NCBI GenBank assembly: GCA_900316105.1
Contig: ONBR01000008.1
Location: 1-64,000, forward strand
DNA from: an uncultured Olsenella sp.
Lineage (GTDB): Bacteria > Actinomycetota > Coriobacteriia > Coriobacteriales > Atopobiaceae
Direction of reading: 5' to 3'
DNA: 64,000 nucleotides
The position numbers and the translations under genes were made by a program. Position 1 is the first letter of the stretch. Every line of letters begins with the position of its first letter. Shown here piece by piece: positions 1 to 64,000 of this stretch. The notes beneath the pieces are model-generated. The model did not search any database and was not told the DNA's origin. It saw only the letters and a program-made list of their open reading frames with translations.

Positions 1-353
1 TTTGGATCGAGCAAGGCGACCAGGTCCTTCATGATGCGGTTCACGCAGTCCTCGTGGAACTCGCCGTAGTTGCGGTAGGAGAAGAGGTAGAGCTTGAGGC
101 TCTTGGACTCGGCCAGGTACTCGTCGGGCACGTAGGAGATGGTGATGGTAGCGAAGTCCGGCTGGCCAGTGATCGGGCAGAGGCTCGTGAACTCCGGGCA
201 ATTGAACTTGACGAAATAGTCGTTGCCAGGGTGCCTATTGGAGAAACGTTCCAACACGGAGGGATCGTAGTCGGAGGGGTAGTCCACGCCCTTCGCGCCC
301 AGGAGGGTGAGGCCCTCGCGCTCGCGGTGGTCGTCGGTCTGGTTGGTCGCCAT
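1..353 (-). CDS. queF: NADPH-dependent 7-cyano-7-deazaguanine reductase QueF (3'-truncated by window edge)
   Basis: About 117 residues of an enzyme that reduces the nitrile preQ0 to preQ1 in queuosine biosynthesis; a cytoplasmic protein of the tunnelling (T-fold) family. The translated part reads [19 protein letters not shown], which is the QueF signature with the catalytic Cys in the SLCP motif and the substrate-binding stretch after it; [17 protein letters not shown] is also typical. The short type I family is about 165 residues, so roughly the last 50 lie beyond base 1. The start is the ATG at 351-353. A GC hairpin with a T-rich tail lies about 55 bases upstream in the leader. No other queuosine gene is in the window. 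Confidence 0.93.
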
Positions 354-407
354 GGTGTCTCCTTGTCCGGTCGATGGCGTCTCGATATGCGCCAAGGCCG
401 GCAAGGA

Positions 408-440
408 AAGAAGGGGCTCCACGCGCATGCGCAGAGCCCC
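408..440 (-). terminator. Hairpin with T-rich tail in the queF leader
   Basis: A seven-base-pair GGGGCTC/GAGCCCC stem (413-419 with 434-440) followed on the minus strand by TTCTTTCC. It lies between the end of the DMT exporter (538) and queF (353), so it could end the exporter transcript or act as an attenuator before queF. I could not recognise a preQ1 aptamer upstream. Confidence 0.45.
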
Positions 441-537
441 GACACAGTATTCCCTCGGTAGCCCTGGTTTTGTTTAACGACAGGATGGTGCAAACGAACT
501 GTCGCCGCCCGAGGGTGCGGGCGGGCACGGCTGCCTA

Positions 538-1470
538 CTATACGCCTTTACGCGCGTGCGTGGAAAGAAAGCTCAGCAAAGACCCGGCGACCACCATCGC
601 CAGGCCCGCCCAAAAGGTCGGCGCAAGGGTGATTCCCAAGATGATCATGCTGGCCACGCTTGAACAGATCGGCGTCAGGTAGGAAAGCGTGGAGAGAGTC
701 GTCGGGTTGCCGCGCAAGATTCCCACGTTCCAGCAGAGATAGCCCAGGACCAGCACGACGGCGGTGAGCACCGGCATGATGAACGATGCGGGTCCCAGGG
801 GCACGAGCGGAACCTGCGGGCCTGCGAGGAGGCTCGTCACGCCCCAAACCGCCCAGCCGCTCACGAAGGTGGCGGTGAACATATAGGCCAGCGCATCCTT
901 GCCGCCCGATATCCGCGGTGTCACCACCGAGTAAGCGCTCCAGCACAGGGCGTCTCCCAGCGCGAAGGCGAAGGGAAGCGGGTTGGAGTAGATGTTGGCG
1001 GCGATGCTGGGCAGGTCGAGACCGGCATCCCCGCCGACGACTGTCGCGACGCCCAGGGTCGCAAGGACCGTCCCGGGGATGATGAGCCAATTGGCATGGG
1101 TGTCCCGGCCAAAGACGAGATTGCCCAGGACCGTGAGGGTGGGCCAGAGATAGTTGACGATGGTCACCTGCACCGTCTGGGCGGAGGTCGCGGCATGCCC
1201 GATCGCGAGACCCGTCAGGATGTCCGTTCCGGCAAAGAGCGCGCCGCTGACCAGCAGATAGCGCCATCCGTAGAACTGCGGCTCATGTGGCCTGCGGAGC
1301 AGGAAAGCCAGGGGCGCCGCAATAAGATAGATGACCGCGATGCCCAATTGCGGACCGAAGGCCTGTGTCGAAAGCCGTTCCAGGCCCGCCATCATGCCCC
1401 AGAAGACCATAGAGGCAGCACCTATGGCTGTGGCGCGCACCGTTGCGGCATCCTCGTTCGTCTTGCCCAC
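538..1470 (-). CDS. DMT-superfamily exporter, YddG-like (aromatic amino acid type)
   Basis: A 310-residue inner-membrane protein with about ten hydrophobic segments in two EamA-like halves, the expected size for the drug/metabolite transporter superfamily. The N-terminal stretch with FWGMMAGLERLST, the internal TIVNYLWPTLTVL and the C-terminal LCWNVGILRGNPTTLSTLSY match my memory of the YddG aromatic amino acid exporter group, but the substrate is inferred. The start is GTG at 1468-1470, preceded by AGGG at suitable spacing. It reads toward queF but is separated by a hairpin, so co-transcription is uncertain. Confidence 0.8.
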   Translation of the reverse strand: MGKTNEDAATVRATAIGAASMVFWGMMAGLERLSTQAFGPQLGIAVIYLIAAPLAFLLRRPHEPQFYGWRYLLVSGALFAGTDILTGLAIGHAATSAQTVQVTIVNYLWPTLTVLGNLVFGRDTHANWLIIPGTVLATLGVATVVGGDAGLDLPSIAANIYSNPLPFAFALGDALCWSAYSVVTPRISGGKDALAYMFTATFVSGWAVWGVTSLLAGPQVPLVPLGPASFIMPVLTAVVLVLGYLCWNVGILRGNPTTLSTLSYLTPICSSVASMIILGITLAPTFWAGLAMVVAGSLLSFLSTHARKGV

Positions 1471-1511
1471 CTGTACCCTATTCCCAACAGTGTGAATAAT
1501 GCCCGCCTATC

Positions 1512-2085
1512 CTACCTGCTTGCACGATAGATTGCACGGGTCCTCTCGTCCACGGAGGGGTATGCCCACACAAGCGGCACACTTTCGCCTGCAGCCAGTG
1601 CGCGGCCGATCGGCGTCGCCGCATCCCAGTCGGCGGCGTCGCGCAGGGCGATCGCGCGGGAAAACTCGTCGTCGGTCGGGAAGCGCAGGGCGGTGCCCTC
1701 CGCATTGAGCAGGTAGCTCTCGAAGGCGGTCGCGTAGTCACCGCCCACGGTGCGCACGCCGTCGAGGCGCGCGATGATGCCCGAGCAGAAAAGGTGGACG
1801 TCGTGGCACTGATAGCGTCCGTGGTGTCCACCCGTCGAGGCGCGCGATGATGCCCGAGCAGAAAAGGGCGAGGTCATCATCGGGACAGTCGCACACCGCC
1901 CGACGGAGCACGTAAGCCTCTGTCGCCTTCAGCACGCGCACAAACGCATCGCGGTCGATATCCTGCTGGTCGTAGGCGTCGTAAAAGGCGAGAAGGAGCG
2001 GACGGATCCGCGGCTCGCCCAGGAAGCGCAGACCCGCGAGCGTCTCGTCGATCTCGGCCGCAGAATCGCTCCCGGGCACCTGCTC
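1512..2085 (-). pseudogene. Remnant of a DUF262/GmrSD-type nuclease (C-terminal helical part), frameshifted
   Basis: Two overlapping frames together spell the C-terminal half of a DUF262 (GmrSD/DndB-like) protein. The first frame has RPLLLAFYDAYD, then FVRVLKATEAYVLRRAVC. The second has YATAFESYLLNAEGTALRFP followed by TDDEF and an RDAADW motif. Families with this core use the pattern 'esYvlRRaicg...tn...RFPTDeeF' in type IV restriction and anti-phage proteins. The frames are broken by a 73-base insertion carrying a second copy of a 36-base segment. The N-terminal ParB-like nuclease half and any DUF1524 HNH domain are absent. No promoter or start supports expression; I treat it as a decayed defence gene. 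Confidence 0.6.
1759..1867. repeat. 36-base perfect direct repeat inside the DUF262 remnant
   Basis: The 36 bases at 1759-1794 recur exactly at 1832-1867, separated by 37 unrelated bases. The 73-base offset is not a multiple of three, so it shifts the frame and makes the peptide LFCSGIIARLDG appear twice in different frames. This is the visible lesion in the remnant gene. Confidence 0.9.
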
Positions 2086-2460
2086 CCCCGTCGGCGTCGG
2101 AGTCCGCATCGGATTCCGCGTCGAGGTCGGAATCGTCATCGGCAGCAGGGACGCTCGCCTCGGGGGCGGGGGCGGGGGCGCCCTCACCGTCAGCAGGCTC
2201 GGCTGCAGCAGCCTCGGCGGCCTCGCGCTCCTCCTTCTCCTTCTTGAGGCGGGCGCGGCGCTCGGCGAACGTCTCCTCGTGCTCGGCGACGTGCGGCGCT
2301 TCCTCCAGATCGGCGTCCTCCTCGGCGCCGGCCTTGGCGGCCTCGCGCTTCTTCTTGGCCGCGTCGGGGTCGTTGATGGCCTCGGTCAAGGGGTCGACGA
2401 CCTCGGACTGCACGACCGAGGTGAAGCCCTCCTGTGCCTCGCGGAACTCGCTGCCGCCCC
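2086..2460 (-). pseudogene. Acidic, Ala/Glu-rich gene tail without an N-terminus; possibly TatA/TatB-like
   Basis: An open frame rich in Glu, Ala, Asp and Lys with a run of Asp/Ser/Ala repeats at its end. It begins without a convincing start codon or ribosome binding site, directly at a hairpin (2451-2474). Its first residues, EFREAQEGFTSVV followed by a helix with DPLTEA, resemble the amphipathic helix that follows the membrane anchor in TatA/TatB proteins, but the anchor itself is missing. The frame then runs out of register into the DUF262 remnant around 2085, so two broken genes appear to be joined. Identity is a guess; the low-complexity composition makes any assignment weak. Confidence 0.35.
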
Positions 2461-2480
2461 CTATGGGGCGGCAGTTTTTT
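2451..2480 (+). terminator. Strong plus-strand rho-independent terminator with no plus-strand gene before it
   Basis: A ten-base-pair perfect stem (2451-2460 with 2465-2474), CTAT loop and six T residues on the plus strand. No credible plus-strand gene lies upstream between 1 and 2450. See findings. Confidence 0.75.
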
Positions 2481-2483
2481 ATC

Positions 2484-2520
2484 GAAAGGAAAAGGCTCCC
2501 CTCCTTGCGAAGGGGAGCCT
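2484..2520 (-). terminator. rpoBC operon terminator
   Basis: A ten-base-pair stem AGGCTCCCCT/AGGGGAGCCT (2493-2502 with 2511-2520) followed on the minus strand by TTTTCCTTTC, 29 bases after the rpoC stop codon. Confidence 0.85.
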
Positions 2521-2548
2521 CTGTGATCCTAGGTGCTAGAGATGCCTA

Positions 2549-7081
<4,533 letters not shown>

Positions 7082-7086
7082 GTTCG

Positions 7087-10593
<3,507 letters not shown>

Positions 10594-10644
10594 CAGGCAC
10601 TTCCTCCTTCAAATGAGACAAAGCGGCAGTTGTCGCAAATATTA

Positions 10645-10673
10645 AAAGTACCTAATTCTAGCCCTGAGGTCAA
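10645..10673 (-). promoter_or_regulatory. Candidate rpoBC promoter
   Basis: TTGACC (10668-10673) and TACTTT (10645-10650) on the minus strand with a 17-base spacer, in an AT-rich stretch 52 bases before rpoB. The -10 match is poor (TAGAAT inside the spacer is closer to consensus but badly spaced), so this is tentative. Confidence 0.35.
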
Positions 10674-10822
10674 ATAAAAAGTCTTGACATATGTTCTTTT
10701 TTGGACTATGGAGCATATGCACTCGTTCTACCTGCACTTTTGCAAAAGCGATTATGGGAATGTTGTGGACGAAATCCTTGCCGCTCGGCACTATCCTCAA
10801 AGAAAAATGGCAGGTGAATCCC

Positions 10823-12160
10823 TCAGCCGTCAATCTCCGATTGTGCGATGCGGTTCACGTAGCCGCATTGCCTGCAACGCCAGCTATCGCGGATGTCGTC
10901 AAAGCCCTCCTGGGCATTGAGCAGGTCACCGCACTGGTCGCAGTACCACATCACTCCCGGATAGCGGTTGCCTGAGTACACGCCGTCGCCGTAGAGCTGC
11001 TGGCCACATGCCCGGCAGATCCAAAAGCCATCATTCGACTCAAACCCTGACTGGGCTTCCAGAATTGCCCCGCAGTTGGGGCAGACGGACACGTCCTGGA
11101 CGTCTCCCCCATCCTGTGCCTCGGCTTTGGTCAGCATCCTGACGGCCCTCCCAAATCTAGAGAGGCCAAAGGCAATCCTGCCCAGGAGCCTCCTCGGCGC
11201 AGGATGTCGTTCGTCCCCACCGTCTTCGTTCGGCTTCTCCATGCAAATGGCTGACCCATTCGCTGACGGGGACTCCGCCCAGGCCTCCTGCCCAGACGAA
11301 CCCGCGTCCATGAACGCGGACACGAGCGCCTTTCGCATGGCCTCGGCATTCTGGTAGCGGTCGTCGGGATCAAAGGCCGTCGCCTTGCGCGCGATCATGC
11401 AGAGACGTTGGTTCGAGCAGGCACCGCTAAACCCACGCTCCACGTCACCCTGAGCCGGCATGTGGCCCAGCAGGCAGTAGGCCAGGGTCATGCCCGTGGC
11501 ATAGGCGTCGGTCCTGACGTCGGTCTGCCTGATACCGTACTGCTCGGGAGCAGCAAAACCACTCGTGCCAAAGTGCCGAGTATCCGACTCGGCCCCTGGC
11601 TTGTACGAACGCGAGATGCCCAGGTCCACGAGCACGACCGCGGTAGGTGCCTCCCCTTCGCCCGTGCACATCACGTTGCTCGGCTTAACGTCCCTGTGGA
11701 TGACAGGCTCGTCCATTCCCCGATGCATCTCGGTCAGTGCCTCGCAAAGCTGGGGAATGACGATGGAGGCGATGGCGAGGCGATGACCCTCGTCGGCTCC
11801 TTCGATCCAGGCGTCAAGTGTCCGTCCCCGCACGTACTCCATAAGCACGAGCAGGTGGTCCACCTGGTCGGAGCAGAGGATGAGCCTTGGCAGATGGGCA
11901 AAGCGCCTGCCCTGTTGCTGGGCGTGGTAGAGGAGCTCGTATCCCCTCCCAGCGACACGTTCGTCTCTGCCACCAGGAAAGGTCTTGCGAACATAAGGTT
12001 CTAGTTCCCTACCGCTGACGCTCCGTAGGTAGACCAGGTCGGTCTTCTCCTGGCCCGACTCCTTGAGCACCCGCTCGACCCGCAGGTCTTCGACCAACGC
12101 CATGTCACGAAGATACTGGTCGAGTCCTGCCTCGAAGTCCTCGTCCCCACCACTTTCCAT
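10823..12160 (-). CDS. Soluble Ser/Thr protein kinase with two C-terminal zinc ribbons
   Basis: A 445-residue Hanks-type kinase. The catalytic loop HRDVKPSNVM is intact, the metal-binding DFG reads DLG (VDLGISRSY), and the activation segment ends GTSGFAAPEQYG. The glycine loop is poorly conserved. There is no membrane segment or PASTA domain. The last 90 residues carry two four-Cys ribbons (CPNCG...CRACG and CDQCG...CRQCG). I chose the ATG at 12158-12160 because GGAGGG lies four bases upstream; an in-frame GTG at 12199 would add 13 residues. It is divergent from the HTH gene at 12316, with which it shares a 155-base control region, suggesting a kinase-regulator pair. Substrates are unknown. 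Confidence 0.85.
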   Translation of the reverse strand: MESGGDEDFEAGLDQYLRDMALVEDLRVERVLKESGQEKTDLVYLRSVSGRELEPYVRKTFPGGRDERVAGRGYELLYHAQQQGRRFAHLPRLILCSDQVDHLLVLMEYVRGRTLDAWIEGADEGHRLAIASIVIPQLCEALTEMHRGMDEPVIHRDVKPSNVMCTGEGEAPTAVVLVDLGISRSYKPGAESDTRHFGTSGFAAPEQYGIRQTDVRTDAYATGMTLAYCLLGHMPAQGDVERGFSGACSNQRLCMIARKATAFDPDDRYQNAEAMRKALVSAFMDAGSSGQEAWAESPSANGSAICMEKPNEDGGDERHPAPRRLLGRIAFGLSRFGRAVRMLTKAEAQDGGDVQDVSVCPNCGAILEAQSGFESNDGFWICRACGQQLYGDGVYSGNRYPGVMWYCDQCGDLLNAQEGFDDIRDSWRCRQCGYVNRIAQSEIDG

Positions 12161-12315
12161 CCGCCCCTCCGCAACTCGCACACTAGCCTGTCTGCTCACA
12201 ACAATCTTATGGTATGCAGCGAGCAGACAACATGTACTAGCCAGCAGCTAATGTCACACGGCGCGCAAGGCATACCATGGATTATTGACGTACGAGCTCG
12301 TTGCTAGGAGACCAC

Positions 12316-12738
12316 ATGGAGGAAAAGCTTACCGAGGAGCTGCTCGAAGAGCTGCTCAGCGCCAAGAGCGTTGTCGACTTCATCGACAACCACGACTTCC
12401 CGGAGCGCACGCTCTCCGACTACCTGCAGGAGCTTCTTGCCGAGAAGCACCTCGAGCAGGCGGCCGTCGTGCGCATGGCCGACCTCGACACAACCTATGG
12501 CTATGACATCTTTCGCGGAATAAAGAAGCGTCCCGGTCGCGACAAGGTCCTCCAGATAGCCTTTGCGATGGCGCTCAGCCCACGCGAGACGGACCGGGCC
12601 CTTGAGCTCGCGGGGGCAAACTCCCTCTATCCCAAGGTCCGCCGCGATGCGGTCATCCTCTACTGTCTGGACCGAGGCACGTCCCTCCAGAAGGTCAACG
12701 AGGAGCTCTGGCGCTTCGGGGAAGAAACCATCTGCTGA
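12316..12738 (+). CDS. Helix-turn-helix-like protein paired with the kinase
   Basis: A 140-residue, mostly helical protein. Residues about 30-90 fit an XRE-type fold: a helix with LSDYLQELLAEK, a turn with VVRMADLDTTYGYDIFRGI, then KKRPGRDKVLQIAFAMALSP and DRALELAGANSLYP. It lacks obvious metal-binding or membrane features. The ATG at 12316 has AGGAG six bases upstream; a TTG at 12301 is less likely. It is divergent from the kinase gene and ends just before a strong bidirectional terminator. A frameshifted paralogue lies at 14301-14647. DNA binding is inferred from fold-like pattern only; its regulated genes are unknown. Confidence 0.65.
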   Translation: MEEKLTEELLEELLSAKSVVDFIDNHDFPERTLSDYLQELLAEKHLEQAAVVRMADLDTTYGYDIFRGIKKRPGRDKVLQIAFAMALSPRETDRALELAGANSLYPKVRRDAVILYCLDRGTSLQKVNEELWRFGEETIC

Positions 12739-12790
12739 GCCGCCCAATCCTGGAGATATCCTGTGGGTCGCGCAAGGCAAGAGATGCGGC

Positions 12791-12827
12791 AAGGCCAGCC
12801 GAGTCCGTCGACTCGACCGGCCTTTTC
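12791..12827. terminator. Bidirectional terminator between the HTH gene and the lipoprotein gene
   Basis: Outer stem AAGGCC/GGCCTT (12791-12796 with 12819-12824) and inner stem CGAGTC/GACTCG with a short loop, followed on the plus strand by TTTTCC. It can serve both convergent genes. Confidence 0.75.
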
Positions 12828-12831
12828 CAGC

Positions 12832-14094
12832 CTATTTCAGGCCTATTTGGCTCTTTGAGTTCACCTTGTCATTGAGGAAGGAAATCGTGCAGTTGGATCC
12901 CAGCGTCTTTCCGTCCCAGCTATAAATCTGCATCGAGCTACCCGCGATGTTCGTGTCGGAGACGAGCTGGCCTTCTCCGCCCATGATCGCCACGACGTCC
13001 TCGTAGCTCATGCCATTGCTCACCTTCTCGAATTGGGCCGCCGTTACCGCTGCAGCCGAATCTCCGCTAACGCCGATCTGAGTCTTGTTGACCACCTTGT
13101 CGTTGGTAAGGGTGACCTGTGCGATCCCCCAGCCGTTGGCCTCCCATTCGTACACGCGCGTGACCATGCCACCAGCATTGCTCTCGGACGTGAGTTTTCC
13201 CTCGGAGCCAAAGACGCCAACCACATCCTGGTAGCTCATGCCGTTTTGGACGGCCTTGAAGCTGTCGGCGTTCACGCCTGCAGCGGACTGCCCGCTTGCG
13301 CCCGAGTCTGTGCTTGTGGTAGTCACCTGCGGCATGGTTGGGTTTGGGTTCTTGCGGAAGCCGAGCACGCTGCCGTCGGGCGACATGATTACGAGAACCG
13401 CATTTCCGTTGATCATCAGAGCATAGTTGTCGCCGCCTATCGACAAGGACGCCGTACTAGGGTTCTTGAAGGTCCACGTGCCCGTAGGAGCGCCGTCCTT
13501 GGAGACAAGCAATGCCGTGGAATCGGCGTTCAGGGTCAGAACGAGATTGTTCCCGCTCTGACGTAAGGCATCATAGGTATCCTCCTTGTAGCTACCCTTG
13601 CTCGTCTTTGACGAGATGATCTCCCACTTGCCCAGCAGGGCATCCTGATAGTCCCCTGCAGTTGCCTTCGCGTCATCGTTCCTCGCGAAGGTCACCCTAG
13701 TTCCGTCCTCCCAGGAAGCAACCAGCTTGTCATCCTGAAGTTCCAGGTCTCCCCCATTGAGAATCTGGCCATCGGAGGAAAGTGAGCCTTTGTCCCCGGA
13801 AGCCTCCCAGCTGCCATCCTCCTCCTGGCCCCACTGGGAATAAGAGACCTTGCCTCCCTCATCGAGCCTCATCACGATGTCCAGGCCAAGGTCGCGCATC
13901 GCATCGCAAGCGTCTGCATTGTGCTCGTTGCCGGTGGAGTCGACCCAGCTTTCGACCTGCCAGGTCCCAGCGAACTTGTTGTCTGCACTCGACCCGCCAC
14001 TGCCGCCACACCCATATAGGCCAAGCAGGCACAGGGCGGCGGCGATTGTCACCACCACGCCCCATATTCGATGCCTTCCCACACGCATCATCAT
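12832..14094 (-). CDS. Four-domain lipoprotein: two lipocalin-like repeats and two BLIP/DUF3862-like repeats
   Basis: A 420-residue secreted lipoprotein. The N-terminus MMMRVGRHR is followed by a hydrophobic helix and the lipobox LYGC, so the mature protein starts with a lipidated Cys. Two repeats follow: FAGTWQVESW and LLGKWEIISS each begin an about 100-residue beta-rich unit of lipocalin type. Two further repeats contain NGMSYQDVVGVFGSEGKL and NGMSYEDVVAIMGGEGQL, the pattern of BLIP/DUF3862 (SmpA/OmlA-fold) domains. The start at 14094 has AAGGGAG upstream; a start at 14154 would put 20 residues before the signal peptide. The neighbouring kinase and HTH genes suggest a cell-envelope sensing role, which is inference. 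Confidence 0.8.
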   Translation of the reverse strand: MMMRVGRHRIWGVVVTIAAALCLLGLYGCGGSGGSSADNKFAGTWQVESWVDSTGNEHNADACDAMRDLGLDIVMRLDEGGKVSYSQWGQEEDGSWEASGDKGSLSSDGQILNGGDLELQDDKLVASWEDGTRVTFARNDDAKATAGDYQDALLGKWEIISSKTSKGSYKEDTYDALRQSGNNLVLTLNADSTALLVSKDGAPTGTWTFKNPSTASLSIGGDNYALMINGNAVLVIMSPDGSVLGFRKNPNPTMPQVTTTSTDSGASGQSAAGVNADSFKAVQNGMSYQDVVGVFGSEGKLTSESNAGGMVTRVYEWEANGWGIAQVTLTNDKVVNKTQIGVSGDSAAAVTAAQFEKVSNGMSYEDVVAIMGGEGQLVSDTNIAGSSMQIYSWDGKTLGSNCTISFLNDKVNSKSQIGLK

Positions 14095-14300
14095 GCTCCC
14101 TTCCTCGAAGGATTCCGATGATGCGACTGTACGAAGTGTTGGAAAGCTCGGCATTAGCCCACAGCTACGATTCGCCTTGCGGCTGCGTCAGACTGCACGG
14201 CCTGGAGTCCCGCAGGATTACCGTGCTCGGAGCTAATGCGCAACGGGAAATCCATGCCTAATATGCGTGCCATCAGCCCGACGGCGGAAGAGAGACGCCC

Positions 14301-14647
14301 ATGGTATACAGCAACAAGAACATGCTCGAGTTTCTTGGCCAGATATTGGACCAAAAGGGTGTCACGCCCGAGCGCGCATCGAGGATGGCCGGTTTGACAG
14401 TCGCGCGAGGTGCAGGCGTCTTTTCCGGAAGACGGCGGACCACACGCGACGAGCTCCTGCTCCTGTCTCTTGCGCTCGCCCTGGACACGGCAAGGGCAGA
14501 CAAGCTGCCGCGAATCGCAGGGCATGCCGCCCTCGACGAAAGGAACGAGCGAGATCAGATTGTCTCTCTTCCTGCCTCCAGAGAGGCAACTCTCCACAGA
14601 GGACGAACGAGCTCCTGCTGGCGGCAGGGCAAGAACCGCTCAACTAG
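14301..14647 (+). pseudogene. Frameshifted paralogue of the 12316 helix-turn-helix protein
   Basis: The frame starting at ATG 14301 gives LEFLGQILDQKGVTPERASR and further residues matching the 12316 protein (LSDYLQELLAEK, VVRMADL), but diverges after NERDQIV near 14565. The +1 neighbouring frame then continues the match with CLSSCLQRGNSPQRTNELLL and a stop at 14645-14647, aligning with CLDRGTSLQKVNEELW of the intact copy. A one-base change in the TCTCTCTTCC run explains the break. Either a true pseudogene or a sequencing error. A GAGAG precedes the ATG. Confidence 0.6.
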
Positions 14648-14730
14648 AAAGCGATTACACCCAGGCCGGGGAACTCGATAGGGGTGTCATCGCCGTTCGC
14701 GGACTCGATCCCATCCGCTGTCAAAGGGCA

Positions 14731-14767
14731 AAAACAAAAAGGAGCCAGGCCAAAGCCTGACTCCTTA
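14731..14767 (-). terminator. rplJL terminator
   Basis: A 12-base-pair stem (AAGGAGTCAGGC with GCCTGGCTCCTT on the minus strand, one mismatch) followed by TTTTTGTTTT, 22 bases after the rplL stop. Confidence 0.9.
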
Positions 14768-14789
14768 AGCGCTTATGAAAGCAACGAAG

Positions 14790-15167
14790 TTACTTGAGGG
14801 TGACCTCGGCGCCGGCCTCCTCGAGCTCCTTCTTGGCAGCCTCGGCGTCGTCCTTGGAAGCGCCCTCAATGATGACCTTGGGAGCGCCCTCGACGGCCTC
14901 CTTGGCCTCCTTCAGGCCAAGGCTGGTGAGCTTACGGACGACCTTGATGACGGCGATCTTGTTGGCGCCGAAGGAGGTCAGCTCAACGTCGAAGTTGGTC
15001 TTCTCCTCCTCAGCAGGAGCAGCGCCTGCTGCGGGAGCAGCAGCGACAGCAACGGGAGCAGCAGCGGAGACGCCAAAGACGTCCTCCAGCTCGTGAACCA
15101 GCTCGGAAAGCTCGAGGGCGGGCATCTCCTTGAGGGCCTCGATGATCTCATCCTTGGTGACAGCCAT
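14790..15167 (-). CDS. rplL: 50S ribosomal protein L7/L12
   Basis: A 125-residue stalk protein that recruits translation GTPases to the ribosome. The N-terminal dimerisation domain (about residues 1-35), an Ala-rich flexible hinge ([17 protein letters not shown]) and the globular C-terminal domain with [20 protein letters not shown] are all present. It follows rplJ by about 100 bases and ends before a strong terminator. As usual it should be made in excess over L10 and be controlled by the L10 leader upstream of rplJ. Confidence 0.98.
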
Positions 15168-15268
15168 GTCAATTCTCCTTTGGTAGGGGCATCCTTGTGA
15201 TACCCGAATCTATGTGAGTCAAACTAAAAACGTTCTGTAGTGCGGTAGTGCTCATAGACCGACGCAAG

Positions 15269-15787
15269 TTATGCGGCGTTCTTTTGGTCGGCCACTGCGC
15301 TGAGCGTGGTAACCAGACCACGTGCGGGGCCGGCTGCGACGGAAGCGATGCCCCTGAGAGGGCTTGCGACCACGTAGACCAGCTGAGCCATAAGCTCCTC
15401 GCGGCTTGCAAGCTCGGCGTAGGCCTTGGCGCTCTCGGCGTCGAGTGCCTGACCGTCCGCAATGCCACCGACCCACTCGATCTTGTTGAACTCCTCGGCC
15501 TTCTTCTTGATGACCTTGGCAGCGTCAACGGGGTCCTTCTCAAAGAAGACGTAAGCGCAGGTGCCCTTGAGGTTATCGAGCTCAGGCATCTCGGCGTCCT
15601 TAAGAGCAATCTTAACGATGTTGTTCTTGTACACCTTCATGTGAGCACCGGCCTCGGTGAGGGCGCGACGCAGCTCCTGGGTCTCCTTGACGGTCAGACC
15701 ACGGTAGTCGATGACGAAGAGGCCCTTGGAGTTGTCGACCGACTCCTTGACCTTCTCGAGCATGGCAACATTTGCACTGTTCGGCAT
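15269..15787 (-). CDS. rplJ: 50S ribosomal protein L10
   Basis: A 172-residue protein that anchors L7/L12 dimers to 23S rRNA. The N-terminal RNA-binding part contains LFVIDYRGLTVKETQELRRA, and the C-terminal helix that binds L12 dimers is present (LASREELMAQLVYVVASPLR). I start it at ATG 15785-15787, which has AAGGAGG eight bases upstream; an in-frame codon three residues earlier lies inside that ribosome binding site. It is preceded by an attenuated L10 leader and a good promoter. Confidence 0.97.
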   Translation of the reverse strand: MPNSANVAMLEKVKESVDNSKGLFVIDYRGLTVKETQELRRALTEAGAHMKVYKNNIVKIALKDAEMPELDNLKGTCAYVFFEKDPVDAAKVIKKKAEEFNKIEWVGGIADGQALDAESAKAYAELASREELMAQLVYVVASPLRGIASVAAGPARGLVTTLSAVADQKNAA

Positions 15788-15847
15788 GTAGTACACCTCC
15801 TTGATTACGATCTGGCACGAACCGCCGACGCGGGCGGGCCTTCACGT

Positions 15848-15995
15848 AAAAAAGACCCCGCATGGCGTAGCCAAAGCGGGGTCAGAGAAGACAAGGAGCT
15901 TGTTCTCTGTACCACCTCGGCAGGCGGGAGAATCCCATTAAGCCCAAAGGGCACCGGCTGTCTTTGGCAGCGGACGTGCTGTTTTTCCAACTCGG
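15848..15995 (-). promoter_or_regulatory. L10 leader (autoregulatory element) ending in an attenuator
   Basis: The minus strand carries the conserved CCTGCCGAGGTG segment with its partner region around TTAATGGGATTC, the L10-binding structure known from Firmicutes and Actinobacteria. It ends in a GACCCCGC/GCGGGGTC hairpin with six T residues (15848-15883), about 60 bases before rplJ. Binding of L10(L12)4 to the leader would favour the terminator. Confidence 0.8.
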
Positions 15996-15997
15996 TT

Positions 15998-16026
15998 AGT
16001 ATCGCATCCCAACAGCCACGCGTCAA
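15998..16026 (-). promoter_or_regulatory. rplJL promoter
   Basis: TTGACG (16021-16026) and GATACT (15998-16003) on the minus strand with an ideal 17-base spacer, directly upstream of the L10 leader. Confidence 0.7.
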
Positions 16027-16076
16027 GCCGGACACAGTCTCGACATATCATCCACCAAGTGCATGTCCGTAGGTAT

Positions 16077-16148
16077 CCGTAGGGGGCATATCCACAGGGG
16101 GCATATCCACAGGGAGTACCCCCTGTGGATATGCCCCCTGTGGATATG
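16077..16148. repeat. Palindromic repeat family C, copy 1
   Basis: Two tandem copies of GGGGCATATCCACA on one arm and inverted copies on the other, joined through AGTACCCC. It is the same theme as copies at 38579-38640 and 42825-42853 (GGGGTACTCCC next to TATGGATA). It lies just beyond the rplA terminator. Confidence 0.85.
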
Positions 16149-16178
16149 ACCAGACCCCCGCCGAAACGAGGGTCTGGT
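16149..16178 (-). terminator. Probable rplKA terminator hairpin
   Basis: Stem ACCAGACCC/GGGTCTGGT with a short loop, 24 bases after the rplA stop. The tail is not T-rich (CATATCC), and repeat family C follows, so its strength is uncertain. Confidence 0.5.
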
Positions 16179-16201
16179 TAGGCTATGTGCTTGCTCGAAA
16201 C

Positions 16202-16909
16202 TTAGGCCTCGAGGAAGTTGCGGGTGACGGAGGAGTCAACCTTGACGCCAGGGCCCATCGTGGAGGACACGGTGATGGACTTGACGTAGCGGCCCTTGGC
16301 GGAAGAGGGCTTGACGCGCAGGATCTCGGCATAGAGGGCGCCGTAGTTCTCGACCAGCTTCTCGGCGTCGAAGGAGACCTTGCCCATGGGGACGTGGCAG
16401 ATGCCGTAGCGGTCAGCGCGGTACTCGACACGACCAGCCTTGAGCTCCTTGACCATCTTCTCGACGTCCATGGTCACGGTGCCGAGCTTGGGGTTGGGCA
16501 TCAGGCCACGGGGACCAAGGACGCGGCCCAGACGGCCGACCTTGCTCATGAGGTTGGGGGTAGCGATGACGGCGTCGAAGTTGATGTTGCCCTTCTGGAT
16601 CTCGGCAACGAGGTCGTCGGAACCGACGATGTCTGCACCAGCAGCCTTGGCCTCCTCGGCCTTGGCGCCCTCGGCAAAGACAGCGACGCGGACGTTCTTG
16701 CCGGTGCCGTTAGGCAGGGAGATGGAGCCACGAACGTTCTGATCGGCCTTACGGGTATCAACGCCCAGACGAATGGAAACCTCAACGGTCTCGTCGAACT
16801 TGGCGGTGGAGAGCTCCTTGACGAGCTTCATGGCCTCGAGGGGCTTGTAGGTCTTGCTAGCCTCGACCTTCTCTGCAGAAGCGCTGTACTTCTTTCCGTG
16901 CTTTGCCAT
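16202..16909 (-). CDS. rplA: 50S ribosomal protein L1
   Basis: A 235-residue ribosomal protein of the L1 stalk, normally also a translational repressor of its own operon. It begins [33 protein letters not shown] and the C-terminal [20 protein letters not shown] are family signatures. The start at 16907-16909 has GGAGG upstream. A longer frame back to 17086 passes through the palindromic spacer and is not credible. It follows rplK after an unusually long 211-base gap that holds repeat F. Confidence 0.97.
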
Positions 16910-17033
16910 TTTCTTACCTCCTGTATCAGGTAGTTGCGAGGTACGGGTGGCAACCCTCCCTCGTACAAACTTGTTCGCCTTATTTGGCTGGCCACCCTTG
17001 GGAGACGACAGCCGAATAAAGCTCCACGTCATC

Positions 17034-17098
17034 GGACGCGGTTCTATGTCCCGCGGCGCTTCCGTATAGCGCACGCCGTGGGACATAGAACCGCGTCC
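17034..17098. repeat. Palindrome F between rplK and rplA
   Basis: Perfect 19-base arms (17034-17052 with 17080-17098) containing GGTTCTATGTCCC and its complement, with an imperfect inner stem GGCGCT/AGCGCA. Unrelated in sequence to the other palindrome families. It lies in the rplK-rplA spacer. Confidence 0.9.
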
Positions 17099-17120
17099 CC
17101 ACTTGGGGGACGCGAGGAAG

Positions 17121-17549
17121 TTACTCGGCGATGGTAACGCCCATGGAACGAGCGGTGCCAGCCACGATCTTCTTGGCGGCCTCGATGTCGTTGGCGTTGA
17201 GGTCGGGCATCTTGATCTCGGCGATCTTGGTCAGCTGCTCCTGAGTGAGCTGACCGACCTTGTCACGCTGGGGAACGCCAGAACCACTCTTGAGCTTAAG
17301 CTCCTTCTTGATGAGCTGAGCCGCGGGAGGGGTCTTGGTGATGAAGTCGAAGGAACGATCCTCGTAGACCGAAATCTCGACAGGGATGATGTCGCCAGCC
17401 TTGTCCTTGGTTGCAGCGTTGAAGGCCTGGCAGAACTGCATGATGTTGACCTGAGCAGCACCCAGCGCAGGACCAACGGGAGGAGCGGGGTTTGCCTGAC
17501 CGGCAGGAATCTGGAGCTTGATGAAGTGAACGACCTTCTTCTGAGCCAT
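17121..17549 (-). CDS. rplK: 50S ribosomal protein L11
   Basis: A 142-residue protein of the GTPase-associated centre that, with L1, often heads its own operon. The N-terminal [20 protein letters not shown] with its conserved proline switch, and the C-terminal rRNA-binding SMGVTI segment, are diagnostic. Start ATG at 17547-17549 with AAGGAG upstream. It is about 100 bases downstream of nusG. Confidence 0.98.
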
Positions 17550-17650
17550 TGGGTTCTCCTTGACTTGACGAAACTAACGAAACCTTTTATACGACGCAGT
17601 CCCGAGAAGCAATCCTCACCGATACGGGGCTGATAGGCGTTAAAACGATA

Positions 17651-18208
17651 CTACTTGAGCCTGGTGGTAATCTGGTCAAGCGTGAGCTCCACAGGGGTCT
17701 CACGACCAAAGATCATGAGCATGACCTTGACCTTGCCAGCCTCTGGCATGACCTCCGAAATCTCACCGACAAAGTCTGCCAGAGGACCATTAGTGACTTT
17801 GACGGACATGCCAGGCTCCAGGCTGGTGGTGACCATGGCGTGCTTGGCTTCGACGTTCTTTGCCTTTGCCGCCTCGCCACGACCCATAATCTTGTTGAAC
17901 TCGGAGCGACGCAGGGGAACAGGGTTGCCCTCGGATCCGACGAAACCAGTAACACCCGCGGTGTTGCGCACGACGCTCCAGGTCTCATCGTCCAGAGCCA
18001 TGCGAACCAGGACATAGCCAGGGTAGACCTTGACTTCCTTGGTCTCGCGCTTGCCGCCATCCTTGAGTTCGGTGACCTGCTCGGTGGGAATCTGGATGTC
18101 TACGATCCTATCCTCCATACCGTAGGTCTCGATACGCTGCTGGAGATCGGTCTTGACCTTGTTCTCGTAACCAGAGTAGGTGTGAACCACATACCAACGC
18201 TTTGCCAT
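17651..18208 (-). CDS. nusG: Transcription termination/antitermination factor NusG
   Basis: A 185-residue elongation factor that binds RNA polymerase through its NGN domain (RWYVVHTYSGYENKVKTDLQ; VYPGYVLVRMALDDETW) and reaches S10 or Rho through the C-terminal KOW domain (MSVKVTNGPLADFVGEISEV). The start ATG lies three bases after the secE stop, so the two are co-translated. The window order secE-nusG-rplK-rplA is the ancestral one. Confidence 0.97.
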   Translation of the reverse strand: MAKRWYVVHTYSGYENKVKTDLQQRIETYGMEDRIVDIQIPTEQVTELKDGGKRETKEVKVYPGYVLVRMALDDETWSVVRNTAGVTGFVGSEGNPVPLRRSEFNKIMGRGEAAKAKNVEAKHAMVTTSLEPGMSVKVTNGPLADFVGEISEVMPEAGKVKVMLMIFGRETPVELTLDQITTRLK

Positions 18209-18211
18209 GTT

Positions 18212-18607
18212 CTACAACCCCCTCAGGTTCGTATACAGGTTGAAGAGGTTGACGAAGCCCAAGTCAACCAGCCAGATGACAATGCCGGTGACAATCAGCG
18301 TGACGATGACGGCAACAGAGTAGTTGCGCAGCTCCTTCTTGCCAGGCCAAGAGACACGCTTCATCTCGGAGCGAACCTCGGAGAAGTAGTTGGAAAGACG
18401 ACCCTTTTCCTTGGCGTCCTTCTTGTCGTTCTTCTCGGCCTTCTTGGGCTCCACGTTCTTCTTCTGAGAAGATTCTGCCTTGAAGAGCTTCTTTCCAGGC
18501 TTTGACTCGGGCTCAGCAGAAGAAGCGGCATGTAGCGCCTCTAGCTCAGCGCGCTCCTTTTGGCGCGCCTTGCGGGCACTTCTTTTCTGTCGCTCTTTCT
18601 TTGCCAT
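18212..18607 (-). CDS. secE: Preprotein translocase subunit SecE
   Basis: A 131-residue translocon subunit. Residues 1-75 are very basic and Ala/Glu-rich, a cytoplasmic extension common in Actinobacteria; the family core is NYFSEVRSEMKRVSWPGKKE followed by a single membrane helix (VAVIVTLIVTGIVIWLVDLG). It sits between tRNA-Trp and nusG, the usual place. Confidence 0.93.
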   Translation of the reverse strand: MAKKERQKRSARKARQKERAELEALHAASSAEPESKPGKKLFKAESSQKKNVEPKKAEKNDKKDAKEKGRLSNYFSEVRSEMKRVSWPGKKELRNYSVAVIVTLIVTGIVIWLVDLGFVNLFNLYTNLRGL

Positions 18608-18640
18608 TGGAATCCCTCTCTGAGTCTTCCCTTTTTCATG

Positions 18641-18670
18641 GAAACCGGCCCACCATTACGGTAAGCCGGT
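18641..18670 (-). terminator. Hairpin between tRNA-Trp and secE
   Basis: Stem ACCGGC/GCCGGT with an extended inner stem, followed by TTTCC on the minus strand. It lies between tRNA-Trp and secE and probably acts as a partial terminator or tRNA processing signal. Confidence 0.5.
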
Positions 18671-18678
18671 GAGATTAC

Positions 18679-18754
18679 TGGCACGCCAGGAAGGACTTGA
18701 ACCCTCAACACTCGGTTTTGGAGACCGATGCTCTACCAATTGAACTACTGGCGT
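18679..18754 (-). tRNA. tRNA-Trp (CCA)
   Basis: A 76-base cloverleaf: acceptor stem ACGCCAG/CTGGCGT, D arm GTTC...GAGC, anticodon loop CTCCAAA (anticodon CCA), T arm with TTCAAGT, and an encoded CCA end. It lies between rpmG and secE, the usual place. Confidence 0.95.
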
Positions 18755-18769
18755 GTAATGACCCTCAGA

Positions 18770-18919
18770 CTAACGGGTCTCTTTGTGAACAGTGTGCTTG
18801 CGGCACCAGGGGCAATACTTCTTGAGCTCCATACGATCAGGAGTATTGCTCTTGTTCTTGTAGGTGGTGTAATTGCGACGCTTGCACTCGGTGCATGCGA
18901 GGGTAACCATTGTACGCAT
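18770..18919 (-). CDS. rpmG: 50S ribosomal protein L33
   Basis: A 49-residue ribosomal protein translated as [20 protein letters not shown] and onward to [16 protein letters not shown]. Four zinc-binding Cys (CTEC and CPWC) mark the zinc-containing C+ form, so it is not the zinc-independent paralogue made under zinc starvation. The ATG at 18917-18919 has AGGAGG six bases upstream. It is the first gene of the rpmG-tRNA-Trp-secE-nusG run. Confidence 0.96.
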
Positions 18920-18977
18920 GAATCCTCCTGTACTCAGTCGCCCCAACATCAGATAATCGAGGGCAACGCAAGGGGAT

Positions 18978-19007
18978 ACTTTACTCGCACCTAACGCGAT
19001 GTGTCAA
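18978..19007 (-). promoter_or_regulatory. Promoter of the rpmG-secE-nusG run
   Basis: TTGACA (19002-19007) and TAAAGT (18978-18983) on the minus strand, 18-base spacer, about 60 bases upstream of rpmG and downstream of the tuf terminator. Confidence 0.7.
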
Positions 19008-19087
19008 CAGTTTTCCCAAATGAACCGATAGCACACAAAACCACCAGAAGAGTGTGAAACTCGCACGCTGGATATATTGTGCCACAA

Positions 19088-19121
19088 AATGAGCCCGACA
19101 TTCCAAAGAATGTCGGGCTCA
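19088..19121 (-). terminator. tuf terminator
   Basis: A 13-base-pair perfect stem GAGCCCGACATTC/GAATGTCGGGCTC followed by ATTTTGTGG on the minus strand, 24 bases after the tuf stop. Confidence 0.9.
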
Positions 19122-19144
19122 ACATAGAGCTATTTAACTAGATG

Positions 19145-20350
19145 TTACTGCAGGATCGTGGAGACACGACCATCACCAACGGTGTGGCCACCCTCGCGGA
19201 TTGCGAAGCGCAGGCCCTCCTCCATTGCGATGGGGTGAATCAGGGTGCAGTGAATGGTCACGTGGTCGCCAGGCATAGCCATCTCAACCTTGGTGTCATT
19301 GGAGTCGGTGAGCTCGGTGATGTCACCAGTCACGTCAGTGGTGCGGAAGTAGAACTGGGGACGATAACCAGAGAAGAACGGGGTGTGACGGCCACCCTCC
19401 TCCTTGGTCAGGACGTAAATCTCACCAGTGAACTCGGTGTGAGGGGTAACGGAACCGGGCTTGCACAGGACCTGGCCACGCTCGACATCCTCGCGCTTGA
19501 TACCGCGGAGCAGGATGCCCACGTTGTCGCCAGCCTCGCAGAAGTCCAGCGTCTTGCGGAACATCTCGATGCCGGTAGCGGTAGAGGTCTGGGTGTCCTT
19601 GAGGCCGACGATCTCGACAGGCTCGTTGAGCTTGAGCTCGCCACGCTCGACACGGCCGGTAACGACGGTGCCGCGGCCAGAAATGGTCATGACGTCCTCG
19701 ATAGCCATCAGGAAGGGCTTCTCGTTGTCACGGGCAGGCGTGGGGATGTAGGAGTCAACGGTGTGCATGAGCTCGACGATGGAGTCGACCCACTTCTGCT
19801 CGCCGTTGAGGGCGCCCAGTGCGGAACCACGGACGATAGGAATGTCATCGCCGGGGAAGTCGTACTCGGACAGGAGGTCACGGGTCTCCATCTCGACCAG
19901 GTCGATGAGCTCCTCATCGTCGACCATGTCGCACTTGTTCAGGAAGACGACGAGGTACTTAACGCCGACCTGACGGGCGAGCAGGATGTGCTCACGAGTC
20001 TGAGCCATGGGGCCGTCGGTAGCGGCGATAACCAGGATTGCACCGTCCATCTGAGCAGCGCCGGAAATCATGTTCTTGACGTAGTCAGCGTGGCCAGGGC
20101 AGTCGACGTGAGCGTAGTGACGATCCCAGGTCTCGTACTCGACGTGGGCGACAGAAATGGTAATACCACGCTGACGCTCCTCGGGAGCCTTGTCGATGTT
20201 CTCGAATGCGGTGTAGTCGGCCTTGCAGCCCTCGGTCTCGGAAAGAACCTTGGTGATAGCTGCGGTAAGGGTGGTCTTACCGTGGTCGACGTGACCAATC
20301 GTACCAATGTTTACATGCGGCTTGCTACGATCAAACTTCTCTTTGGCCAT
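19145..20350 (-). CDS. tuf: Translation elongation factor Tu
   Basis: A 401-residue GTPase that delivers aminoacyl-tRNA to the ribosome. G motifs are visible: [10 protein letters not shown] (P-loop), [12 protein letters not shown], and NKCDMVDD. Domain 2 and 3 landmarks ([26 protein letters not shown]) follow. The start has AAGGAGG seven bases upstream. It is transcribed after a tRNA-Tyr/Thr/Met cluster and has its own terminator. No fusA is adjacent. Confidence 0.98.
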
Positions 20351-20403
20351 TGCCGTCCTCCTTATTGAAACAACCCTTAGGCCATCCTACTTATATATCT
20401 TAA

Positions 20404-20421
20404 ACGGCGCCGAAGCGCCGT
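20404..20421 (-). terminator. Short hairpin between the tRNA cluster and tuf
   Basis: ACGGCGC-TTCG-GCGCCGT, a seven-base-pair stem with a stable tetraloop, followed by TTTAAG on the minus strand. It lies just 3' of tRNA-Met and may be a weak terminator or a processing signal. Confidence 0.5.
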
Positions 20422-20428
20422 AAGATTC

Positions 20429-20505
20429 TGGTACCGGTGACTGGATTCGAACCAGTGACATCGCGGGTATGAGCCGCGTGCTCTAACCAGCTGAGCTACA
20501 CCGGC
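20429..20505 (-). tRNA. tRNA-Met (CAT), elongator type
   Basis: A 77-base cloverleaf with acceptor GCCGGTG/CACCGGT, loop CTCATAC (anticodon CAT), TTCGAAT in the T loop and encoded CCA. The GC-rich three-pair anticodon stem end and C1-A72 mismatch of initiator tRNA are absent, so elongator Met is favoured; tRNA-Ile2 with a modified CAT is not excluded. Confidence 0.88.
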
Positions 20506-20533
20506 GTGGTGTGGTACGACCTGATGCTTGAAA

Positions 20534-20609
20534 TGGAGCCCGCGACCGGATTCGAACCGGTGACCTCTTCGTTACCAACGAAGTGCTCTACCGACTGAGC
20601 TACACGGGC
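20534..20609 (-). tRNA. tRNA-Thr (GGT)
   Basis: A 76-base cloverleaf, acceptor GCCCGTG/CGCGGGC, anticodon loop TTGGTAA (GGT), encoded CCA. It forms a cluster with tRNA-Tyr (one base apart) and tRNA-Met upstream of tuf. Confidence 0.95.
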
Positions 20610-20610
20610 A

Positions 20611-20694
20611 TGGTGGGGATGCTTGGACTCGAACCAAGGAACCCAGAGGGAGCGGATTTACAGTCCGCCGCAGTTGCCGCTGTGCCACATCCCC
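20611..20694 (-). tRNA. tRNA-Tyr (GTA)
   Basis: An 84-base type II tRNA with a long variable arm, acceptor GGGGATG/CATCCCC, anticodon loop with GTA and an encoded CCA. First tRNA of the cluster that leads into tuf. Confidence 0.95.
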
Positions 20695-20911
20695 ATTTCA
20701 ATTATCAAGCCACTCCTCATGGTAACCGAACCAATGGGCTTTCGCCTTTGGAATTTCGCTTATTCCATGCGAGCGGGGAAATATTACGACGCCGCGCAAG
20801 GTCCTGTCAAATGATACCACCCTGCCGGGCGTATCCTAATCATCATTTCTGCATATTCCCAGTTCAAAGCCTATGCTTAGAGTTCTACAAACCCTTTTAT
20901 TGCCCTGAATT

Positions 20912-20944
20912 AAGAAAAAAGCCAGAAGAATTTTTTCTTCTGGC
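20912..20944 (-). terminator. Terminator of tRNA-Thr (TGT)
   Basis: Stem GCCAGAAGAA/TTCTTCTGGC on the minus strand followed by TTTTTTCTTAA, 14 bases after the tRNA. It separates this tRNA from the Tyr-Thr-Met-tuf unit. Between it and tRNA-Tyr (20695-20911) I see only AT-rich sequence that probably holds the tRNA promoter. Confidence 0.85.
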
Positions 20945-20957
20945 CCAAAACTTTTTC

Positions 20958-21033
20958 TGGAGCTGGTGGCCGGGCTCGAACCGGCGACAACTAGTTTACA
21001 AGACTAGGGCTCTACCAACTGAGCTACACCAGC
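20958..21033 (-). tRNA. tRNA-Thr (TGT)
   Basis: A 76-base cloverleaf: acceptor GCTGGTG/CACCAGC, anticodon stem CTAGT/ACTAG with loop CTTGTAA (TGT), TTCGAGC in the T loop and encoded CCA. It follows the rlmB-NYN genes. Confidence 0.95.
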
Positions 21034-21117
21034 AGCAGGTCCTTGCATCATACCCGCTCAGCTCGTTTCAAGCAAGGCGAACAAGAAGGTGGGGGGGCAT
21101 GTCGAATCGCAAACCCC

Positions 21118-21690
21118 CTATCCCCTGCCAATGAGCTTGTTGAGCTTTGCGCGAGTCTCTGGATCCAAACGGTCCTCGATCGTCATGCGTTGGTGGACGT
21201 TCTCGTTGATTATACGGTCTACGTTTGATGTAATCTCGTCCACATCGGCCACCAGGACGTCGCTGGAGACACGTTTGACGGGAATGCCACCCACAGTGGC
21301 CCTAATGGTGCTATCGGACGTTATGACCGTCACAGCGCGCGGCTGAAGCCTAGCCGTTGTGGCTATGCGCTCAATCACGGTGTCTGCCGTCTCCCCTGTC
21401 TTCGAGAAGATCACTCGGATGCCCGCCTGGGGAATGTTTGGCCTATCGGGAGAGAAGTTGCCAGCGGCATCAAAGACCACGATGGCGTCGTACTTTCCCT
21501 TTGCATAGGTGGCCACATCCGCGATGAGCTTCTGGCGTGCCAGGATGAAGGGGTCACCGTCGTTGGACTCGTCCATGAGTTCCGTATAGCGCGGGCTCTT
21601 GAAGATCACGTTGTAGCCGTCCACGATCAGTAGCTCGGGCCCCTTTGGTCGGTCCTGGTAGGGAGAGCTCGGCGCCTTTGACCTAGACAT
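21118..21690 (-). CDS. NYN-domain (YacP/Rae1-type) ribonuclease
   Basis: A 190-residue protein with the PIN-like NYN fold: LLIVDGYNVIF (first acidic residue), IVVFDAAGNFS, FSKTGETADTVIERI and VITSDSTIR carry the conserved Asp residues. Rae1 of Bacillus cleaves mRNA in the ribosomal A site, and this family usually sits next to rlmB and cysS, as here. The ATG overlaps the rlmB stop by eight bases, indicating translational coupling. The exact substrate is inferred. Confidence 0.88.
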   Translation of the reverse strand: MSRSKAPSSPYQDRPKGPELLIVDGYNVIFKSPRYTELMDESNDGDPFILARQKLIADVATYAKGKYDAIVVFDAAGNFSPDRPNIPQAGIRVIFSKTGETADTVIERIATTARLQPRAVTVITSDSTIRATVGGIPVKRVSSDVLVADVDEITSNVDRIINENVHQRMTIEDRLDPETRAKLNKLIGRG

Positions 21691-22714
21691 CAAGCTCCCC
21701 CTCTGCCTGAGCGGCCTCCTTCGCCATGCTCCTGCGCAGCCACTCATAGCACATGACCGTCGTAGCCTGAGCCACATTGAGGGACTCGACCTTGCCTCGC
21801 TGGGGCAGCCCGCACTCAAAGTCGCACTTCTTGCGTACGAGAGGGGAGATGCCCGATCCCTCGGAGCCCATGACCAGGCAGAGTCTGCCCTCCAGCGGCG
21901 CGGACCAGACGTCCTGCTCGGCATGTTCAGTGGCACCCGCCACCCAGAAGCCAGCCTCCTTGAGCCTATCGATAGCGGTGGCAAGGTTGGGCACCTGAGC
22001 GATGGGGATGTGGAGGACCGCACCTGCGGAGGTCTTGTAGGATGCCGTGCCCACAGCCGCCGCACGCGCGTTGGCGATAATGACACCTGCGGCACCGACT
22101 ACCTCGGCAGAGCGGACGATAGCGCCGAAGTTGCCCTCATCTGTCACATGGTCGAGGAGTACGACCAGGGCGTCGCCCTCCCCTGCTGCCGAGATGATGT
22201 CTGCCAGGTCGGCATACTGGTAAGGCATGGACTGGACCATGATGCCCTGGTGGGCGCCATGGGAGCTCAGCCCTTCCAGGCGTGCCTTAGGCACATACTC
22301 CACTGGAACATCGGCTCCCTGGAGACGCAGCACCAACCGCTGCAGAGTGGCATCCGAACTGTCTGCCCCTCCCTGAACCAGGGCACGCTTGATGGGAAGG
22401 CCCGTCTCCAGAGCCTCGGCGACGGCGCGCCTGCCCTCGATGTAGACGCTGGAAGGCCTCTTTGCGGACCCATCCTGCTGCCTGACGCGTCCCCTGGGCT
22501 GGGCTTGGCCCTTTCCCGCAAACTTGCTCGGACGACCGCCGCGAGCATAGCCGCAACCGCCACGGGAATCGAAGTCGCGGGACTGCCTTCCCCTGCCGCC
22601 CTTGCCGGCCGACCCCTTGGGACCATAGGCTCCCTTGGGGCTGCCAGAGCGGCCGTTCGAGCCGCGCGCCCCATAACCGCCGCGAGAGCTCGTGCTTCTT
22701 TGAGACTTTCCCAT
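21683..22714 (-). CDS. rlmB: 23S rRNA (guanosine-2'-O)-methyltransferase RlmB-like, with a Gly/Arg-rich N-terminus
   Basis: A 343-residue SPOUT-family SAM-dependent methyltransferase. After an about 90-residue disordered stretch rich in Gly, Arg and Ser come the substrate-binding domain (SVYIEGRRAVAEALETGLPI) and the knotted SAM domain with DEGNFGAIVRSAEVVGAAG, LCLVMGSEGSGISPLVRKKC and SLNVAQATTVMCYEW. I start at the ATG at 22712-22714, seven bases after cysS; a longer frame from 22756 would overlap cysS. The tail is unusual for this family (about 250 residues is typical). Confidence 0.9.
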   Translation of the reverse strand: MGKSQRSTSSRGGYGARGSNGRSGSPKGAYGPKGSAGKGGRGRQSRDFDSRGGCGYARGGRPSKFAGKGQAQPRGRVRQQDGSAKRPSSVYIEGRRAVAEALETGLPIKRALVQGGADSSDATLQRLVLRLQGADVPVEYVPKARLEGLSSHGAHQGIMVQSMPYQYADLADIISAAGEGDALVVLLDHVTDEGNFGAIVRSAEVVGAAGVIIANARAAAVGTASYKTSAGAVLHIPIAQVPNLATAIDRLKEAGFWVAGATEHAEQDVWSAPLEGRLCLVMGSEGSGISPLVRKKCDFECGLPQRGKVESLNVAQATTVMCYEWLRRSMAKEAAQAEGELDV

Positions 22715-22721
22715 CTGAAAC

Positions 22722-24206
22722 CTACGCCTTCTTGCTCTGGCGCAGACGAGCGCCATTGGCCGTATCCTCGATTATCAGGCCCAAGGCGGTAATGCCATCG
22801 CGAATCGCGTCGGCACGGCCCCAGTCCTTTTGAGCGCGAGCCTCCTGACGGGCTGAGAGCAGGAGCTCGGCCGCCTCGTTGGCATCATCACCCTCATAGC
22901 CTGCATGGGCCTTTGCCAGGTCCACCAGCTCATGAGGCAGCTCGTCCTCGGAGAGGGCCTTGGAGAGATCGATGCCCAGGACGCCCAGGAGCTCCTGGAT
23001 GGCGTCGGCAGCACGCAGGGTCACGGCAGTCTCCACCGTGGAGCCAGCCTCTGCCAGATACTTGTTGGCGGTATTGACCAGGCCAAAGATCGCGGCGACG
23101 GCACCAGAGGTGTTGAAGTCGTCATCCATCTGACGGGTAAACTCGGCCTGAGCCTCCTTGACGGCGGCAGAGAGGGCGCGATCGGCATCGGTGAGCTTGC
23201 CATCGGCTGCTGCGTTCTTTGCCGCCCAGCGGAGGTTCTTTACGCAGCTCACCAGGCGCTCGACGTTGCCCTCGGCGCCATCGAGAAGCTCGAAGCGGAA
23301 GTCCAGGGCAGAGCGGTAGTGGGTCTGCAGCATGAGCAGGCGGACGGCATTTGCTGAGTACTTGTCCAGGACCTCCTTGAGGGTATAGAAGTTACCCAGG
23401 CTCTTGGACATCTTCTCGCCATCGACGCGCAGCATTCCCGTATGCATCCAAAGGTTGGCGAGCGCCGTGTGCCAGGCGCACATGGCCTGAGCGGTCTCAT
23501 TCTCGTGATGCGGGAAGATCAGGTCCTGCCCGCCACCATGGATGTCAATGGGAGTACCCAGATAGTGATGAATCATTGCGCAGCACTCGGTATGCCAACC
23601 GGGGCGGCCCTCGCCCCAGGGGCTGGGCCAGGAGGGCTCGCCAGGCTTTGCCGTCTTCCACAGGGCAAAGTCAAAGGGGTCACGCTTCTGGTCGTTCACC
23701 TCCACGCGCTCGCCCGCGCGCATCTGGTCCAGGTTGCGACCCGAGAGGATGCCGTAGTTGTGGTCGGAGCGAACGGAGAAATAGACGTCGCCGTTGTCTG
23801 CCACATAGGCGTTACCCTGCTCGATCAGGCTCTTGATCATCTCCTGCATGGCCTCAATCTCGCGCGTGGCGCGGGGACGGATGTCGGGGTCGAGGATGTT
23901 GAAGCGATGCATCTGATCGATGAAGGCCTGGGAATACTCCTCGGCCACCTCGGCGGCAGTGCGGCCCTCCTCGTTGGCGCGGTTGATGATCTTGTCATCC
24001 ACGTCAGTGAGGTTCTGGGCAAAGGTCACCTGGTAGCCCTTGTACTGAAGATAGCGACGCACCACATCGAAGGAGAGGAAGGTACGGGCGTTTCCAATGT
24101 GAATCTGGTCGTAGACCGTAGGACCGCATACGTACATGCGGACCTTGCCCTCCTCTATGGTCTTGAACTCCTCCTTGCGGTGGTTCTGGCTATTGTAGAT
24201 GAGCAT
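22722..24206 (-). CDS. cysS: Cysteinyl-tRNA synthetase
   Basis: A 494-residue class I synthetase charging tRNA-Cys. The HIGH motif reads HIGN (residues 36-39, within VYDQIHIGNARTF), the KMSKS loop is intact (GEKMSKSLGNFY), and the catalytic zinc ligands are in CGPTVYD and the HTECCAM region. The anticodon-binding helices end the protein. It lies upstream of rlmB and the NYN gene in the typical cysS-rlmB-yacP order. Confidence 0.97.
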   Translation of the reverse strand: MLIYNSQNHRKEEFKTIEEGKVRMYVCGPTVYDQIHIGNARTFLSFDVVRRYLQYKGYQVTFAQNLTDVDDKIINRANEEGRTAAEVAEEYSQAFIDQMHRFNILDPDIRPRATREIEAMQEMIKSLIEQGNAYVADNGDVYFSVRSDHNYGILSGRNLDQMRAGERVEVNDQKRDPFDFALWKTAKPGEPSWPSPWGEGRPGWHTECCAMIHHYLGTPIDIHGGGQDLIFPHHENETAQAMCAWHTALANLWMHTGMLRVDGEKMSKSLGNFYTLKEVLDKYSANAVRLLMLQTHYRSALDFRFELLDGAEGNVERLVSCVKNLRWAAKNAAADGKLTDADRALSAAVKEAQAEFTRQMDDDFNTSGAVAAIFGLVNTANKYLAEAGSTVETAVTLRAADAIQELLGVLGIDLSKALSEDELPHELVDLAKAHAGYEGDDANEAAELLLSARQEARAQKDWGRADAIRDGITALGLIIEDTANGARLRQSKKA

Positions 24207-24282
24207 CTGCTTCTCCTGTTTCCTGTCCGTGTGTCATGAGACCTTGCTATTCAAACTTTGGTTTTACCTTGAGCTGGCGAGG

Positions 24283-24762
24283 CTAGTCGGATTGTTCCAA
24301 AAGGCAGACCGCCCAGGCCGCAATTCCTTCCTCGCGGCCTACGAAGCCCAGGTGCTCCGTAGTGGTGGCAGCCACGCCCACGGAATCCTCAGGCACGCCC
24401 ATAGCCAAAGCCAGATTCTGTCGCATCTGACTACGGTACGGCGCAAACTTGGGCGACTGAGCAGCGATGGTACAGTCGCAGTCCAGGATGCGATAGCCTC
24501 GCTCGCGCGCCAGGCCTGCAACCCGCTGAAGCAGCTTGCAGGAATCCGCACCCTCGTAGGCCGGATCCGTGTCGGGAAAGAGCTGACCGATGTCGTCTGC
24601 TCGCATGGCACCCAGGAGGGCGTCCATGAGGGCGTGGGTGACGACGTCGGCATCCGAATGTCCATCGAGGCCCCTCTTTGCGGGAATGGTGACGCCACCC
24701 AAGACGAGCCTGCGTCCCTCGGCAAAGGCATGCACGTCAAAGCCGTGACCAATGCGCAGCAT
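24283..24762 (-). CDS. ispF: 2-C-methyl-D-erythritol 2,4-cyclodiphosphate synthase
   Basis: A 159-residue trimeric enzyme of the MEP isoprenoid pathway. The metal ligands Asp and His are in RIGHGFDVHAF, followed by GHSDADVVTHALMDALLGA and FPDTDPAY. The start ATG overlaps the ispD stop, so the two are translationally coupled. Confidence 0.96.
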   Translation of the reverse strand: MLRIGHGFDVHAFAEGRRLVLGGVTIPAKRGLDGHSDADVVTHALMDALLGAMRADDIGQLFPDTDPAYEGADSCKLLQRVAGLARERGYRILDCDCTIAAQSPKFAPYRSQMRQNLALAMGVPEDSVGVAATTTEHLGFVGREEGIAAWAVCLLEQSD

Positions 24763-25583
24763 CAGAGGTCGCCTCCTTCTGCGGAGATGTCTGAGTCTGG
24801 GTCGATGCCGCAGCCCTCCCGCATGAGGCGGGTCTCCAGGTAGGCGCGAACGATGATGTAGTCCTCGGGAACCGTGAGCTTGATGTTGCTGCGAGGCGAG
24901 GGGAAGCAGACGACCTTTCCCCCGCGACGCTCCACCAGAGCGGCATCGTCCGTGCCCTGATAGTTCTCGAAGCGGGCTGCGCGGTGGGCAGCCTCGAATG
25001 GCCTAACACGAAAAACTTGCGGCGTCTGGGCGCACCAGTAGAAGCTGCGGTCCGGCGTGGCGATGATGGTCTTGTCCTCCACGAGCTTGAGGGTATCGCT
25101 CGAGGGAGTAGCGCAGATGGCGCCCACGATTTCATTGTCAGAGCGGACGCGGTCGATGCAGCCCTCGATGGTCTCGGTCTGGATGAGGGGGCGGGCCGCA
25201 TCATGGACGGCTACGTACTCGAGCTTCTTGTCGCGCGCCTGGAGGCCCGAATAGACGGAGTCCTGCCTGGTGGCTCCCCCCTTGGCAAAGACGACCGGCT
25301 TGGTCAGCGACACGCTTGATAGGACCTCGTCGCGCATGGTGTCCTCGTAGCCCTCGGCCACGACCACGACAATCTGGGCCACAGAGGGCGCCCTGTCGAA
25401 GGCAATGAGGGACCAAGCGGCCACAGGCAGACCCAGAAGGTCTACGTACTGCTTTCCCACAAGCTTGCTGTAGCGCGTGCCAAAGCCACCAGCCAGGATG
25501 ATGGCGCATGTGTCGGGACCACCCGCGGGAGTCTCAATCTTCTGGAGCGCCACGCAGGTGCAGGTCTTTTGGCTTTGGCTCAT
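24762..25583 (-). CDS. ispD: 2-C-methyl-D-erythritol 4-phosphate cytidylyltransferase
   Basis: A 273-residue nucleotidyltransferase that makes CDP-ME in the MEP pathway. Visible are the CTP-binding LAGGFGTRYSK (the usual G-x-G-x-R reads FGTR), the lysine that follows, VAVHDAARPLI with its metal-binding Asp, and a C-terminal KLTVPEDYI. It is longer than the about 230-residue norm because of about 25 N-terminal residues rich in Cys and Gln with no known role. It overlaps disA by four bases. Confidence 0.92.
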   Translation of the reverse strand: MSQSQKTCTCVALQKIETPAGGPDTCAIILAGGFGTRYSKLVGKQYVDLLGLPVAAWSLIAFDRAPSVAQIVVVVAEGYEDTMRDEVLSSVSLTKPVVFAKGGATRQDSVYSGLQARDKKLEYVAVHDAARPLIQTETIEGCIDRVRSDNEIVGAICATPSSDTLKLVEDKTIIATPDRSFYWCAQTPQVFRVRPFEAAHRAARFENYQGTDDAALVERRGGKVVCFPSPRSNIKLTVPEDYIIVRAYLETRLMREGCGIDPDSDISAEGGDL

Positions 25584-26656
25584 GCGCGCTTACCCCGCAT
25601 TCTGTACAGACTGTCAGCCAGGATGCCGGGGTTCTTCACTCCCACGTCGTCCAGACGCTCGGGGTTGCTCTCGATGTTGTCCAAGAGCTGCTGGAGGGAG
25701 CCGAACTCGTCCACGATCTTGTCGGCCATGCCCTTGCGAACGACCGAGACGTTGGAGAGGGTTCTGAGGCCCAGGGGCTTCACGACCGAATCCTCGGCAA
25801 GGTCCTTATAACCCAGAATCTCGGCCACGCTCTTTGGCGAGCGAAGCTTTGCGTTGTCGGTCTCGTGCAGGACCTTGCGCAGGCGGGCTGCATTCTCCTC
25901 CGAATGGTCGCTGGCATAGTCACGCAAAAGCAGAGTGTAGTCCTCGGAGGTGTCGCCCATGAGTTCCTCGCGCTGCATCTCGATTGACTTGCCCTGGGTA
26001 CCCAGCTGCAAGACCAGGTCGCTAAGCTCCTCGGAGACGGTAATGAGCACCTCGAAGAGATAGATGGTCTCGGCGATGTCTGCAAGGGTGACGAAATCAT
26101 CCAGCTCCAGAGTGGTCAGGCGCAGCAGGCCTCGGTCCAGGCGGTTGCGTGTGCTCTCCATCGAGACCAGGAGCTGGTTGACGATGCTCATGAGCTCGGA
26201 GACGCTCTTTATCTGGAAGCCCTTGCCATCGATGTAGATGGTGACGACCTGGCGACGCTCCGAGATGGAGATGACCATGGCATCCGTAAGCAGGCTCATG
26301 CGGGCAGCGGTACGGTGGCGCATGCCCGTCTCGGACGTGGGCAGGGATGGATCGGGGTTCAGGTGGAAGTTTGCCCTCAGAATCTGGGTCAGGCCCTTGT
26401 CCAGCACGATGGCACCATCCATCTTTGACAGCTCGAACAAACGGTTTGCCGTGAACGAGATGTCCAGCTTGAAGCCATCGTTGCCGGCCTTGATGACATT
26501 ATCAGTGTCGCCAATGCAAATCAGTGCGCCAAGGTGACCCGCGATGATCATGTCGAGGGCGTGGCGCAGGGCGGTACCCGGCGCGGTCTTCTTTATGGCG
26601 ATGCGCAGGCGCTCCTTCGCATCGACTAGCTCCTGTTGTGGGCGGGCTTCTTCCAT
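25580..26656 (-). CDS. disA: DNA integrity scanning diadenylate cyclase DisA
   Basis: A 358-residue enzyme making cyclic di-AMP. The N-terminal DAC domain carries the diagnostic KMDGAIVLD and GMRHRTAARM motifs, followed by the helical spine and the C-terminal helix-hairpin-helix DNA-binding tail (IVDEFGSLQQLLDNIESNPE). The ATG at 26654-26656 has AAGGGGG seven bases upstream. It leads a run with ispD and ispF, an arrangement known in Actinobacteria; radA, often its neighbour, is not between it and clpC. Confidence 0.96.
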   Translation of the reverse strand: MEEARPQQELVDAKERLRIAIKKTAPGTALRHALDMIIAGHLGALICIGDTDNVIKAGNDGFKLDISFTANRLFELSKMDGAIVLDKGLTQILRANFHLNPDPSLPTSETGMRHRTAARMSLLTDAMVISISERRQVVTIYIDGKGFQIKSVSELMSIVNQLLVSMESTRNRLDRGLLRLTTLELDDFVTLADIAETIYLFEVLITVSEELSDLVLQLGTQGKSIEMQREELMGDTSEDYTLLLRDYASDHSEENAARLRKVLHETDNAKLRSPKSVAEILGYKDLAEDSVVKPLGLRTLSNVSVVRKGMADKIVDEFGSLQQLLDNIESNPERLDDVGVKNPGILADSLYRMRGKRA

Positions 26657-26792
26657 GTGCGTCCCCCTTATATGCGAGTCGGCCCGCAGGACGGGCCGAC
26701 CGAACTGCCACTGACAGTATATGACACTGCCTGGGCGTGCGCCCGAACGCCTCCTTGGGCAGGGGCGTTCGGGTACGCTCAGGCAGCGTGAC

Positions 26793-29411
26793 CTACTCTG
26801 ATGCTGGTGCGCTACCATCGCTGCTGACCACGGGCGAGGAGGTCGGCTGTACGCTCCAATGCTCGCGGGCGCGGGGCAGGTCCATGTGCACGCGCTTGGT
26901 AGCCTCGGGAATCTCGCCTGTTCCCTTGGAGAAGACCAGGTTGTCGCCGTCGGCGTCCACCTGGATGATGTCGCCTGCCTTCCACTTGCCCTGGAGGAGC
27001 TCCTCGGAGAGGGGATCCTCAATGAGGGTCTGGACGGCGCGACGCAGGGGACGAGCGCCGTAGACGGGGTCGGTGCCCTCCTTTGCGATGAAGTCGCGGG
27101 CGGCATCGGTGAGCTCGATGGACATGCCGTTGGCGATCAGGCGGTCACGCAGGTCGCGCACCATGAGGTCCACGATGCCACGCAGCTGCTCACTGGTCAG
27201 GGACTTGAAGACCACGATCTCGTCCACGCGGTTCAGGAACTCGGGACGGAAGAGACGCTTCAGGTCGCTCATGACACGGGAGTTGATCTCCTTGTCGGAC
27301 AGGCCGTTGGCACCCTGGGCTGAGAAGCCCATGGTGTTGGTCTGGGCGATGTCGCGAGCGCCGATGTTTGACGTCATGATGATGACCGTGTTGGAGAAGT
27401 CGACATGACGACCCTGGCCGTCGGTCAGACGTCCCTCGTCCAGAATCTGCAGGAGGACGTTGAAGACATCGGGATGGGCCTTCTCGATCTCGTCGAAGAG
27501 GACCACGGAGTAGGGACGCCTACGGACTGCCTTGGTGAGCTCGCCACCCTCGTCGTAGCCCACATATCCAGGAGGGGCACCGACGAGCTTGGAGACGGTG
27601 TGGCGCTCCATGAACTCGGACATGTCAAAGGAGATCAGGGCGTCCTCGGAGCCAAAGAGGAACTCTGCCAGGGACTTGGCAAGCTCGGTCTTTCCCACGC
27701 CGGATGGGCCCAGGAAGATGAAGGAGCCGCCAGGACGACGGGGGTCCTTGAGGGGCGAGCGGCTTCGGCGGATGGCCTTTGCCACCTTGGTCACGGCCTC
27801 GTCCTGACCGATGACACGCTGGTGGAGGGCATCCTCGGCGCGCAGGAGCTTGGAGGCCTCGGCCTCGGTGAGGTTGGACACGGGCACGCCCGTCATGTCG
27901 GACACGACGTCCGCGATCTCCTTCTCGGTAATCACCGTGACGGCCTTGTCGGTCTTTTCCCTCCAGGCGGTCTCGAGCTCCTCGCGCTTTGCAGTGAGCT
28001 CCTTCTCCTTGTCACGGAGCTTTGCGGCCTCCTCGAACTCCTGGGCCTGAGCTGCCTCGTCCTTCTGCTCCTTGATGCGAGCCAGTTCCTCGTCCACCTG
28101 GGCGAGCTCGGGAGGCAGGCTCATCTTGTGCACGCGGGTGCGAGCGCCGGTCTCGTCGATGACATCGATTGCCTTGTCGGGCAGGAAGCGGTCCTGGATG
28201 TACCTATTGGACAGGGTGACGGCAGCCTTGAGGGCGTCCTCGGTGTACTTGACGTGGTGATGCTCCTCGTAGGCGCCCTGCAAGCCATGCAGGATCTCCA
28301 GGGTGTCCTCGGGCGAGGGTTCGCCGATCATGACGGGCTGGAAGCGGCGCTCCAGTGCGGAGTCCTTCTCGATGTGCTTGCGGTACTCCTCGGCCGTGGT
28401 GGCTCCGATGACCTGGATCTCACCGCGGGATAGGGGCGGCTTGAGTATGGAGGCGGCGTCGATGGAGCCCTCGGCGGAGCCGGCCCCGATGATGGTGTGG
28501 ATCTCGTCGATGAAGAGGATGTCCTCCTGGTGGTCCATGACCTCGGCGATGACCTTCTTGAGTCTTTCCTCGAACTCACCGCGATACTTTGAGCCCGCGA
28601 CCAGGCTGGCCACGTCCAGGGTCCAGATCTGCTTGCCACGCAGGATGTCAGGGACGTTGCCGGTGGCAACCAGCTGGGCCAGGCCCTCGACGATGGCGGT
28701 CTTTCCCACGCCGGGATCGCCCAGGATCAGGGGGTTGTTCTTTTGCCTGCGAGCAAGCACCTGCATGACGCGCTCGACCTCGCGGTCGCGGCCGATCACG
28801 GGATCAAGCTTCCCGTCGGAAGCCAGCGTGGTGAGATTGCGGCCGAACTGCTCCAGGACAGAGCCCTCGTCGGATTGCTGGCCCTGGACACCCTGGCCCA
28901 TGCCGCTGAAGAACTGCTGGCCAAAGCCTACGCCAGCAGGCTGTGTGCCCTGTGACTTCTTCTCATCCTGGGACTTCTTTTCCACAAGCTCCGACACTGC
29001 GTTGCGCACGGCATCAGCCGAGACGCCCATGCGCGAGAGGGCGGTGACGGCCTTGCAGTCGCTCTGGGCGATGATACCCAAAAGCAGGTGCTCGGTGGCA
29101 ATGTAGGTCTGGTTGCGTGCGATGGTCTCGCGGTAGGCGTCCTCCAGCACGCGCTTTGCCAGCGGAGTGAAGGGGATGTGGCCTCCGGGAATGGCGTCGC
29201 CGTCATCGGTGGAGATCTCTTTGACCGTGGCCAGGGTCTCGCTGTAGGTGACGTCCAGCTTGGCCAGGGCCTGGGCAGCTACGCCCTCCCCCTCCTTGAT
29301 CAGGGCCAGGAGCAGGTGCTCCGTACCCACGTACATCTTTCCAAGGTTTCGCGCCTCGTCCTGGGCCAGGCTCATGACCTTGCGCGCCTTGTCTGTGAAC
29401 TTCTCGAACAT
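26793..29411 (-). CDS. clpC: ATP-dependent Clp protease ATP-binding subunit ClpC
   Basis: An 872-residue double AAA+ unfoldase that feeds ClpP. The N-terminal double Clp_N repeat (EHLLLALIKEGEG; EHLLLGIIAQSDC), the first P-loop GDPGVGKT (residues 231-238), the UVR-like coiled region, the second P-loop GPSGVGKTELAKSLAEF and the sensor-2 region are in place. About 20 residues past the second AAA domain end it with a Ser/Val-rich tail. It is the head of the run continuing into disA. I found no CtsR, CIRCE or HspR operator upstream, and no mcsA or mcsB is adjacent. Confidence 0.96.
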   Translation of the reverse strand: MFEKFTDKARKVMSLAQDEARNLGKMYVGTEHLLLALIKEGEGVAAQALAKLDVTYSETLATVKEISTDDGDAIPGGHIPFTPLAKRVLEDAYRETIARNQTYIATEHLLLGIIAQSDCKAVTALSRMGVSADAVRNAVSELVEKKSQDEKKSQGTQPAGVGFGQQFFSGMGQGVQGQQSDEGSVLEQFGRNLTTLASDGKLDPVIGRDREVERVMQVLARRQKNNPLILGDPGVGKTAIVEGLAQLVATGNVPDILRGKQIWTLDVASLVAGSKYRGEFEERLKKVIAEVMDHQEDILFIDEIHTIIGAGSAEGSIDAASILKPPLSRGEIQVIGATTAEEYRKHIEKDSALERRFQPVMIGEPSPEDTLEILHGLQGAYEEHHHVKYTEDALKAAVTLSNRYIQDRFLPDKAIDVIDETGARTRVHKMSLPPELAQVDEELARIKEQKDEAAQAQEFEEAAKLRDKEKELTAKREELETAWREKTDKAVTVITEKEIADVVSDMTGVPVSNLTEAEASKLLRAEDALHQRVIGQDEAVTKVAKAIRRSRSPLKDPRRPGGSFIFLGPSGVGKTELAKSLAEFLFGSEDALISFDMSEFMERHTVSKLVGAPPGYVGYDEGGELTKAVRRRPYSVVLFDEIEKAHPDVFNVLLQILDEGRLTDGQGRHVDFSNTVIIMTSNIGARDIAQTNTMGFSAQGANGLSDKEINSRVMSDLKRLFRPEFLNRVDEIVVFKSLTSEQLRGIVDLMVRDLRDRLIANGMSIELTDAARDFIAKEGTDPVYGARPLRRAVQTLIEDPLSEELLQGKWKAGDIIQVDADGDNLVFSKGTGEIPEATKRVHMDLPRAREHWSVQPTSSPVVSSDGSAPASE

Positions 29412-29549
29412 GAACTCTCGTGCGCCCCCTCGTGGGTCGTACGCCAGCCTTAGCCGACGCTCGCCGACCGTACGTCGGCTCTGGTTTTATGACCTAGGTG
29501 TACCCCCACTTGCCCCGTCGTATTCCACCCAAAGAAAATGCCAACAAGC

Positions 29550-29581
29550 GAGGGTGCCCGCACATAGGTGCAGACACCCTC
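29550..29581 (-). terminator. Long hairpin between lysS and clpC
   Basis: Arms GAGGGTG..TGCAC and GTGC..CACCCTC with two mismatches, about 70 bases after the lysS stop. No T-run follows (GCTTGTTGG), so it may be a terminator or a leader structure of clpC. The rest of 29412-29651 holds a possible clpC promoter (TTGGCA, 16 bases, TACGAC) that I rate weak. Confidence 0.4.
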
Positions 29582-29651
29582 ACTGAGCTGGCTCAATGCC
29601 GGAAATGAATGGTCTGTGACGAGGCTACCGGGATGACGCGATTCGCCCTTC

Positions 29652-31931
29652 CTACTCCTGGGAGGCCTCCTCGGGGTCCTTGGCGTATATGTCACCCACG
29701 GGCGCAATGGCCTTCATGGCCTCCAGGACCTCGGCCAGGAGGTCGTTGACCTCCATGCCATTGAGCTCGGCGCCCTTGGTGATCACGGCACGGTCACAGC
29801 CGGCAGCGAAGCGCTTGTCCTTGAACTTCTTCTTTAGCGACTTTACGGGCATGTCCGTGACGGAACCGGAGGGACGCATCTTTGCAGCGGCCTGGATGAG
29901 GCCCGTCAGCTCATCGATGGCAAAGAGGACCTTCTCCATCTTTCGCTCGGGCTTGGGGAGGTCGGGGTTGTTGTCGGAGTTGTGGGTCTGGATGGCATGG
30001 CAGAGGTCCTCGGTGCCGCCAGCAGCCAGAATGAGCTCGGAGGCCTTCACCGTGTGGTTGACCTCGTCCTGGAACTTCTCCCAGTCAAGGTCATGCAGGA
30101 GGCCAGCCAAACCCCAGAAGTCGATGTTCTGGGGGTCGTATTTCTGGGCGTAGTAGCGCATCAGGGCCTCGAGGGTCTGGGCATGATCGATGTGGAAGGT
30201 GTCCTCGTTGTACTGCTTGAGCAGGTCGACAGCCTGGTCGCGTGTAAGGCCAGGCTCCAGCTTCTGGGGCTCGGCCTGCTTGGCTGCCTCGGCGGATGCG
30301 CCAGCCTCGGAGTCGGCGGTAATGGCATCCAGGTCAGCTGCGGCCACATCGGTGCCGCCGCGCTTGCCCAGAGCATCGCCCACCTGCGCGGCAATGTCGG
30401 CCTTGGTGACGGTCTCGGGCTTCATCTGAGGGAAGAGCAGGACGTCACGGATGGCGGGCTGGTCGCAGAAGAGCATGATCATGCGGTCGATGCCATAGCC
30501 GATGCCACCTGCGGGAGGCATGCCGTACTCCAGGGCACGCACATAGTCGTAGTCGTAGCCCATTGCCTCATCGTCGCCAAAGCCCTTTGCGGCAACCTGC
30601 TCGGCAAAGCGGCCCGCCTGGTCAACGGGGTCATTGAGCTCGGAGAATGCATTTGCGTACTCGTGGCCACAGATGACCAGCTCAAAGCGGTCCGTCAGTC
30701 GCGGATCCTCGTCCTTACGCTTGGAGAGGGGGCTGACCTCCTCGGGGTAGTCGCAGACGAAGGTGGGGTTGACCAGGGTGGACTCGCCCAGCTCGTCGTA
30801 GAGCTCAAAGAGGAGCTTGCCGGAGCCCCAGTTCTCCTGCCACTCGATCTCGTGGGCGGCGCAGAGCTCGCGCAGGTGCTCGATGGGTGTATCCATGTCC
30901 ACGTGCTCCCCCACGGCCTTCGAGGCGACCTCGGACAGGGGGATGCTCGTCCAGTGGCCAGACATGTCGACGGTCTGGCCCTGGTAGGTGATGACCTCGT
31001 GCCCCTCCTCACAGCCGCAGACCTCGCGGGCAATGGTCTGGAAGAGACCCTCAGTCAGTCGCTTCATGCCCTCGAGGTCGCTATAGGCGCAGTAGGCCTC
31101 CATGGAGGTGAACTCGGGATTGTGGGTCAGGTCCATGCCCTCGTTACGGAACTGGCGGCCGATTTCGAAAACGCGCTCCATGCCGCCCACAATCAGGCGC
31201 TTCAGGGGGAGCTCAGTGGCGATGCGCAGGTAGAAGTCACGATCAAGGGCATTGAAGTGGGTCACGAAGGGCTTGGCGTTGGCACCACCCAGGATGGCGT
31301 GCATCATGGGGGTCTCGACCTCCATGTAGCCATCGGCTTCCATGTAGCGGCGGATGGTGGAGATGATCTGGCTGCGCTTGCGGAAGACGTCGCGAACCTC
31401 GGGGTTCATGATGAGGTCCAGATAGCGCTGGCGATAGCGGACCTCACGGTCGGTGAGACCATGGAACTTCTCGGGCAAGGGACGGACCGACTTGGACAGG
31501 AGGCGCAGGCCAGTAGGCTTGAGGCTGAGCTCGCCTCGCTTGGTGCGGACGATGGGGCCGGTGACCTCGACGATATCGCCCAGGTCCAGCTGGCGGACCA
31601 ACTGCCAGTCGGCCTCGGGCATGTCATTCACACGACAGAAGAGCTGAATCTGGCCGGAGACATCCTCCAGCACCAGGAAGGAGAGCTTGCCCTGGCCACG
31701 CTTGGCGCGGATGCGGCCTGCCAGGGTATAGATGTCAGCCGTGTCCTCGCCATCGGCCAGGTCCGCATACTTCTGGGCCAGGTCGGCCGTGTGGGCCGTC
31801 ACGGTGCTCTTGATGGGATACGGGTTCACACCAGCGTCGATGAGTGCTTGGCGCTTTGCGCGACGGACGGCGCGCTCGTCGTTGATGTCTACCTCGGGCT
31901 TGGTGCCCTGGGCCTGTTCCTGCTCTGCCAA
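29652..31931 (-). CDS. lysS: Lysyl-tRNA synthetase (class II) fused to a C-terminal HD-domain hydrolase
   Basis: A 759-residue two-part protein. Residues 1-506 are a complete LysRS: an OB-fold anticodon domain (VTAHTADLAQKYADLAD onward), class II motif 1 near RQRYLDLIMNPEVR, motif 2 with FEIGRQFRNEGMDLTHNPEF and motif 3 with GGIGYGIDRMIMLF. A linker of about 55 residues leads to an HD phosphohydrolase domain (about 562-745) with His in FHIDHAQT, the HD pair in LLHDLDWEKF (613-614) and a later Asp in FAIDELT. Stand-alone HD proteins of this kind exist; the fusion is unusual. I start it at TTG 31929-31931, which has AGGGAG six bases upstream; the longer frame adds 28 unlike residues. Confidence 0.93.
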   Translation of the reverse strand: MAEQEQAQGTKPEVDINDERAVRRAKRQALIDAGVNPYPIKSTVTAHTADLAQKYADLADGEDTADIYTLAGRIRAKRGQGKLSFLVLEDVSGQIQLFCRVNDMPEADWQLVRQLDLGDIVEVTGPIVRTKRGELSLKPTGLRLLSKSVRPLPEKFHGLTDREVRYRQRYLDLIMNPEVRDVFRKRSQIISTIRRYMEADGYMEVETPMMHAILGGANAKPFVTHFNALDRDFYLRIATELPLKRLIVGGMERVFEIGRQFRNEGMDLTHNPEFTSMEAYCAYSDLEGMKRLTEGLFQTIAREVCGCEEGHEVITYQGQTVDMSGHWTSIPLSEVASKAVGEHVDMDTPIEHLRELCAAHEIEWQENWGSGKLLFELYDELGESTLVNPTFVCDYPEEVSPLSKRKDEDPRLTDRFELVICGHEYANAFSELNDPVDQAGRFAEQVAAKGFGDDEAMGYDYDYVRALEYGMPPAGGIGYGIDRMIMLFCDQPAIRDVLLFPQMKPETVTKADIAAQVGDALGKRGGTDVAAADLDAITADSEAGASAEAAKQAEPQKLEPGLTRDQAVDLLKQYNEDTFHIDHAQTLEALMRYYAQKYDPQNIDFWGLAGLLHDLDWEKFQDEVNHTVKASELILAAGGTEDLCHAIQTHNSDNNPDLPKPERKMEKVLFAIDELTGLIQAAAKMRPSGSVTDMPVKSLKKKFKDKRFAAGCDRAVITKGAELNGMEVNDLLAEVLEAMKAIAPVGDIYAKDPEEASQE

Positions 31932-31984
31932 CTGAATCTCCCTGTCTGCTCTTGGGCGGATGCCGGGCACCCAACCCCTAAACG

Positions 31985-32020
31985 TCAAAAATGCCCCACG
32001 CCCGCAAGCGGGCACGGGGC
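31985..32020 (-). terminator. greA terminator
   Basis: GCCCC..GCCCGC/GCGGGC..GGGGC stem followed by ATTTTTGAC on the minus strand, between greA and lysS. Confidence 0.75.
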
Positions 32021-32054
32021 TGATGTGTCAACCAATCAGGACAAGCACCTGGAT

Positions 32055-32555
32055 TTACTCGGCGTCCAGGTTGGGATGCTTGATCGAGACGATCTTTGCC
32101 GAAAGGACCTTGCCGGAAGGCACCTTGTAGGTGACCTCGTCGCCAGCAGCGTGGTCCATGAGAGCCATGCCCAGGGGCGAGACGTTCGAGATCTTGTTCT
32201 GCAGAACGTCAGCCTCGGTGGTGGAGACCACAATGACGGTCTTTTCCTTGCCGTTGGACATCTGGATCTGGACCTCGTCCTCCAGGGAAACGGTATCGCC
32301 ATTTCCCTCGACGATGACGGCATTGGCCAGCTGGTTGCGCAGGGTCGCGATCTGCTCCTCGTTGAGCCTCTGGGCCTCGCGAGCAGCATCGTACTCGGAG
32401 TTCTCGGAAAGGTCGCCATGGGCACGAGCGGTCTGGATCTCCTCGATGATCCGCGGGCGCTCGACCTTCTCCAGATAGTCGATCTTTTCCTCGAGGCGCT
32501 GGCGGGTCGCCTCTGTCATTTTGAACTGCTCGGAAGCCTGGTTCTCGTTCTCCAT
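32055..32555 (-). CDS. greA: Transcription elongation factor GreA
   Basis: A 166-residue factor that rescues backtracked RNA polymerase by stimulating transcript cleavage. The N-terminal coiled-coil with the functional acidic tip is visible in HGDLSENSEYDAAREAQRLN, and the C-terminal FKBP-like domain has SPLGMALMDHAAGDEVTYKV. It sits upstream of lysS as often in Gram-positives. Confidence 0.96.
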   Translation of the reverse strand: MENENQASEQFKMTEATRQRLEEKIDYLEKVERPRIIEEIQTARAHGDLSENSEYDAAREAQRLNEEQIATLRNQLANAVIVEGNGDTVSLEDEVQIQMSNGKEKTVIVVSTTEADVLQNKISNVSPLGMALMDHAAGDEVTYKVPSGKVLSAKIVSIKHPNLDAE

Positions 32556-32617
32556 AATGCGCTTTCTACTCTATGAGGCTGGGGCTAGTGTGGGGCACCA
32601 GATGATGCGGCTGTCGC

Positions 32618-32941
32618 CTACTCGGAAGCGAGCTTGGCACCGCACTTGTTGCAGAACTCGGAACCCTTGGGGTTCTTTGCACCGCACTTGTTGCAAAAGA
32701 CGACGTCCTCCGCAACCTCGGCTGCCGGCTCCTCGACCTGGGCGTCCTCGGTGACGTCCTCGACGGTGTCCGTTACGTCGGTAGCCTTCTGCTCGCCCTC
32801 GTCACCATCCATGCCCTCACGGATGTTCTTGACCGTCTTGCCCAGGGACTTGCCCAGCTTCGGCAGGTTCTTGGGCCCAAAGATGACCAGAACGACGACG
32901 ACAATCAGAAGGAGCTCGGGGATGCCCATACCAAGAATCAT
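32618..32941 (-). CDS. tatA: Sec-independent translocase subunit TatA with a C-terminal zinc ribbon
   Basis: A 107-residue protein. Residues 3-22 form the membrane anchor (GIPELLLIVVVVLVIFGPKN, the invariant FGP motif), followed by the amphipathic helix LGKSLGKTVKNIREGMDGDE and an acidic tail. The last 25 residues hold two CNKCGAK units, a four-Cys zinc ribbon not usual in TatA. The ATG at 32939-32941 has GGAGG five bases upstream. No tatC or tatB is in the window. Confidence 0.9.
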   Translation of the reverse strand: MILGMGIPELLLIVVVVLVIFGPKNLPKLGKSLGKTVKNIREGMDGDEGEQKATDVTDTVEDVTEDAQVEEPAAEVAEDVVFCNKCGAKNPKGSEFCNKCGAKLASE

Positions 32942-33066
32942 GAAATCCTCCAAAAACAAAAGGTGCAAATGCATATGCGATGTGCAATTTTCGTAAAGGG
33001 TAGTATAGCCGACGACACCCCTTACTCACAATCTTTATCAGTATAAGGACACTTAACGCAAACGCC

Positions 33067-33993
33067 ATGAAGGGATTTTTATTGGCTTCGATAATCTGGA
33101 CCATCGTCAAGATTCTGATTGCCATCGACCTGGTCTCACTGGCGCTCCTGTGGATCCTGCTCAAGTGGCGCAAGGTGAGCGTCTACCGAACGCGCTTTGG
33201 TCTGACCCTGGTCTTTGACAGCGTTGACGCCGAGGGGGACGAGATTCGCCTGCTCAACGTGGGCGGCACTTTCCAAAGCATCTGCTACACGGGCCGTCGC
33301 GAGGACAAGAAGGACGGGGCGCAGGAAAGTGAGGCTCCCCTCGTCTCTGACGGCAAAGACGACCCCCGATTCGAGCCCGTCTGTGCCTATCACCAATACT
33401 TTGCCGAGGTCATAGACATGCTCGGGCCAGGACAGCGAGGCGGCGCTGACGTGCTGGACCGAGCCTTCGTGATTGGTGGCGGGGGCTACTCCTTCCCCAA
33501 GTGGCTAGTGGCCCACTGCCCAGCGGCCCACGTCGACGTCGCGGAAATCGACCCAAAGGTTGTCGGCATTGCCCACAAGCACTTCTACCTGCGAGAGCTG
33601 GAGGCGCGCTTCCACGCCGAGGAGACGGGCAGGCTGGACACCCACGTGACTGACGGATGGAAGTACCTGCAGGAGAGCGACCAACGCTGGAAGGTCATCG
33701 TAAACGACGCCTTCCGGGCAAAGAAGCCCCTGGGAGAGCTCAAGGGAGCCGAGGGGGCTCGTTGCGTGCACCGGCATCTGGAGCCAGACGGCGTCTACAT
33801 GGCAAACCTTCTCTGCCCCCGAGAGGGCAAGGGTTCAGAGCCCCTGCGCCAGGTAGTGGAGGCTTTCTCCGCAGAGTTCGAGCATGCCTACCTCTTTCCG
33901 GAGTGGCCCGATGACCCCACACGCGGCGGGGCAAATGCCTTCGTGGCCTGCGACGAAGAGCTGCCCATAGCGAAGAGCTATCGACTCAAGTAG
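33067..33993 (+). CDS. Membrane-anchored spermidine-synthase-like protein
   Basis: A 308-residue protein. One N-terminal membrane helix (IAIDLVSLALLWILL) is followed by a Rossmann methyltransferase-like domain with the nucleotide loop FVIGGGGYSFPKWL, the acidic residue VDVAEIDPKVV that binds the amino-propyl donor in spermidine synthases, and a later HVTDGWKYL. The polyamine pocket residues are not clearly conserved, so the true substrate is unknown. The start ATG has only a weak ribosome binding site. The next gene is convergent; a long palindrome separates them. Confidence 0.7.
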   Translation: MKGFLLASIIWTIVKILIAIDLVSLALLWILLKWRKVSVYRTRFGLTLVFDSVDAEGDEIRLLNVGGTFQSICYTGRREDKKDGAQESEAPLVSDGKDDPRFEPVCAYHQYFAEVIDMLGPGQRGGADVLDRAFVIGGGGYSFPKWLVAHCPAAHVDVAEIDPKVVGIAHKHFYLRELEARFHAEETGRLDTHVTDGWKYLQESDQRWKVIVNDAFRAKKPLGELKGAEGARCVHRHLEPDGVYMANLLCPREGKGSEPLRQVVEAFSAEFEHAYLFPEWPDDPTRGGANAFVACDEELPIAKSYRLK

Positions 33994-34028
33994 GGACGAG
34001 CCGCTGGCTGGTCGGCCAGCCGCAACGA

Positions 34029-34136
34029 AGGTCGTCTCGGACAGACCCTAACGCAGAGGAGGTCGTCTCGGACAGAAACTAATGGCCTTCCGTCCGAGGC
34101 GACCTCCTCTGTGATTGGCTGTCCGAGGCGACCTCC
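34029..34136. repeat. Palindrome D, two nested inverted copies
   Basis: GGTCGTCTCGGACAG occurs at 34030-34044 and 34060-34074 and in inverted form (CTGTCCGAGGCGACC or near it) at 34091-34105 and 34119-34133. It lies between convergent genes and could serve as a terminator, but no T-run follows. Confidence 0.85.
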
Positions 34137-34162
34137 GCCGTACCTCAACCCCGTGCCAACGC

Positions 34163-35167
34163 CTACTTGTCCGTAGGCCTTCCGGATACGTTGACCACGA
34201 TGATGCCCGCGGCCACCAAGGCCAGGGCCAGCAGGGGCATCAGGGGATCCATCGCTGCCCCCTCCCCCAGAATGATCGCCGAGAGCACAAAGCCAAAGAT
34301 GGGCGTCATGAAGCGGTAGACCGCGATGCGTGACACGGGATTCACGGACAGCATAATGCTGGAGAGCGAGTAGGCACAGGCCGAAATAAAGGCCATATAC
34401 AGGATGAGGGCAATGCCCGAGGGGTCCATCAGGTGCAGCTGACCGCCCAGCCCCAGGCCTATGCCGCAGAGGACCAGGCCGCCAAACATGAACTGCCAAC
34501 CGCTGAGCATGACCGCGTCGTGCTTCTGCGTAAAGAGTCTGAGCAGGCAGGACACCACGGCACCGGAAAGTGCGGACAAGAAGATGAAGCCCTCGCCGTC
34601 GAGGGCAAAGCTTCCCATGCCACCGGCTAGCTTGCCTAGGTTGACCAAGATGACGCCGGTGAACCCCAGGACGCAGCCCAGGATCTTGCGCCCCGTAATC
34701 CTTTCCTGGCGAAAGAGCAGGGCCGACATCAAAATCGACAGGAAGGTCGAGCTGGAGTTGATGATCGAGCTCGTCGTCCCCAGGGCATGGGAAAGCCCCA
34801 CATAAAAGAAGATGTACTGCAGGATGGTCTGGAAGAGCGAGAGCAAGACCACCACGGGAAACTCATCCACACGAGGGCGAATGAGCCTCCCCCGCCTCAG
34901 GCTCATGAAGACGGTCACCATGAAGCCAGCCAGGAAGAATCGGACTCCAGCAAAGAGAAGCTTCGAGCCCGTATCGGCAGCCGAGATGGAAAAGAGCTGG
35001 TAGCCAAACTTGATACAGGGGAAGGCACTGCCCCAGAGGAGGCAGCAGATGACGTTGAGGACAAAGATGCCCCAAGCCACGGTGAAGATTCGTGCCACGC
35101 GTGGACTCGTCGACCCGGTGTCGACGGCGTTGGCGGCGGCAGCCGTCAGAGCATTCCTTCTCGTCAC
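34163..35167 (-). CDS. EamA-family DMT transporter
   Basis: A 334-residue inner-membrane protein with ten hydrophobic segments in two repeats: NVICCLLWGSAFPCIKFGYQ and, for the second, LMPLLALALVAAGIIVVNV are typical EamA pieces. Substrate unknown. The gene lies five bases after the glycerate kinase gene stop, so the two likely form an operon; an efflux or uptake link to glycerate is possible but not shown. Confidence 0.82.
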   Translation of the reverse strand: MTRRNALTAAAANAVDTGSTSPRVARIFTVAWGIFVLNVICCLLWGSAFPCIKFGYQLFSISAADTGSKLLFAGVRFFLAGFMVTVFMSLRRGRLIRPRVDEFPVVVLLSLFQTILQYIFFYVGLSHALGTTSSIINSSSTFLSILMSALLFRQERITGRKILGCVLGFTGVILVNLGKLAGGMGSFALDGEGFIFLSALSGAVVSCLLRLFTQKHDAVMLSGWQFMFGGLVLCGIGLGLGGQLHLMDPSGIALILYMAFISACAYSLSSIMLSVNPVSRIAVYRFMTPIFGFVLSAIILGEGAAMDPLMPLLALALVAAGIIVVNVSGRPTDK

Positions 35168-35172
35168 GCTAG

Positions 35173-36351
35173 CTACGCTCCAATACCCGCGCCAAGGGCC
35201 ACCAAGGCAAAGAGCCGCTCGGCAGCACGCACGTAGAGCTTATCCGACACAAGGAGCGCGTCGTCCAGGGACATGGGCTCCTCGATCGTCGGCATCACCG
35301 CGGTGAGGCCGGGTACGTTGGCGGCAGAGGCGCCGTCACCAATGCTGCCCACCAGGGCAACACAGGGCACGCCCGCCGCCTTGCAGGCAGCGGCCACGCC
35401 AGGCACGACCTTGCCAGCGGAGGATTGGGCGTCAAAGCTGCCCTCACCCGTCACGCACAGGGCCGCCCCATCGAGTATGCGGTCGAAGCCCACCAGGTCA
35501 AGGACGCTAGCGATGCCACTCTGCAGCTGTGCGGAGAAGAAGGCGATGCAGGCCGCCCCCAGACCACCTGCCGCGCCAGAGCCGGAGACGTCGCGCACGC
35601 TCGCACCCGAGGCACGACCAAAGACTTGGTCGAGCACGTCCGCATAGTTTGCGAGACCCTCCTCAAGCTTGGTCGCATCCTGGGGGTCGAGACCCGCCGT
35701 CTGGACACTCTGACTCACCGCACCAGATTCCCCCAGCAGGGTGTTCGTCACGTCGCACATCACGCGGAAGCGGGCATCGCCCACATACAGACGGAAGACC
35801 GAGAGGTCGATGGACCTGACCTTCGCAAGGTCACGCCCAGTGCCCATGAGCTCGACGCCATTCTCGTCCAGGAAGCGGGCGCCCAGGGCACGCATGCAGC
35901 CCATGCCACCGTCTATGGCTGCCGAGCCACCAAGGGCGATGGTGATGTCGCTGCAGCCCTTGGCCAGGGCGTCGGAAATCAGCTCGCCCGTACCGTAGGA
36001 GCTCGCCATCATGGGGTTCTTCTCGTCCGGCTGCAGGAGCTGGTCGCCCGAGGCGGCCGCCATCTCGATTACGGCACGACCGCCCTGCAGGAGTCCATAG
36101 GTGGCGTGGACGGGACGGCCCAGGGGGTCATGCACGTCCACACCACGCATCTTTCCGCCACAGGCCGCCACGAGGGCGGTGGCAGTGCCCTCACCACCGT
36201 CGGCCATAGGGATCCCCACGCACTCGCAGTCGGGGAAGTAGTCACGGGCTGCGCCCTGTAGGTAGGCAGCAGTCTGAGGAGAGGACAGCGTCCCCTTGAA
36301 GGCGTCAGAGGCAAAGACGAAGCGCATATGAGACACGGCATTGGCAGCCAT
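35173..36351 (-). CDS. Glycerate kinase (GarK/GlxK type)
   Basis: A 392-residue cytosolic kinase phosphorylating D-glycerate to 2- or 3-phosphoglycerate. DAFKGTLSSPQ, MADGGEGTATALV, LGGSAAIDGGMGCMRALG and DVSGSGAAGGLGAAC are family signatures, covering the substrate and ATP sites. The ATG at 36349-36351 has AAGGAT upstream; alternatives seven and fifteen residues away exist. Upstream is the heavy-metal pump gene on the opposite strand. Confidence 0.9.
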   Translation of the reverse strand: MAANAVSHMRFVFASDAFKGTLSSPQTAAYLQGAARDYFPDCECVGIPMADGGEGTATALVAACGGKMRGVDVHDPLGRPVHATYGLLQGGRAVIEMAAASGDQLLQPDEKNPMMASSYGTGELISDALAKGCSDITIALGGSAAIDGGMGCMRALGARFLDENGVELMGTGRDLAKVRSIDLSVFRLYVGDARFRVMCDVTNTLLGESGAVSQSVQTAGLDPQDATKLEEGLANYADVLDQVFGRASGASVRDVSGSGAAGGLGAACIAFFSAQLQSGIASVLDLVGFDRILDGAALCVTGEGSFDAQSSAGKVVPGVAAACKAAGVPCVALVGSIGDGASAANVPGLTAVMPTIEEPMSLDDALLVSDKLYVRAAERLFALVALGAGIGA

Positions 36352-36461
36352 GAAGGATCCTTTCGACAAGAAGCATAGTCAAGAAGAACTATAGCCCAGC
36401 GGGGGCAAGCTTGGTACCTGAGCGCAAGATGGGTTTGTTTACGCAAGGAGGCATTCAGCTC

Positions 36462-36489
36462 TTGACAAGTATGTATCCAATGGTATTCT
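36462..36489 (+). promoter_or_regulatory. Promoter of the heavy-metal P-type ATPase gene
   Basis: TTGACA (36462-36467) and TATTCT (36484-36489) with a 16-base spacer, 62 bases before the ATPase start. Confidence 0.6.
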
Positions 36490-36500
36490 TACCTGAAGTT

Positions 36501-36516
36501 ATGAGTGATTGCTCAT
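36501..36516 (+). promoter_or_regulatory. Palindrome downstream of the -10: candidate ArsR/SmtB-type operator
   Basis: ATGAGTGATTGCTCAT is a perfect inverted repeat (ATGAG/CTCAT) 11 bases after the -10. Metal-responsive ArsR/SmtB repressors bind palindromes of this shape near the start site of efflux genes. No ArsR-family gene is nearby, so the regulator would have to act in trans. Confidence 0.4.
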
Positions 36517-36551
36517 GTGTTCATGTGCAACTCGATCGAAAGGATTGCACC

Positions 36552-38576
36552 ATGTCCTGCTCCTGCTGCCACGACGACGAGGACCAGAAGAAGATCGCCT
36601 GCGGCTGCGACGACGCCGACCCCGATCTGGACGACGACTTCGACGACGAGGACGATGACGACGAGGACGACGAGGACGATGACGACGAGGACGACGAGGA
36701 CCCCGCGGTCCTGAAGCGCAAGATCGTCATCTCCGCCCTCCTGCTGGTCATCGCCTACCTGGTCCAGACCACCGTGACCCTCCCCCTTTGGGGCCAGCTC
36801 ATCCTCTTCCTCCCCTCCTATCTGGTGGCAGGCTGGGGAACCCTGCACGAGGCAGGCGAGAACGTCGCCCACGGTGGCCCCTTCGACGAGGACTTCCTGA
36901 TGGCAGTGGCCACCATCGGCGCCCTCCTGATCGCCTTCGTCCCCGGCGGCGAGCCCATGTTTGCCGAGGCAGTCTTTGTCATGCTCTTCTTTGAGGTGGG
37001 CGAGCTCTTTGAGGGCATCGCCGAGGAGAACAGCCAGAAGTCCATCAGCGAGCTCATAGACATCCGTCCCGACAGCGCAAACGTGGAACGTGCGGGTCAG
37101 CTCCAGGTGGTGAATCCGACCGAGGTGGCCGTGGGCGAGACCATCGTGGTCAAGCCTGGCGAGCGCGTCCCCCTGGACGGCGTCGTGATCGAGGGTACGT
37201 CCAGCCTGGACACCGTCGCCCTTACCGGCGAGTCCCAGCCCCTCGACGTCACCGTCGACGATGAGGTGCTCTCCGGCTGCGTGAACCTCTCTGGCGCCCT
37301 TCGCGTGCGCACCTCGAAGCCCTTCGGCGAGTCCACCGCGTCAAAGATCATCGACCTGGTAAAGAACGCGGGCTCCAACAAGTCCCACTCCGAGAAGTTC
37401 ATCAAGCGTTTCGCCAAGGTCTACACCCCTATCGTGGTCTTTGCCGCCATCGCCCTGGCCATCATCCCACCCGCGATCTCGGGCGACTTCGGCGCCAACT
37501 TCGCCACCTGGCTCCTGCGCGCCCTGACCTTCCTGGTTGTCTCCTGCCCCTGCGCCCTGGTGCTGAGCGTACCTCTGACCTTCTTTGGCGGCATCGGCGG
37601 CGCGTCCAAGCGCGGCGTCCTGGTCAAGGGCTCCAACTACCTGGAGACCCTGGCAAAGGCCGGCGTCGTCGTCTTTGACAAGACGGGCACCCTCACCAAG
37701 GGCACCTTCCAGGTGACGGCAGTCCACCCCGACAAGCTGGACTCCAAGCAGCTCCTGCACCTGGCAGCCCATGTCGAGGGCCTCTCCACCCACCCCATCG
37801 CAGCGGCGCTGCGCCAGGCCTTCCCCTGCGAGGGCGACTCCTGCACGGTGTCTGAGACAACCGAGGTCGCCGGCAAGGGCATCATCGCCACGGTCAATGA
37901 CAAGAAGGTCGCCGTGGGCAACGACCGTCTGATGGAATCCGTCGCCGCCCATTGGCATACCTGCGAGCATGACGAGGGCACGGTCATCCACGTAGCGATT
38001 GACGAGGTCTACGCCGGCCATGTGGTCATCTCCGACCAGGTGAAGGAGGACTCGGCCCAGGCCATCTCAAACCTCAGGTCCGAGGGCGTCTCTCGCAGCG
38101 TCATGCTCACCGGGGACCGCAAAGACGTGGCCGAGCGCATCGCCAAGCAACTGGACCTGGACGAGTTCCACGCCGAGCTCCTCCCTGGCGACAAGGTCGA
38201 CCAAGTGGAGCACCTGATGCACGACAAGGCCGAGGACCAGACCCTGGTCTTCGTTGGTGACGGCATCAACGACGCACCCGTCCTGGCCCGCGCCGACGTG
38301 GGCATCGCCATGGGCGCCATGGGCTCCGATGCAGCCATCGAGGCGGCGGACGTCGTCCTAATGGACGACAAGCCCTCCAAGGTGGCCGTGGCCATTCGCA
38401 TCGCCCGCCGCACGCTCAAGATCGCGCGGCAGAACATCGTCTTTGCCATCACGGTCAAGCTGGCAATCCTAGCCCTGGCAGCCGTGGGCCTGGCCCCCAT
38501 GTGGCTGGCAGTCTTTGGAGACGTGGGCGTCATGATCCTCTGCGTCCTCAACGCCACCAGGGCTCTGCGCGCCTAG
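36552..38576 (+). CDS. cadA: Heavy-metal-translocating P-type ATPase (P1B, Cd/Zn type) with an acidic N-terminus
   Basis: A 674-residue efflux ATPase. After a short CSCC-containing start and CGC, a stretch of about 30 residues is nearly all Asp/Glu, in place of the usual heavy-metal-associated domain. The TM6 motif is SCPCALVLSVP, the phosphorylated Asp is in DKTGTLTKG, and GDGINDAPVLARADVGIAMG gives the hinge. The CPC motif and lack of HMA domains suit the Zn/Cd/Pb subgroup. It has AAAGGA upstream, its own promoter and a possible metal-repressor operator. Metal choice is inferred. Confidence 0.9.
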   Translation: MSCSCCHDDEDQKKIACGCDDADPDLDDDFDDEDDDDEDDEDDDDEDDEDPAVLKRKIVISALLLVIAYLVQTTVTLPLWGQLILFLPSYLVAGWGTLHEAGENVAHGGPFDEDFLMAVATIGALLIAFVPGGEPMFAEAVFVMLFFEVGELFEGIAEENSQKSISELIDIRPDSANVERAGQLQVVNPTEVAVGETIVVKPGERVPLDGVVIEGTSSLDTVALTGESQPLDVTVDDEVLSGCVNLSGALRVRTSKPFGESTASKIIDLVKNAGSNKSHSEKFIKRFAKVYTPIVVFAAIALAIIPPAISGDFGANFATWLLRALTFLVVSCPCALVLSVPLTFFGGIGGASKRGVLVKGSNYLETLAKAGVVVFDKTGTLTKGTFQVTAVHPDKLDSKQLLHLAAHVEGLSTHPIAAALRQAFPCEGDSCTVSETTEVAGKGIIATVNDKKVAVGNDRLMESVAAHWHTCEHDEGTVIHVAIDEVYAGHVVISDQVKEDSAQAISNLRSEGVSRSVMLTGDRKDVAERIAKQLDLDEFHAELLPGDKVDQVEHLMHDKAEDQTLVFVGDGINDAPVLARADVGIAMGAMGSDAAIEAADVVLMDDKPSKVAVAIRIARRTLKIARQNIVFAITVKLAILALAAVGLAPMWLAVFGDVGVMILCVLNATRALRA

Positions 38577-38578
38577 GC

Positions 38579-38640
38579 CATAGGGGGCATTGCCATAGGG
38601 GGTACTCCCTTATGGATAAGGGAGTACCCCCTATGGATAT
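38579..38640. repeat. Palindromic repeat family C, copy 2
   Basis: Twenty-base perfect arms (38593-38612 with 38617-38636) built on CATAGGGGGTACTCCCTTA and its inverse, plus an extra half copy at 38579. It lies between the convergent ATPase and GH3 genes and may end both transcripts. Confidence 0.9.
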
Positions 38641-38688
38641 CCGTCGCGACATGCGGCGGGCGCCCTTTCGATAGCCTTCGATGGCTCG

Positions 38689-39954
38689 CTAGATGAGCCC
38701 GTAGGCCTTCTTTACCTTGAGGATGCGGGTCAAGCTCTGGTCAACGCGATCCTCGGTCAGGTCGCCATTCTTTACCGCATCCAGGATCCCCTTGTAGGCA
38801 ACGGGCAGGCTGTTTGGACCAAGTACCAGGTCGCCGCCTGCCTTGAGGAAGCCCACTGCCGCGGCATCCGAGTGGTAGTCGTTTCCGATGGCTGCCATGG
38901 CCATGGAGTCCGAGACCACCAGACCGTCAAAGCCCAGCTCCTTGCGGAGGAGCCCATCAATAAGCTCGGGACTCAGGGTAGCGGGCACATCGTCGCCCGT
39001 TATGGCGGGAACTCCGATGTGACCGACCATGATTGCAGGCACACCCGCCTTTATGGCGGCGCGGAAGGGCACGAGCTCGCAAGACTCCAGCTCTTCACGC
39101 GAACGCGTACTTGTGGCCTTGCCGGTATGGGAGTCGCCCACCGTGTCGCCGTGACCTGGGAAGTGCTTCGCACAGCAGGCCATGCCCGCCTCCGCAAAGC
39201 CCTGGACCTCCGCCTCGACCATGGAAGCCACCAGATCGGGGTCGTCGCCAAAGGAACGCGTACCGATCACGGTGTTGTCTGGGTTGGTCAACACGTCCGC
39301 CACGGGTGCCAGGTCCATGGAAAAGCCCAGCTCGTGCAGGTACTTTCCGATGGTCTGGCCCACGTGCTGGGCCTTTGAGGAATCCCCTGCCTTTTCCAGC
39401 GTGGCCATGGCAGGAAACTTTTCCACGTCAAAGTAACCGGAGTTGGCAACGCGAGCAACGAGGGGCCCACCCTCCTCGTCCACGGAGATGATCGCAGGGA
39501 TGCCCGCACCGACCCCCTTGGTGGCTTCGGTGAGATCGGACAGCAGCTTGCGTGTCTGGTCCGCCCCGGTGATGTTGGCCCCAAAGAGGCAGAGGCCGCC
39601 AACGGGATAGGTGGAGAGCGCATCTCGAAGGTCGTCTCCCACAGAGGTGACGCCCTTCTCGCCGTAGGAGTCACTGGCAGAAGTGTCCACGTCCAGGGCG
39701 CCCAGGAGCCCCTCGGGAGTGGGTGCCAGGAGCTGGGCAGCCTTCTGCTCCAAGCTCATGGAGGCAATGGCATCCGCTATGGGATCGGGCTGATGGTTCC
39801 CCTCCTGGCTCGCCTGCCGCTGACCGTCTCCCTGAGAGTCCTGGTCCTTTTGCCCTGCAAGGTCCTCGTTGCTGCAACGCACAATCACGCCCGCGGCCGT
39901 CACACCCAGTACGGCGGCAGCTCCAACCACCAGGGTCCTTCTCGTCAATGCCAT
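38689..39954 (-). CDS. nagZ: Glycoside hydrolase family 3 protein (NagZ-like beta-N-acetylhexosaminidase), probably exported
   Basis: A 421-residue enzyme that removes N-acetylglucosamine from peptidoglycan fragments. The family loop KHFPGHGDTVGDSH is present, as are the nucleophile region GLVVSDSMAM, DEEGGPLVARV and GTRSFGDDP. The N-terminus TRRTLVVGAAAVLG is a twin-arginine-like signal peptide, so the protein is probably exported by Tat (a tatA gene is in the window). A charged, low-complexity linker of about 40 residues precedes the barrel. The ATG at 39952-39954 has AGGG seven bases upstream. Confidence 0.88.
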   Translation of the reverse strand: MALTRRTLVVGAAAVLGVTAAGVIVRCSNEDLAGQKDQDSQGDGQRQASQEGNHQPDPIADAIASMSLEQKAAQLLAPTPEGLLGALDVDTSASDSYGEKGVTSVGDDLRDALSTYPVGGLCLFGANITGADQTRKLLSDLTEATKGVGAGIPAIISVDEEGGPLVARVANSGYFDVEKFPAMATLEKAGDSSKAQHVGQTIGKYLHELGFSMDLAPVADVLTNPDNTVIGTRSFGDDPDLVASMVEAEVQGFAEAGMACCAKHFPGHGDTVGDSHTGKATSTRSREELESCELVPFRAAIKAGVPAIMVGHIGVPAITGDDVPATLSPELIDGLLRKELGFDGLVVSDSMAMAAIGNDYHSDAAAVGFLKAGGDLVLGPNSLPVAYKGILDAVKNGDLTEDRVDQSLTRILKVKKAYGLI

Positions 39955-40091
39955 CGCGTACCCTATCCTCGTCGAATTCTTTCGGAATATATCTTCGCGC
40001 ACATGGCCACCGAAAATGTTGTGCAACAAAGTCAATCACACACGGCATATGCTTTTTAATCGGAAACGCAATCTACCGTGGAGGGACGGCC

Positions 40092-41132
40092 ATGTTTTGT
40101 CCGAAGTGTGGGACTCAGATAGATGACGGGAGCAGGTTTTGCCCAGAGTGCGGTGCCTCCCTTGAGGACGTGTTCGTGACGAGCGCCCCCGAGCCCACCC
40201 AGCAGGCAGATGCCTATCCCAAAGATGCCTATCCCAGCTCCGCGGAGGACAAGGTGACAGAGACGGTAAGGTTCCACTCCTCCGTCCCAAGCTCCACGCC
40301 CACGACCCAGCCCATCTATGCGGCGCCCTCTCCCCAGCCCGACCCAGAACCAGAATCGACCAAGTCCAAGGGCGGACGGTGGATGTACGCGATCGTCCTC
40401 GTTCTGTTTGCAGCCGTCGTCTTTTTGGGAGTCATCCTGGTGGGGCCAAGGCTTGGCCTCGGCGGCGGCAACGACAACACTCCCTCGCAGGACCAGCCCG
40501 CGCCCGAAGACAAGAACAAGAAGTCGATGGTCATCACGCCTGACCCAACGAGCGACCAGGCGTCCGTACCCAATGTCGTCTCGAAGTCGCAGTCCGACGC
40601 AAAGAAGGCACTGGAGGACGCGGGATTTTCCGTCGGCAGCGTGACCGAGCAAAAGAGTGACCAGCCCAAGGGCACCGTCATCTCGCAGTCAACGACAGGC
40701 GACGCAAAGAAGGGCACTGGCATCGACCTGGTGGTTTCCAAGGGCGACAAGACCTACACCGTCGTCGACCAGGCCTGCACCTGGCTGGAGGCCGAGGACT
40801 ACTGCGAGCAGCACGGCGGACACCTGGCCTCAATCACCTCGCAGGAGGAGTGGGAACAGGCGAAGGCCGCCATGCAGGCAGACGGCCACAAGGTGTTCTG
40901 GATCGGCGGCACCAGGTCGAACGACGGCTCCTTTAGCTGGATTGACGGAAGCCCCTGGGGCTTCACCGCCTGGGCCTCCACCGAACCCAACAACAACGAC
41001 GGTGAGGGCGGAAGCGAGAACTTCACCGCTGTCTATCTGGTCAAGGGTTCCCTTGAATGGTACGACTGCCCCAACGACCTTTCCAGCTTCTACAATGACA
41101 CGGCGATGGCCTTCCTGATGGAGTCGGAGTAG
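40092..41132 (+). CDS. Zinc-ribbon / transmembrane / PASTA / C-type lectin protein
   Basis: A 346-residue protein with four parts: a CPKCG...CPECG zinc ribbon (residues 3-24), a Pro/Ser-rich linker, a membrane helix (YAIVLVLFAAVVFLGVILVG), a PASTA domain (VPNVVSKSQSDAKKALEDAG) and a C-type-lectin-like domain with HLASITSQEEW, WIGGTRSNDG, the calcium-site triplet EPN (in TEPNNNDGEGG) and WYDC. The ATG has GGAGG nine bases upstream. The zinc ribbon would be inside the cell and the PASTA-lectin part outside. Neighbours do not explain its role; a surface binding or envelope-sensing function is inference. Confidence 0.88.
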   Translation: MFCPKCGTQIDDGSRFCPECGASLEDVFVTSAPEPTQQADAYPKDAYPSSAEDKVTETVRFHSSVPSSTPTTQPIYAAPSPQPDPEPESTKSKGGRWMYAIVLVLFAAVVFLGVILVGPRLGLGGGNDNTPSQDQPAPEDKNKKSMVITPDPTSDQASVPNVVSKSQSDAKKALEDAGFSVGSVTEQKSDQPKGTVISQSTTGDAKKGTGIDLVVSKGDKTYTVVDQACTWLEAEDYCEQHGGHLASITSQEEWEQAKAAMQADGHKVFWIGGTRSNDGSFSWIDGSPWGFTAWASTEPNNNDGEGGSENFTAVYLVKGSLEWYDCPNDLSSFYNDTAMAFLMESE

Positions 41133-41335
41133 CGACTTCCTGGGGTAGCGCTGCCTAGCCCAGCCTTGATTCTCTTCATCCGATTTGTTGTGCAACAGAC
41201 CCTTGAGAGGCGGTCCTGCCCTTCGGACGTGGGATAAGAAAGCCGTTCCTACTTGGCCCCTTGTCGCTCGGCTTCCACAGCACTAGTCAGGACAGGTGAT
41301 TGATTGTTCTATCCGAGAAGTGGCACTCGGTGCGC

Positions 41336-42130
41336 TCACACGCGCCGGACGCCCTCCCAGACCCACATGATCAGGGGTGCGGGGAGCATCTTGCAAAAGA
41401 CACGCATCAGGAAGCCCGTTACGCAACAGGTGGCTATGGGGTAGTTGATGGAATTGACCCGCCAGGACCAACGCGCCACGTGGCTGGCACCAAGCATGGG
41501 AAAGGGGTGCCTGACCGTCTGGCCGTTTGCCGTCTGGCGGGCCACCTGGACGAACTCGGTTCGAATCCACAGGGGGCAGACCGCCGTCAATCTGATTCCC
41601 CGTCCACGTAGCTCGAATCGGAGGGCGCGCGTGTAGCTGCGGACGAAGGCCTTGCTTGCCGCATAGACGTTAAGTCCCGGCAGGGGCTGGAAGGAGGCGC
41701 TCGATGCTATCTGGAAGATGCGGGCGCCGCGGTCCATGTAGGACAGGACCAGCTGGGTCATGTCCACCAGGACGCGGCAGTTCAGGTCGACCATGGTGTC
41801 ATTCTCGGCAAGGGTAATGTCGGCGTAGGTGCCGAACTTGCCCAGTCCGGCAGCGTTGACCAGGAGGCCCACGCGAAAGGTCTCGCCTGACTGGCTGGCC
41901 TGGGAGGCCGCGGCCGTCAGGGCGGCCGACACGGTATCCATGGCGCCTGGGGCCAAGAGGTCCATGGGCAGGGTTCGGACGGGAGTGGTCAGCTCCTTGG
42001 CCAGCTCGTTCAGGCGATCGGCTCGGCGGGCAATGGCCCAGACCTGGTCGAAGCCACCCATACGGTCAGCCAGGCGGGCATACTCCCGCCCAAGACCGCT
42101 AGACGCCCCCGTGACAATGGCAATCCTCAT
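41336..42130 (-). CDS. Short-chain dehydrogenase/reductase
   Basis: A 264-residue NAD(P)-dependent oxidoreductase. The cofactor loop is IAIVTGASSGLGREYARLAD, the NNAG equivalent reads VNAAGLGKFG, and the catalytic Ser, Tyr and Lys lie in SSASF and VYAASKAFV. The C-terminal 40 residues are hydrophobic, so it may touch the membrane. The ATG at 42128-42130 follows a GGAGG. It is the last gene of the degV-marR-rsmJ-SDR run. Substrate unknown. Confidence 0.88.
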   Translation of the reverse strand: MRIAIVTGASSGLGREYARLADRMGGFDQVWAIARRADRLNELAKELTTPVRTLPMDLLAPGAMDTVSAALTAAASQASQSGETFRVGLLVNAAGLGKFGTYADITLAENDTMVDLNCRVLVDMTQLVLSYMDRGARIFQIASSASFQPLPGLNVYAASKAFVRSYTRALRFELRGRGIRLTAVCPLWIRTEFVQVARQTANGQTVRHPFPMLGASHVARWSWRVNSINYPIATCCVTGFLMRVFCKMLPAPLIMWVWEGVRRV

Positions 42131-42146
42131 GGTGCGACCTCCAAAA

Positions 42147-42175
42147 TGTGACAATCCCCCAGGGTAATTGTCACA
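42147..42175. repeat. Palindromic repeat family A, copy 1
   Basis: TGTGACAAT and ATTGTCACA arms around CCCCCAGGG, in the gap between rsmJ and the SDR gene. See other copies at 44383, 45292, 46712, 61128 and 61941. Confidence 0.9.
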
Positions 42176-42177
42176 GC

Positions 42178-42858
42178 TTATCGCGGAAGGACGATGCAGT
42201 CGTAACGGACGACCTTGCCCTTGAGCTGGTAGCTTGGTTTCTTTCCCGCCAGGAAGGGACCCTTGAGCGGTCGCTTGATCACGACCTTCCTAGGGCCAGC
42301 CTCCAGCGCCGCTTCCAGCAAGTCCACCTCGTCAGTCGCAGGTGCCTCCAGGCAGCGAAGCATCTGGAGCTTCTTCTTTGTCGCTGCGTCCTTGCGTCGC
42401 GCGGGAAACATGGGGTCCAGAAAGATGACGTCTGGCACGAATTCCAGCTGGCGCAGGCCCCGGGCGCTGTCACCCTCCTTTAGCTCCATGTGAGCGACGA
42501 TTGGCGCAAGCTCTGGCTGGTCGCTTGCTCGCCGCAAACCATCTGCCAGCAAGGCCGCTATGACCGGATCCTTTTCGAAAAGCGTCACATGAAAGCCGGC
42601 CGCGGCCAAAAGCAGGGAGTCCTCTCCTAGGCCAGCCGTACCGTCGACCGCCGTGGGCGCTCCCTCGAAACCTTTGAGCCTAGCAGCCCGCACCAGAAGC
42701 TCGCGGTGGAGCCGGTCGGCCCGCAGACGAGGCAGCATATGGGTGAAGTCAGTGTGCAGCTCCATGCTTCCGTCCGTCAGCGAGAGTCCCACCTCGCTTT
42801 CGCGGAGCTCCAGCCCATCGGGCATATCCAAAAGGGGTACTCCCTTATGGATACTCAT
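42178..42858 (-). CDS. rsmJ: 16S rRNA (guanine(1516)-N2)-methyltransferase RsmJ-like
   Basis: A 226-residue SAM-dependent methyltransferase. AVDGTAGLGEDSLLLAAAGF is the SAM loop and VIFLDPMFPARRKDAATKKK the catalytic DPMFP motif of the RsmJ family, and VVIKRPLKGPF is also typical. The start ATG overlaps the marR stop by four bases (ATGA). Its first eleven codons are made almost wholly of a family C palindrome (42825-42853), so the true domain may begin at the later Met. Site specificity is inferred from family. Confidence 0.85.
   Translation of the reverse strand: MSIHKGVPLLDMPDGLELRESEVGLSLTDGSMELHTDFTHMLPRLRADRLHRELLVRAARLKGFEGAPTAVDGTAGLGEDSLLLAAAGFHVTLFEKDPVIAALLADGLRRASDQPELAPIVAHMELKEGDSARGLRQLEFVPDVIFLDPMFPARRKDAATKKKLQMLRCLEAPATDEVDLLEAALEAGPRKVVIKRPLKGPFLAGKKPSYQLKGKVVRYDCIVLPR
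42825..42853. repeat. Palindromic repeat family C, copy 3, inside rsmJ
   Basis: TATCCA..AAGGGG..TAC..TCCCTT..TGGATA, a 29-base palindrome related to the copies at 16077 and 38579. It codes for residues 2-11 of the RsmJ-like protein (SIHKGVPLLD). Confidence 0.8.
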
Positions 42859-43310
42859 GATGCTGACGCGCCATTCTGGGCCAGCTGGGCGTTGAAGTCA
42901 TCCAGGGCGACAATGAGCTTTTTCGCCACCCTTGGATCCACGCCCAGGCTGGAGAAGAGACAGGGGGGCACGTCCACTGCCTTCTCGCGCAGCTGCATGC
43001 CAGCCTCCGTCAGGCTAATCATGACCACGCGCTCGTCGTCCTGGGAGCGCTCGCGCTTCACGAAACCATGTGCCTCGAGCTTCTTGAACATGGGAGTCAG
43101 GGTGCCCGAGTCCAGCTGCAGGCGCTTGCCGAGCTCCTTCACGCTCAGGGGGCTTTCCTCCCACAGTACCATCATTGCCAGGTACTGGGGGTAGGTCAGG
43201 TTGAGTGGATCCAGCAGGGGCTTGTACCTGCGAACGACCTCGCGGGAGGTGCTATAGAGCCTGAAGCAAAGCTGCCTCCTGAGCAGCAGCGCATCGTACT
43301 TGTCTGCCAT
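42855..43310 (-). CDS. MarR-family transcriptional regulator
   Basis: A 151-residue winged-helix regulator. LTYPQYLAMMVLWEESPLSV and LGKRLQLDSGTLTPMFKKLE form the winged helix, and RERSQDDERVVMISLTEAG the wing. It lies between degV and rsmJ, 15 bases from degV. It may respond to a phenolic or oxidative signal, but targets are unknown. Confidence 0.92.
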   Translation of the reverse strand: MADKYDALLLRRQLCFRLYSTSREVVRRYKPLLDPLNLTYPQYLAMMVLWEESPLSVKELGKRLQLDSGTLTPMFKKLEAHGFVKRERSQDDERVVMISLTEAGMQLREKAVDVPPCLFSSLGVDPRVAKKLIVALDDFNAQLAQNGASAS

Positions 43311-43325
43311 CTCTACCGTCTCCCG

Positions 43326-44279
43326 CTACTCGCCCTTGACGTTGTGGGCGATCTTGTCGGAGACCGAGGCACCCTTGCGACGGTCAGCACCCCAGAAGCA
43401 GCAGGAAACCATGCCAGCGCCCACGTGGCAGCCAATGGTAGGTCCGATGGTGGAGATCATGGTGACGGCGGTGTCCTCGGACTTGTGAATGATGTCGGCC
43501 AGCTTCTCCGCATCCTTGGGACAGTCGGCGTTGCCGATGGTAACCACAGAAGAGAACATGTCGTCGTTGTGGTTCTTCTCGTAGAAGGATGCCATCTTCT
43601 TGAGGCCCTTCTTGCGGCCGCGGGTGACGCCGATGACGCTGAGGGCGCCGTCCAGGTCAAAGGTCAGCAGGGGCTTCACGTCCAGGGCGCCACCAATCAC
43701 GGCCACGCTCCTTGGCACGCGACCGCCACGGTGCAGAGCATCCAGGTCGTCGACCATAAAGATGGTCTGCACGAAGTAGCGAGCCTCCTCGGCCCAACGG
43801 ACGAAGTCCCCCGCAGCCATGCCCTTGTCCCGCTGGCGAATGGCCTCGACTATAAAGAGGTACTGGGCGGTGGAGGCGATCTTTGTGTCCACGATGTAGA
43901 TGGGCAGGTCAGGACGGCCTAGCTCCTCCTTCACGCGCTCCAGCGCGGTACATGCGCCCTCGTAGCAGCCAGAGATGCCGCTGGACAGGGTCAGGTAGAC
44001 GGAAGGCTTGTCCAGCTTTGCGCACTCGCGGAAGGTCCTCTCGAACTCCAACTGAGAGGGCTGCGAGGTCATGGGCATGGCGCCCTTGCGGACAGCCTCG
44101 TAGAAGTCATGGGCAGAGCGGGAGACAAAGAGGTCATCGACGCCGTTGAGTCCGTCCTCCTTGCCCGCCTCGGTGTAGGTAAAGTGCAGCATGCCGATGC
44201 CCGTGTCCTCCACCATCTTTGGCGAGAAGTCACAGGGAGAATCGGTTAGCAGGAAGAACTTGGGCTCTGACATGGACAT
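43326..44279 (-). CDS. DegV-family fatty-acid-binding protein
   Basis: A 317-residue cytosolic lipid carrier. DSPCDFSP, MTSQPSQLEFERTFRE, LSSGISGCYEGACTA and GGRVPRSVAVIGGALDVKPLL match the DegV family, which hands fatty acids to kinases in Firmicutes; no FakA gene is nearby. The ATG at 44277-44279 has AAAGGGG six bases upstream. The gene starts an operon with marR, rsmJ and an SDR. Confidence 0.9.
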   Translation of the reverse strand: MSMSEPKFFLLTDSPCDFSPKMVEDTGIGMLHFTYTEAGKEDGLNGVDDLFVSRSAHDFYEAVRKGAMPMTSQPSQLEFERTFRECAKLDKPSVYLTLSSGISGCYEGACTALERVKEELGRPDLPIYIVDTKIASTAQYLFIVEAIRQRDKGMAAGDFVRWAEEARYFVQTIFMVDDLDALHRGGRVPRSVAVIGGALDVKPLLTFDLDGALSVIGVTRGRKKGLKKMASFYEKNHNDDMFSSVVTIGNADCPKDAEKLADIIHKSEDTAVTMISTIGPTIGCHVGAGMVSCCFWGADRRKGASVSDKIAHNVKGE

Positions 44280-44382
44280 GGCTGCCCCTTTCGCGATGCA
44301 CGATGCAGAGTGTGGATGCCTCGCCCACTCCGCCGAGCGTCTATCTGTCATACAGATATATTGTACGCGACCCATCTGCAAC

Positions 44383-44445
44383 GTGACAATTACCCCAGGA
44401 GCAGGCGTCCCAAAATGTGACATTTATCCCAGGAGTAATTGTCAC
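44383..44445. repeat. Palindromic repeat family A, copy 2
   Basis: Eleven-base perfect arms GTGACAATTAC and GTAATTGTCAC with a second inner copy containing CAAAATGTGACA. The right arm overlaps the stop codon of the YwaF-like gene (44442-44444). Confidence 0.9.
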
Positions 44446-45230
44446 ATCCGCGCGATCAGGCGGTAGATGCCATAGGAGAGAAGCCAGACGCCCATGGCGA
44501 TGGCCAGGTAGGCCGCAAGCCAGAGTGGGTCACCAAAGGCCCGATAGACCTGGACGAAGGGCGTGCCCATATCGAGCGGCCGACTGACAAAGAAGAAGTT
44601 CGTGTCAAAGGCAGGGTTGAAGACCAACAGGAAGAAGAGGCCCACCGCCACTGAGACGACCGTTGGATACCAGATGTCACGCAGGCGCGGCACGAAGTCG
44701 TGACGAAAGAGCATGCAAATCGCGAAGGCGAACATGAGAGAATGCTCCGCGAAGCCGCCCAGGGATGCGTAGGTCCATATGAGACAGTAGGACCAGCCGG
44801 GAAAGAGAAGCGCGCCAGCGCCGCCCGAGAGTCCCCAGCAAAAGACGACGCTCCCCAGGAGGCGGCGGAGTCTCTTGCGACTGGCTGGCGTGAAGGCAAA
44901 GGCCACGCAGGTGAACTCAGCCAGGTTGCAGACGTGCAGTGGCCAGAATATCGGCACCATGAGACCGCGGACGACGATGACCACATCACGCGAGGCCAGA
45001 AGGGCTACGGGCACCAGGGAGAGAGTCTGCAGGTAGCGGCGGCGTTGGCGCACGGCATCGGCATCGCCGCCCCGCGGCAAGCGAGCATAGCCGCGAACCA
45101 CCAGGACGATCAGGACCAGACAAAAGGCCAGGGTGAGCAGGTGGGCCGTCCCGAAGGCCTCGAATCCCCGCTGACCCACAAAGAGGGGCTCAGGGGTAAA
45201 GAACCACTGCAAGAACTCGGTCACGTTCAT
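44442..45230 (-). CDS. YwaF/TIGR02206-family integral membrane protein
   Basis: A 262-residue protein with six or seven membrane helices, hydrophobic nearly throughout: LTLAFCLVLIVLVVRGYARL, FWPLHVCNLAEFTCVAFAFT and VAVGLFFLLVFNPAFDTNFF. WPLHVCNLAEF matches the conserved core of the YwaF family, whose function is unknown. The ATG at 45228-45230 has GGAGGGG upstream. The final Met and the TGA stop lie within and beside a family A palindrome. It is divergent from the LUD gene. Confidence 0.75.
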   Translation of the reverse strand: MNVTEFLQWFFTPEPLFVGQRGFEAFGTAHLLTLAFCLVLIVLVVRGYARLPRGGDADAVRQRRRYLQTLSLVPVALLASRDVVIVVRGLMVPIFWPLHVCNLAEFTCVAFAFTPASRKRLRRLLGSVVFCWGLSGGAGALLFPGWSYCLIWTYASLGGFAEHSLMFAFAICMLFRHDFVPRLRDIWYPTVVSVAVGLFFLLVFNPAFDTNFFFVSRPLDMGTPFVQVYRAFGDPLWLAAYLAIAMGVWLLSYGIYRLIARM

Positions 45231-45291
45231 CCCTCCCCTCCTGCCCATTGTAGAAACGAAGGCTCAGAATGTATCCAAGGAATAGGACGCC

Positions 45292-45362
45292 GGGCGTGAC
45301 AATAGCGCCAGGCGCCTCTGTCACATTTTGGGACAGTAGCGCCTGGCGCTATTGTCACGCCC
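45292..45362. repeat. Palindromic repeat family A, copy 3
   Basis: Twenty-four-base perfect arms (45292-45315 with 45339-45362) containing GTGACAATAGCGCCAGGCGC, between the divergent YwaF-like and LUD genes. The centre TCTGTCACATTTTGGGACAG is shared with copy 6. Confidence 0.92.
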
Positions 45363-45380
45363 GGAGGAGAGAGGAACACC

Positions 45381-46010
45381 ATGGACGAGAGAATCGCACG
45401 TCGCAACGAGCTGCTAGCCCAAAAGACCATCAAGGGCCTGGAATCCCGCAACATCAGCGCCCAGTACGCACCGACGAAGGCCGACGCACTGGAGCTGGCC
45501 CTGGACCTCATCCCCAAGGATGCCTCCATCGGCATGGGCGGCTGCATGAGTGCCCGCGAGATCGGGCTTTGGGACGCACTCAAACAGGGCGACTATGGCT
45601 TCATCGACCGCGACCTCTACAAGGACCAGCGCGAGGCCCTGCTCAAGACCTATGACGCGGACTGGTTCCTGACCAGCGCCAACTCCCTGACCGATGACGG
45701 CGTCATCGTGAACATCGACGGCAACTCCAACCGCGTCTCCTGCATCGCACAGGGACCGCGCCATGTCCTCTTCATCGTGGGCATGAACAAGGTCTGCCCT
45801 GACGTGGACTCCGCGCTGAAGCGCGCCCGCAACGTCGCCGCCCCCATCAACGCCCAGCGCTTCGACGTGCAGACACCCTGCAAGAAGCTTGGCCGTTGCA
45901 TGGACTGCAAGAGCTCTGACACCATCTGCTGCAACTTCCTGATCACACGCTACTCTCGTCACAAGGACCGCATGCACTTGATCCTCGTTGGCGAAAGCCT
46001 GGGCTTCTAA
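45381..46010 (+). CDS. LUD-domain (lactate-utilization-like) protein
   Basis: A 209-residue protein of the LutC/LUD fold: LDLIPKDASIGMGGCMSARE, ADWFLTSANSLTDDGVIVNI and FIVGMNKVCPDVDSALKRAR are signatures. Extra Cys residues near the end (CKKLGRCMDCKSSDTICC) suggest a metal or Fe-S site. LutA and LutB partners are not adjacent, so its oxidation substrate is unknown. The ATG has GGAGG upstream, right after a family A palindrome. Confidence 0.85.
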   Translation: MDERIARRNELLAQKTIKGLESRNISAQYAPTKADALELALDLIPKDASIGMGGCMSAREIGLWDALKQGDYGFIDRDLYKDQREALLKTYDADWFLTSANSLTDDGVIVNIDGNSNRVSCIAQGPRHVLFIVGMNKVCPDVDSALKRARNVAAPINAQRFDVQTPCKKLGRCMDCKSSDTICCNFLITRYSRHKDRMHLILVGESLGF

Positions 46011-46041
46011 GCGTCTAAACTAGTAGACAGGAAGACAAGAA

Positions 46042-46080
46042 GACGGCGCCGTGGCATGTCAGCGATGCCAGGGCGCCGTC
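46042..46080. terminator. Bidirectional hairpin between the LUD and macrodomain genes
   Basis: GACGGCGCC/GGCGCCGTC outer stem with an inner TGGCAT/ATGCCA stem. On the minus strand TTCTTGTCTTCC follows, so it better ends the macrodomain transcript. Confidence 0.65.
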
Positions 46081-46123
46081 CAGTTTGCCAAAGCCTTTCC
46101 AAGAAATGCACTGCCGCACTGCC

Positions 46124-46624
46124 CTAGACGTAAGCCTCGTAGGCGGCATAGGTACCCTCGTCGAAGAGAACCCACTCCACCAGATCGAATGCCTTGGGGT
46201 GGTCGAGCAGGTACTGCTTCACTGTGGCCATGGCGACCTTTGCGGCCTTCTGCACGGGATAGCCATAGACGCCCGTGGAAATGGAGGGAAAGGCGATGCT
46301 CCTTACGCCATGCTCCTCGGCAACGGCCAGCGAGTTCCTATAACAGGATGCCAAGAGGCCCGGCTCACCATTTGCCCCACCATGCCAGACTGGACCAACG
46401 GTATGAACCACGTACTTGCAAGGCAGGTTGTAAGCACCAGTGATCTTTGCCTGGCCCGTCTCGCAACCATGAAGGCCACGGCACTCCTCCAGCAGCTTGG
46501 GACCCGCGGCACGGTGAATCGCGCCATCCACACCACCGCCACCCAGCAGGGTGCCGTTCGCCGCATTGGCAATGGCGTCGACGTCGTCGACCTTCGTGAT
46601 GTCTCCCTGTACCAGTCGAATCAT
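46124..46624 (-). CDS. Macrodomain protein (probable O-acetyl-ADP-ribose or ADP-ribose hydrolase)
   Basis: A 166-residue macro domain. [30 protein letters not shown] and [17 protein letters not shown] carry the ADP-ribose pocket and the conserved Asn. ALC1/YmdB-type deacetylase activity is likely but unproven. The ATG at 46622-46624 has GAGGGAG upstream; a GTG two codons earlier is possible. Confidence 0.93.
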
Positions 46625-46711
46625 ACACACTCCCTCGTATGTGTCGCTTTCCGAAAACTACCATACGCCTACGACAGGATTTCTGCCCGTGCCCAGCGGT
46701 GAGCGGCCCGC

Positions 46712-46746
46712 CATGTGACAAAAGCGCCTGGCCCCTTTGTCACATG
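46712..46746. repeat. Palindromic repeat family A, copy 4
   Basis: CATGTGACAAA/TTTGTCACATG arms around AGCGCCTGGCCCC. The right arm contains the stop and last Met codon of the GNAT gene. Confidence 0.9.
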
Positions 46747-47306
46747 TGAGGAGCAATCATCTTTTCCATCCAGCACATGTCGTAGTAACGCCCAAACTTG
46801 TAGGCGCAGTCGTGGAAGGTTCCCACCATCGAGAAACCCTCTCGCTTATGGAAGCGAACGCTGTCCATGGTCAGGTAAGGGTCTTCCACGGGTACTCCGC
46901 CCACAGACCGCGGCATGGCAATGCAGGCATAGGCATTCTTGAAGCCACGCCGCACCAGATCCTGTTCGAGCGCCTGGTAAAGGGCATGTCCCACCCCCTG
47001 CCTCCGAGCATCTTGGGCCACATAGATGGAGAGCTCGACCGAGTGCCTATAGGCCTCACGTCCCTTGAAGACGCCCGCGTAGGCATAGCCGAGCAGAGGT
47101 GCGGTACCTGCACCCTTCTGCCTCTCTGCGTCCCCCACGGCCACCAGATAGGGATAGCCTGCCTCCAGGGTCCCGCGCACGCGCCCCTCGAACTCACGCA
47201 AAGAGGGAACCGCCAGCTCAAAGGTGATGGCGGTTCCCTCCACATAAGGCTTGTAGATCGACAGCAACTCACCAGCGTCAGCCGGCGTGGCCTCACGAAT
47301 CTCCAT
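46740..47306 (-). CDS. GNAT N-acetyltransferase (phosphinothricin-acetyltransferase-like)
   Basis: An 188-residue acetyltransferase. It begins IREATPADAGELLSIYKPYV and has VELSIYVAQDARRQGVGHAL, the acetyl-CoA loop, and the C-terminal FHKREGFSMVGTFHDCAYKF typical of the Pat/Bar and MnaT subgroups. The ATG at 47304-47306 has GGGGAG eight bases upstream. The stop is supplied by a family A palindrome. Confidence 0.85.
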   Translation of the reverse strand: MEIREATPADAGELLSIYKPYVEGTAITFELAVPSLREFEGRVRGTLEAGYPYLVAVGDAERQKGAGTAPLLGYAYAGVFKGREAYRHSVELSIYVAQDARRQGVGHALYQALEQDLVRRGFKNAYACIAMPRSVGGVPVEDPYLTMDSVRFHKREGFSMVGTFHDCAYKFGRYYDMCWMEKMIAPHM

Positions 47307-47365
47307 GGCACGCTCCCCCGTCATGGCACTCGCGAAAAGGCCAGCCAGCCTCGGCGGCTCGTCAG

Positions 47366-48352
47366 TTAGCTCAGCTCGTTCTCGCGATCGTAGTGTTTGC
47401 CGTCCCAGTATACGCGCGAAGCCACCTGGCACTTGGGATTGAGCTCGACATCCTTGAGAGCCCACTTCACGAACTCCTCGAAGCCCGTACGGTCCACGAT
47501 GTAGCCGATGTGCTCCTTGCCCTCGGGCCTGGACTCATCAATGTACTCGTCGATGTAGGCGTAGGTGTTCTTGACGATCTTGAGGATGGACTCCTCGTCA
47601 GCCCACTTCAGCCAGTCCTGGGCCAGCCTGGGGTTCTGCTTGCCGGTACGACCCATGATCTTCACGCGGAAGTAGTGCTCCTTGGAACGGGTCCAGGCGC
47701 GGGTCGGACAGTAGTTCACGCAGACACCGCAGCCGATGCACTTGTTCTCGTCGCGCTTGATCTTTCCGTTGACCACGGACAGGGCACCGACGGAGCGGAC
47801 CTTGCAGTACTTGACGCACTGCTCGCAACCGATGCAGCGGTCGATGTGGTACTGGGGCTCGGTCATGCCCAGGATGCCAAAGTCATTGAGGGCAACGTGA
47901 GCGCAGTCGTTGGAGCAGCCGGTAAAGGCAACCTTGACATGGCGGTCGTTGGGGAAGATTGCCTTGTCCATCTTGCGGGCAAACTCGGTGGTGTCGTAGC
48001 AGCCAAAGACGCAGAGCCTCTTGCCGGGGCAGCCGGGCACGTTACGGGTACCCGACGACATGTAGCCGTGGTCGGTGTCCTCCTGGTTGATCTGGGTGTG
48101 CTCGATGATGTCCTTGAGCTCGGCATGGACCTTGTCCACGTCCTCCAGCTTGATGCCCGGAATCTCGACGCCCTGACGGTTGGTCAGGAAGATCTCGCCG
48201 TTGCCATACTTGTTGGCAATGTCCACGATCCGCTGCATGTCGTTGGCGCCGATGAGGCCGCCCGGGATGCGCACGCGCGAGGCAGTCTCGCCGTACACCT
48301 TGCTCTGCCTGAAGGCATTCTTCTTCAGGGCCTTGACGTTAATGTCCTGCAT
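47366..48352 (-). CDS. asrC: Anaerobic sulfite reductase subunit C
   Basis: A 328-residue siroheme and iron-sulfur subunit that reduces sulfite to sulfide. The siroheme/4Fe-4S Cys are in CPGKRLCVFGCYDTT and TGCSNDCAHVALNDFG, and two ferredoxin-like 4Fe-4S clusters follow (CIGCEQCVKYC and CIGCGVCVNYC). Part of asrABC on the minus strand, 15 bases after asrB. Confidence 0.95.
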   Translation of the reverse strand: MQDINVKALKKNAFRQSKVYGETASRVRIPGGLIGANDMQRIVDIANKYGNGEIFLTNRQGVEIPGIKLEDVDKVHAELKDIIEHTQINQEDTDHGYMSSGTRNVPGCPGKRLCVFGCYDTTEFARKMDKAIFPNDRHVKVAFTGCSNDCAHVALNDFGILGMTEPQYHIDRCIGCEQCVKYCKVRSVGALSVVNGKIKRDENKCIGCGVCVNYCPTRAWTRSKEHYFRVKIMGRTGKQNPRLAQDWLKWADEESILKIVKNTYAYIDEYIDESRPEGKEHIGYIVDRTGFEEFVKWALKDVELNPKCQVASRVYWDGKHYDRENELS

Positions 48353-48367
48353 TCTGGTGCACCTCCC

Positions 48368-49210
48368 CTAGTCCAGCATGTCCTTGGACACGGTGTAGTT
48401 GAACACCGGTCCGTCCAGGCAGACGTACTTCTCGCCGATGCGGCAGTGACCGCACTTGCCCTGGCCGCAGCACATCTTGCGCTCCTGAGAGACCCAGATG
48501 TTCTCGTCCTTGAGGCCCAGCTCCTGCAGGCCCATGATCGAGAAGCGCATCATGGGCGGCGGGCCGACCACGATGGCCTGGGCGGTCGAGACGTCCTTGA
48601 GGGGCAGGTCGGGGATGAACTTGGTGACCAGTCCGATGTTGCCCTCATAGCCCTCAGGCGCGCCGTCGACGGTCAGGATGAGGTCAAGGGCCTCGTCCCA
48701 ACGCTTCAGGTCGTCACGGAAGAGCATGTCATTGGGGCTCTTGAAGCCCACGATCACGTGCTTGTCCTTGGGACTGGGGCTGGACGCCAGGGAGTCGATG
48801 ACGCCTCGGACCGGGGAGACGCCCGTGCCGCCAGCGATCACGACGACCTCGCCGTCCTGGAAGAGGCTCGTGTCGAAGCCGTTGCCATAGGGTCCGCGCA
48901 GGAGGATGGAGTCACCCACGTCGTAGTTGGCAAAGAGCTCACCCGTCACGCGACCGACGTTGCGGATCGTGAGGTCCAGGGACTTGTGCGGGTCGATGCC
49001 ACTGACGGAGATGGGTGCCTCGCCGTACTTGGGGATGGAGACCTCAAAGAACTGGCCGGGGCGGACGTCGCCCTCGAAGGCCACACGGAAGGTGTGCTCC
49101 TTCTTTGTGTGGGAGACGATCTCGATGATACGAGCGGGCCAGGGGGTCAGCGGGTTGTCCATGGGAACGGCCGCGGGACCTGGTGTCATGGTGATGGGAT
49201 CCTTAGTCAT
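48368..49210 (-). CDS. asrB: Anaerobic sulfite reductase subunit B
   Basis: A 280-residue ferredoxin-NADP reductase-like subunit that passes electrons from NADH to AsrA and AsrC. The FAD-binding domain ends in GPYGNGFD, the NAD loop is VIAGGTGVSPVRGVID, and a 2Fe-2S Cys cluster (CCGQGKCGHC) is near the C-terminus. Its start overlaps the asrA stop by eight bases. Confidence 0.94.
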   Translation of the reverse strand: MTKDPITMTPGPAAVPMDNPLTPWPARIIEIVSHTKKEHTFRVAFEGDVRPGQFFEVSIPKYGEAPISVSGIDPHKSLDLTIRNVGRVTGELFANYDVGDSILLRGPYGNGFDTSLFQDGEVVVIAGGTGVSPVRGVIDSLASSPSPKDKHVIVGFKSPNDMLFRDDLKRWDEALDLILTVDGAPEGYEGNIGLVTKFIPDLPLKDVSTAQAIVVGPPPMMRFSIMGLQELGLKDENIWVSQERKMCCGQGKCGHCRIGEKYVCLDGPVFNYTVSKDMLD

Positions 49211-50252
49211 TCTGGGTCACCTTCCCCTCTGCGGCCTCTGCCTCACAGGCGGCATTGACCTTGTTGATCAGCGTAGAGAAGGAGATGTACTCGGGGCACA
49301 CGGTGGAGCAGCGGCCACAGCCCACGCACATGTCATAGCCAAAGCGCTTGCGGAAGTCATAGATCTTGTGCAGGACCTTGAAGCGCATGCGCTCGCCGGC
49401 ACTACGACGGTACTGGCCGCCACCGGCGACGTTGGTGTAGCCGTCGATCATGCAGGAGGCAACAACGCGACGACGCTCGCCGACGTTGCCGTTGTCGGTG
49501 TAGAAGACGTCCTGCATGGTGTAGCAGGTGCAGGTCGGGCAGACCACGTTGCAGCGACCGCACTTGATGCAGCGAGCCGTGTACTCGTCCCAGAGGTCGG
49601 AGTTCTTGTAGATGGAGTTGGGGACCTCCTCGGGGATGGTTACCTTGATCTCGTTCTCGGTCACGTGAGCAGGAGTCACGTCGGCCTTCTCGGCGCAGGT
49701 CTGGTCGAAGAGCTCGGCGACCTTTGCGGTGGGCACGTCGCAGCGGAAGTTGCCCTCGGCGTCACGGTCGAGGGAGAAGATATAGGAGCCCTCGGGCGCC
49801 ACGTTGGAGCCCATGCTCACGCAGAAGCAATTGTCAAACTCGTGCTCGCAGCCAATGAGGACGAACTGCACCTTGTCGCGGATGCGGTTGTAGAACCAGT
49901 CCTTGCTGGGGCCATTGTTCAGGTACATCTGGTCCACACGACGCAGGGCATGCAGGTCGCAGGCGCGCAGGAAGACCAGGACCTGGCGGAAGTCTTGCTT
50001 TGCGGTAGTCACCTCGCCATCGGTGAAGTAGAAGAGCGTCTGCGAAAGCGGCTGCAGAATCTCCTTGAAGGAGTAGTCACTCCTGGTGTTGAGCTCTATC
50101 TGATCCAGAGACGTCACAAACTCGTAGCGGACGACGTCGGTGTCAGTGAAGCGACCTTCGCCGACCTTGAGCACGGGCGCCCACAGGCGATAGTCATCGG
50201 CCAGCTTGGTGATGACCTTTGAGAGCGCCGACTCACTCAGCACGTATCCCAT
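49203..50252 (-). CDS. asrA: Anaerobic sulfite reductase subunit A
   Basis: A 349-residue iron-sulfur subunit with two 4Fe-4S clusters (CIKCGRCNVVCPTCTC and CVGCGRCSTVCPEY). First gene of asrABC. The ATG at 50250-50252 has GGAGGGG upstream. The 278-base gap to the next gene probably holds the operon promoter. The cluster would let the cell use sulfite as an anaerobic electron acceptor. Confidence 0.94.
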   Translation of the reverse strand: MGYVLSESALSKVITKLADDYRLWAPVLKVGEGRFTDTDVVRYEFVTSLDQIELNTRSDYSFKEILQPLSQTLFYFTDGEVTTAKQDFRQVLVFLRACDLHALRRVDQMYLNNGPSKDWFYNRIRDKVQFVLIGCEHEFDNCFCVSMGSNVAPEGSYIFSLDRDAEGNFRCDVPTAKVAELFDQTCAEKADVTPAHVTENEIKVTIPEEVPNSIYKNSDLWDEYTARCIKCGRCNVVCPTCTCYTMQDVFYTDNGNVGERRRVVASCMIDGYTNVAGGGQYRRSAGERMRFKVLHKIYDFRKRFGYDMCVGCGRCSTVCPEYISFSTLINKVNAACEAEAAEGKVTQND

Positions 50253-50530
50253 TTCCCCTCCTTGCTTGAATGTGCGGCGGCCCCCCAGCCGACACACAGA
50301 CTCACAGTTTGATAGCAATGTATCGCCGGACCTTAAAGAAAGACGTTGGCAAAACAACGCATTGTGTAATGTTCGGCAAGCGGTCCGAAGCGCTCAGGGG
50401 ACGGTGACCACGGTATAAACAAGTGGGACGGGGATTTTTTTGCTTGCCCGCACATCCCCGCACTGCTCGCGCGTCTAAAATCGAGGAAGGTTAACGGCGC
50501 CATCGGCGCCCGCAGGAAAGGAAGTCCCCC

Positions 50531-51532
50531 ATGGCAATCCAGCCTACCCCCGGTCTCGGTGGCCAGACCTACATCCCCTATGACCAGCGCACTGGCAACG
50601 AGTCGATTGTCTACTTTACCCGCGACCTCTCCGCCTCCGGCCTGCAGAAGGCATACGAGCAGGTCAATGGCAACATCCGCGGTCGCGTGGGCCTGAAGCT
50701 CCACACTGGCGAGCAGCATGGCCCCAACATCATCCCGCGTCCCTGGGTGCGCGAGCTCCGCGAGGCCGAGCCCGAGCTGGCAGCCTCCAACATCCTGGAG
50801 ACCAACACCTACTACAAGGGCGACCGTTACACCACCGAGAGCCACCGTCAGACCCTCAAGGTCAACGGATGGGACTTCTGCGACGTCGACATCATGGACG
50901 AGTTCGGCACGACCCTCTTGCCCGTTCGCGGCGGCAAGTGGTTCAAGCAGATGTCTGTCGGCGCCAACATGCTCAACTACGACTCCCTGGTTGCCCTCAC
51001 TCACTTCAAGGGCCACACCCAGGGCGGCTTTGGCGGATCCAACAAGAACATCGGCATCGGCTGCGCCGACGGCCGCATAGGCAAGGCCTGGATCCACACC
51101 TATCCCGGCCAGGGCCAGTGGAGCATTGCCACCGAGGAGTTCATGGAGCGCATCTCCGAGTCCACCAAGGCGACTATCGACTTCTTTGGACCCAGGGTCA
51201 CCTACGTGAACGTGATGCGCAACATGTCCGTAAGTTGCGACTGCGAGGGAACCTCGGCACAGCCCGTCGTCACCCCCAACGTTGGCATCCTATCTTCGAC
51301 CGACATCCTGGCCATCGACCAGGCCTGCGTTGACATCGTCTACGCCATGCGCGAGGACGAGCACCACGACCTGGTGGAGCGCATGGAATCGCGCCACGGC
51401 CTGCGCCAGCTGTCCTACATGAAGGAGCTGGGCATGGGCAACGACCGCTACGTCCTCATTGACCTGGACAACGGCGGCCAGCGCATGTATCCCACGGACG
51501 CCGTCCAGGACCTCAAGCCCTTCCAGGGCTAG
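50531..51532 (+). CDS. DUF362-domain protein
   Basis: A 333-residue protein of the DUF362 family: GLKLHTGEQHGPNIIPRPWV, NALTHFKGHTQGGFGGSNKN-like text (VALTHFKGHTQGGFGGSNKN) and GIGCADGRIGKAW are typical. DUF362 proteins often carry Fe-S clusters; here only a CDC pair is visible, so cluster content is uncertain. It is divergent from asrA. The ATG has AAAGGAAG upstream, and TAAAAT 50 bases before it is a possible -10. Confidence 0.8.
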   Translation: MAIQPTPGLGGQTYIPYDQRTGNESIVYFTRDLSASGLQKAYEQVNGNIRGRVGLKLHTGEQHGPNIIPRPWVRELREAEPELAASNILETNTYYKGDRYTTESHRQTLKVNGWDFCDVDIMDEFGTTLLPVRGGKWFKQMSVGANMLNYDSLVALTHFKGHTQGGFGGSNKNIGIGCADGRIGKAWIHTYPGQGQWSIATEEFMERISESTKATIDFFGPRVTYVNVMRNMSVSCDCEGTSAQPVVTPNVGILSSTDILAIDQACVDIVYAMREDEHHDLVERMESRHGLRQLSYMKELGMGNDRYVLIDLDNGGQRMYPTDAVQDLKPFQG

Positions 51533-51670
51533 GCCCCAAGGTTACCAGGCAAAGAAAAAACGGTTACCGGACCAAGAAGAGAGGGCTCTGGTCCAACTGC
51601 CCCTCCGTCACCTCCCTAGCATGGGGATTGGCTGGCTCCAGCTGGGCGTTACTTCGATAGGGAGGTCATC

Positions 51671-52663
51671 ATGCACATACCAGAGAACTACCTCTCGCCC
51701 TCGACCTGCGGCGTTATGACCGTGGCCATGGTGCCCGTCTGGTACCACGCGGCCAAGGAGGTCCGTCGCACCGTCCCCAGGGAGCGCATGCCGCTATTGG
51801 GCGTTGCCGCGGCCTTCTGCTTCCTCGCCATGATGTTCAACGTGCCGCTGCCCGGCGGCACCACGGGCCACGCGGTCTGCGGCACCCTGGTGGCCATCCT
51901 CTTCGGTCCCTGGGCGGCGACCATCGCCGTGTCGATCGCCCTGGCCATCCAGGCAGTCTTCTTCGGCGACGGCGGCATCCTGGCCTTCGGCGCCAACTGC
52001 TTCAACATGGCCTTTGTCCTGCCCCTTGTGGGCTACACGGTCTATAAGCTGATCGCTGGCAAGGCCCCCGATCCGCACCGCGAGCTCATCGGCGCGGGCA
52101 TAGGCTCCTACGTGGGCATCAACGCAGCCGCCCTCTGCGCAGCCATCGAATTCGGTATCCAGCCCCTCCTCTTTACCAACGCGGCAGGCCAAGCCCTCTA
52201 CTGCCCCTACCCGATCTGGGTATCCGTTCCCGCCATGATGGCGGGTCATCTCACGATCTTCGGCCTGGCCGAGGTCGTCTTCACCGTGGGCATCCTGGCC
52301 TACGTCCGCAAATCCGCCCCGTCCTTCGCCCTCGATACCAAGGCTGAGGATGCGAAACTTCCCCGCTCGGTTGCCCTCCTCATCGGCGCGCTCGTCGTGG
52401 CCTGCCCCGTCGGTCTGCTCGCAGTGGGCGACGCCTGGGGCGAGTGGTCGACCGAGGACCTCGCCGGCTTGGTCGGCTACACCCCCGAGGGTCTCGCAGG
52501 CGGTTGGGAGTGGGGCGCCTTCTTCCCCGACTACGCCATCGGCGGCATGCCCGACTGGATCGGTTACATCCTTTCCGCCGTCATCGGCGTCGCCCTGCTC
52601 GTGATCGTCTTTCGCCTGGCAGCCAGCAGTGCAAAGCCGCAAGCGGACTTCGATGCAGCATAG
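51671..52663 (+). CDS. cbiM: ECF transporter S component CbiM/NikM with a fused PDGLE-like tail
   Basis: A 330-residue membrane protein. The N-terminus MHIPENYLS supplies the metal-binding Met-His. A core of about seven helices contains FCFLAMMFNVPLPGGTTGHA. The last 90 residues (GDAWGEWSTEDLAGLVGYTP and a final helix) form a CbiN/PDGLE-type partner domain. Because the next convergent cluster is urease, nickel is the more likely substrate. The ATG has AGGGAGG upstream. I saw no B12 box for a cobalamin riboswitch in 51533-51670; that gap holds GGTTACC twice and a GGACCA/TGGTCC stem. Confidence 0.88.
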   Translation: MHIPENYLSPSTCGVMTVAMVPVWYHAAKEVRRTVPRERMPLLGVAAAFCFLAMMFNVPLPGGTTGHAVCGTLVAILFGPWAATIAVSIALAIQAVFFGDGGILAFGANCFNMAFVLPLVGYTVYKLIAGKAPDPHRELIGAGIGSYVGINAAALCAAIEFGIQPLLFTNAAGQALYCPYPIWVSVPAMMAGHLTIFGLAEVVFTVGILAYVRKSAPSFALDTKAEDAKLPRSVALLIGALVVACPVGLLAVGDAWGEWSTEDLAGLVGYTPEGLAGGWEWGAFFPDYAIGGMPDWIGYILSAVIGVALLVIVFRLAASSAKPQADFDAA

Positions 52664-53609
52664 CGATCAAATCATAGACACACCTGTCGCGCAGCCCGGC
52701 GCATCATCGGTCGACGCCGGGCTGCCCGACGCGTCATCAACTAGCTCCGCATCACTCGATTCCTCACTGCCCGATTGGCTCTCGCATTCCGAGAACTACC
52801 AGCCTGGCCGCGACCGCGACGGTTTTATTGCGAAAAGCCTGCTCTCCATGACGGGGGTTCTCGCCCGTCTGCGTTTGGACGACGGCGTGAAGACCGGTCT
52901 CTCGCCATCAGCCGGCTGCAAGATCGCCTGCGGCTTCGTCTGTATCCTGCTCACCTCGCTCACACGCAACTATGCCTTCGTCCTGGTCATGCTGGCCCTG
53001 GTCCTTGTCCGCATGGCCACGCTTCCTGGCAAAATCTTGCGCCGGACGGCGTCGGTGGCCTTCACGGCGGCAGCGCTCTCCTTCCTTCTCATGCTCCCCG
53101 CCATTCTCCTTGGCCAGCGCCAATCGGCTCTCCTTGTGGGGACCAAGGTCCTGGTCACTGTCTCCCTGGCCATGATCGTGGCGGGCACCACCCCCTTCCA
53201 CGAGCTCACGGCCGCCCTGCGCGGCTTCCATGTGCCCGACGTCGCGATCATGACCGTCGACCTGGCCCTGCGGAGCATCGCCCGTCTGGGCCGTCTCGCC
53301 ATCGAGGTGCTGACCGCCCTGCGTCTCCGCAGTATCGGGGTCAACGACAACAAGGGTGGGTCAGCCGGAGGTGTGGGCGGCGTGCTCTTCCTCAAATCCG
53401 CCGAGACCGCCACGGTCGCCCACGACGCCATGGTCTGCCGGGGCTTCACCGGCGAGTACCGGTGCGGGCGCAGCCAAAACGGTTCCCGCCATGCCGACCG
53501 CTACCGCCGCGCACCAGCCTTCGTCCGCGCATGCCTCGTAGACCTCGCCTGGGCGGCTGCTACCATGGCATTAGCCTTGCTCTACTTCTACCTACAGCCC
53601 TTGACCTAG
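52653..53609 (+). CDS. cbiQ: ECF transporter transmembrane component CbiQ
   Basis: A 318-residue T component that links the S component to the ATPases. The N-terminal 70 residues are hydrophilic; six helices follow (LLMLPAILLGQRQ; LLTSLTRNYAFVLVM) and a coupling AVTALRLRSIGV-like motif (VLTALRLRSIGVNDNKGG). The ATG lies inside the cbiM stop region; a GTG at 52629 would add eight residues. Translationally coupled to cbiM. Confidence 0.85.
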   Translation: MQHSDQIIDTPVAQPGASSVDAGLPDASSTSSASLDSSLPDWLSHSENYQPGRDRDGFIAKSLLSMTGVLARLRLDDGVKTGLSPSAGCKIACGFVCILLTSLTRNYAFVLVMLALVLVRMATLPGKILRRTASVAFTAAALSFLLMLPAILLGQRQSALLVGTKVLVTVSLAMIVAGTTPFHELTAALRGFHVPDVAIMTVDLALRSIARLGRLAIEVLTALRLRSIGVNDNKGGSAGGVGGVLFLKSAETATVAHDAMVCRGFTGEYRCGRSQNGSRHADRYRRAPAFVRACLVDLAWAAATMALALLYFYLQPLT

Positions 53610-53616
53610 GAGACCC

Positions 53617-54372
53617 ATGCACACATCACAGCATCCGCAGAGCCTCCACCATCCGCATGCCGACGAGGACAGTTCTCGCCCGCTTATCGAGTTCTCAGAC
53701 TTCTGCTTTGCCTACGAAGGCTCGCCGACCCTGTCCCACATCGACCTGACCATCGACGCCGGCGAGTCCGTGGTCCTTATGGGCGACAACGGCTCGGGCA
53801 AGTCGACCCTGCTCAAGGCCCTGAATGGTCTGGTCCTCGCCCAGCGGGGCTCCTACCGGTTCGACGGACAGGCGGTCGACGCCGCCAGTATGCGCGACCC
53901 TGCCTTTTCCAAGCGTCTCCACCAACGGGTGGGCTTCATCTTCCAGGACTCGGACGCCCAGCTCTTCTGTGCGAGCGTGGAAGATGAAATAGCCTTTGGA
54001 CCTCGACAGATGCAGCTATCGGAGCAGGAAGTGTCCCGCCGGGTGGACGATGTCTGCCGCCTCCTGGACATCGACAGGCTCCGCAGCCGCGCGCCCTACA
54101 ACCTCTCGGGTGGCGAGCAAAAGAAGGTCGCCATCGCCTGCATCCTCTCGATGAACCCCGACGTCTACTGCTTCGACGAGCCCCTGAACGGCCTGGACCA
54201 AAAGACCCGCACCTGGCTCGTGGGCTTCCTGGGCCAGCTCAAGGCCGCGGGCAAGACCCTGGTCATCGCCACCCACGACCAGTCCCTGGCCGACGAGGTG
54301 GCCGACTGGTTCGCCTATATGGGCGATTACCACGGCTATGAGGACCGTCCCCACGTGCATATCGGGGTGTGA
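53617..54372 (+). CDS. cbiO: ECF transporter ATP-binding component CbiO
   Basis: A 251-residue ABC ATPase. Walker A is GDNGSGKSTLLKAL, the Q-loop FIFQDSDAQLF, signature LSGGEQKKVAIAC, Walker B DVYCFDEPLNGLD and the H-loop IATHDQSL. It is seven bases after cbiQ and ends three bases before the convergent ureD stop without a terminator. Confidence 0.94.
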   Translation: MHTSQHPQSLHHPHADEDSSRPLIEFSDFCFAYEGSPTLSHIDLTIDAGESVVLMGDNGSGKSTLLKALNGLVLAQRGSYRFDGQAVDAASMRDPAFSKRLHQRVGFIFQDSDAQLFCASVEDEIAFGPRQMQLSEQEVSRRVDDVCRLLDIDRLRSRAPYNLSGGEQKKVAIACILSMNPDVYCFDEPLNGLDQKTRTWLVGFLGQLKAAGKTLVIATHDQSLADEVADWFAYMGDYHGYEDRPHVHIGV

Positions 54373-54375
54373 GGA

Positions 54376-55335
54376 TCAGCGACCCTGCTCGCTGGACTTC
54401 CGCAAGTGGAGGGGACGCCAACCGCAGACGTTCTCGCGGTAGCAGCGCACGAAGGCGTCGACGACCTGTGCCGCTTGGTTATGACCGGCGGCGAGCACGC
54501 GCAGGGCCATACCGCCCCCACCCAGGAGCGACACGCCCCAGATGGCCTCGCGCCGGCCAAGGTCCCGGCAGGCCGCGTCGATCGCCGCCCGCGCCTGCTC
54601 CACGGTGGCCTGGTCCACGTCCTCGTCCACGACCATGACCTGTCGGTGAACCTCATAGCCCTCGAAGTAGCCCATCCCCGTTATGGGGTCTGTGCCAGGC
54701 ATCAGGAGCTGGTAGTCGTTGGCCACGAGAACCCCCTCGCGGCGCACCTGGGTGTGGAGGCCCAGGTCGGCAAAGCCGAAGCCGGCCCCGTCCTGGGTCC
54801 AGCCCTTGGAGATGCCCTCAGACAAGACCAGCCTGGCCCCGCGGGCCAGCTCCACTTGGCAGTCCAGCCGATAGACCGCCGTGGCAAAGGGAATCACGTC
54901 ATCCTGATAGAACTCAAAGCTGGCACCTTCGCCCACCTCGATGCGAATATCCTGACTGGTCAGCTCCCCATGGGGGCATTTGAGCACGTAAGTGCCGGCG
55001 TTGATGGTCACCGTCGCATGACAGGAGGGCGCCACCTCGTAGCGGGCGGTGTAGCGCTCGCCCTCCGTGAGACCACCGCCCGAGGCCAGCACGTAGTAAT
55101 AAGGCTGATCTCCCGCACCGGTGACCATCCGCGACGAGATGTGGGAGTTGCCCCGCCGATAGCGTCCGGTCAGGACCGTCTCGGGCTCCGTCCCCTCCGC
55201 TCGACCATCGGCACCGGCTCCGGCCTTGGCCGAGAAGGACAGACGCAGCTCACCATCCGGACGCCTGGCCCGGGCACGCGTCAGAGCCCCTGCGCTCTGC
55301 GGGGCCTGGAAAGCAGAGACGTCAGTCCTTGTCAT
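54376..55335 (-). CDS. ureD: Urease accessory protein UreD
   Basis: A 319-residue chaperone that binds apo-urease and admits UreF/Ure[30 protein letters not shown] and [17 protein letters not shown]-like text match the UreD/UreH family. The ATG at 55333-55335 is inside ureG's end and follows GGAGG. Last gene of the urease run. Confidence 0.88.
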
Positions 55336-55951
55336 CCTCAAGATCCTCCAGCAGGCAATCCTCCTTGATCCAGGTGATGACCTTGTCCAAGCCCTCATCT
55401 TTCATGAGGTTGGTAAAGAAGAAGCTCCCCGCATCGCGGAACTTCTCGGAGTCCTGACGCATCCGTTCCAGGTTTGCGCCCACATAGGGGGCCAGGTCGA
55501 TCTTGTTGATGATGAAGAGGTCGCTCTTGATCATGCCCTGACCAGCCTTGCGAGGAATCTTCTCGCCCTCGGCCACGTCGATCACATAAATGGAGAAGTC
55601 CACCAGCTCGGGTGAGAAGGTGGCCGCCAGGTTGTCCCCACCCGACTCCACGAAGATCAGGTCCAGGTCGGGGAAGCGCCCCTCCAGCTCGTCGATGGCC
55701 GCCAGATTCATGGAGGCGTCCTCACGGATTGCCGTGTGAGGGCAGCCGCCCGTCTCCACACCGATAATGCGATCCTCGGGCAGGACGGAGTTCTTGATCA
55801 TGTACTCCGCGTCCTCCAGGGTGTAGATGTCGTTTGTGATCATGGCCATGGAGTAGTCATGCTCCATGGCGCGGGTCAGGCGCTCGATCAGCATGGTCTT
55901 GCCGGAGCCCACGGGGCCACCCACGCCAATCCTCACCGCTCGTTTGCTCAT
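55322..55951 (-). CDS. ureG: Urease accessory GTPase UreG
   Basis: A 209-residue GTPase that powers nickel insertion. The P-loop is [17 protein letters not shown], the metal-binding [17 protein letters not shown] (Cys-Pro-His motif) is intact, then [13 protein letters not shown] and the NKxD equivalent [11 protein letters not shown]. It would work with UreE, UreF and UreD. Confidence 0.97.
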
Positions 55952-56000
55952 GGTTTTCTCGCTTTCTTTCCTGCGTCCGGCATGTGCTATTCGGGCTTCG

Positions 56001-56768
56001 CTATGACATGAAGAGACGGGCGCCCTGGGTCTCGTGGCGCATCTGCGCCAGCTCCAACCCCGGCACGCAGGCGCCCAGATAGGACTCGTCCAGACCTTCG
56101 ACTAGGTCCCACAGGGGCTCCAGGAGGGAGACGACCCTGTTCAGCGCCACCTGACCTTGCCGTTGGCCCAGGGGCACGGCGCGCACGGCGTTTTGGGCCA
56201 GGGTCGACGCCACCGAGTAGCCGTACATGACGAAGGCCTGGCGGGCGTCTGCACCACTCTCGTGCGCGAGCAGGGCGAAGGCCAGCGCCGGGTTGCCGAA
56301 GCTCTCCCCCGTCGCCATGCGGTCCACATACTCATCGAGCAGGGGGGCTCCCGTGTGCAGGAGCCGAATCAGGGAGACCATCTGCCTGGCTATGAGCCGT
56401 GTGCCCTCGCGGGTCTCGCGGGCGGGCGTAGAACAATAGATGACCCGGTCCAGGTCCCAGATCCTCCTGGCATCGCCCCGGTCGAGCGCCTCGTAGGCCA
56501 GGCGGACCAGAAGACCCTCTCCGTAGGCGTACTGGGAGCGGAAGTATGCCTCGAACCACTCCTCGAACTGCGGGGCCTTCCTGATGCGGCGATCAGAGAG
56601 GTAGTTCTCCATCCCGAAGGAATGATTGAAGGACCCGATCGGGAAGGTGGAGTCGCACACCTGGAAGAGGCGCGCATAGACCATCACGTCCAGGGTGGCA
56701 CCCGCCGAGGAGCCGGGCACGCTGCCAGCTAAGGCGGACGGGCGCCCCTTGCCCACAGAATCACCCAT
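56001..56768 (-). CDS. ureF: Urease accessory protein UreF
   Basis: A 255-residue nickel chaperone. [20 protein letters not shown] is the family N-terminus, and the C-terminal helices follow. The ATG at 56766-56768 overlaps the ureE stop, implying coupling; a later Met at 56682-56684 (MVYARLFQ) would drop 28 residues of low-complexity sequence and could also be the start. Confidence 0.9.
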
Positions 56769-57297
56769 GGTCGTGATGGTCATGGTCATGGTGGTGGTCA
56801 TGGCCCTCGTGCTCGTGGTGGTGGTCATGTTCGTGATGATGGTGGTGGCTCAGGTCCGCATACCGCATGGCCTCGGTCAGCTGGCGCTTCTCCACAACGA
56901 AGCTCACACCCTGGTCGTGCAGGGTGTCCTCAACCACAGGGTCACGCAGGAGGGTGATGGTGCCCCCCTCCACCTGCACGGGCTTGTGGAGGTTGCCCAG
57001 CATGTGAGCGACGCGGCCCATCTGGTCGATGTCGCCAGGCGTGATGACCATGACCTCGTCGGGGACGACGGAGAGCATGAGCAGATCACCCCCACCCAAG
57101 TCGAAGACGGTCCCTGCCTCCAGGGCGGGCTCCCCCTCGTCCAGACGGATGCCGTAGCTGTTGCCGTGGTCCGTCTTCACACGGAGGATCCGCTTGAGGA
57201 GGTCGTCGCTCTTCACCATCGCGGTCTCCACGTGGTAGGAGTCCAGGTGGGGTATGTCGTGCGCGTTGCCCAGCGCCTTGGTCAGAATCACGGTCAT
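56761..57297 (-). CDS. ureE: Urease accessory nickel carrier UreE with a His-rich tail
   Basis: A 178-residue nickel-delivery protein. Domains follow the UreE order (TVILTKALGNAHDIPHLDSY; SDDLLKRILRVKTDHGNSYG; the central metal site in GDIDQMGRVAHMLGNLHKPV). The last 28 residues are almost all His, Asp and Glu, a nickel-storage tail. It is six bases after ureC's stop in the run. Confidence 0.95.
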   Translation of the reverse strand: MTVILTKALGNAHDIPHLDSYHVETAMVKSDDLLKRILRVKTDHGNSYGIRLDEGEPALEAGTVFDLGGGDLLMLSVVPDEVMVITPGDIDQMGRVAHMLGNLHKPVQVEGGTITLLRDPVVEDTLHDQGVSFVVEKRQLTEAMRYADLSHHHHHEHDHHHEHEGHDHHHDHDHHDHG

Positions 57298-57302
57298 TCC
57301 CC

Positions 57303-58290
57303 CTAGAACATGAAGTAACGCTGGGTCAGGGGCACCTCGTCCACCGTGTCGCAGTCGATCTCCTCGCCGTCAATCGTGGTCACGAAGGTTTGCGGGTCGA
57401 TCTGGATGCTCGCGGGCGCGTAGTCGTTGAGCTTCATGTCGCGCTTCATGAGGTTGCGGCAGTTGTGCACCGGCAGCACGATCTTGGAGAGACCCAACTC
57501 CTCCTTGACGCCATGGTCGTAGGCATACTGGGAGACGAAGGTCTTGAAGCAGCGGCCCACGGCCACACCCTTGGCCCCATAGAGCTCGCGCTCGAAGATG
57601 GGCTCGGGCGTGGGCAGGGAGGCTGAGGCATCACCCATGACGCCATAGACGATGGCACCGTTGCCCAGGACCATCTTGGGCTTGGCGCCAAAGAACTTGG
57701 GATCCCAGAGGACGAGGTCGGCGTACTTGCCCACCTCGATCGACCCGATGTAGTCAGAGACGCCCGCCACGATGGCGGGGTTGATCGTGTACTTGGCAAC
57801 GTAGCGCTTGATGCGGTTGTTGTCGGAGTACTCGGAGTCGCCGGGCAGGCATCCGCGCTGGTCCTTCATCTTGGAGGCCAGCTGCCAGCACCTCATGCCC
57901 ACCTCGCCGATGCGGCCCATTTGCCTCGGTGGAGGCACCGACGACGAAGTCCACGTCATCCATGAGGTCTGGGTTGCCTCCCTTGCCGATGCCGGCGATC
58001 TTCCCGTCGCGGATACCCACGTCGGCCTTGTAGATGCCGGTGTAGTCGATGATGACCGCACCGGAGATGATCATGTCTACGACCTGGGGGTTCTCCGAAC
58101 GAAGCTCCGTTGCCGAGACACCCATCCCGTCGCGCAGGACCTTGCCGCCACCGTACTTGCACTCCTGGCCATGCACGGTGTAGTCCTTCTCGACGCGAGC
58201 ATAGAGGTTGGTATCGCCCAGGCGGACGGAATCGCCCTCCGCAGGGCCGAAGAGCTGGGCGTACTGTACGTGGTCCATATCGAAAGCCAT
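57303..58290 (-). pseudogene. ureC: Urease alpha subunit gene, internally deleted and frameshifted
   Basis: Two out-of-frame pieces. The first, from ATG 58288-58290, gives UreC residues 1-123 ([19 protein letters not shown] through [19 protein letters not shown] and VVGASTEA). The second, from 57920, gives about 205 residues ([20 protein letters not shown] through [20 protein letters not shown] to TQRYFMF) matching the C-terminus of UreC. An intact UreC is about 570 residues, so about 242 codons are missing, plus one extra base at the join (GCA-A-ATG at 57918-57924). The deleted part would hold all nickel ligands (His134, His136, carbamylated Lys217, His246, His272, Asp360 in Klebsiella numbering) and the active-site His. 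No working urease can be made from this gene. Confidence 0.95.
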
Positions 58291-58312
58291 GGTGTGCCTC
58301 CTTTCTTACCTG

Positions 58313-58645
58313 CTAAGCCTGCGGACGGTCCATGCCGTCCAGATAGCCGTTGACCCTGTCATTGAAGCCGAAGCAGCGACGCTTGCCGCCAAAGTCCACG
58401 AGGGGGACGGTGCGGGTCTGGCCCGGCTCGAAGCGGATGGCGGTGCCCGCAGCGATGTCGAGGTGTTTGCCGTAGGCCTTTGCCCGGTCGAACCTGAGGC
58501 CCTCCTCGTTGGCCTCATAGAAGTGGAAGTTCGACCCGACCTGCACGGCACGGTCGCCGACGTTGGTAACCTCGAGCTCGATGGCCTCGTAGCCTACGTT
58601 GTAGGGGACAGGCCCCTCGGTGAGGTAGTACTCTCCTGGAATCAT
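58313..58645 (-). CDS. ureB: Urease subunit beta
   Basis: A 110-residue structural subunit. [40 protein letters not shown] and GMRLDIAAGT-like text ([20 protein letters not shown]) are typical. It lies between ureA and the broken ureC, 23 bases after ureA. Confidence 0.95.
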
Positions 58646-58668
58646 GACAGCCTCCTTGGCTGGGCTGG

Positions 58669-58971
58669 TTACTTGATGGGGTCGTGGACGGTCACGAGCT
58701 TGGTGCCGTCAGGGAAGGTGCACTCCACCTGGATCATGGGGATCATCTCGGGCACTCCCTCCATCACGTCGGCGCGGGTCAGCAGGGAGCCGCCCTCTGC
58801 CATGAGCTCGGCCACGGTCTTGCCGGCACGGGCACCTTCCATGATGTCCTTGGTGATGAAGGCAACTGCCTCAGGGTGGTTGAGCTTGAGGCCTGACGCC
58901 TTGCGCTGCTCGGCGATGAAGCCGGCCAGCCAGGTCTCCATCTTCTCGCGTTCCTTCTCGGTGAGATTCAT
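58669..58971 (-). CDS. ureA: Urease subunit gamma
   Basis: A 100-residue structural subunit with [36 protein letters not shown] and the C-terminal [19 protein letters not shown]. First structural gene of the cluster, about 100 bases after ureI. Confidence 0.96.
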
Positions 58972-59074
58972 GAGCGTGTGCTCCCTTCTTCGTTGGTACT
59001 AACCTGCCGAATGACTCCCATCCCGACCGGGCAGCACCCTGGCAGCCCGCCGGAAGACTCGTATCGAAAGGGGC

Positions 59075-59617
59075 CTAGAGGGGCCAGACGCCCGTGAGCA
59101 TGAGAAAGCCGGGGATCCACGCCGTGATGACCCCCTCGATTACCCCCAGGTAGCTGGGGAACTTGCCCAGATCCTTGCCTAGGGTGCTCCCCAAGAAGCC
59201 CGTCAGCCAGAGCAGGCCCCAGAGCCACCAGATAATGCCGTAGATGGGGCCGAAGACCCCCACGAAGCCCGCCTTGCCGGCGTAATTGATCCAAGAGAGG
59301 AAACCGCAGGGTATCGAGTTGATGGCCACGAAGAGGCTGAAGATGCCGTAGAGGCGCTGGTCCAGGTCGAAGATGGTGTTGAATGCCGAGTAGAGATAGG
59401 TGAAGGCAAAGAGAAGGCCCGTCGCGCAGCCATAGAACCACCAGGGCCCCTGGCCCGTGCAGGCACCGTAGATGATGACCGCGAAGTTGCAGACCACCCC
59501 CAGGCCGCCCGTGAAGATGTTCATGACCGCACTGGACTTGTCCTCGATCTCAAGGATGCCGCTCGCACCGTTGCTAATGAGCACGATGCCCACGTAGAGC
59601 AGGACCACTCCTAACGT
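59075..59617 (-). CDS. ureI: AmiS/UreI-family urea channel, start codon replaced by ACG
   Basis: A six-helix membrane protein of about 180 residues. The translated N-terminus (T)LGVVLLYVGIVLISNG equals the MLG(L/V)VLLYVGIVLISNG of Helicobacter UreI if the codon ACG at 59615-59617 stands where ATG belongs. AAGGG lies six bases before this ACG, the correct spacing. The nearest conventional start, GTG 59606-59608, has the ribosome binding site too far away. Later landmarks are GPWWFYGCATGLLFAFTYLY and WLWGLLWLTGFLGSTLGK. The first gene of the urease run; no terminator separates it from ureA. Confidence 0.82.
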   Translation of the reverse strand, partial: TLGVVLLYVGIVLISNGASGILEIEDKSSAVMNIFTGGLGVVCNFAVIIYGACTGQGPWWFYGCATGLLFAFTYLYSAFNTIFDLDQRLYGIFSLFVAINSIPCGFLSWINYAGKAGFVGVFGPIYGIIWWLWGLLWLTGFLGSTLGKDLGKFPSYLGVIEGVITAWIPGFLMLTGVWPL

Positions 59618-59956
59618 GGCTCACCCTTCCCTTCCACTCGAGCAAATGTTGGGCGGGAAGGGGCTCATTGCATGCCGCCAACCCGATTCAGGGAAATACG
59701 ATAGCTTCGAGGCGGCCTCTAGCGGCTTACAAGCTGGACACTGTAACCACCCTGCGTGGGAAAGGCAACAAGCGCGTACCTCTATTGAAACGACAAGGCA
59801 ATCTTGCCCCTAGGGGAATGCGGCTGCGCATAAGACGCGCAGGATGAGTGGCCTTTCTCTGCCGTCCCGGACGGATGGGGGCATCGCTAATCATGACCGG
59901 GAGGTCAGCGGTACAATCGTTGCCGTCAAACTTCCACTCACACCCAAGGAGGACCC
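59618..59956. other. 339-base control region between ureI and mtnA
   Basis: No gene. It should hold the promoters of the divergent urease and mtnA units. TACAAT at 59912 is a possible -10 for mtnA without a good -35. I found no clear NikR operator or NiCo riboswitch. Confidence 0.4.
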
Positions 59957-61036
59957 ATGCAGGAGGAAAACCCCGGCACCGTCGTGAACGTGGACGCCGT
60001 TGAGCTTGCCGATGACGGCTCGGCGGTCGTAATCATCGACCAGACCCTGCTCCCCAACCACGTGGAGTACCTGAACCTGACTAGCGCCAAGGACATGTAC
60101 GACGCGATCTTTGAGCTGAAGGTCCGCGGCGCGCCTGCAATCGGCGTCTGCGCCGGCTATTGCTACTATGTCCTGGCTCGCCAGGAGGCCGAGGCCGCCA
60201 GCGACTACGCGGACTTCGCGGCCCGCATGGCCAAGCAGCGCGACTACCTGAACTCCTCGCGCCCCACCGCGGTGAACCTCTCCTGGGCGCTCAACCGCAT
60301 GCACGGCGTGGTCGAGGCCAACGCCGGCAAGCCCGTCGACCAGATCGTGAAGCTCCTGGAGACCGAGTGCAAGGCTATCCACTCCGAGGACCTGGCCATG
60401 AGCGAGGCAATCAGCGCCTATGGCGCATCGCTGCTCAAGGACGGCGACGGCGTTCTCACCCACTGCAATGCCGGCCCTCTGGCCTGCCTGGGCTACGGCA
60501 CCGGCCAGGGTCCCCTCTTCTATGCCCATGACCACGGCAAGGAGGTCCATGTCTTTGCCGACGAGACCCGTCCCCTCCTCCAGGGCGCCCGCCTGACCTC
60601 CTACGAGCTCACCAAGGCAGGCATCGACGTGACCTTGATCTGCGACAACATGGCCTCCATCGTCATGAAGAACGGCTGGGTCCAGGCCTGCATGGTGGGC
60701 TGCGACCGGGTGGCCATGAACGGCGACGCCGCCAACAAGATCGGCACCTCCGGCGTGGCCATCCTGGCCAAGCACTACGGCATCCCCTTCTACGTCCTGG
60801 GACCTACCTCCACCATCGACCAGAACTGCCCCACGGGAGCCGACATAAAGATCGAGGAGCGTGACCCCGACGAGATCAAGACCAAGTTCTACGCCGAGCC
60901 CAAGGCCCTGCCCGAGACCAAGTGCTACAACCCCGCCTTTGACGTGACGGACCACGAGCTGATCACCGCCATCATCACCGAGAAGGGCATCTGCAGGCCT
61001 CCCTACACCCAGAGCCTGGCAGCCTTGTTCGAGTAA
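59957..61036 (+). CDS. mtnA: S-methyl-5-thioribose-1-phosphate isomerase
   Basis: A 359-residue enzyme of the methionine salvage pathway. [35 protein letters not shown] (catalytic Cys) and [16 protein letters not shown] (catalytic Asp; Cys replaces the usual Ala/Gly before DR) and [15 protein letters not shown] are in place. The ATG has AAGGAGG upstream. A nucleoside phosphorylase (deoD) follows two genes later, which would suit salvage of methylthioadenosine, but MTA phosphorylase identity was not shown. Confidence 0.93.
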
Positions 61037-61127
61037 GCCGCACGAGTGCCGACGACATGGCTTCGCGTTCGGATGGCTTCACCCTTGGCGAAGGACTCAC
61101 GTGCGCGCCATGTCGTCGACACCCTGT

Positions 61128-61156
61128 GTGACAAAAGGGCCAGGCGCTTTTGTCAC
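61128..61156. repeat. Palindromic repeat family A, copy 5
   Basis: GTGACAAAAG/CTTTTGTCAC arms around GGCCAGGCG, between mtnA and trmL. Confidence 0.9.
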
Positions 61157-61179
61157 GCCCTCGCGTTGGAAGGAATCGC

Positions 61180-61821
61180 ATGCTCAACGTCGTGCTCGTT
61201 CAACCGGAGATTCCGGCAAACACCGGAAACATCGGACGCACCTGCGTGCTCGCGGGAGCGCGACTGCACCTGGTGGGGCCGCTGGGTTTCTCCCTGGACG
61301 AGCGCGCCGTGCGAAGGGCAGGGCTTCTCTACTGGCAGAGCCTGGACGTGACGACCTACCGGGACTGGAATGACTTCCTGGAAAGAAACCCCAGCGCACA
61401 GGTTGCGCTGGGGGCTAGGGCAGGAGACGCGTCCGTCGTGAGCGAGACGACGCCACCGGCTGAGGCCGTCCCCGCGATGCACCTGCTCACCAAGGCAGGC
61501 CAGCGCATCTACAGCGACGCGACATACCACGACGGCGACTGGCTGGTCTTTGGCAAGGAGTCCGCAGGCCTGGACCGCGAGCTCCTCTTGGCCCACCCTG
61601 ACCTCTGCGAGCGGATTCCCATGCGGGGGGACGACGCCCTGACCGGCGCGGACGCCTGGCACGCCAGCCACGAGCGTCTCCATCCCGAGGCAGAGCGCGA
61701 CATCTGCGGGAACTTCGTCGACTCACGCGAGGGAGTCGTGGCATCGCTCAACCTCTCGAACTCCGTGGCGATTGTCCTCTTCGAGGCCCTCCGCCAGCTT
61801 GGCTGGCCCGGGCTGGGATAG
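61180..61821 (+). CDS. trmL: tRNA (cytidine/uridine-2'-O-)-methyltransferase TrmL
   Basis: A 213-residue SPOUT methyltransferase of wobble position 34. MLNVVLVQPEIPANTGNIGR, DWLVFGKESAGLDRELLLAH and SLNLSNSVAIVLFEALRQLG are family signatures (knot and SAM site). The ATG at 61180 has GGAAGGA upstream; the longer frame from 61150 runs through a palindrome. It is the last gene before repeat E. Confidence 0.93.
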   Translation: MLNVVLVQPEIPANTGNIGRTCVLAGARLHLVGPLGFSLDERAVRRAGLLYWQSLDVTTYRDWNDFLERNPSAQVALGARAGDASVVSETTPPAEAVPAMHLLTKAGQRIYSDATYHDGDWLVFGKESAGLDRELLLAHPDLCERIPMRGDDALTGADAWHASHERLHPEAERDICGNFVDSREGVVASLNLSNSVAIVLFEALRQLGWPGLG

Positions 61822-61839
61822 GGCGCGGGACGGGGGCAG

Positions 61840-61906
61840 TGTCGATTAAGCTCGAGTTTCTCCCGAGAATCGGGCTTTTCGAGCTGAAACTCGAGCTTAA
61901 TCGACA
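61840..61906. repeat. Palindrome E
   Basis: Twenty-base perfect arms (61840-61859 with 61887-61906) containing GTCGATTAAGCTCGAGTTT, with an inner CCCGA/TCGGG stem. Unrelated in sequence to the other families. Confidence 0.92.
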
Positions 61907-61940
61907 TCGCCCGACCACACGCGCAGCCACTGCCGCAGAA

Positions 61941-62005
61941 TGTGACAAAGGTGCCAGGCACTATTGTCACATTTTGGGACAGTAGCGCCTGGCACCTTTG
62001 TCACA
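61941..62005. repeat. Palindromic repeat family A, copy 6
   Basis: Nineteen-base perfect arms (61941-61959 with 61987-62005) starting TGTGACAAAGGTGCCAGGC; the centre shares CACATTTTGGGACAGTAGCG with copy 3. It lies between trmL and deoD, where it forms most of the deoD leader. Confidence 0.92.
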
Positions 62006-62057
62006 CACGGCTCGCGCGCTAAACTCTCCTTGTACGAATCCCAAGGAAAGGAATCCC

Positions 62058-62783
62058 ATGTTCGAGACTGGCTCCGCCTGCATCCGCTGCAACAAGGAAG
62101 ACGTCGCCAAGGTCGTCCTCATGCCCGGCGACCCCCTGCGCGCAAAGTTCATCGCCGAGAACTACCTGGAGAACCCCGTTCTCTTCAACGACGTCCGCAA
62201 CATGCTGGGCTACACCGGCACCTACAAAGGCAAGCGCATCTCGGTCATGGGCTCTGGCATGGGCATCCCCTCCATGTGCCTCTACGCGCACGAGCTCTAT
62301 ACCCAGATTGGCGTTGACGCCATCATTCGCGTAGGCTCCACCGGCTCCCTGCCCGAGGACATCCACACCGGCGAGATTATCATCGCCCAGTCCGCGGCAA
62401 CCAACTCCAACATCGCCAGCCTCTACGACTCCCCCGTCAAACTGGCGCCTACGGCCGATTGGGACATGCTGATCGACGCCGTCAAGACCTGCGACAAGCT
62501 TGGCGTGAAGTACCACGTTGGCCAGGTCGTCTCTTCCGACGTCTTCTACAATCCCCGTGAGGATGCTCCCGTCCGCTACAAGAACCTAGGCCTCCTCTGC
62601 GTGGAGATGGAAACCGCCGGCCTCTACATCGAGGCTCAGACCTCACACAAGAAGGCCGTGTCCATCCTGTCCGTAAGCGATACCTTCTTTACCGGCGAGG
62701 CCCTGTCCGCCGAGGACCGCGAGAAGAGCTTCACCGACATGATGGAAGTCTCCCTGGAGACGGCCCTGAACTACGCCGACTAG
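62058..62783 (+). CDS. deoD: Purine-nucleoside phosphorylase DeoD-type
   Basis: A 241-residue phosphorylase that splits purine nucleosides to base and ribose-1-phosphate. GDPLRAKFIAENYL, VMGSGMGIPSMCLYAHELYT, RVGSTGSLPEDI and EMETAGLYIEA are typical; the catalytic Asp is in VSDTFFTGEAL. The ATG at 62058 has AAAGGA upstream. A family A palindrome precedes it and a family B repeat follows. Confidence 0.95.
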   Translation: MFETGSACIRCNKEDVAKVVLMPGDPLRAKFIAENYLENPVLFNDVRNMLGYTGTYKGKRISVMGSGMGIPSMCLYAHELYTQIGVDAIIRVGSTGSLPEDIHTGEIIIAQSAATNSNIASLYDSPVKLAPTADWDMLIDAVKTCDKLGVKYHVGQVVSSDVFYNPREDAPVRYKNLGLLCVEMETAGLYIEAQTSHKKAVSILSVSDTFFTGEALSAEDREKSFTDMMEVSLETALNYAD

Positions 62784-62885
62784 GAGACAATGGGAGACAT
62801 TGGGGACGGAGCACTTTGTCTCAGAGACAATGGGGACGGAGCAGCACGCCTCAGCGGCGGCCGCTCCGTCCCTTCTTTTGTCCCT
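62784..62885. repeat. Palindromic repeat family B, copy 1
   Basis: GAGACAAT...GGGGACGGAGCACTTTGTCTC, then a second GAGACAATGGGGACGGAGC with a degenerate inverse (GCTCCGTCCC...TTTTGTCCCTC). It starts directly at the deoD stop codon. Confidence 0.8.
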
Positions 62886-62912
62886 CATACACCGGTCCGA
62901 CTGCGCCCTGAG

Positions 62913-63344
62913 TCACAGTTCGCGAAGGGTCTCCAGCATTCGATCGACTTCATCGATAGCCTGATCGACTTGCTCGCGGGCCTTTTCGATCTTTGACTGA
63001 ACCAGCACGTCGGAAATCGGATCGTCGAAGAAGAAGTCCGTAAAGGTGAGGAACCGACCCACGTCGATGCGAAGGCCGCCCGAACCATCCACATCCTGGG
63101 CCTCGCTCGCAAAACGAATGAGCGCCCGCTTGGCTTCCCCTATCTCCTGCCGGGCGTCGCTCAAGCGGGAGTGTTTGGCAAAGGTGCTAATGAAACCGCC
63201 GCCAAAAATGTCGAGCATGCCCCAGCCGCTTGCGCTCCGAAGACTGTCCGCGGCCTCCTCCAGCTGCTGACGAGCGTACTCACCCGCGGCGATGGCTTCC
63301 TGCAGCTCACGGCGAAACTTGGGGCTCATGTTCTTGTCGGCCAT
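62913..63344 (-). CDS. Helical hypothetical protein with an internal Gly-rich patch
   Basis: A 143-residue, largely alpha-helical protein: a charged N-terminal helix (RRELQEAIAAGEYARQQLEE), a middle with GWGMLDIFGGGFISTFAKHS, and a coiled-coil C-terminus (SKIEKAREQVDQAIDEVDRM). No signal peptide or membrane helix. The ATG has GGAGG upstream; it looks like a real gene by codon use. Both flanks carry family B repeats. I cannot assign a function. Confidence 0.75.
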   Translation of the reverse strand: MADKNMSPKFRRELQEAIAAGEYARQQLEEAADSLRSASGWGMLDIFGGGFISTFAKHSRLSDARQEIGEAKRALIRFASEAQDVDGSGGLRIDVGRFLTFTDFFFDDPISDVLVQSKIEKAREQVDQAIDEVDRMLETLREL

Positions 63345-63370
63345 TCCCTTCCTCCGGATGGGTCATTAGG

Positions 63371-63532
63371 GAGTCATTAGGGACGGAGCACTTTGTCTCC
63401 GAGACGATAGGGACGGAGCACTTTGTCTCCGAGACGATAGGGACAGGGCCAGCACACCGACAAGTCCCCACTTTGCTCCGTCCCTTTTGTCTCGGAGACA
63501 AAGTGCTCCGTCCCCATTGTCTCACATTGTCT
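63371..63532. repeat. Palindromic repeat family B, copy 2, with three tandem 30-base units
   Basis: Three direct 30-base units start at 63371, 63401 and 63431 (the third degenerate), each holding GGGACGGAGCACTTTGTCTC-like text, followed by an inverted unit at 63494-63523. It lies between the helical gene and the MgtC-family gene. Confidence 0.9.
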
Positions 63533-63617
63533 CATTCGCGGGGAGGGGACGCGACCGATAGTAGTAAGCTATGGCCTTACATTTCTATTACATTCAAACC
63601 AGAAAAGAGGGCCAATC

Positions 63618-64000
63618 GTGCTTTACGACGCTTATCTCAGTGCCGCAGCGGTCGTCACCGAATGGAGTGGCTTCTCGGTCTTCTGTCGCCTATTGCTGGC
63701 AGTGTTAGTGGGAACGGTCATCGGATTCAACCGCGGCTGGAACAACAAGGGCGCGGGCATCAAGACCCACACCCTCGTTTGTATCGGCGCGGCCACCAGC
63801 ATGATCTTAGCCGAGTACGTCTTTCACCAGTTCCCCGACGCACGCGCGGACATGAACCGCATCGGCGCCCAGGTCATCAGTGGTGTCGGCTTTTTGGGTG
63901 TAGGCACAATCATCGTCACAGGCCGCAACCAGGTGCGCGGCCTCACGACGGCCGCTGGTCTTTGGGCGAGCGCCTGCATTGGCCTCATGGCGGGCATCGG
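63618..64000 (+). CDS. mgtC: MgtC/SapB-family membrane protein (3'-truncated by window edge)
   Basis: The first 127 residues of an inner-membrane protein of the MgtC family: a helix with FCRLLLAVLVGTVIGFNRGW, then KTHTLVCIGAATSMILAEYV and RIGAQVISGVGFLGVGTIIV. These are the family's conserved helices; MgtC proteins modulate Mg uptake and ATP levels in some pathogens. GTG start at 63618-63620 with AGAGGG upstream. No Mg riboswitch was recognised in the 85 bases before it. Confidence 0.88.
   Translation, partial: MLYDAYLSAAAVVTEWSGFSVFCRLLLAVLVGTVIGFNRGWNNKGAGIKTHTLVCIGAATSMILAEYVFHQFPDARADMNRIGAQVISGVGFLGVGTIIVTGRNQVRGLTTAAGLWASACIGLMAGI

Follow-up and report, generated by a model that had tools for sequence, protein, structure and literature searches.

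A zinc ribbon–PASTA–C-type lectin membrane protein genetically linked to a NagZ-type beta-N-acetylglucosaminidase in Coriobacteriales

The C-type lectin fold is best known from animal immune receptors, and its presence at the end of a bacterial membrane protein raises the question of what such a protein binds and with which partner it works. We examined one such gene from an uncultured Olsenella sp. of the family Atopobiaceae, located in a 64,000-nucleotide stretch of contig ONBR01000008.1 (the window; Table 1). Zn_Ribbon_1, PASTA, and Lectin_C all scored above their curated Pfam cut-offs in the translated protein, with the Lectin_C match spanning residues 229–325 (48.9 bits, cut-off 22.6), and all four zinc-ribbon cysteines were invariant across 18 homologues. 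A full-length AlphaFold2 model built on an 18-sequence alignment showed a confident PASTA domain and C-type lectin domain (CTLD), low-confidence linkers, and only one long helix, directly preceded by basic residues, which fits a topology with the N-terminus inside the cell and the PASTA–CTLD part outside. Modeled alone from 33 sequences, the CTLD reached a mean pLDDT of 93.2 and a pTM of 0.89, and Foldseek ranked carbohydrate-recognition domain (CRD) 4 of the mannose receptor as its best PDB match (7juf_A, E 5.7e-9, TM 0.77–0.80), followed by langerin CRDs. The protein thus has both the C-type lectin-like fold and Lectin_C membership, and the original prediction that the four modules occur in one protein is borne out, as is the lectin fold on which it depended. 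In one of the four other genomes of the genus, a full-length homologue (42% identity) arranges its domains identically, and many more homologues occur across the order, so the architecture is not a chance assembly.

Table 1. Features of the lectin gene, its protein product, and the divergent GH3 neighbor
Feature	Position	Strand	Basis
Zinc ribbon–membrane helix–PASTA–C-type lectin gene	40092..41132	+	Translation of 346 aa; Pfam; homologues with the same order
N-terminal zinc ribbon, residues 2–24, CxxCG...CxxCG, predicted cytoplasmic	40095..40163	+	Zn_Ribbon_1, 42 bits
Single membrane helix, residues 97–121	40380..40454	+	Helix in model; basic residues on the N-terminal side suggest N-in
PASTA domain, residues 159–217, predicted extracellular	40566..40742	+	PASTA, 49 bits; model pLDDT >90 over most of the domain
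CTLD, residues 221–346, predicted extracellular	40752..41129	+	Lectin_C, 48.9 bits; model pLDDT 93; Foldseek matches
EPN motif, residues 298–300, canonical calcium/sugar site	40983..40991	+	E and P 35/35, N 32/35 in alignment
E309, counterpart of the canonical site-2 glutamate	41016..41018	+	35/35
Y324–D325, counterpart of the WND Asn–Asp	41061..41066	+	D in all 35; Y in 31, N in 3, F in 1
GH3 NagZ-type beta-N-acetylglucosaminidase gene, 421 aa, stop codon 38689–38691	38692..39954	-	GH3, 258.6 bits; divergent neighbor
Intergenic region, 137 bp, between the divergent GH3 and lectin genes	39955..40091	.	Coordinates; start codons chosen by inspection

The calcium/sugar site of the CTLD is both highly conserved and unusual. 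Canonical CTLDs bind calcium and sugar through the EPN motif, a site glutamate, and the Asn–Asp pair of the WND motif. In an alignment of 35 CTLD sequences, E298, P299, E309, and D325 were invariant and N300 was present in 32, so the domain has the EPN motif of calcium-dependent, sugar-binding CTLDs. Its WND motif reads WYD in the window protein, and the Asn is replaced by Tyr in 31 of the 35 members. The C238 position was Cys in 34 of 35, and the position taken as Cys4 was Met in 30 of 35, leaving the Cys1–Cys4 disulfide without its usual pair. By this alignment, the family holds strictly or almost strictly to four of the five side chains that usually make up the calcium/sugar site, and the fifth has undergone a lineage-specific replacement. 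The domain may plausibly bind calcium and sugar, and its ligand binding may differ from that of known lectins or may have been lost. The EPN calcium site of the original prediction is thus present at the motif, but the full site is not intact; the mannose or GlcNAc preference drawn from EPN does not follow, because the paired Asn is nearly always Tyr and Cys4 is lost, though the remaining ligand positions vary little or not at all. Compared with mannose receptor CRD4 and langerin, the window CTLD shares the fold, the EPN motif, and the site Glu and Asp, and differs in its Tyr, its lack of Cys4, and its bacterial, probably wall-facing setting tied to NagZ.

The CTLD family was largely restricted to the order Coriobacteriales: its alignment matched 43 of 397 genomes of the order but 3 of 396 in an even sample of the phylum, two of which were the window's own genome and another of the same family. 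Within Atopobiaceae, 27 of 140 genomes had a Lectin_C match, mostly in short zinc ribbon–helix–(PASTA)–CTLD proteins and in a few zinc ribbon–vWA–CTLD or large secreted proteins, while a contig search with the full lectin protein returned mostly matches to the zinc ribbon only. Three of the vWA type (zinc ribbon–helix–vWA–CTLD: L051, L053, and L054 in genomes G060, G069, and G061), all from Atopobiaceae, keep the canonical Asn–Asp pair and Cys4 and have EPS in place of EPN; one of them, L051 (also L156), lies beside a GH3 gene. Six very large secreted proteins (open reading frames of about 1870–2340 aa) carry at least one C-type lectin domain.

Upstream of the lectin gene and divergent from it lies a GH3 gene, and the intergenic region would hold both promoters. 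The Pfam GH3 catalytic domain, far above its cut-off of 27 bits, is the sole Pfam domain of the encoded protein, whose closest PDB match is the GH3 beta-N-acetylglucosaminidase 6k5j (E 3.6e-63), with Bacillus subtilis YbbD/NagZ and the mycobacterial LpqI also matched. The score against the NCBIfam beta-N-acetylhexosaminidase equivalog NF003740 (176 bits) fell below its cut-off of 207, though the nearest solved structures are still GH3 beta-N-acetylglucosaminidases. With the NagZ dyad positions assigned from motif, the Asp of the nucleophile motif was present in all 28 GH3 copies next to lectin genes and the loop His in 25, in keeping with a NagZ-type GH3, and the enzyme looks active. In most copies the N-terminus carries a lipobox or a hydrophobic anchor, often preceded by a twin-arginine pair; the window copy begins with RR and a hydrophobic stretch, and its VIVRC does not fit the lipobox pattern. 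The enzyme thus looks to lie outside the membrane, where both it and the lectin protein would face the wall. In one genus a D-Ala-D-Ala ligase-type gene adjoins GH3, which follows it in some genomes, and this supports a wall role.

GH3 was adjacent to the lectin gene at 28 of 35 Coriobacteriales loci, defined as this CTLD subfamily within a zinc-ribbon or kinase membrane protein; many of these loci are related rather than independent, and any formal linkage probability is indicative only. The two genes ran in the same direction with GH3 upstream in 20 cases and downstream in 3, and were divergent in 3 (including the window) and convergent in 2. Since adjacency survived rearrangement into all four orientations, functional coupling explains it better than mere inherited order. 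Among the seven loci without GH3 nearby, two were on short contigs and two were of the vWA type. Counts read by eye from genome listings gave a NagZ-like GH3 in 17 of 18 Atopobiaceae genomes with the short lectin gene versus 67 of 122 without it (p ~0.001, kinship ignored). GH3 occurred without a CTLD in many genomes, indicating that NagZ needs no lectin protein and that the lectin is an optional accessory. GH3/NagZ is the sole widely conserved genetic partner that we found. The neighboring heavy-metal P-type ATPase gene (36411–38576) was set aside as a partner: in one other genus it also lies near the lectin gene, but there it stays beside GH3 whether or not that gene is present, a pattern of local synteny. 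Three divergent CTLD members without an evident PASTA domain or a GH3 gene nearby cluster in the tree, as if they had lost the module together. At L175 (2301–3725, + strand) in G047, a genome without the lectin gene, GH3 comes directly after a different zinc-ribbon protein, a hint that zinc-ribbon proteins more generally pair with this GH3.

The cytoplasmic part of the protein appears to be exchangeable. In three relatives from two families other than Atopobiaceae, the CTLD lies C-terminal to a Ser/Thr kinase domain (Pkinase, 150–165 bits) that replaces the zinc ribbon, with GH3 still a neighbor; PASTA was not seen in the scanned members of this type. Two of the kinase forms grouped with a zinc-ribbon form in the CTLD tree and the third stood apart, which suggests, with weak support, more than one exchange. 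No other observation hints as strongly that the form with the zinc ribbon, too, has a signaling or regulatory role, and the exchange strengthens the sensor half of the original prediction of a surface sensor or adhesin.

Building on the architecture, the fold, the invariant site residues, the GH3 linkage, and the exchange of the cytoplasmic module, we infer a ligand, a direction of coupling, a downstream partner, and signaling through the zinc ribbon. The ligand of the extracellular PASTA domain and CTLD would be peptidoglycan glycan or fragments released from it by turnover, such as GlcNAc-MurNAc or muropeptides, and the GH3 enzyme would make or remove this ligand, with NagZ setting its level. 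The bound state could then pass through the single membrane helix to the cytoplasmic module, here a zinc ribbon onto which a partner protein would dock and, in the relatives from other families, a Ser/Thr kinase domain. We give roughly even chances to the lectin protein being a cell-wall receptor anchored in the membrane, with a surface-anchored NagZ-type beta-N-acetylglucosaminidase as its working partner and an exchangeable cytoplasmic output. The wider proposal, that Coriobacteriales read their own peptidoglycan turnover with a C-type lectin receptor and a surface NagZ whose product or substrate is sensed, with evolution exchanging a zinc-ribbon dock and a Ser/Thr kinase as the cytoplasmic output, is held more tentatively. 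If true, a lectin receptor tied to NagZ in kinase and non-kinase versions would offer a clean gene pair for asking whether NagZ activity is itself a signal, as well as a bacterial C-type lectin domain whose ligand, a self molecule, could be identified. It would also suggest a role for the common and poorly explained proteins made of a zinc ribbon, a membrane helix, and an ectodomain.

The same linkage could instead mean that the PASTA–CTLD part serves as an in-trans carbohydrate-binding module that holds the GH3 NagZ near peptidoglycan, with the zinc ribbon positioning the complex at the membrane. Tight linkage in many arrangements and an enzyme with only a catalytic domain in Pfam both suit such a tether, but the kinase–CTLD fusions are hard to explain by tethering alone and most GH3 copies carry an anchor of their own, so that we regard this as rather unlikely, if the most serious of the alternatives. 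The CTLD might also have lost sugar binding and bind a protein, such as the GH3 enzyme or another surface protein. The Asn-to-Tyr replacement in the sugar/calcium site, the loss of Cys4, and the poor order of the EPN loop in the full-length model (pLDDT <50 at residues 299–305) would all agree with this, but four site positions invariant over 35 diverse members would be unusual for a dead site, and we find this reading doubtful.

We find it about equally doubtful that the protein acts at the surface as an adhesin or receptor for glycans of the host or of neighbors, such as mucin, mannose, or GlcNAc glycans. This reading draws on the EPN motif, on fold matches nearest to the mannose receptor and langerin, and on the many relatives from gut or rumen samples; yet the ectodomain is short (about 225 residues) and near the membrane, the usually wall-facing PASTA domain lies between membrane and CTLD, the WND Asn is replaced, and the gene is linked to a wall-recycling enzyme. 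This linkage makes the adhesin half of the original prediction the less favored one, and the lectin protein probably serves to sense or regulate the cell wall and not as an adhesin on its own. Diversity-generating retroelements have many C-type lectin folds of bacteria and phages among their targets (PMC10743442), a precedent for a variable protein here as well. This is extremely improbable because no reverse transcriptase (RVT_1) was matched in the window's genome assembly (completeness ~92%), and homologues keep the conserved loop residues; we therefore rejected it.

Several known systems resemble parts of the proposed receptor. Muropeptides are the presumed signal for bacterial PASTA kinases, and PknB and PrkC share a single membrane helix, PASTA outside, and a cytoplasmic output module with the window protein, some of whose CTLD relatives are themselves fused to kinases. 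Unlike them, the window protein has a zinc ribbon instead of a kinase and a C-type lectin domain after PASTA; Pfam found no kinase domain in it, and it scored 52 bits against NF033483 (cut-off 450). Caution for PASTA comes from mycobacteria, where the PASTA domain of PknB had an effect on growth that muropeptides did not relieve (PMC4632501). TcaA of Staphylococcus aureus likewise has a zinc finger inside, one membrane helix, and a large extracellular part, and it bears on wall teichoic acid and on how sensitive the cell is to wall-active agents (PMC10328498). It thereby offers an earlier example of a protein built from a zinc finger, a helix, and an ectodomain that affects the wall, though its ectodomain is different and the window protein scored 11.4 bits against the NCBIfam TcaA model (cut-off 550). 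The GH3 neighbor is of the same enzyme kind as LpqI, an authentic NagZ whose authors propose that it regulates GlcNAc-MurNAc levels sensed by the bacterium (PMC6572805). The parts of the literature covered by our searches contained no report of a lectin-like partner gene for LpqI or NagZ, and no description of this architecture or its NagZ linkage.

A zinc-ribbon network joining the lectin protein to a kinase at 10823 and to TatA had also been suggested as a possibility. Both do carry zinc ribbons, but neither is linked to the lectin gene and the only widely conserved partner is GH3/NagZ, so we rejected this coupling and regard the shared zinc ribbon as a coincidence of a common domain. The kinase encoded at 10823–12199 (- strand; Pkinase, 77 bits) is of the Ser/Thr type, looks soluble, and carries two zinc-ribbon-like motifs at its C-terminus. 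TatA (32618–32974, - strand; TatA_B_E, 57 bits) ends in a C-terminal zinc ribbon, an unusual fusion, and we noted alongside it the twin-arginine N-terminus of the GH3 enzyme beside the lectin gene.
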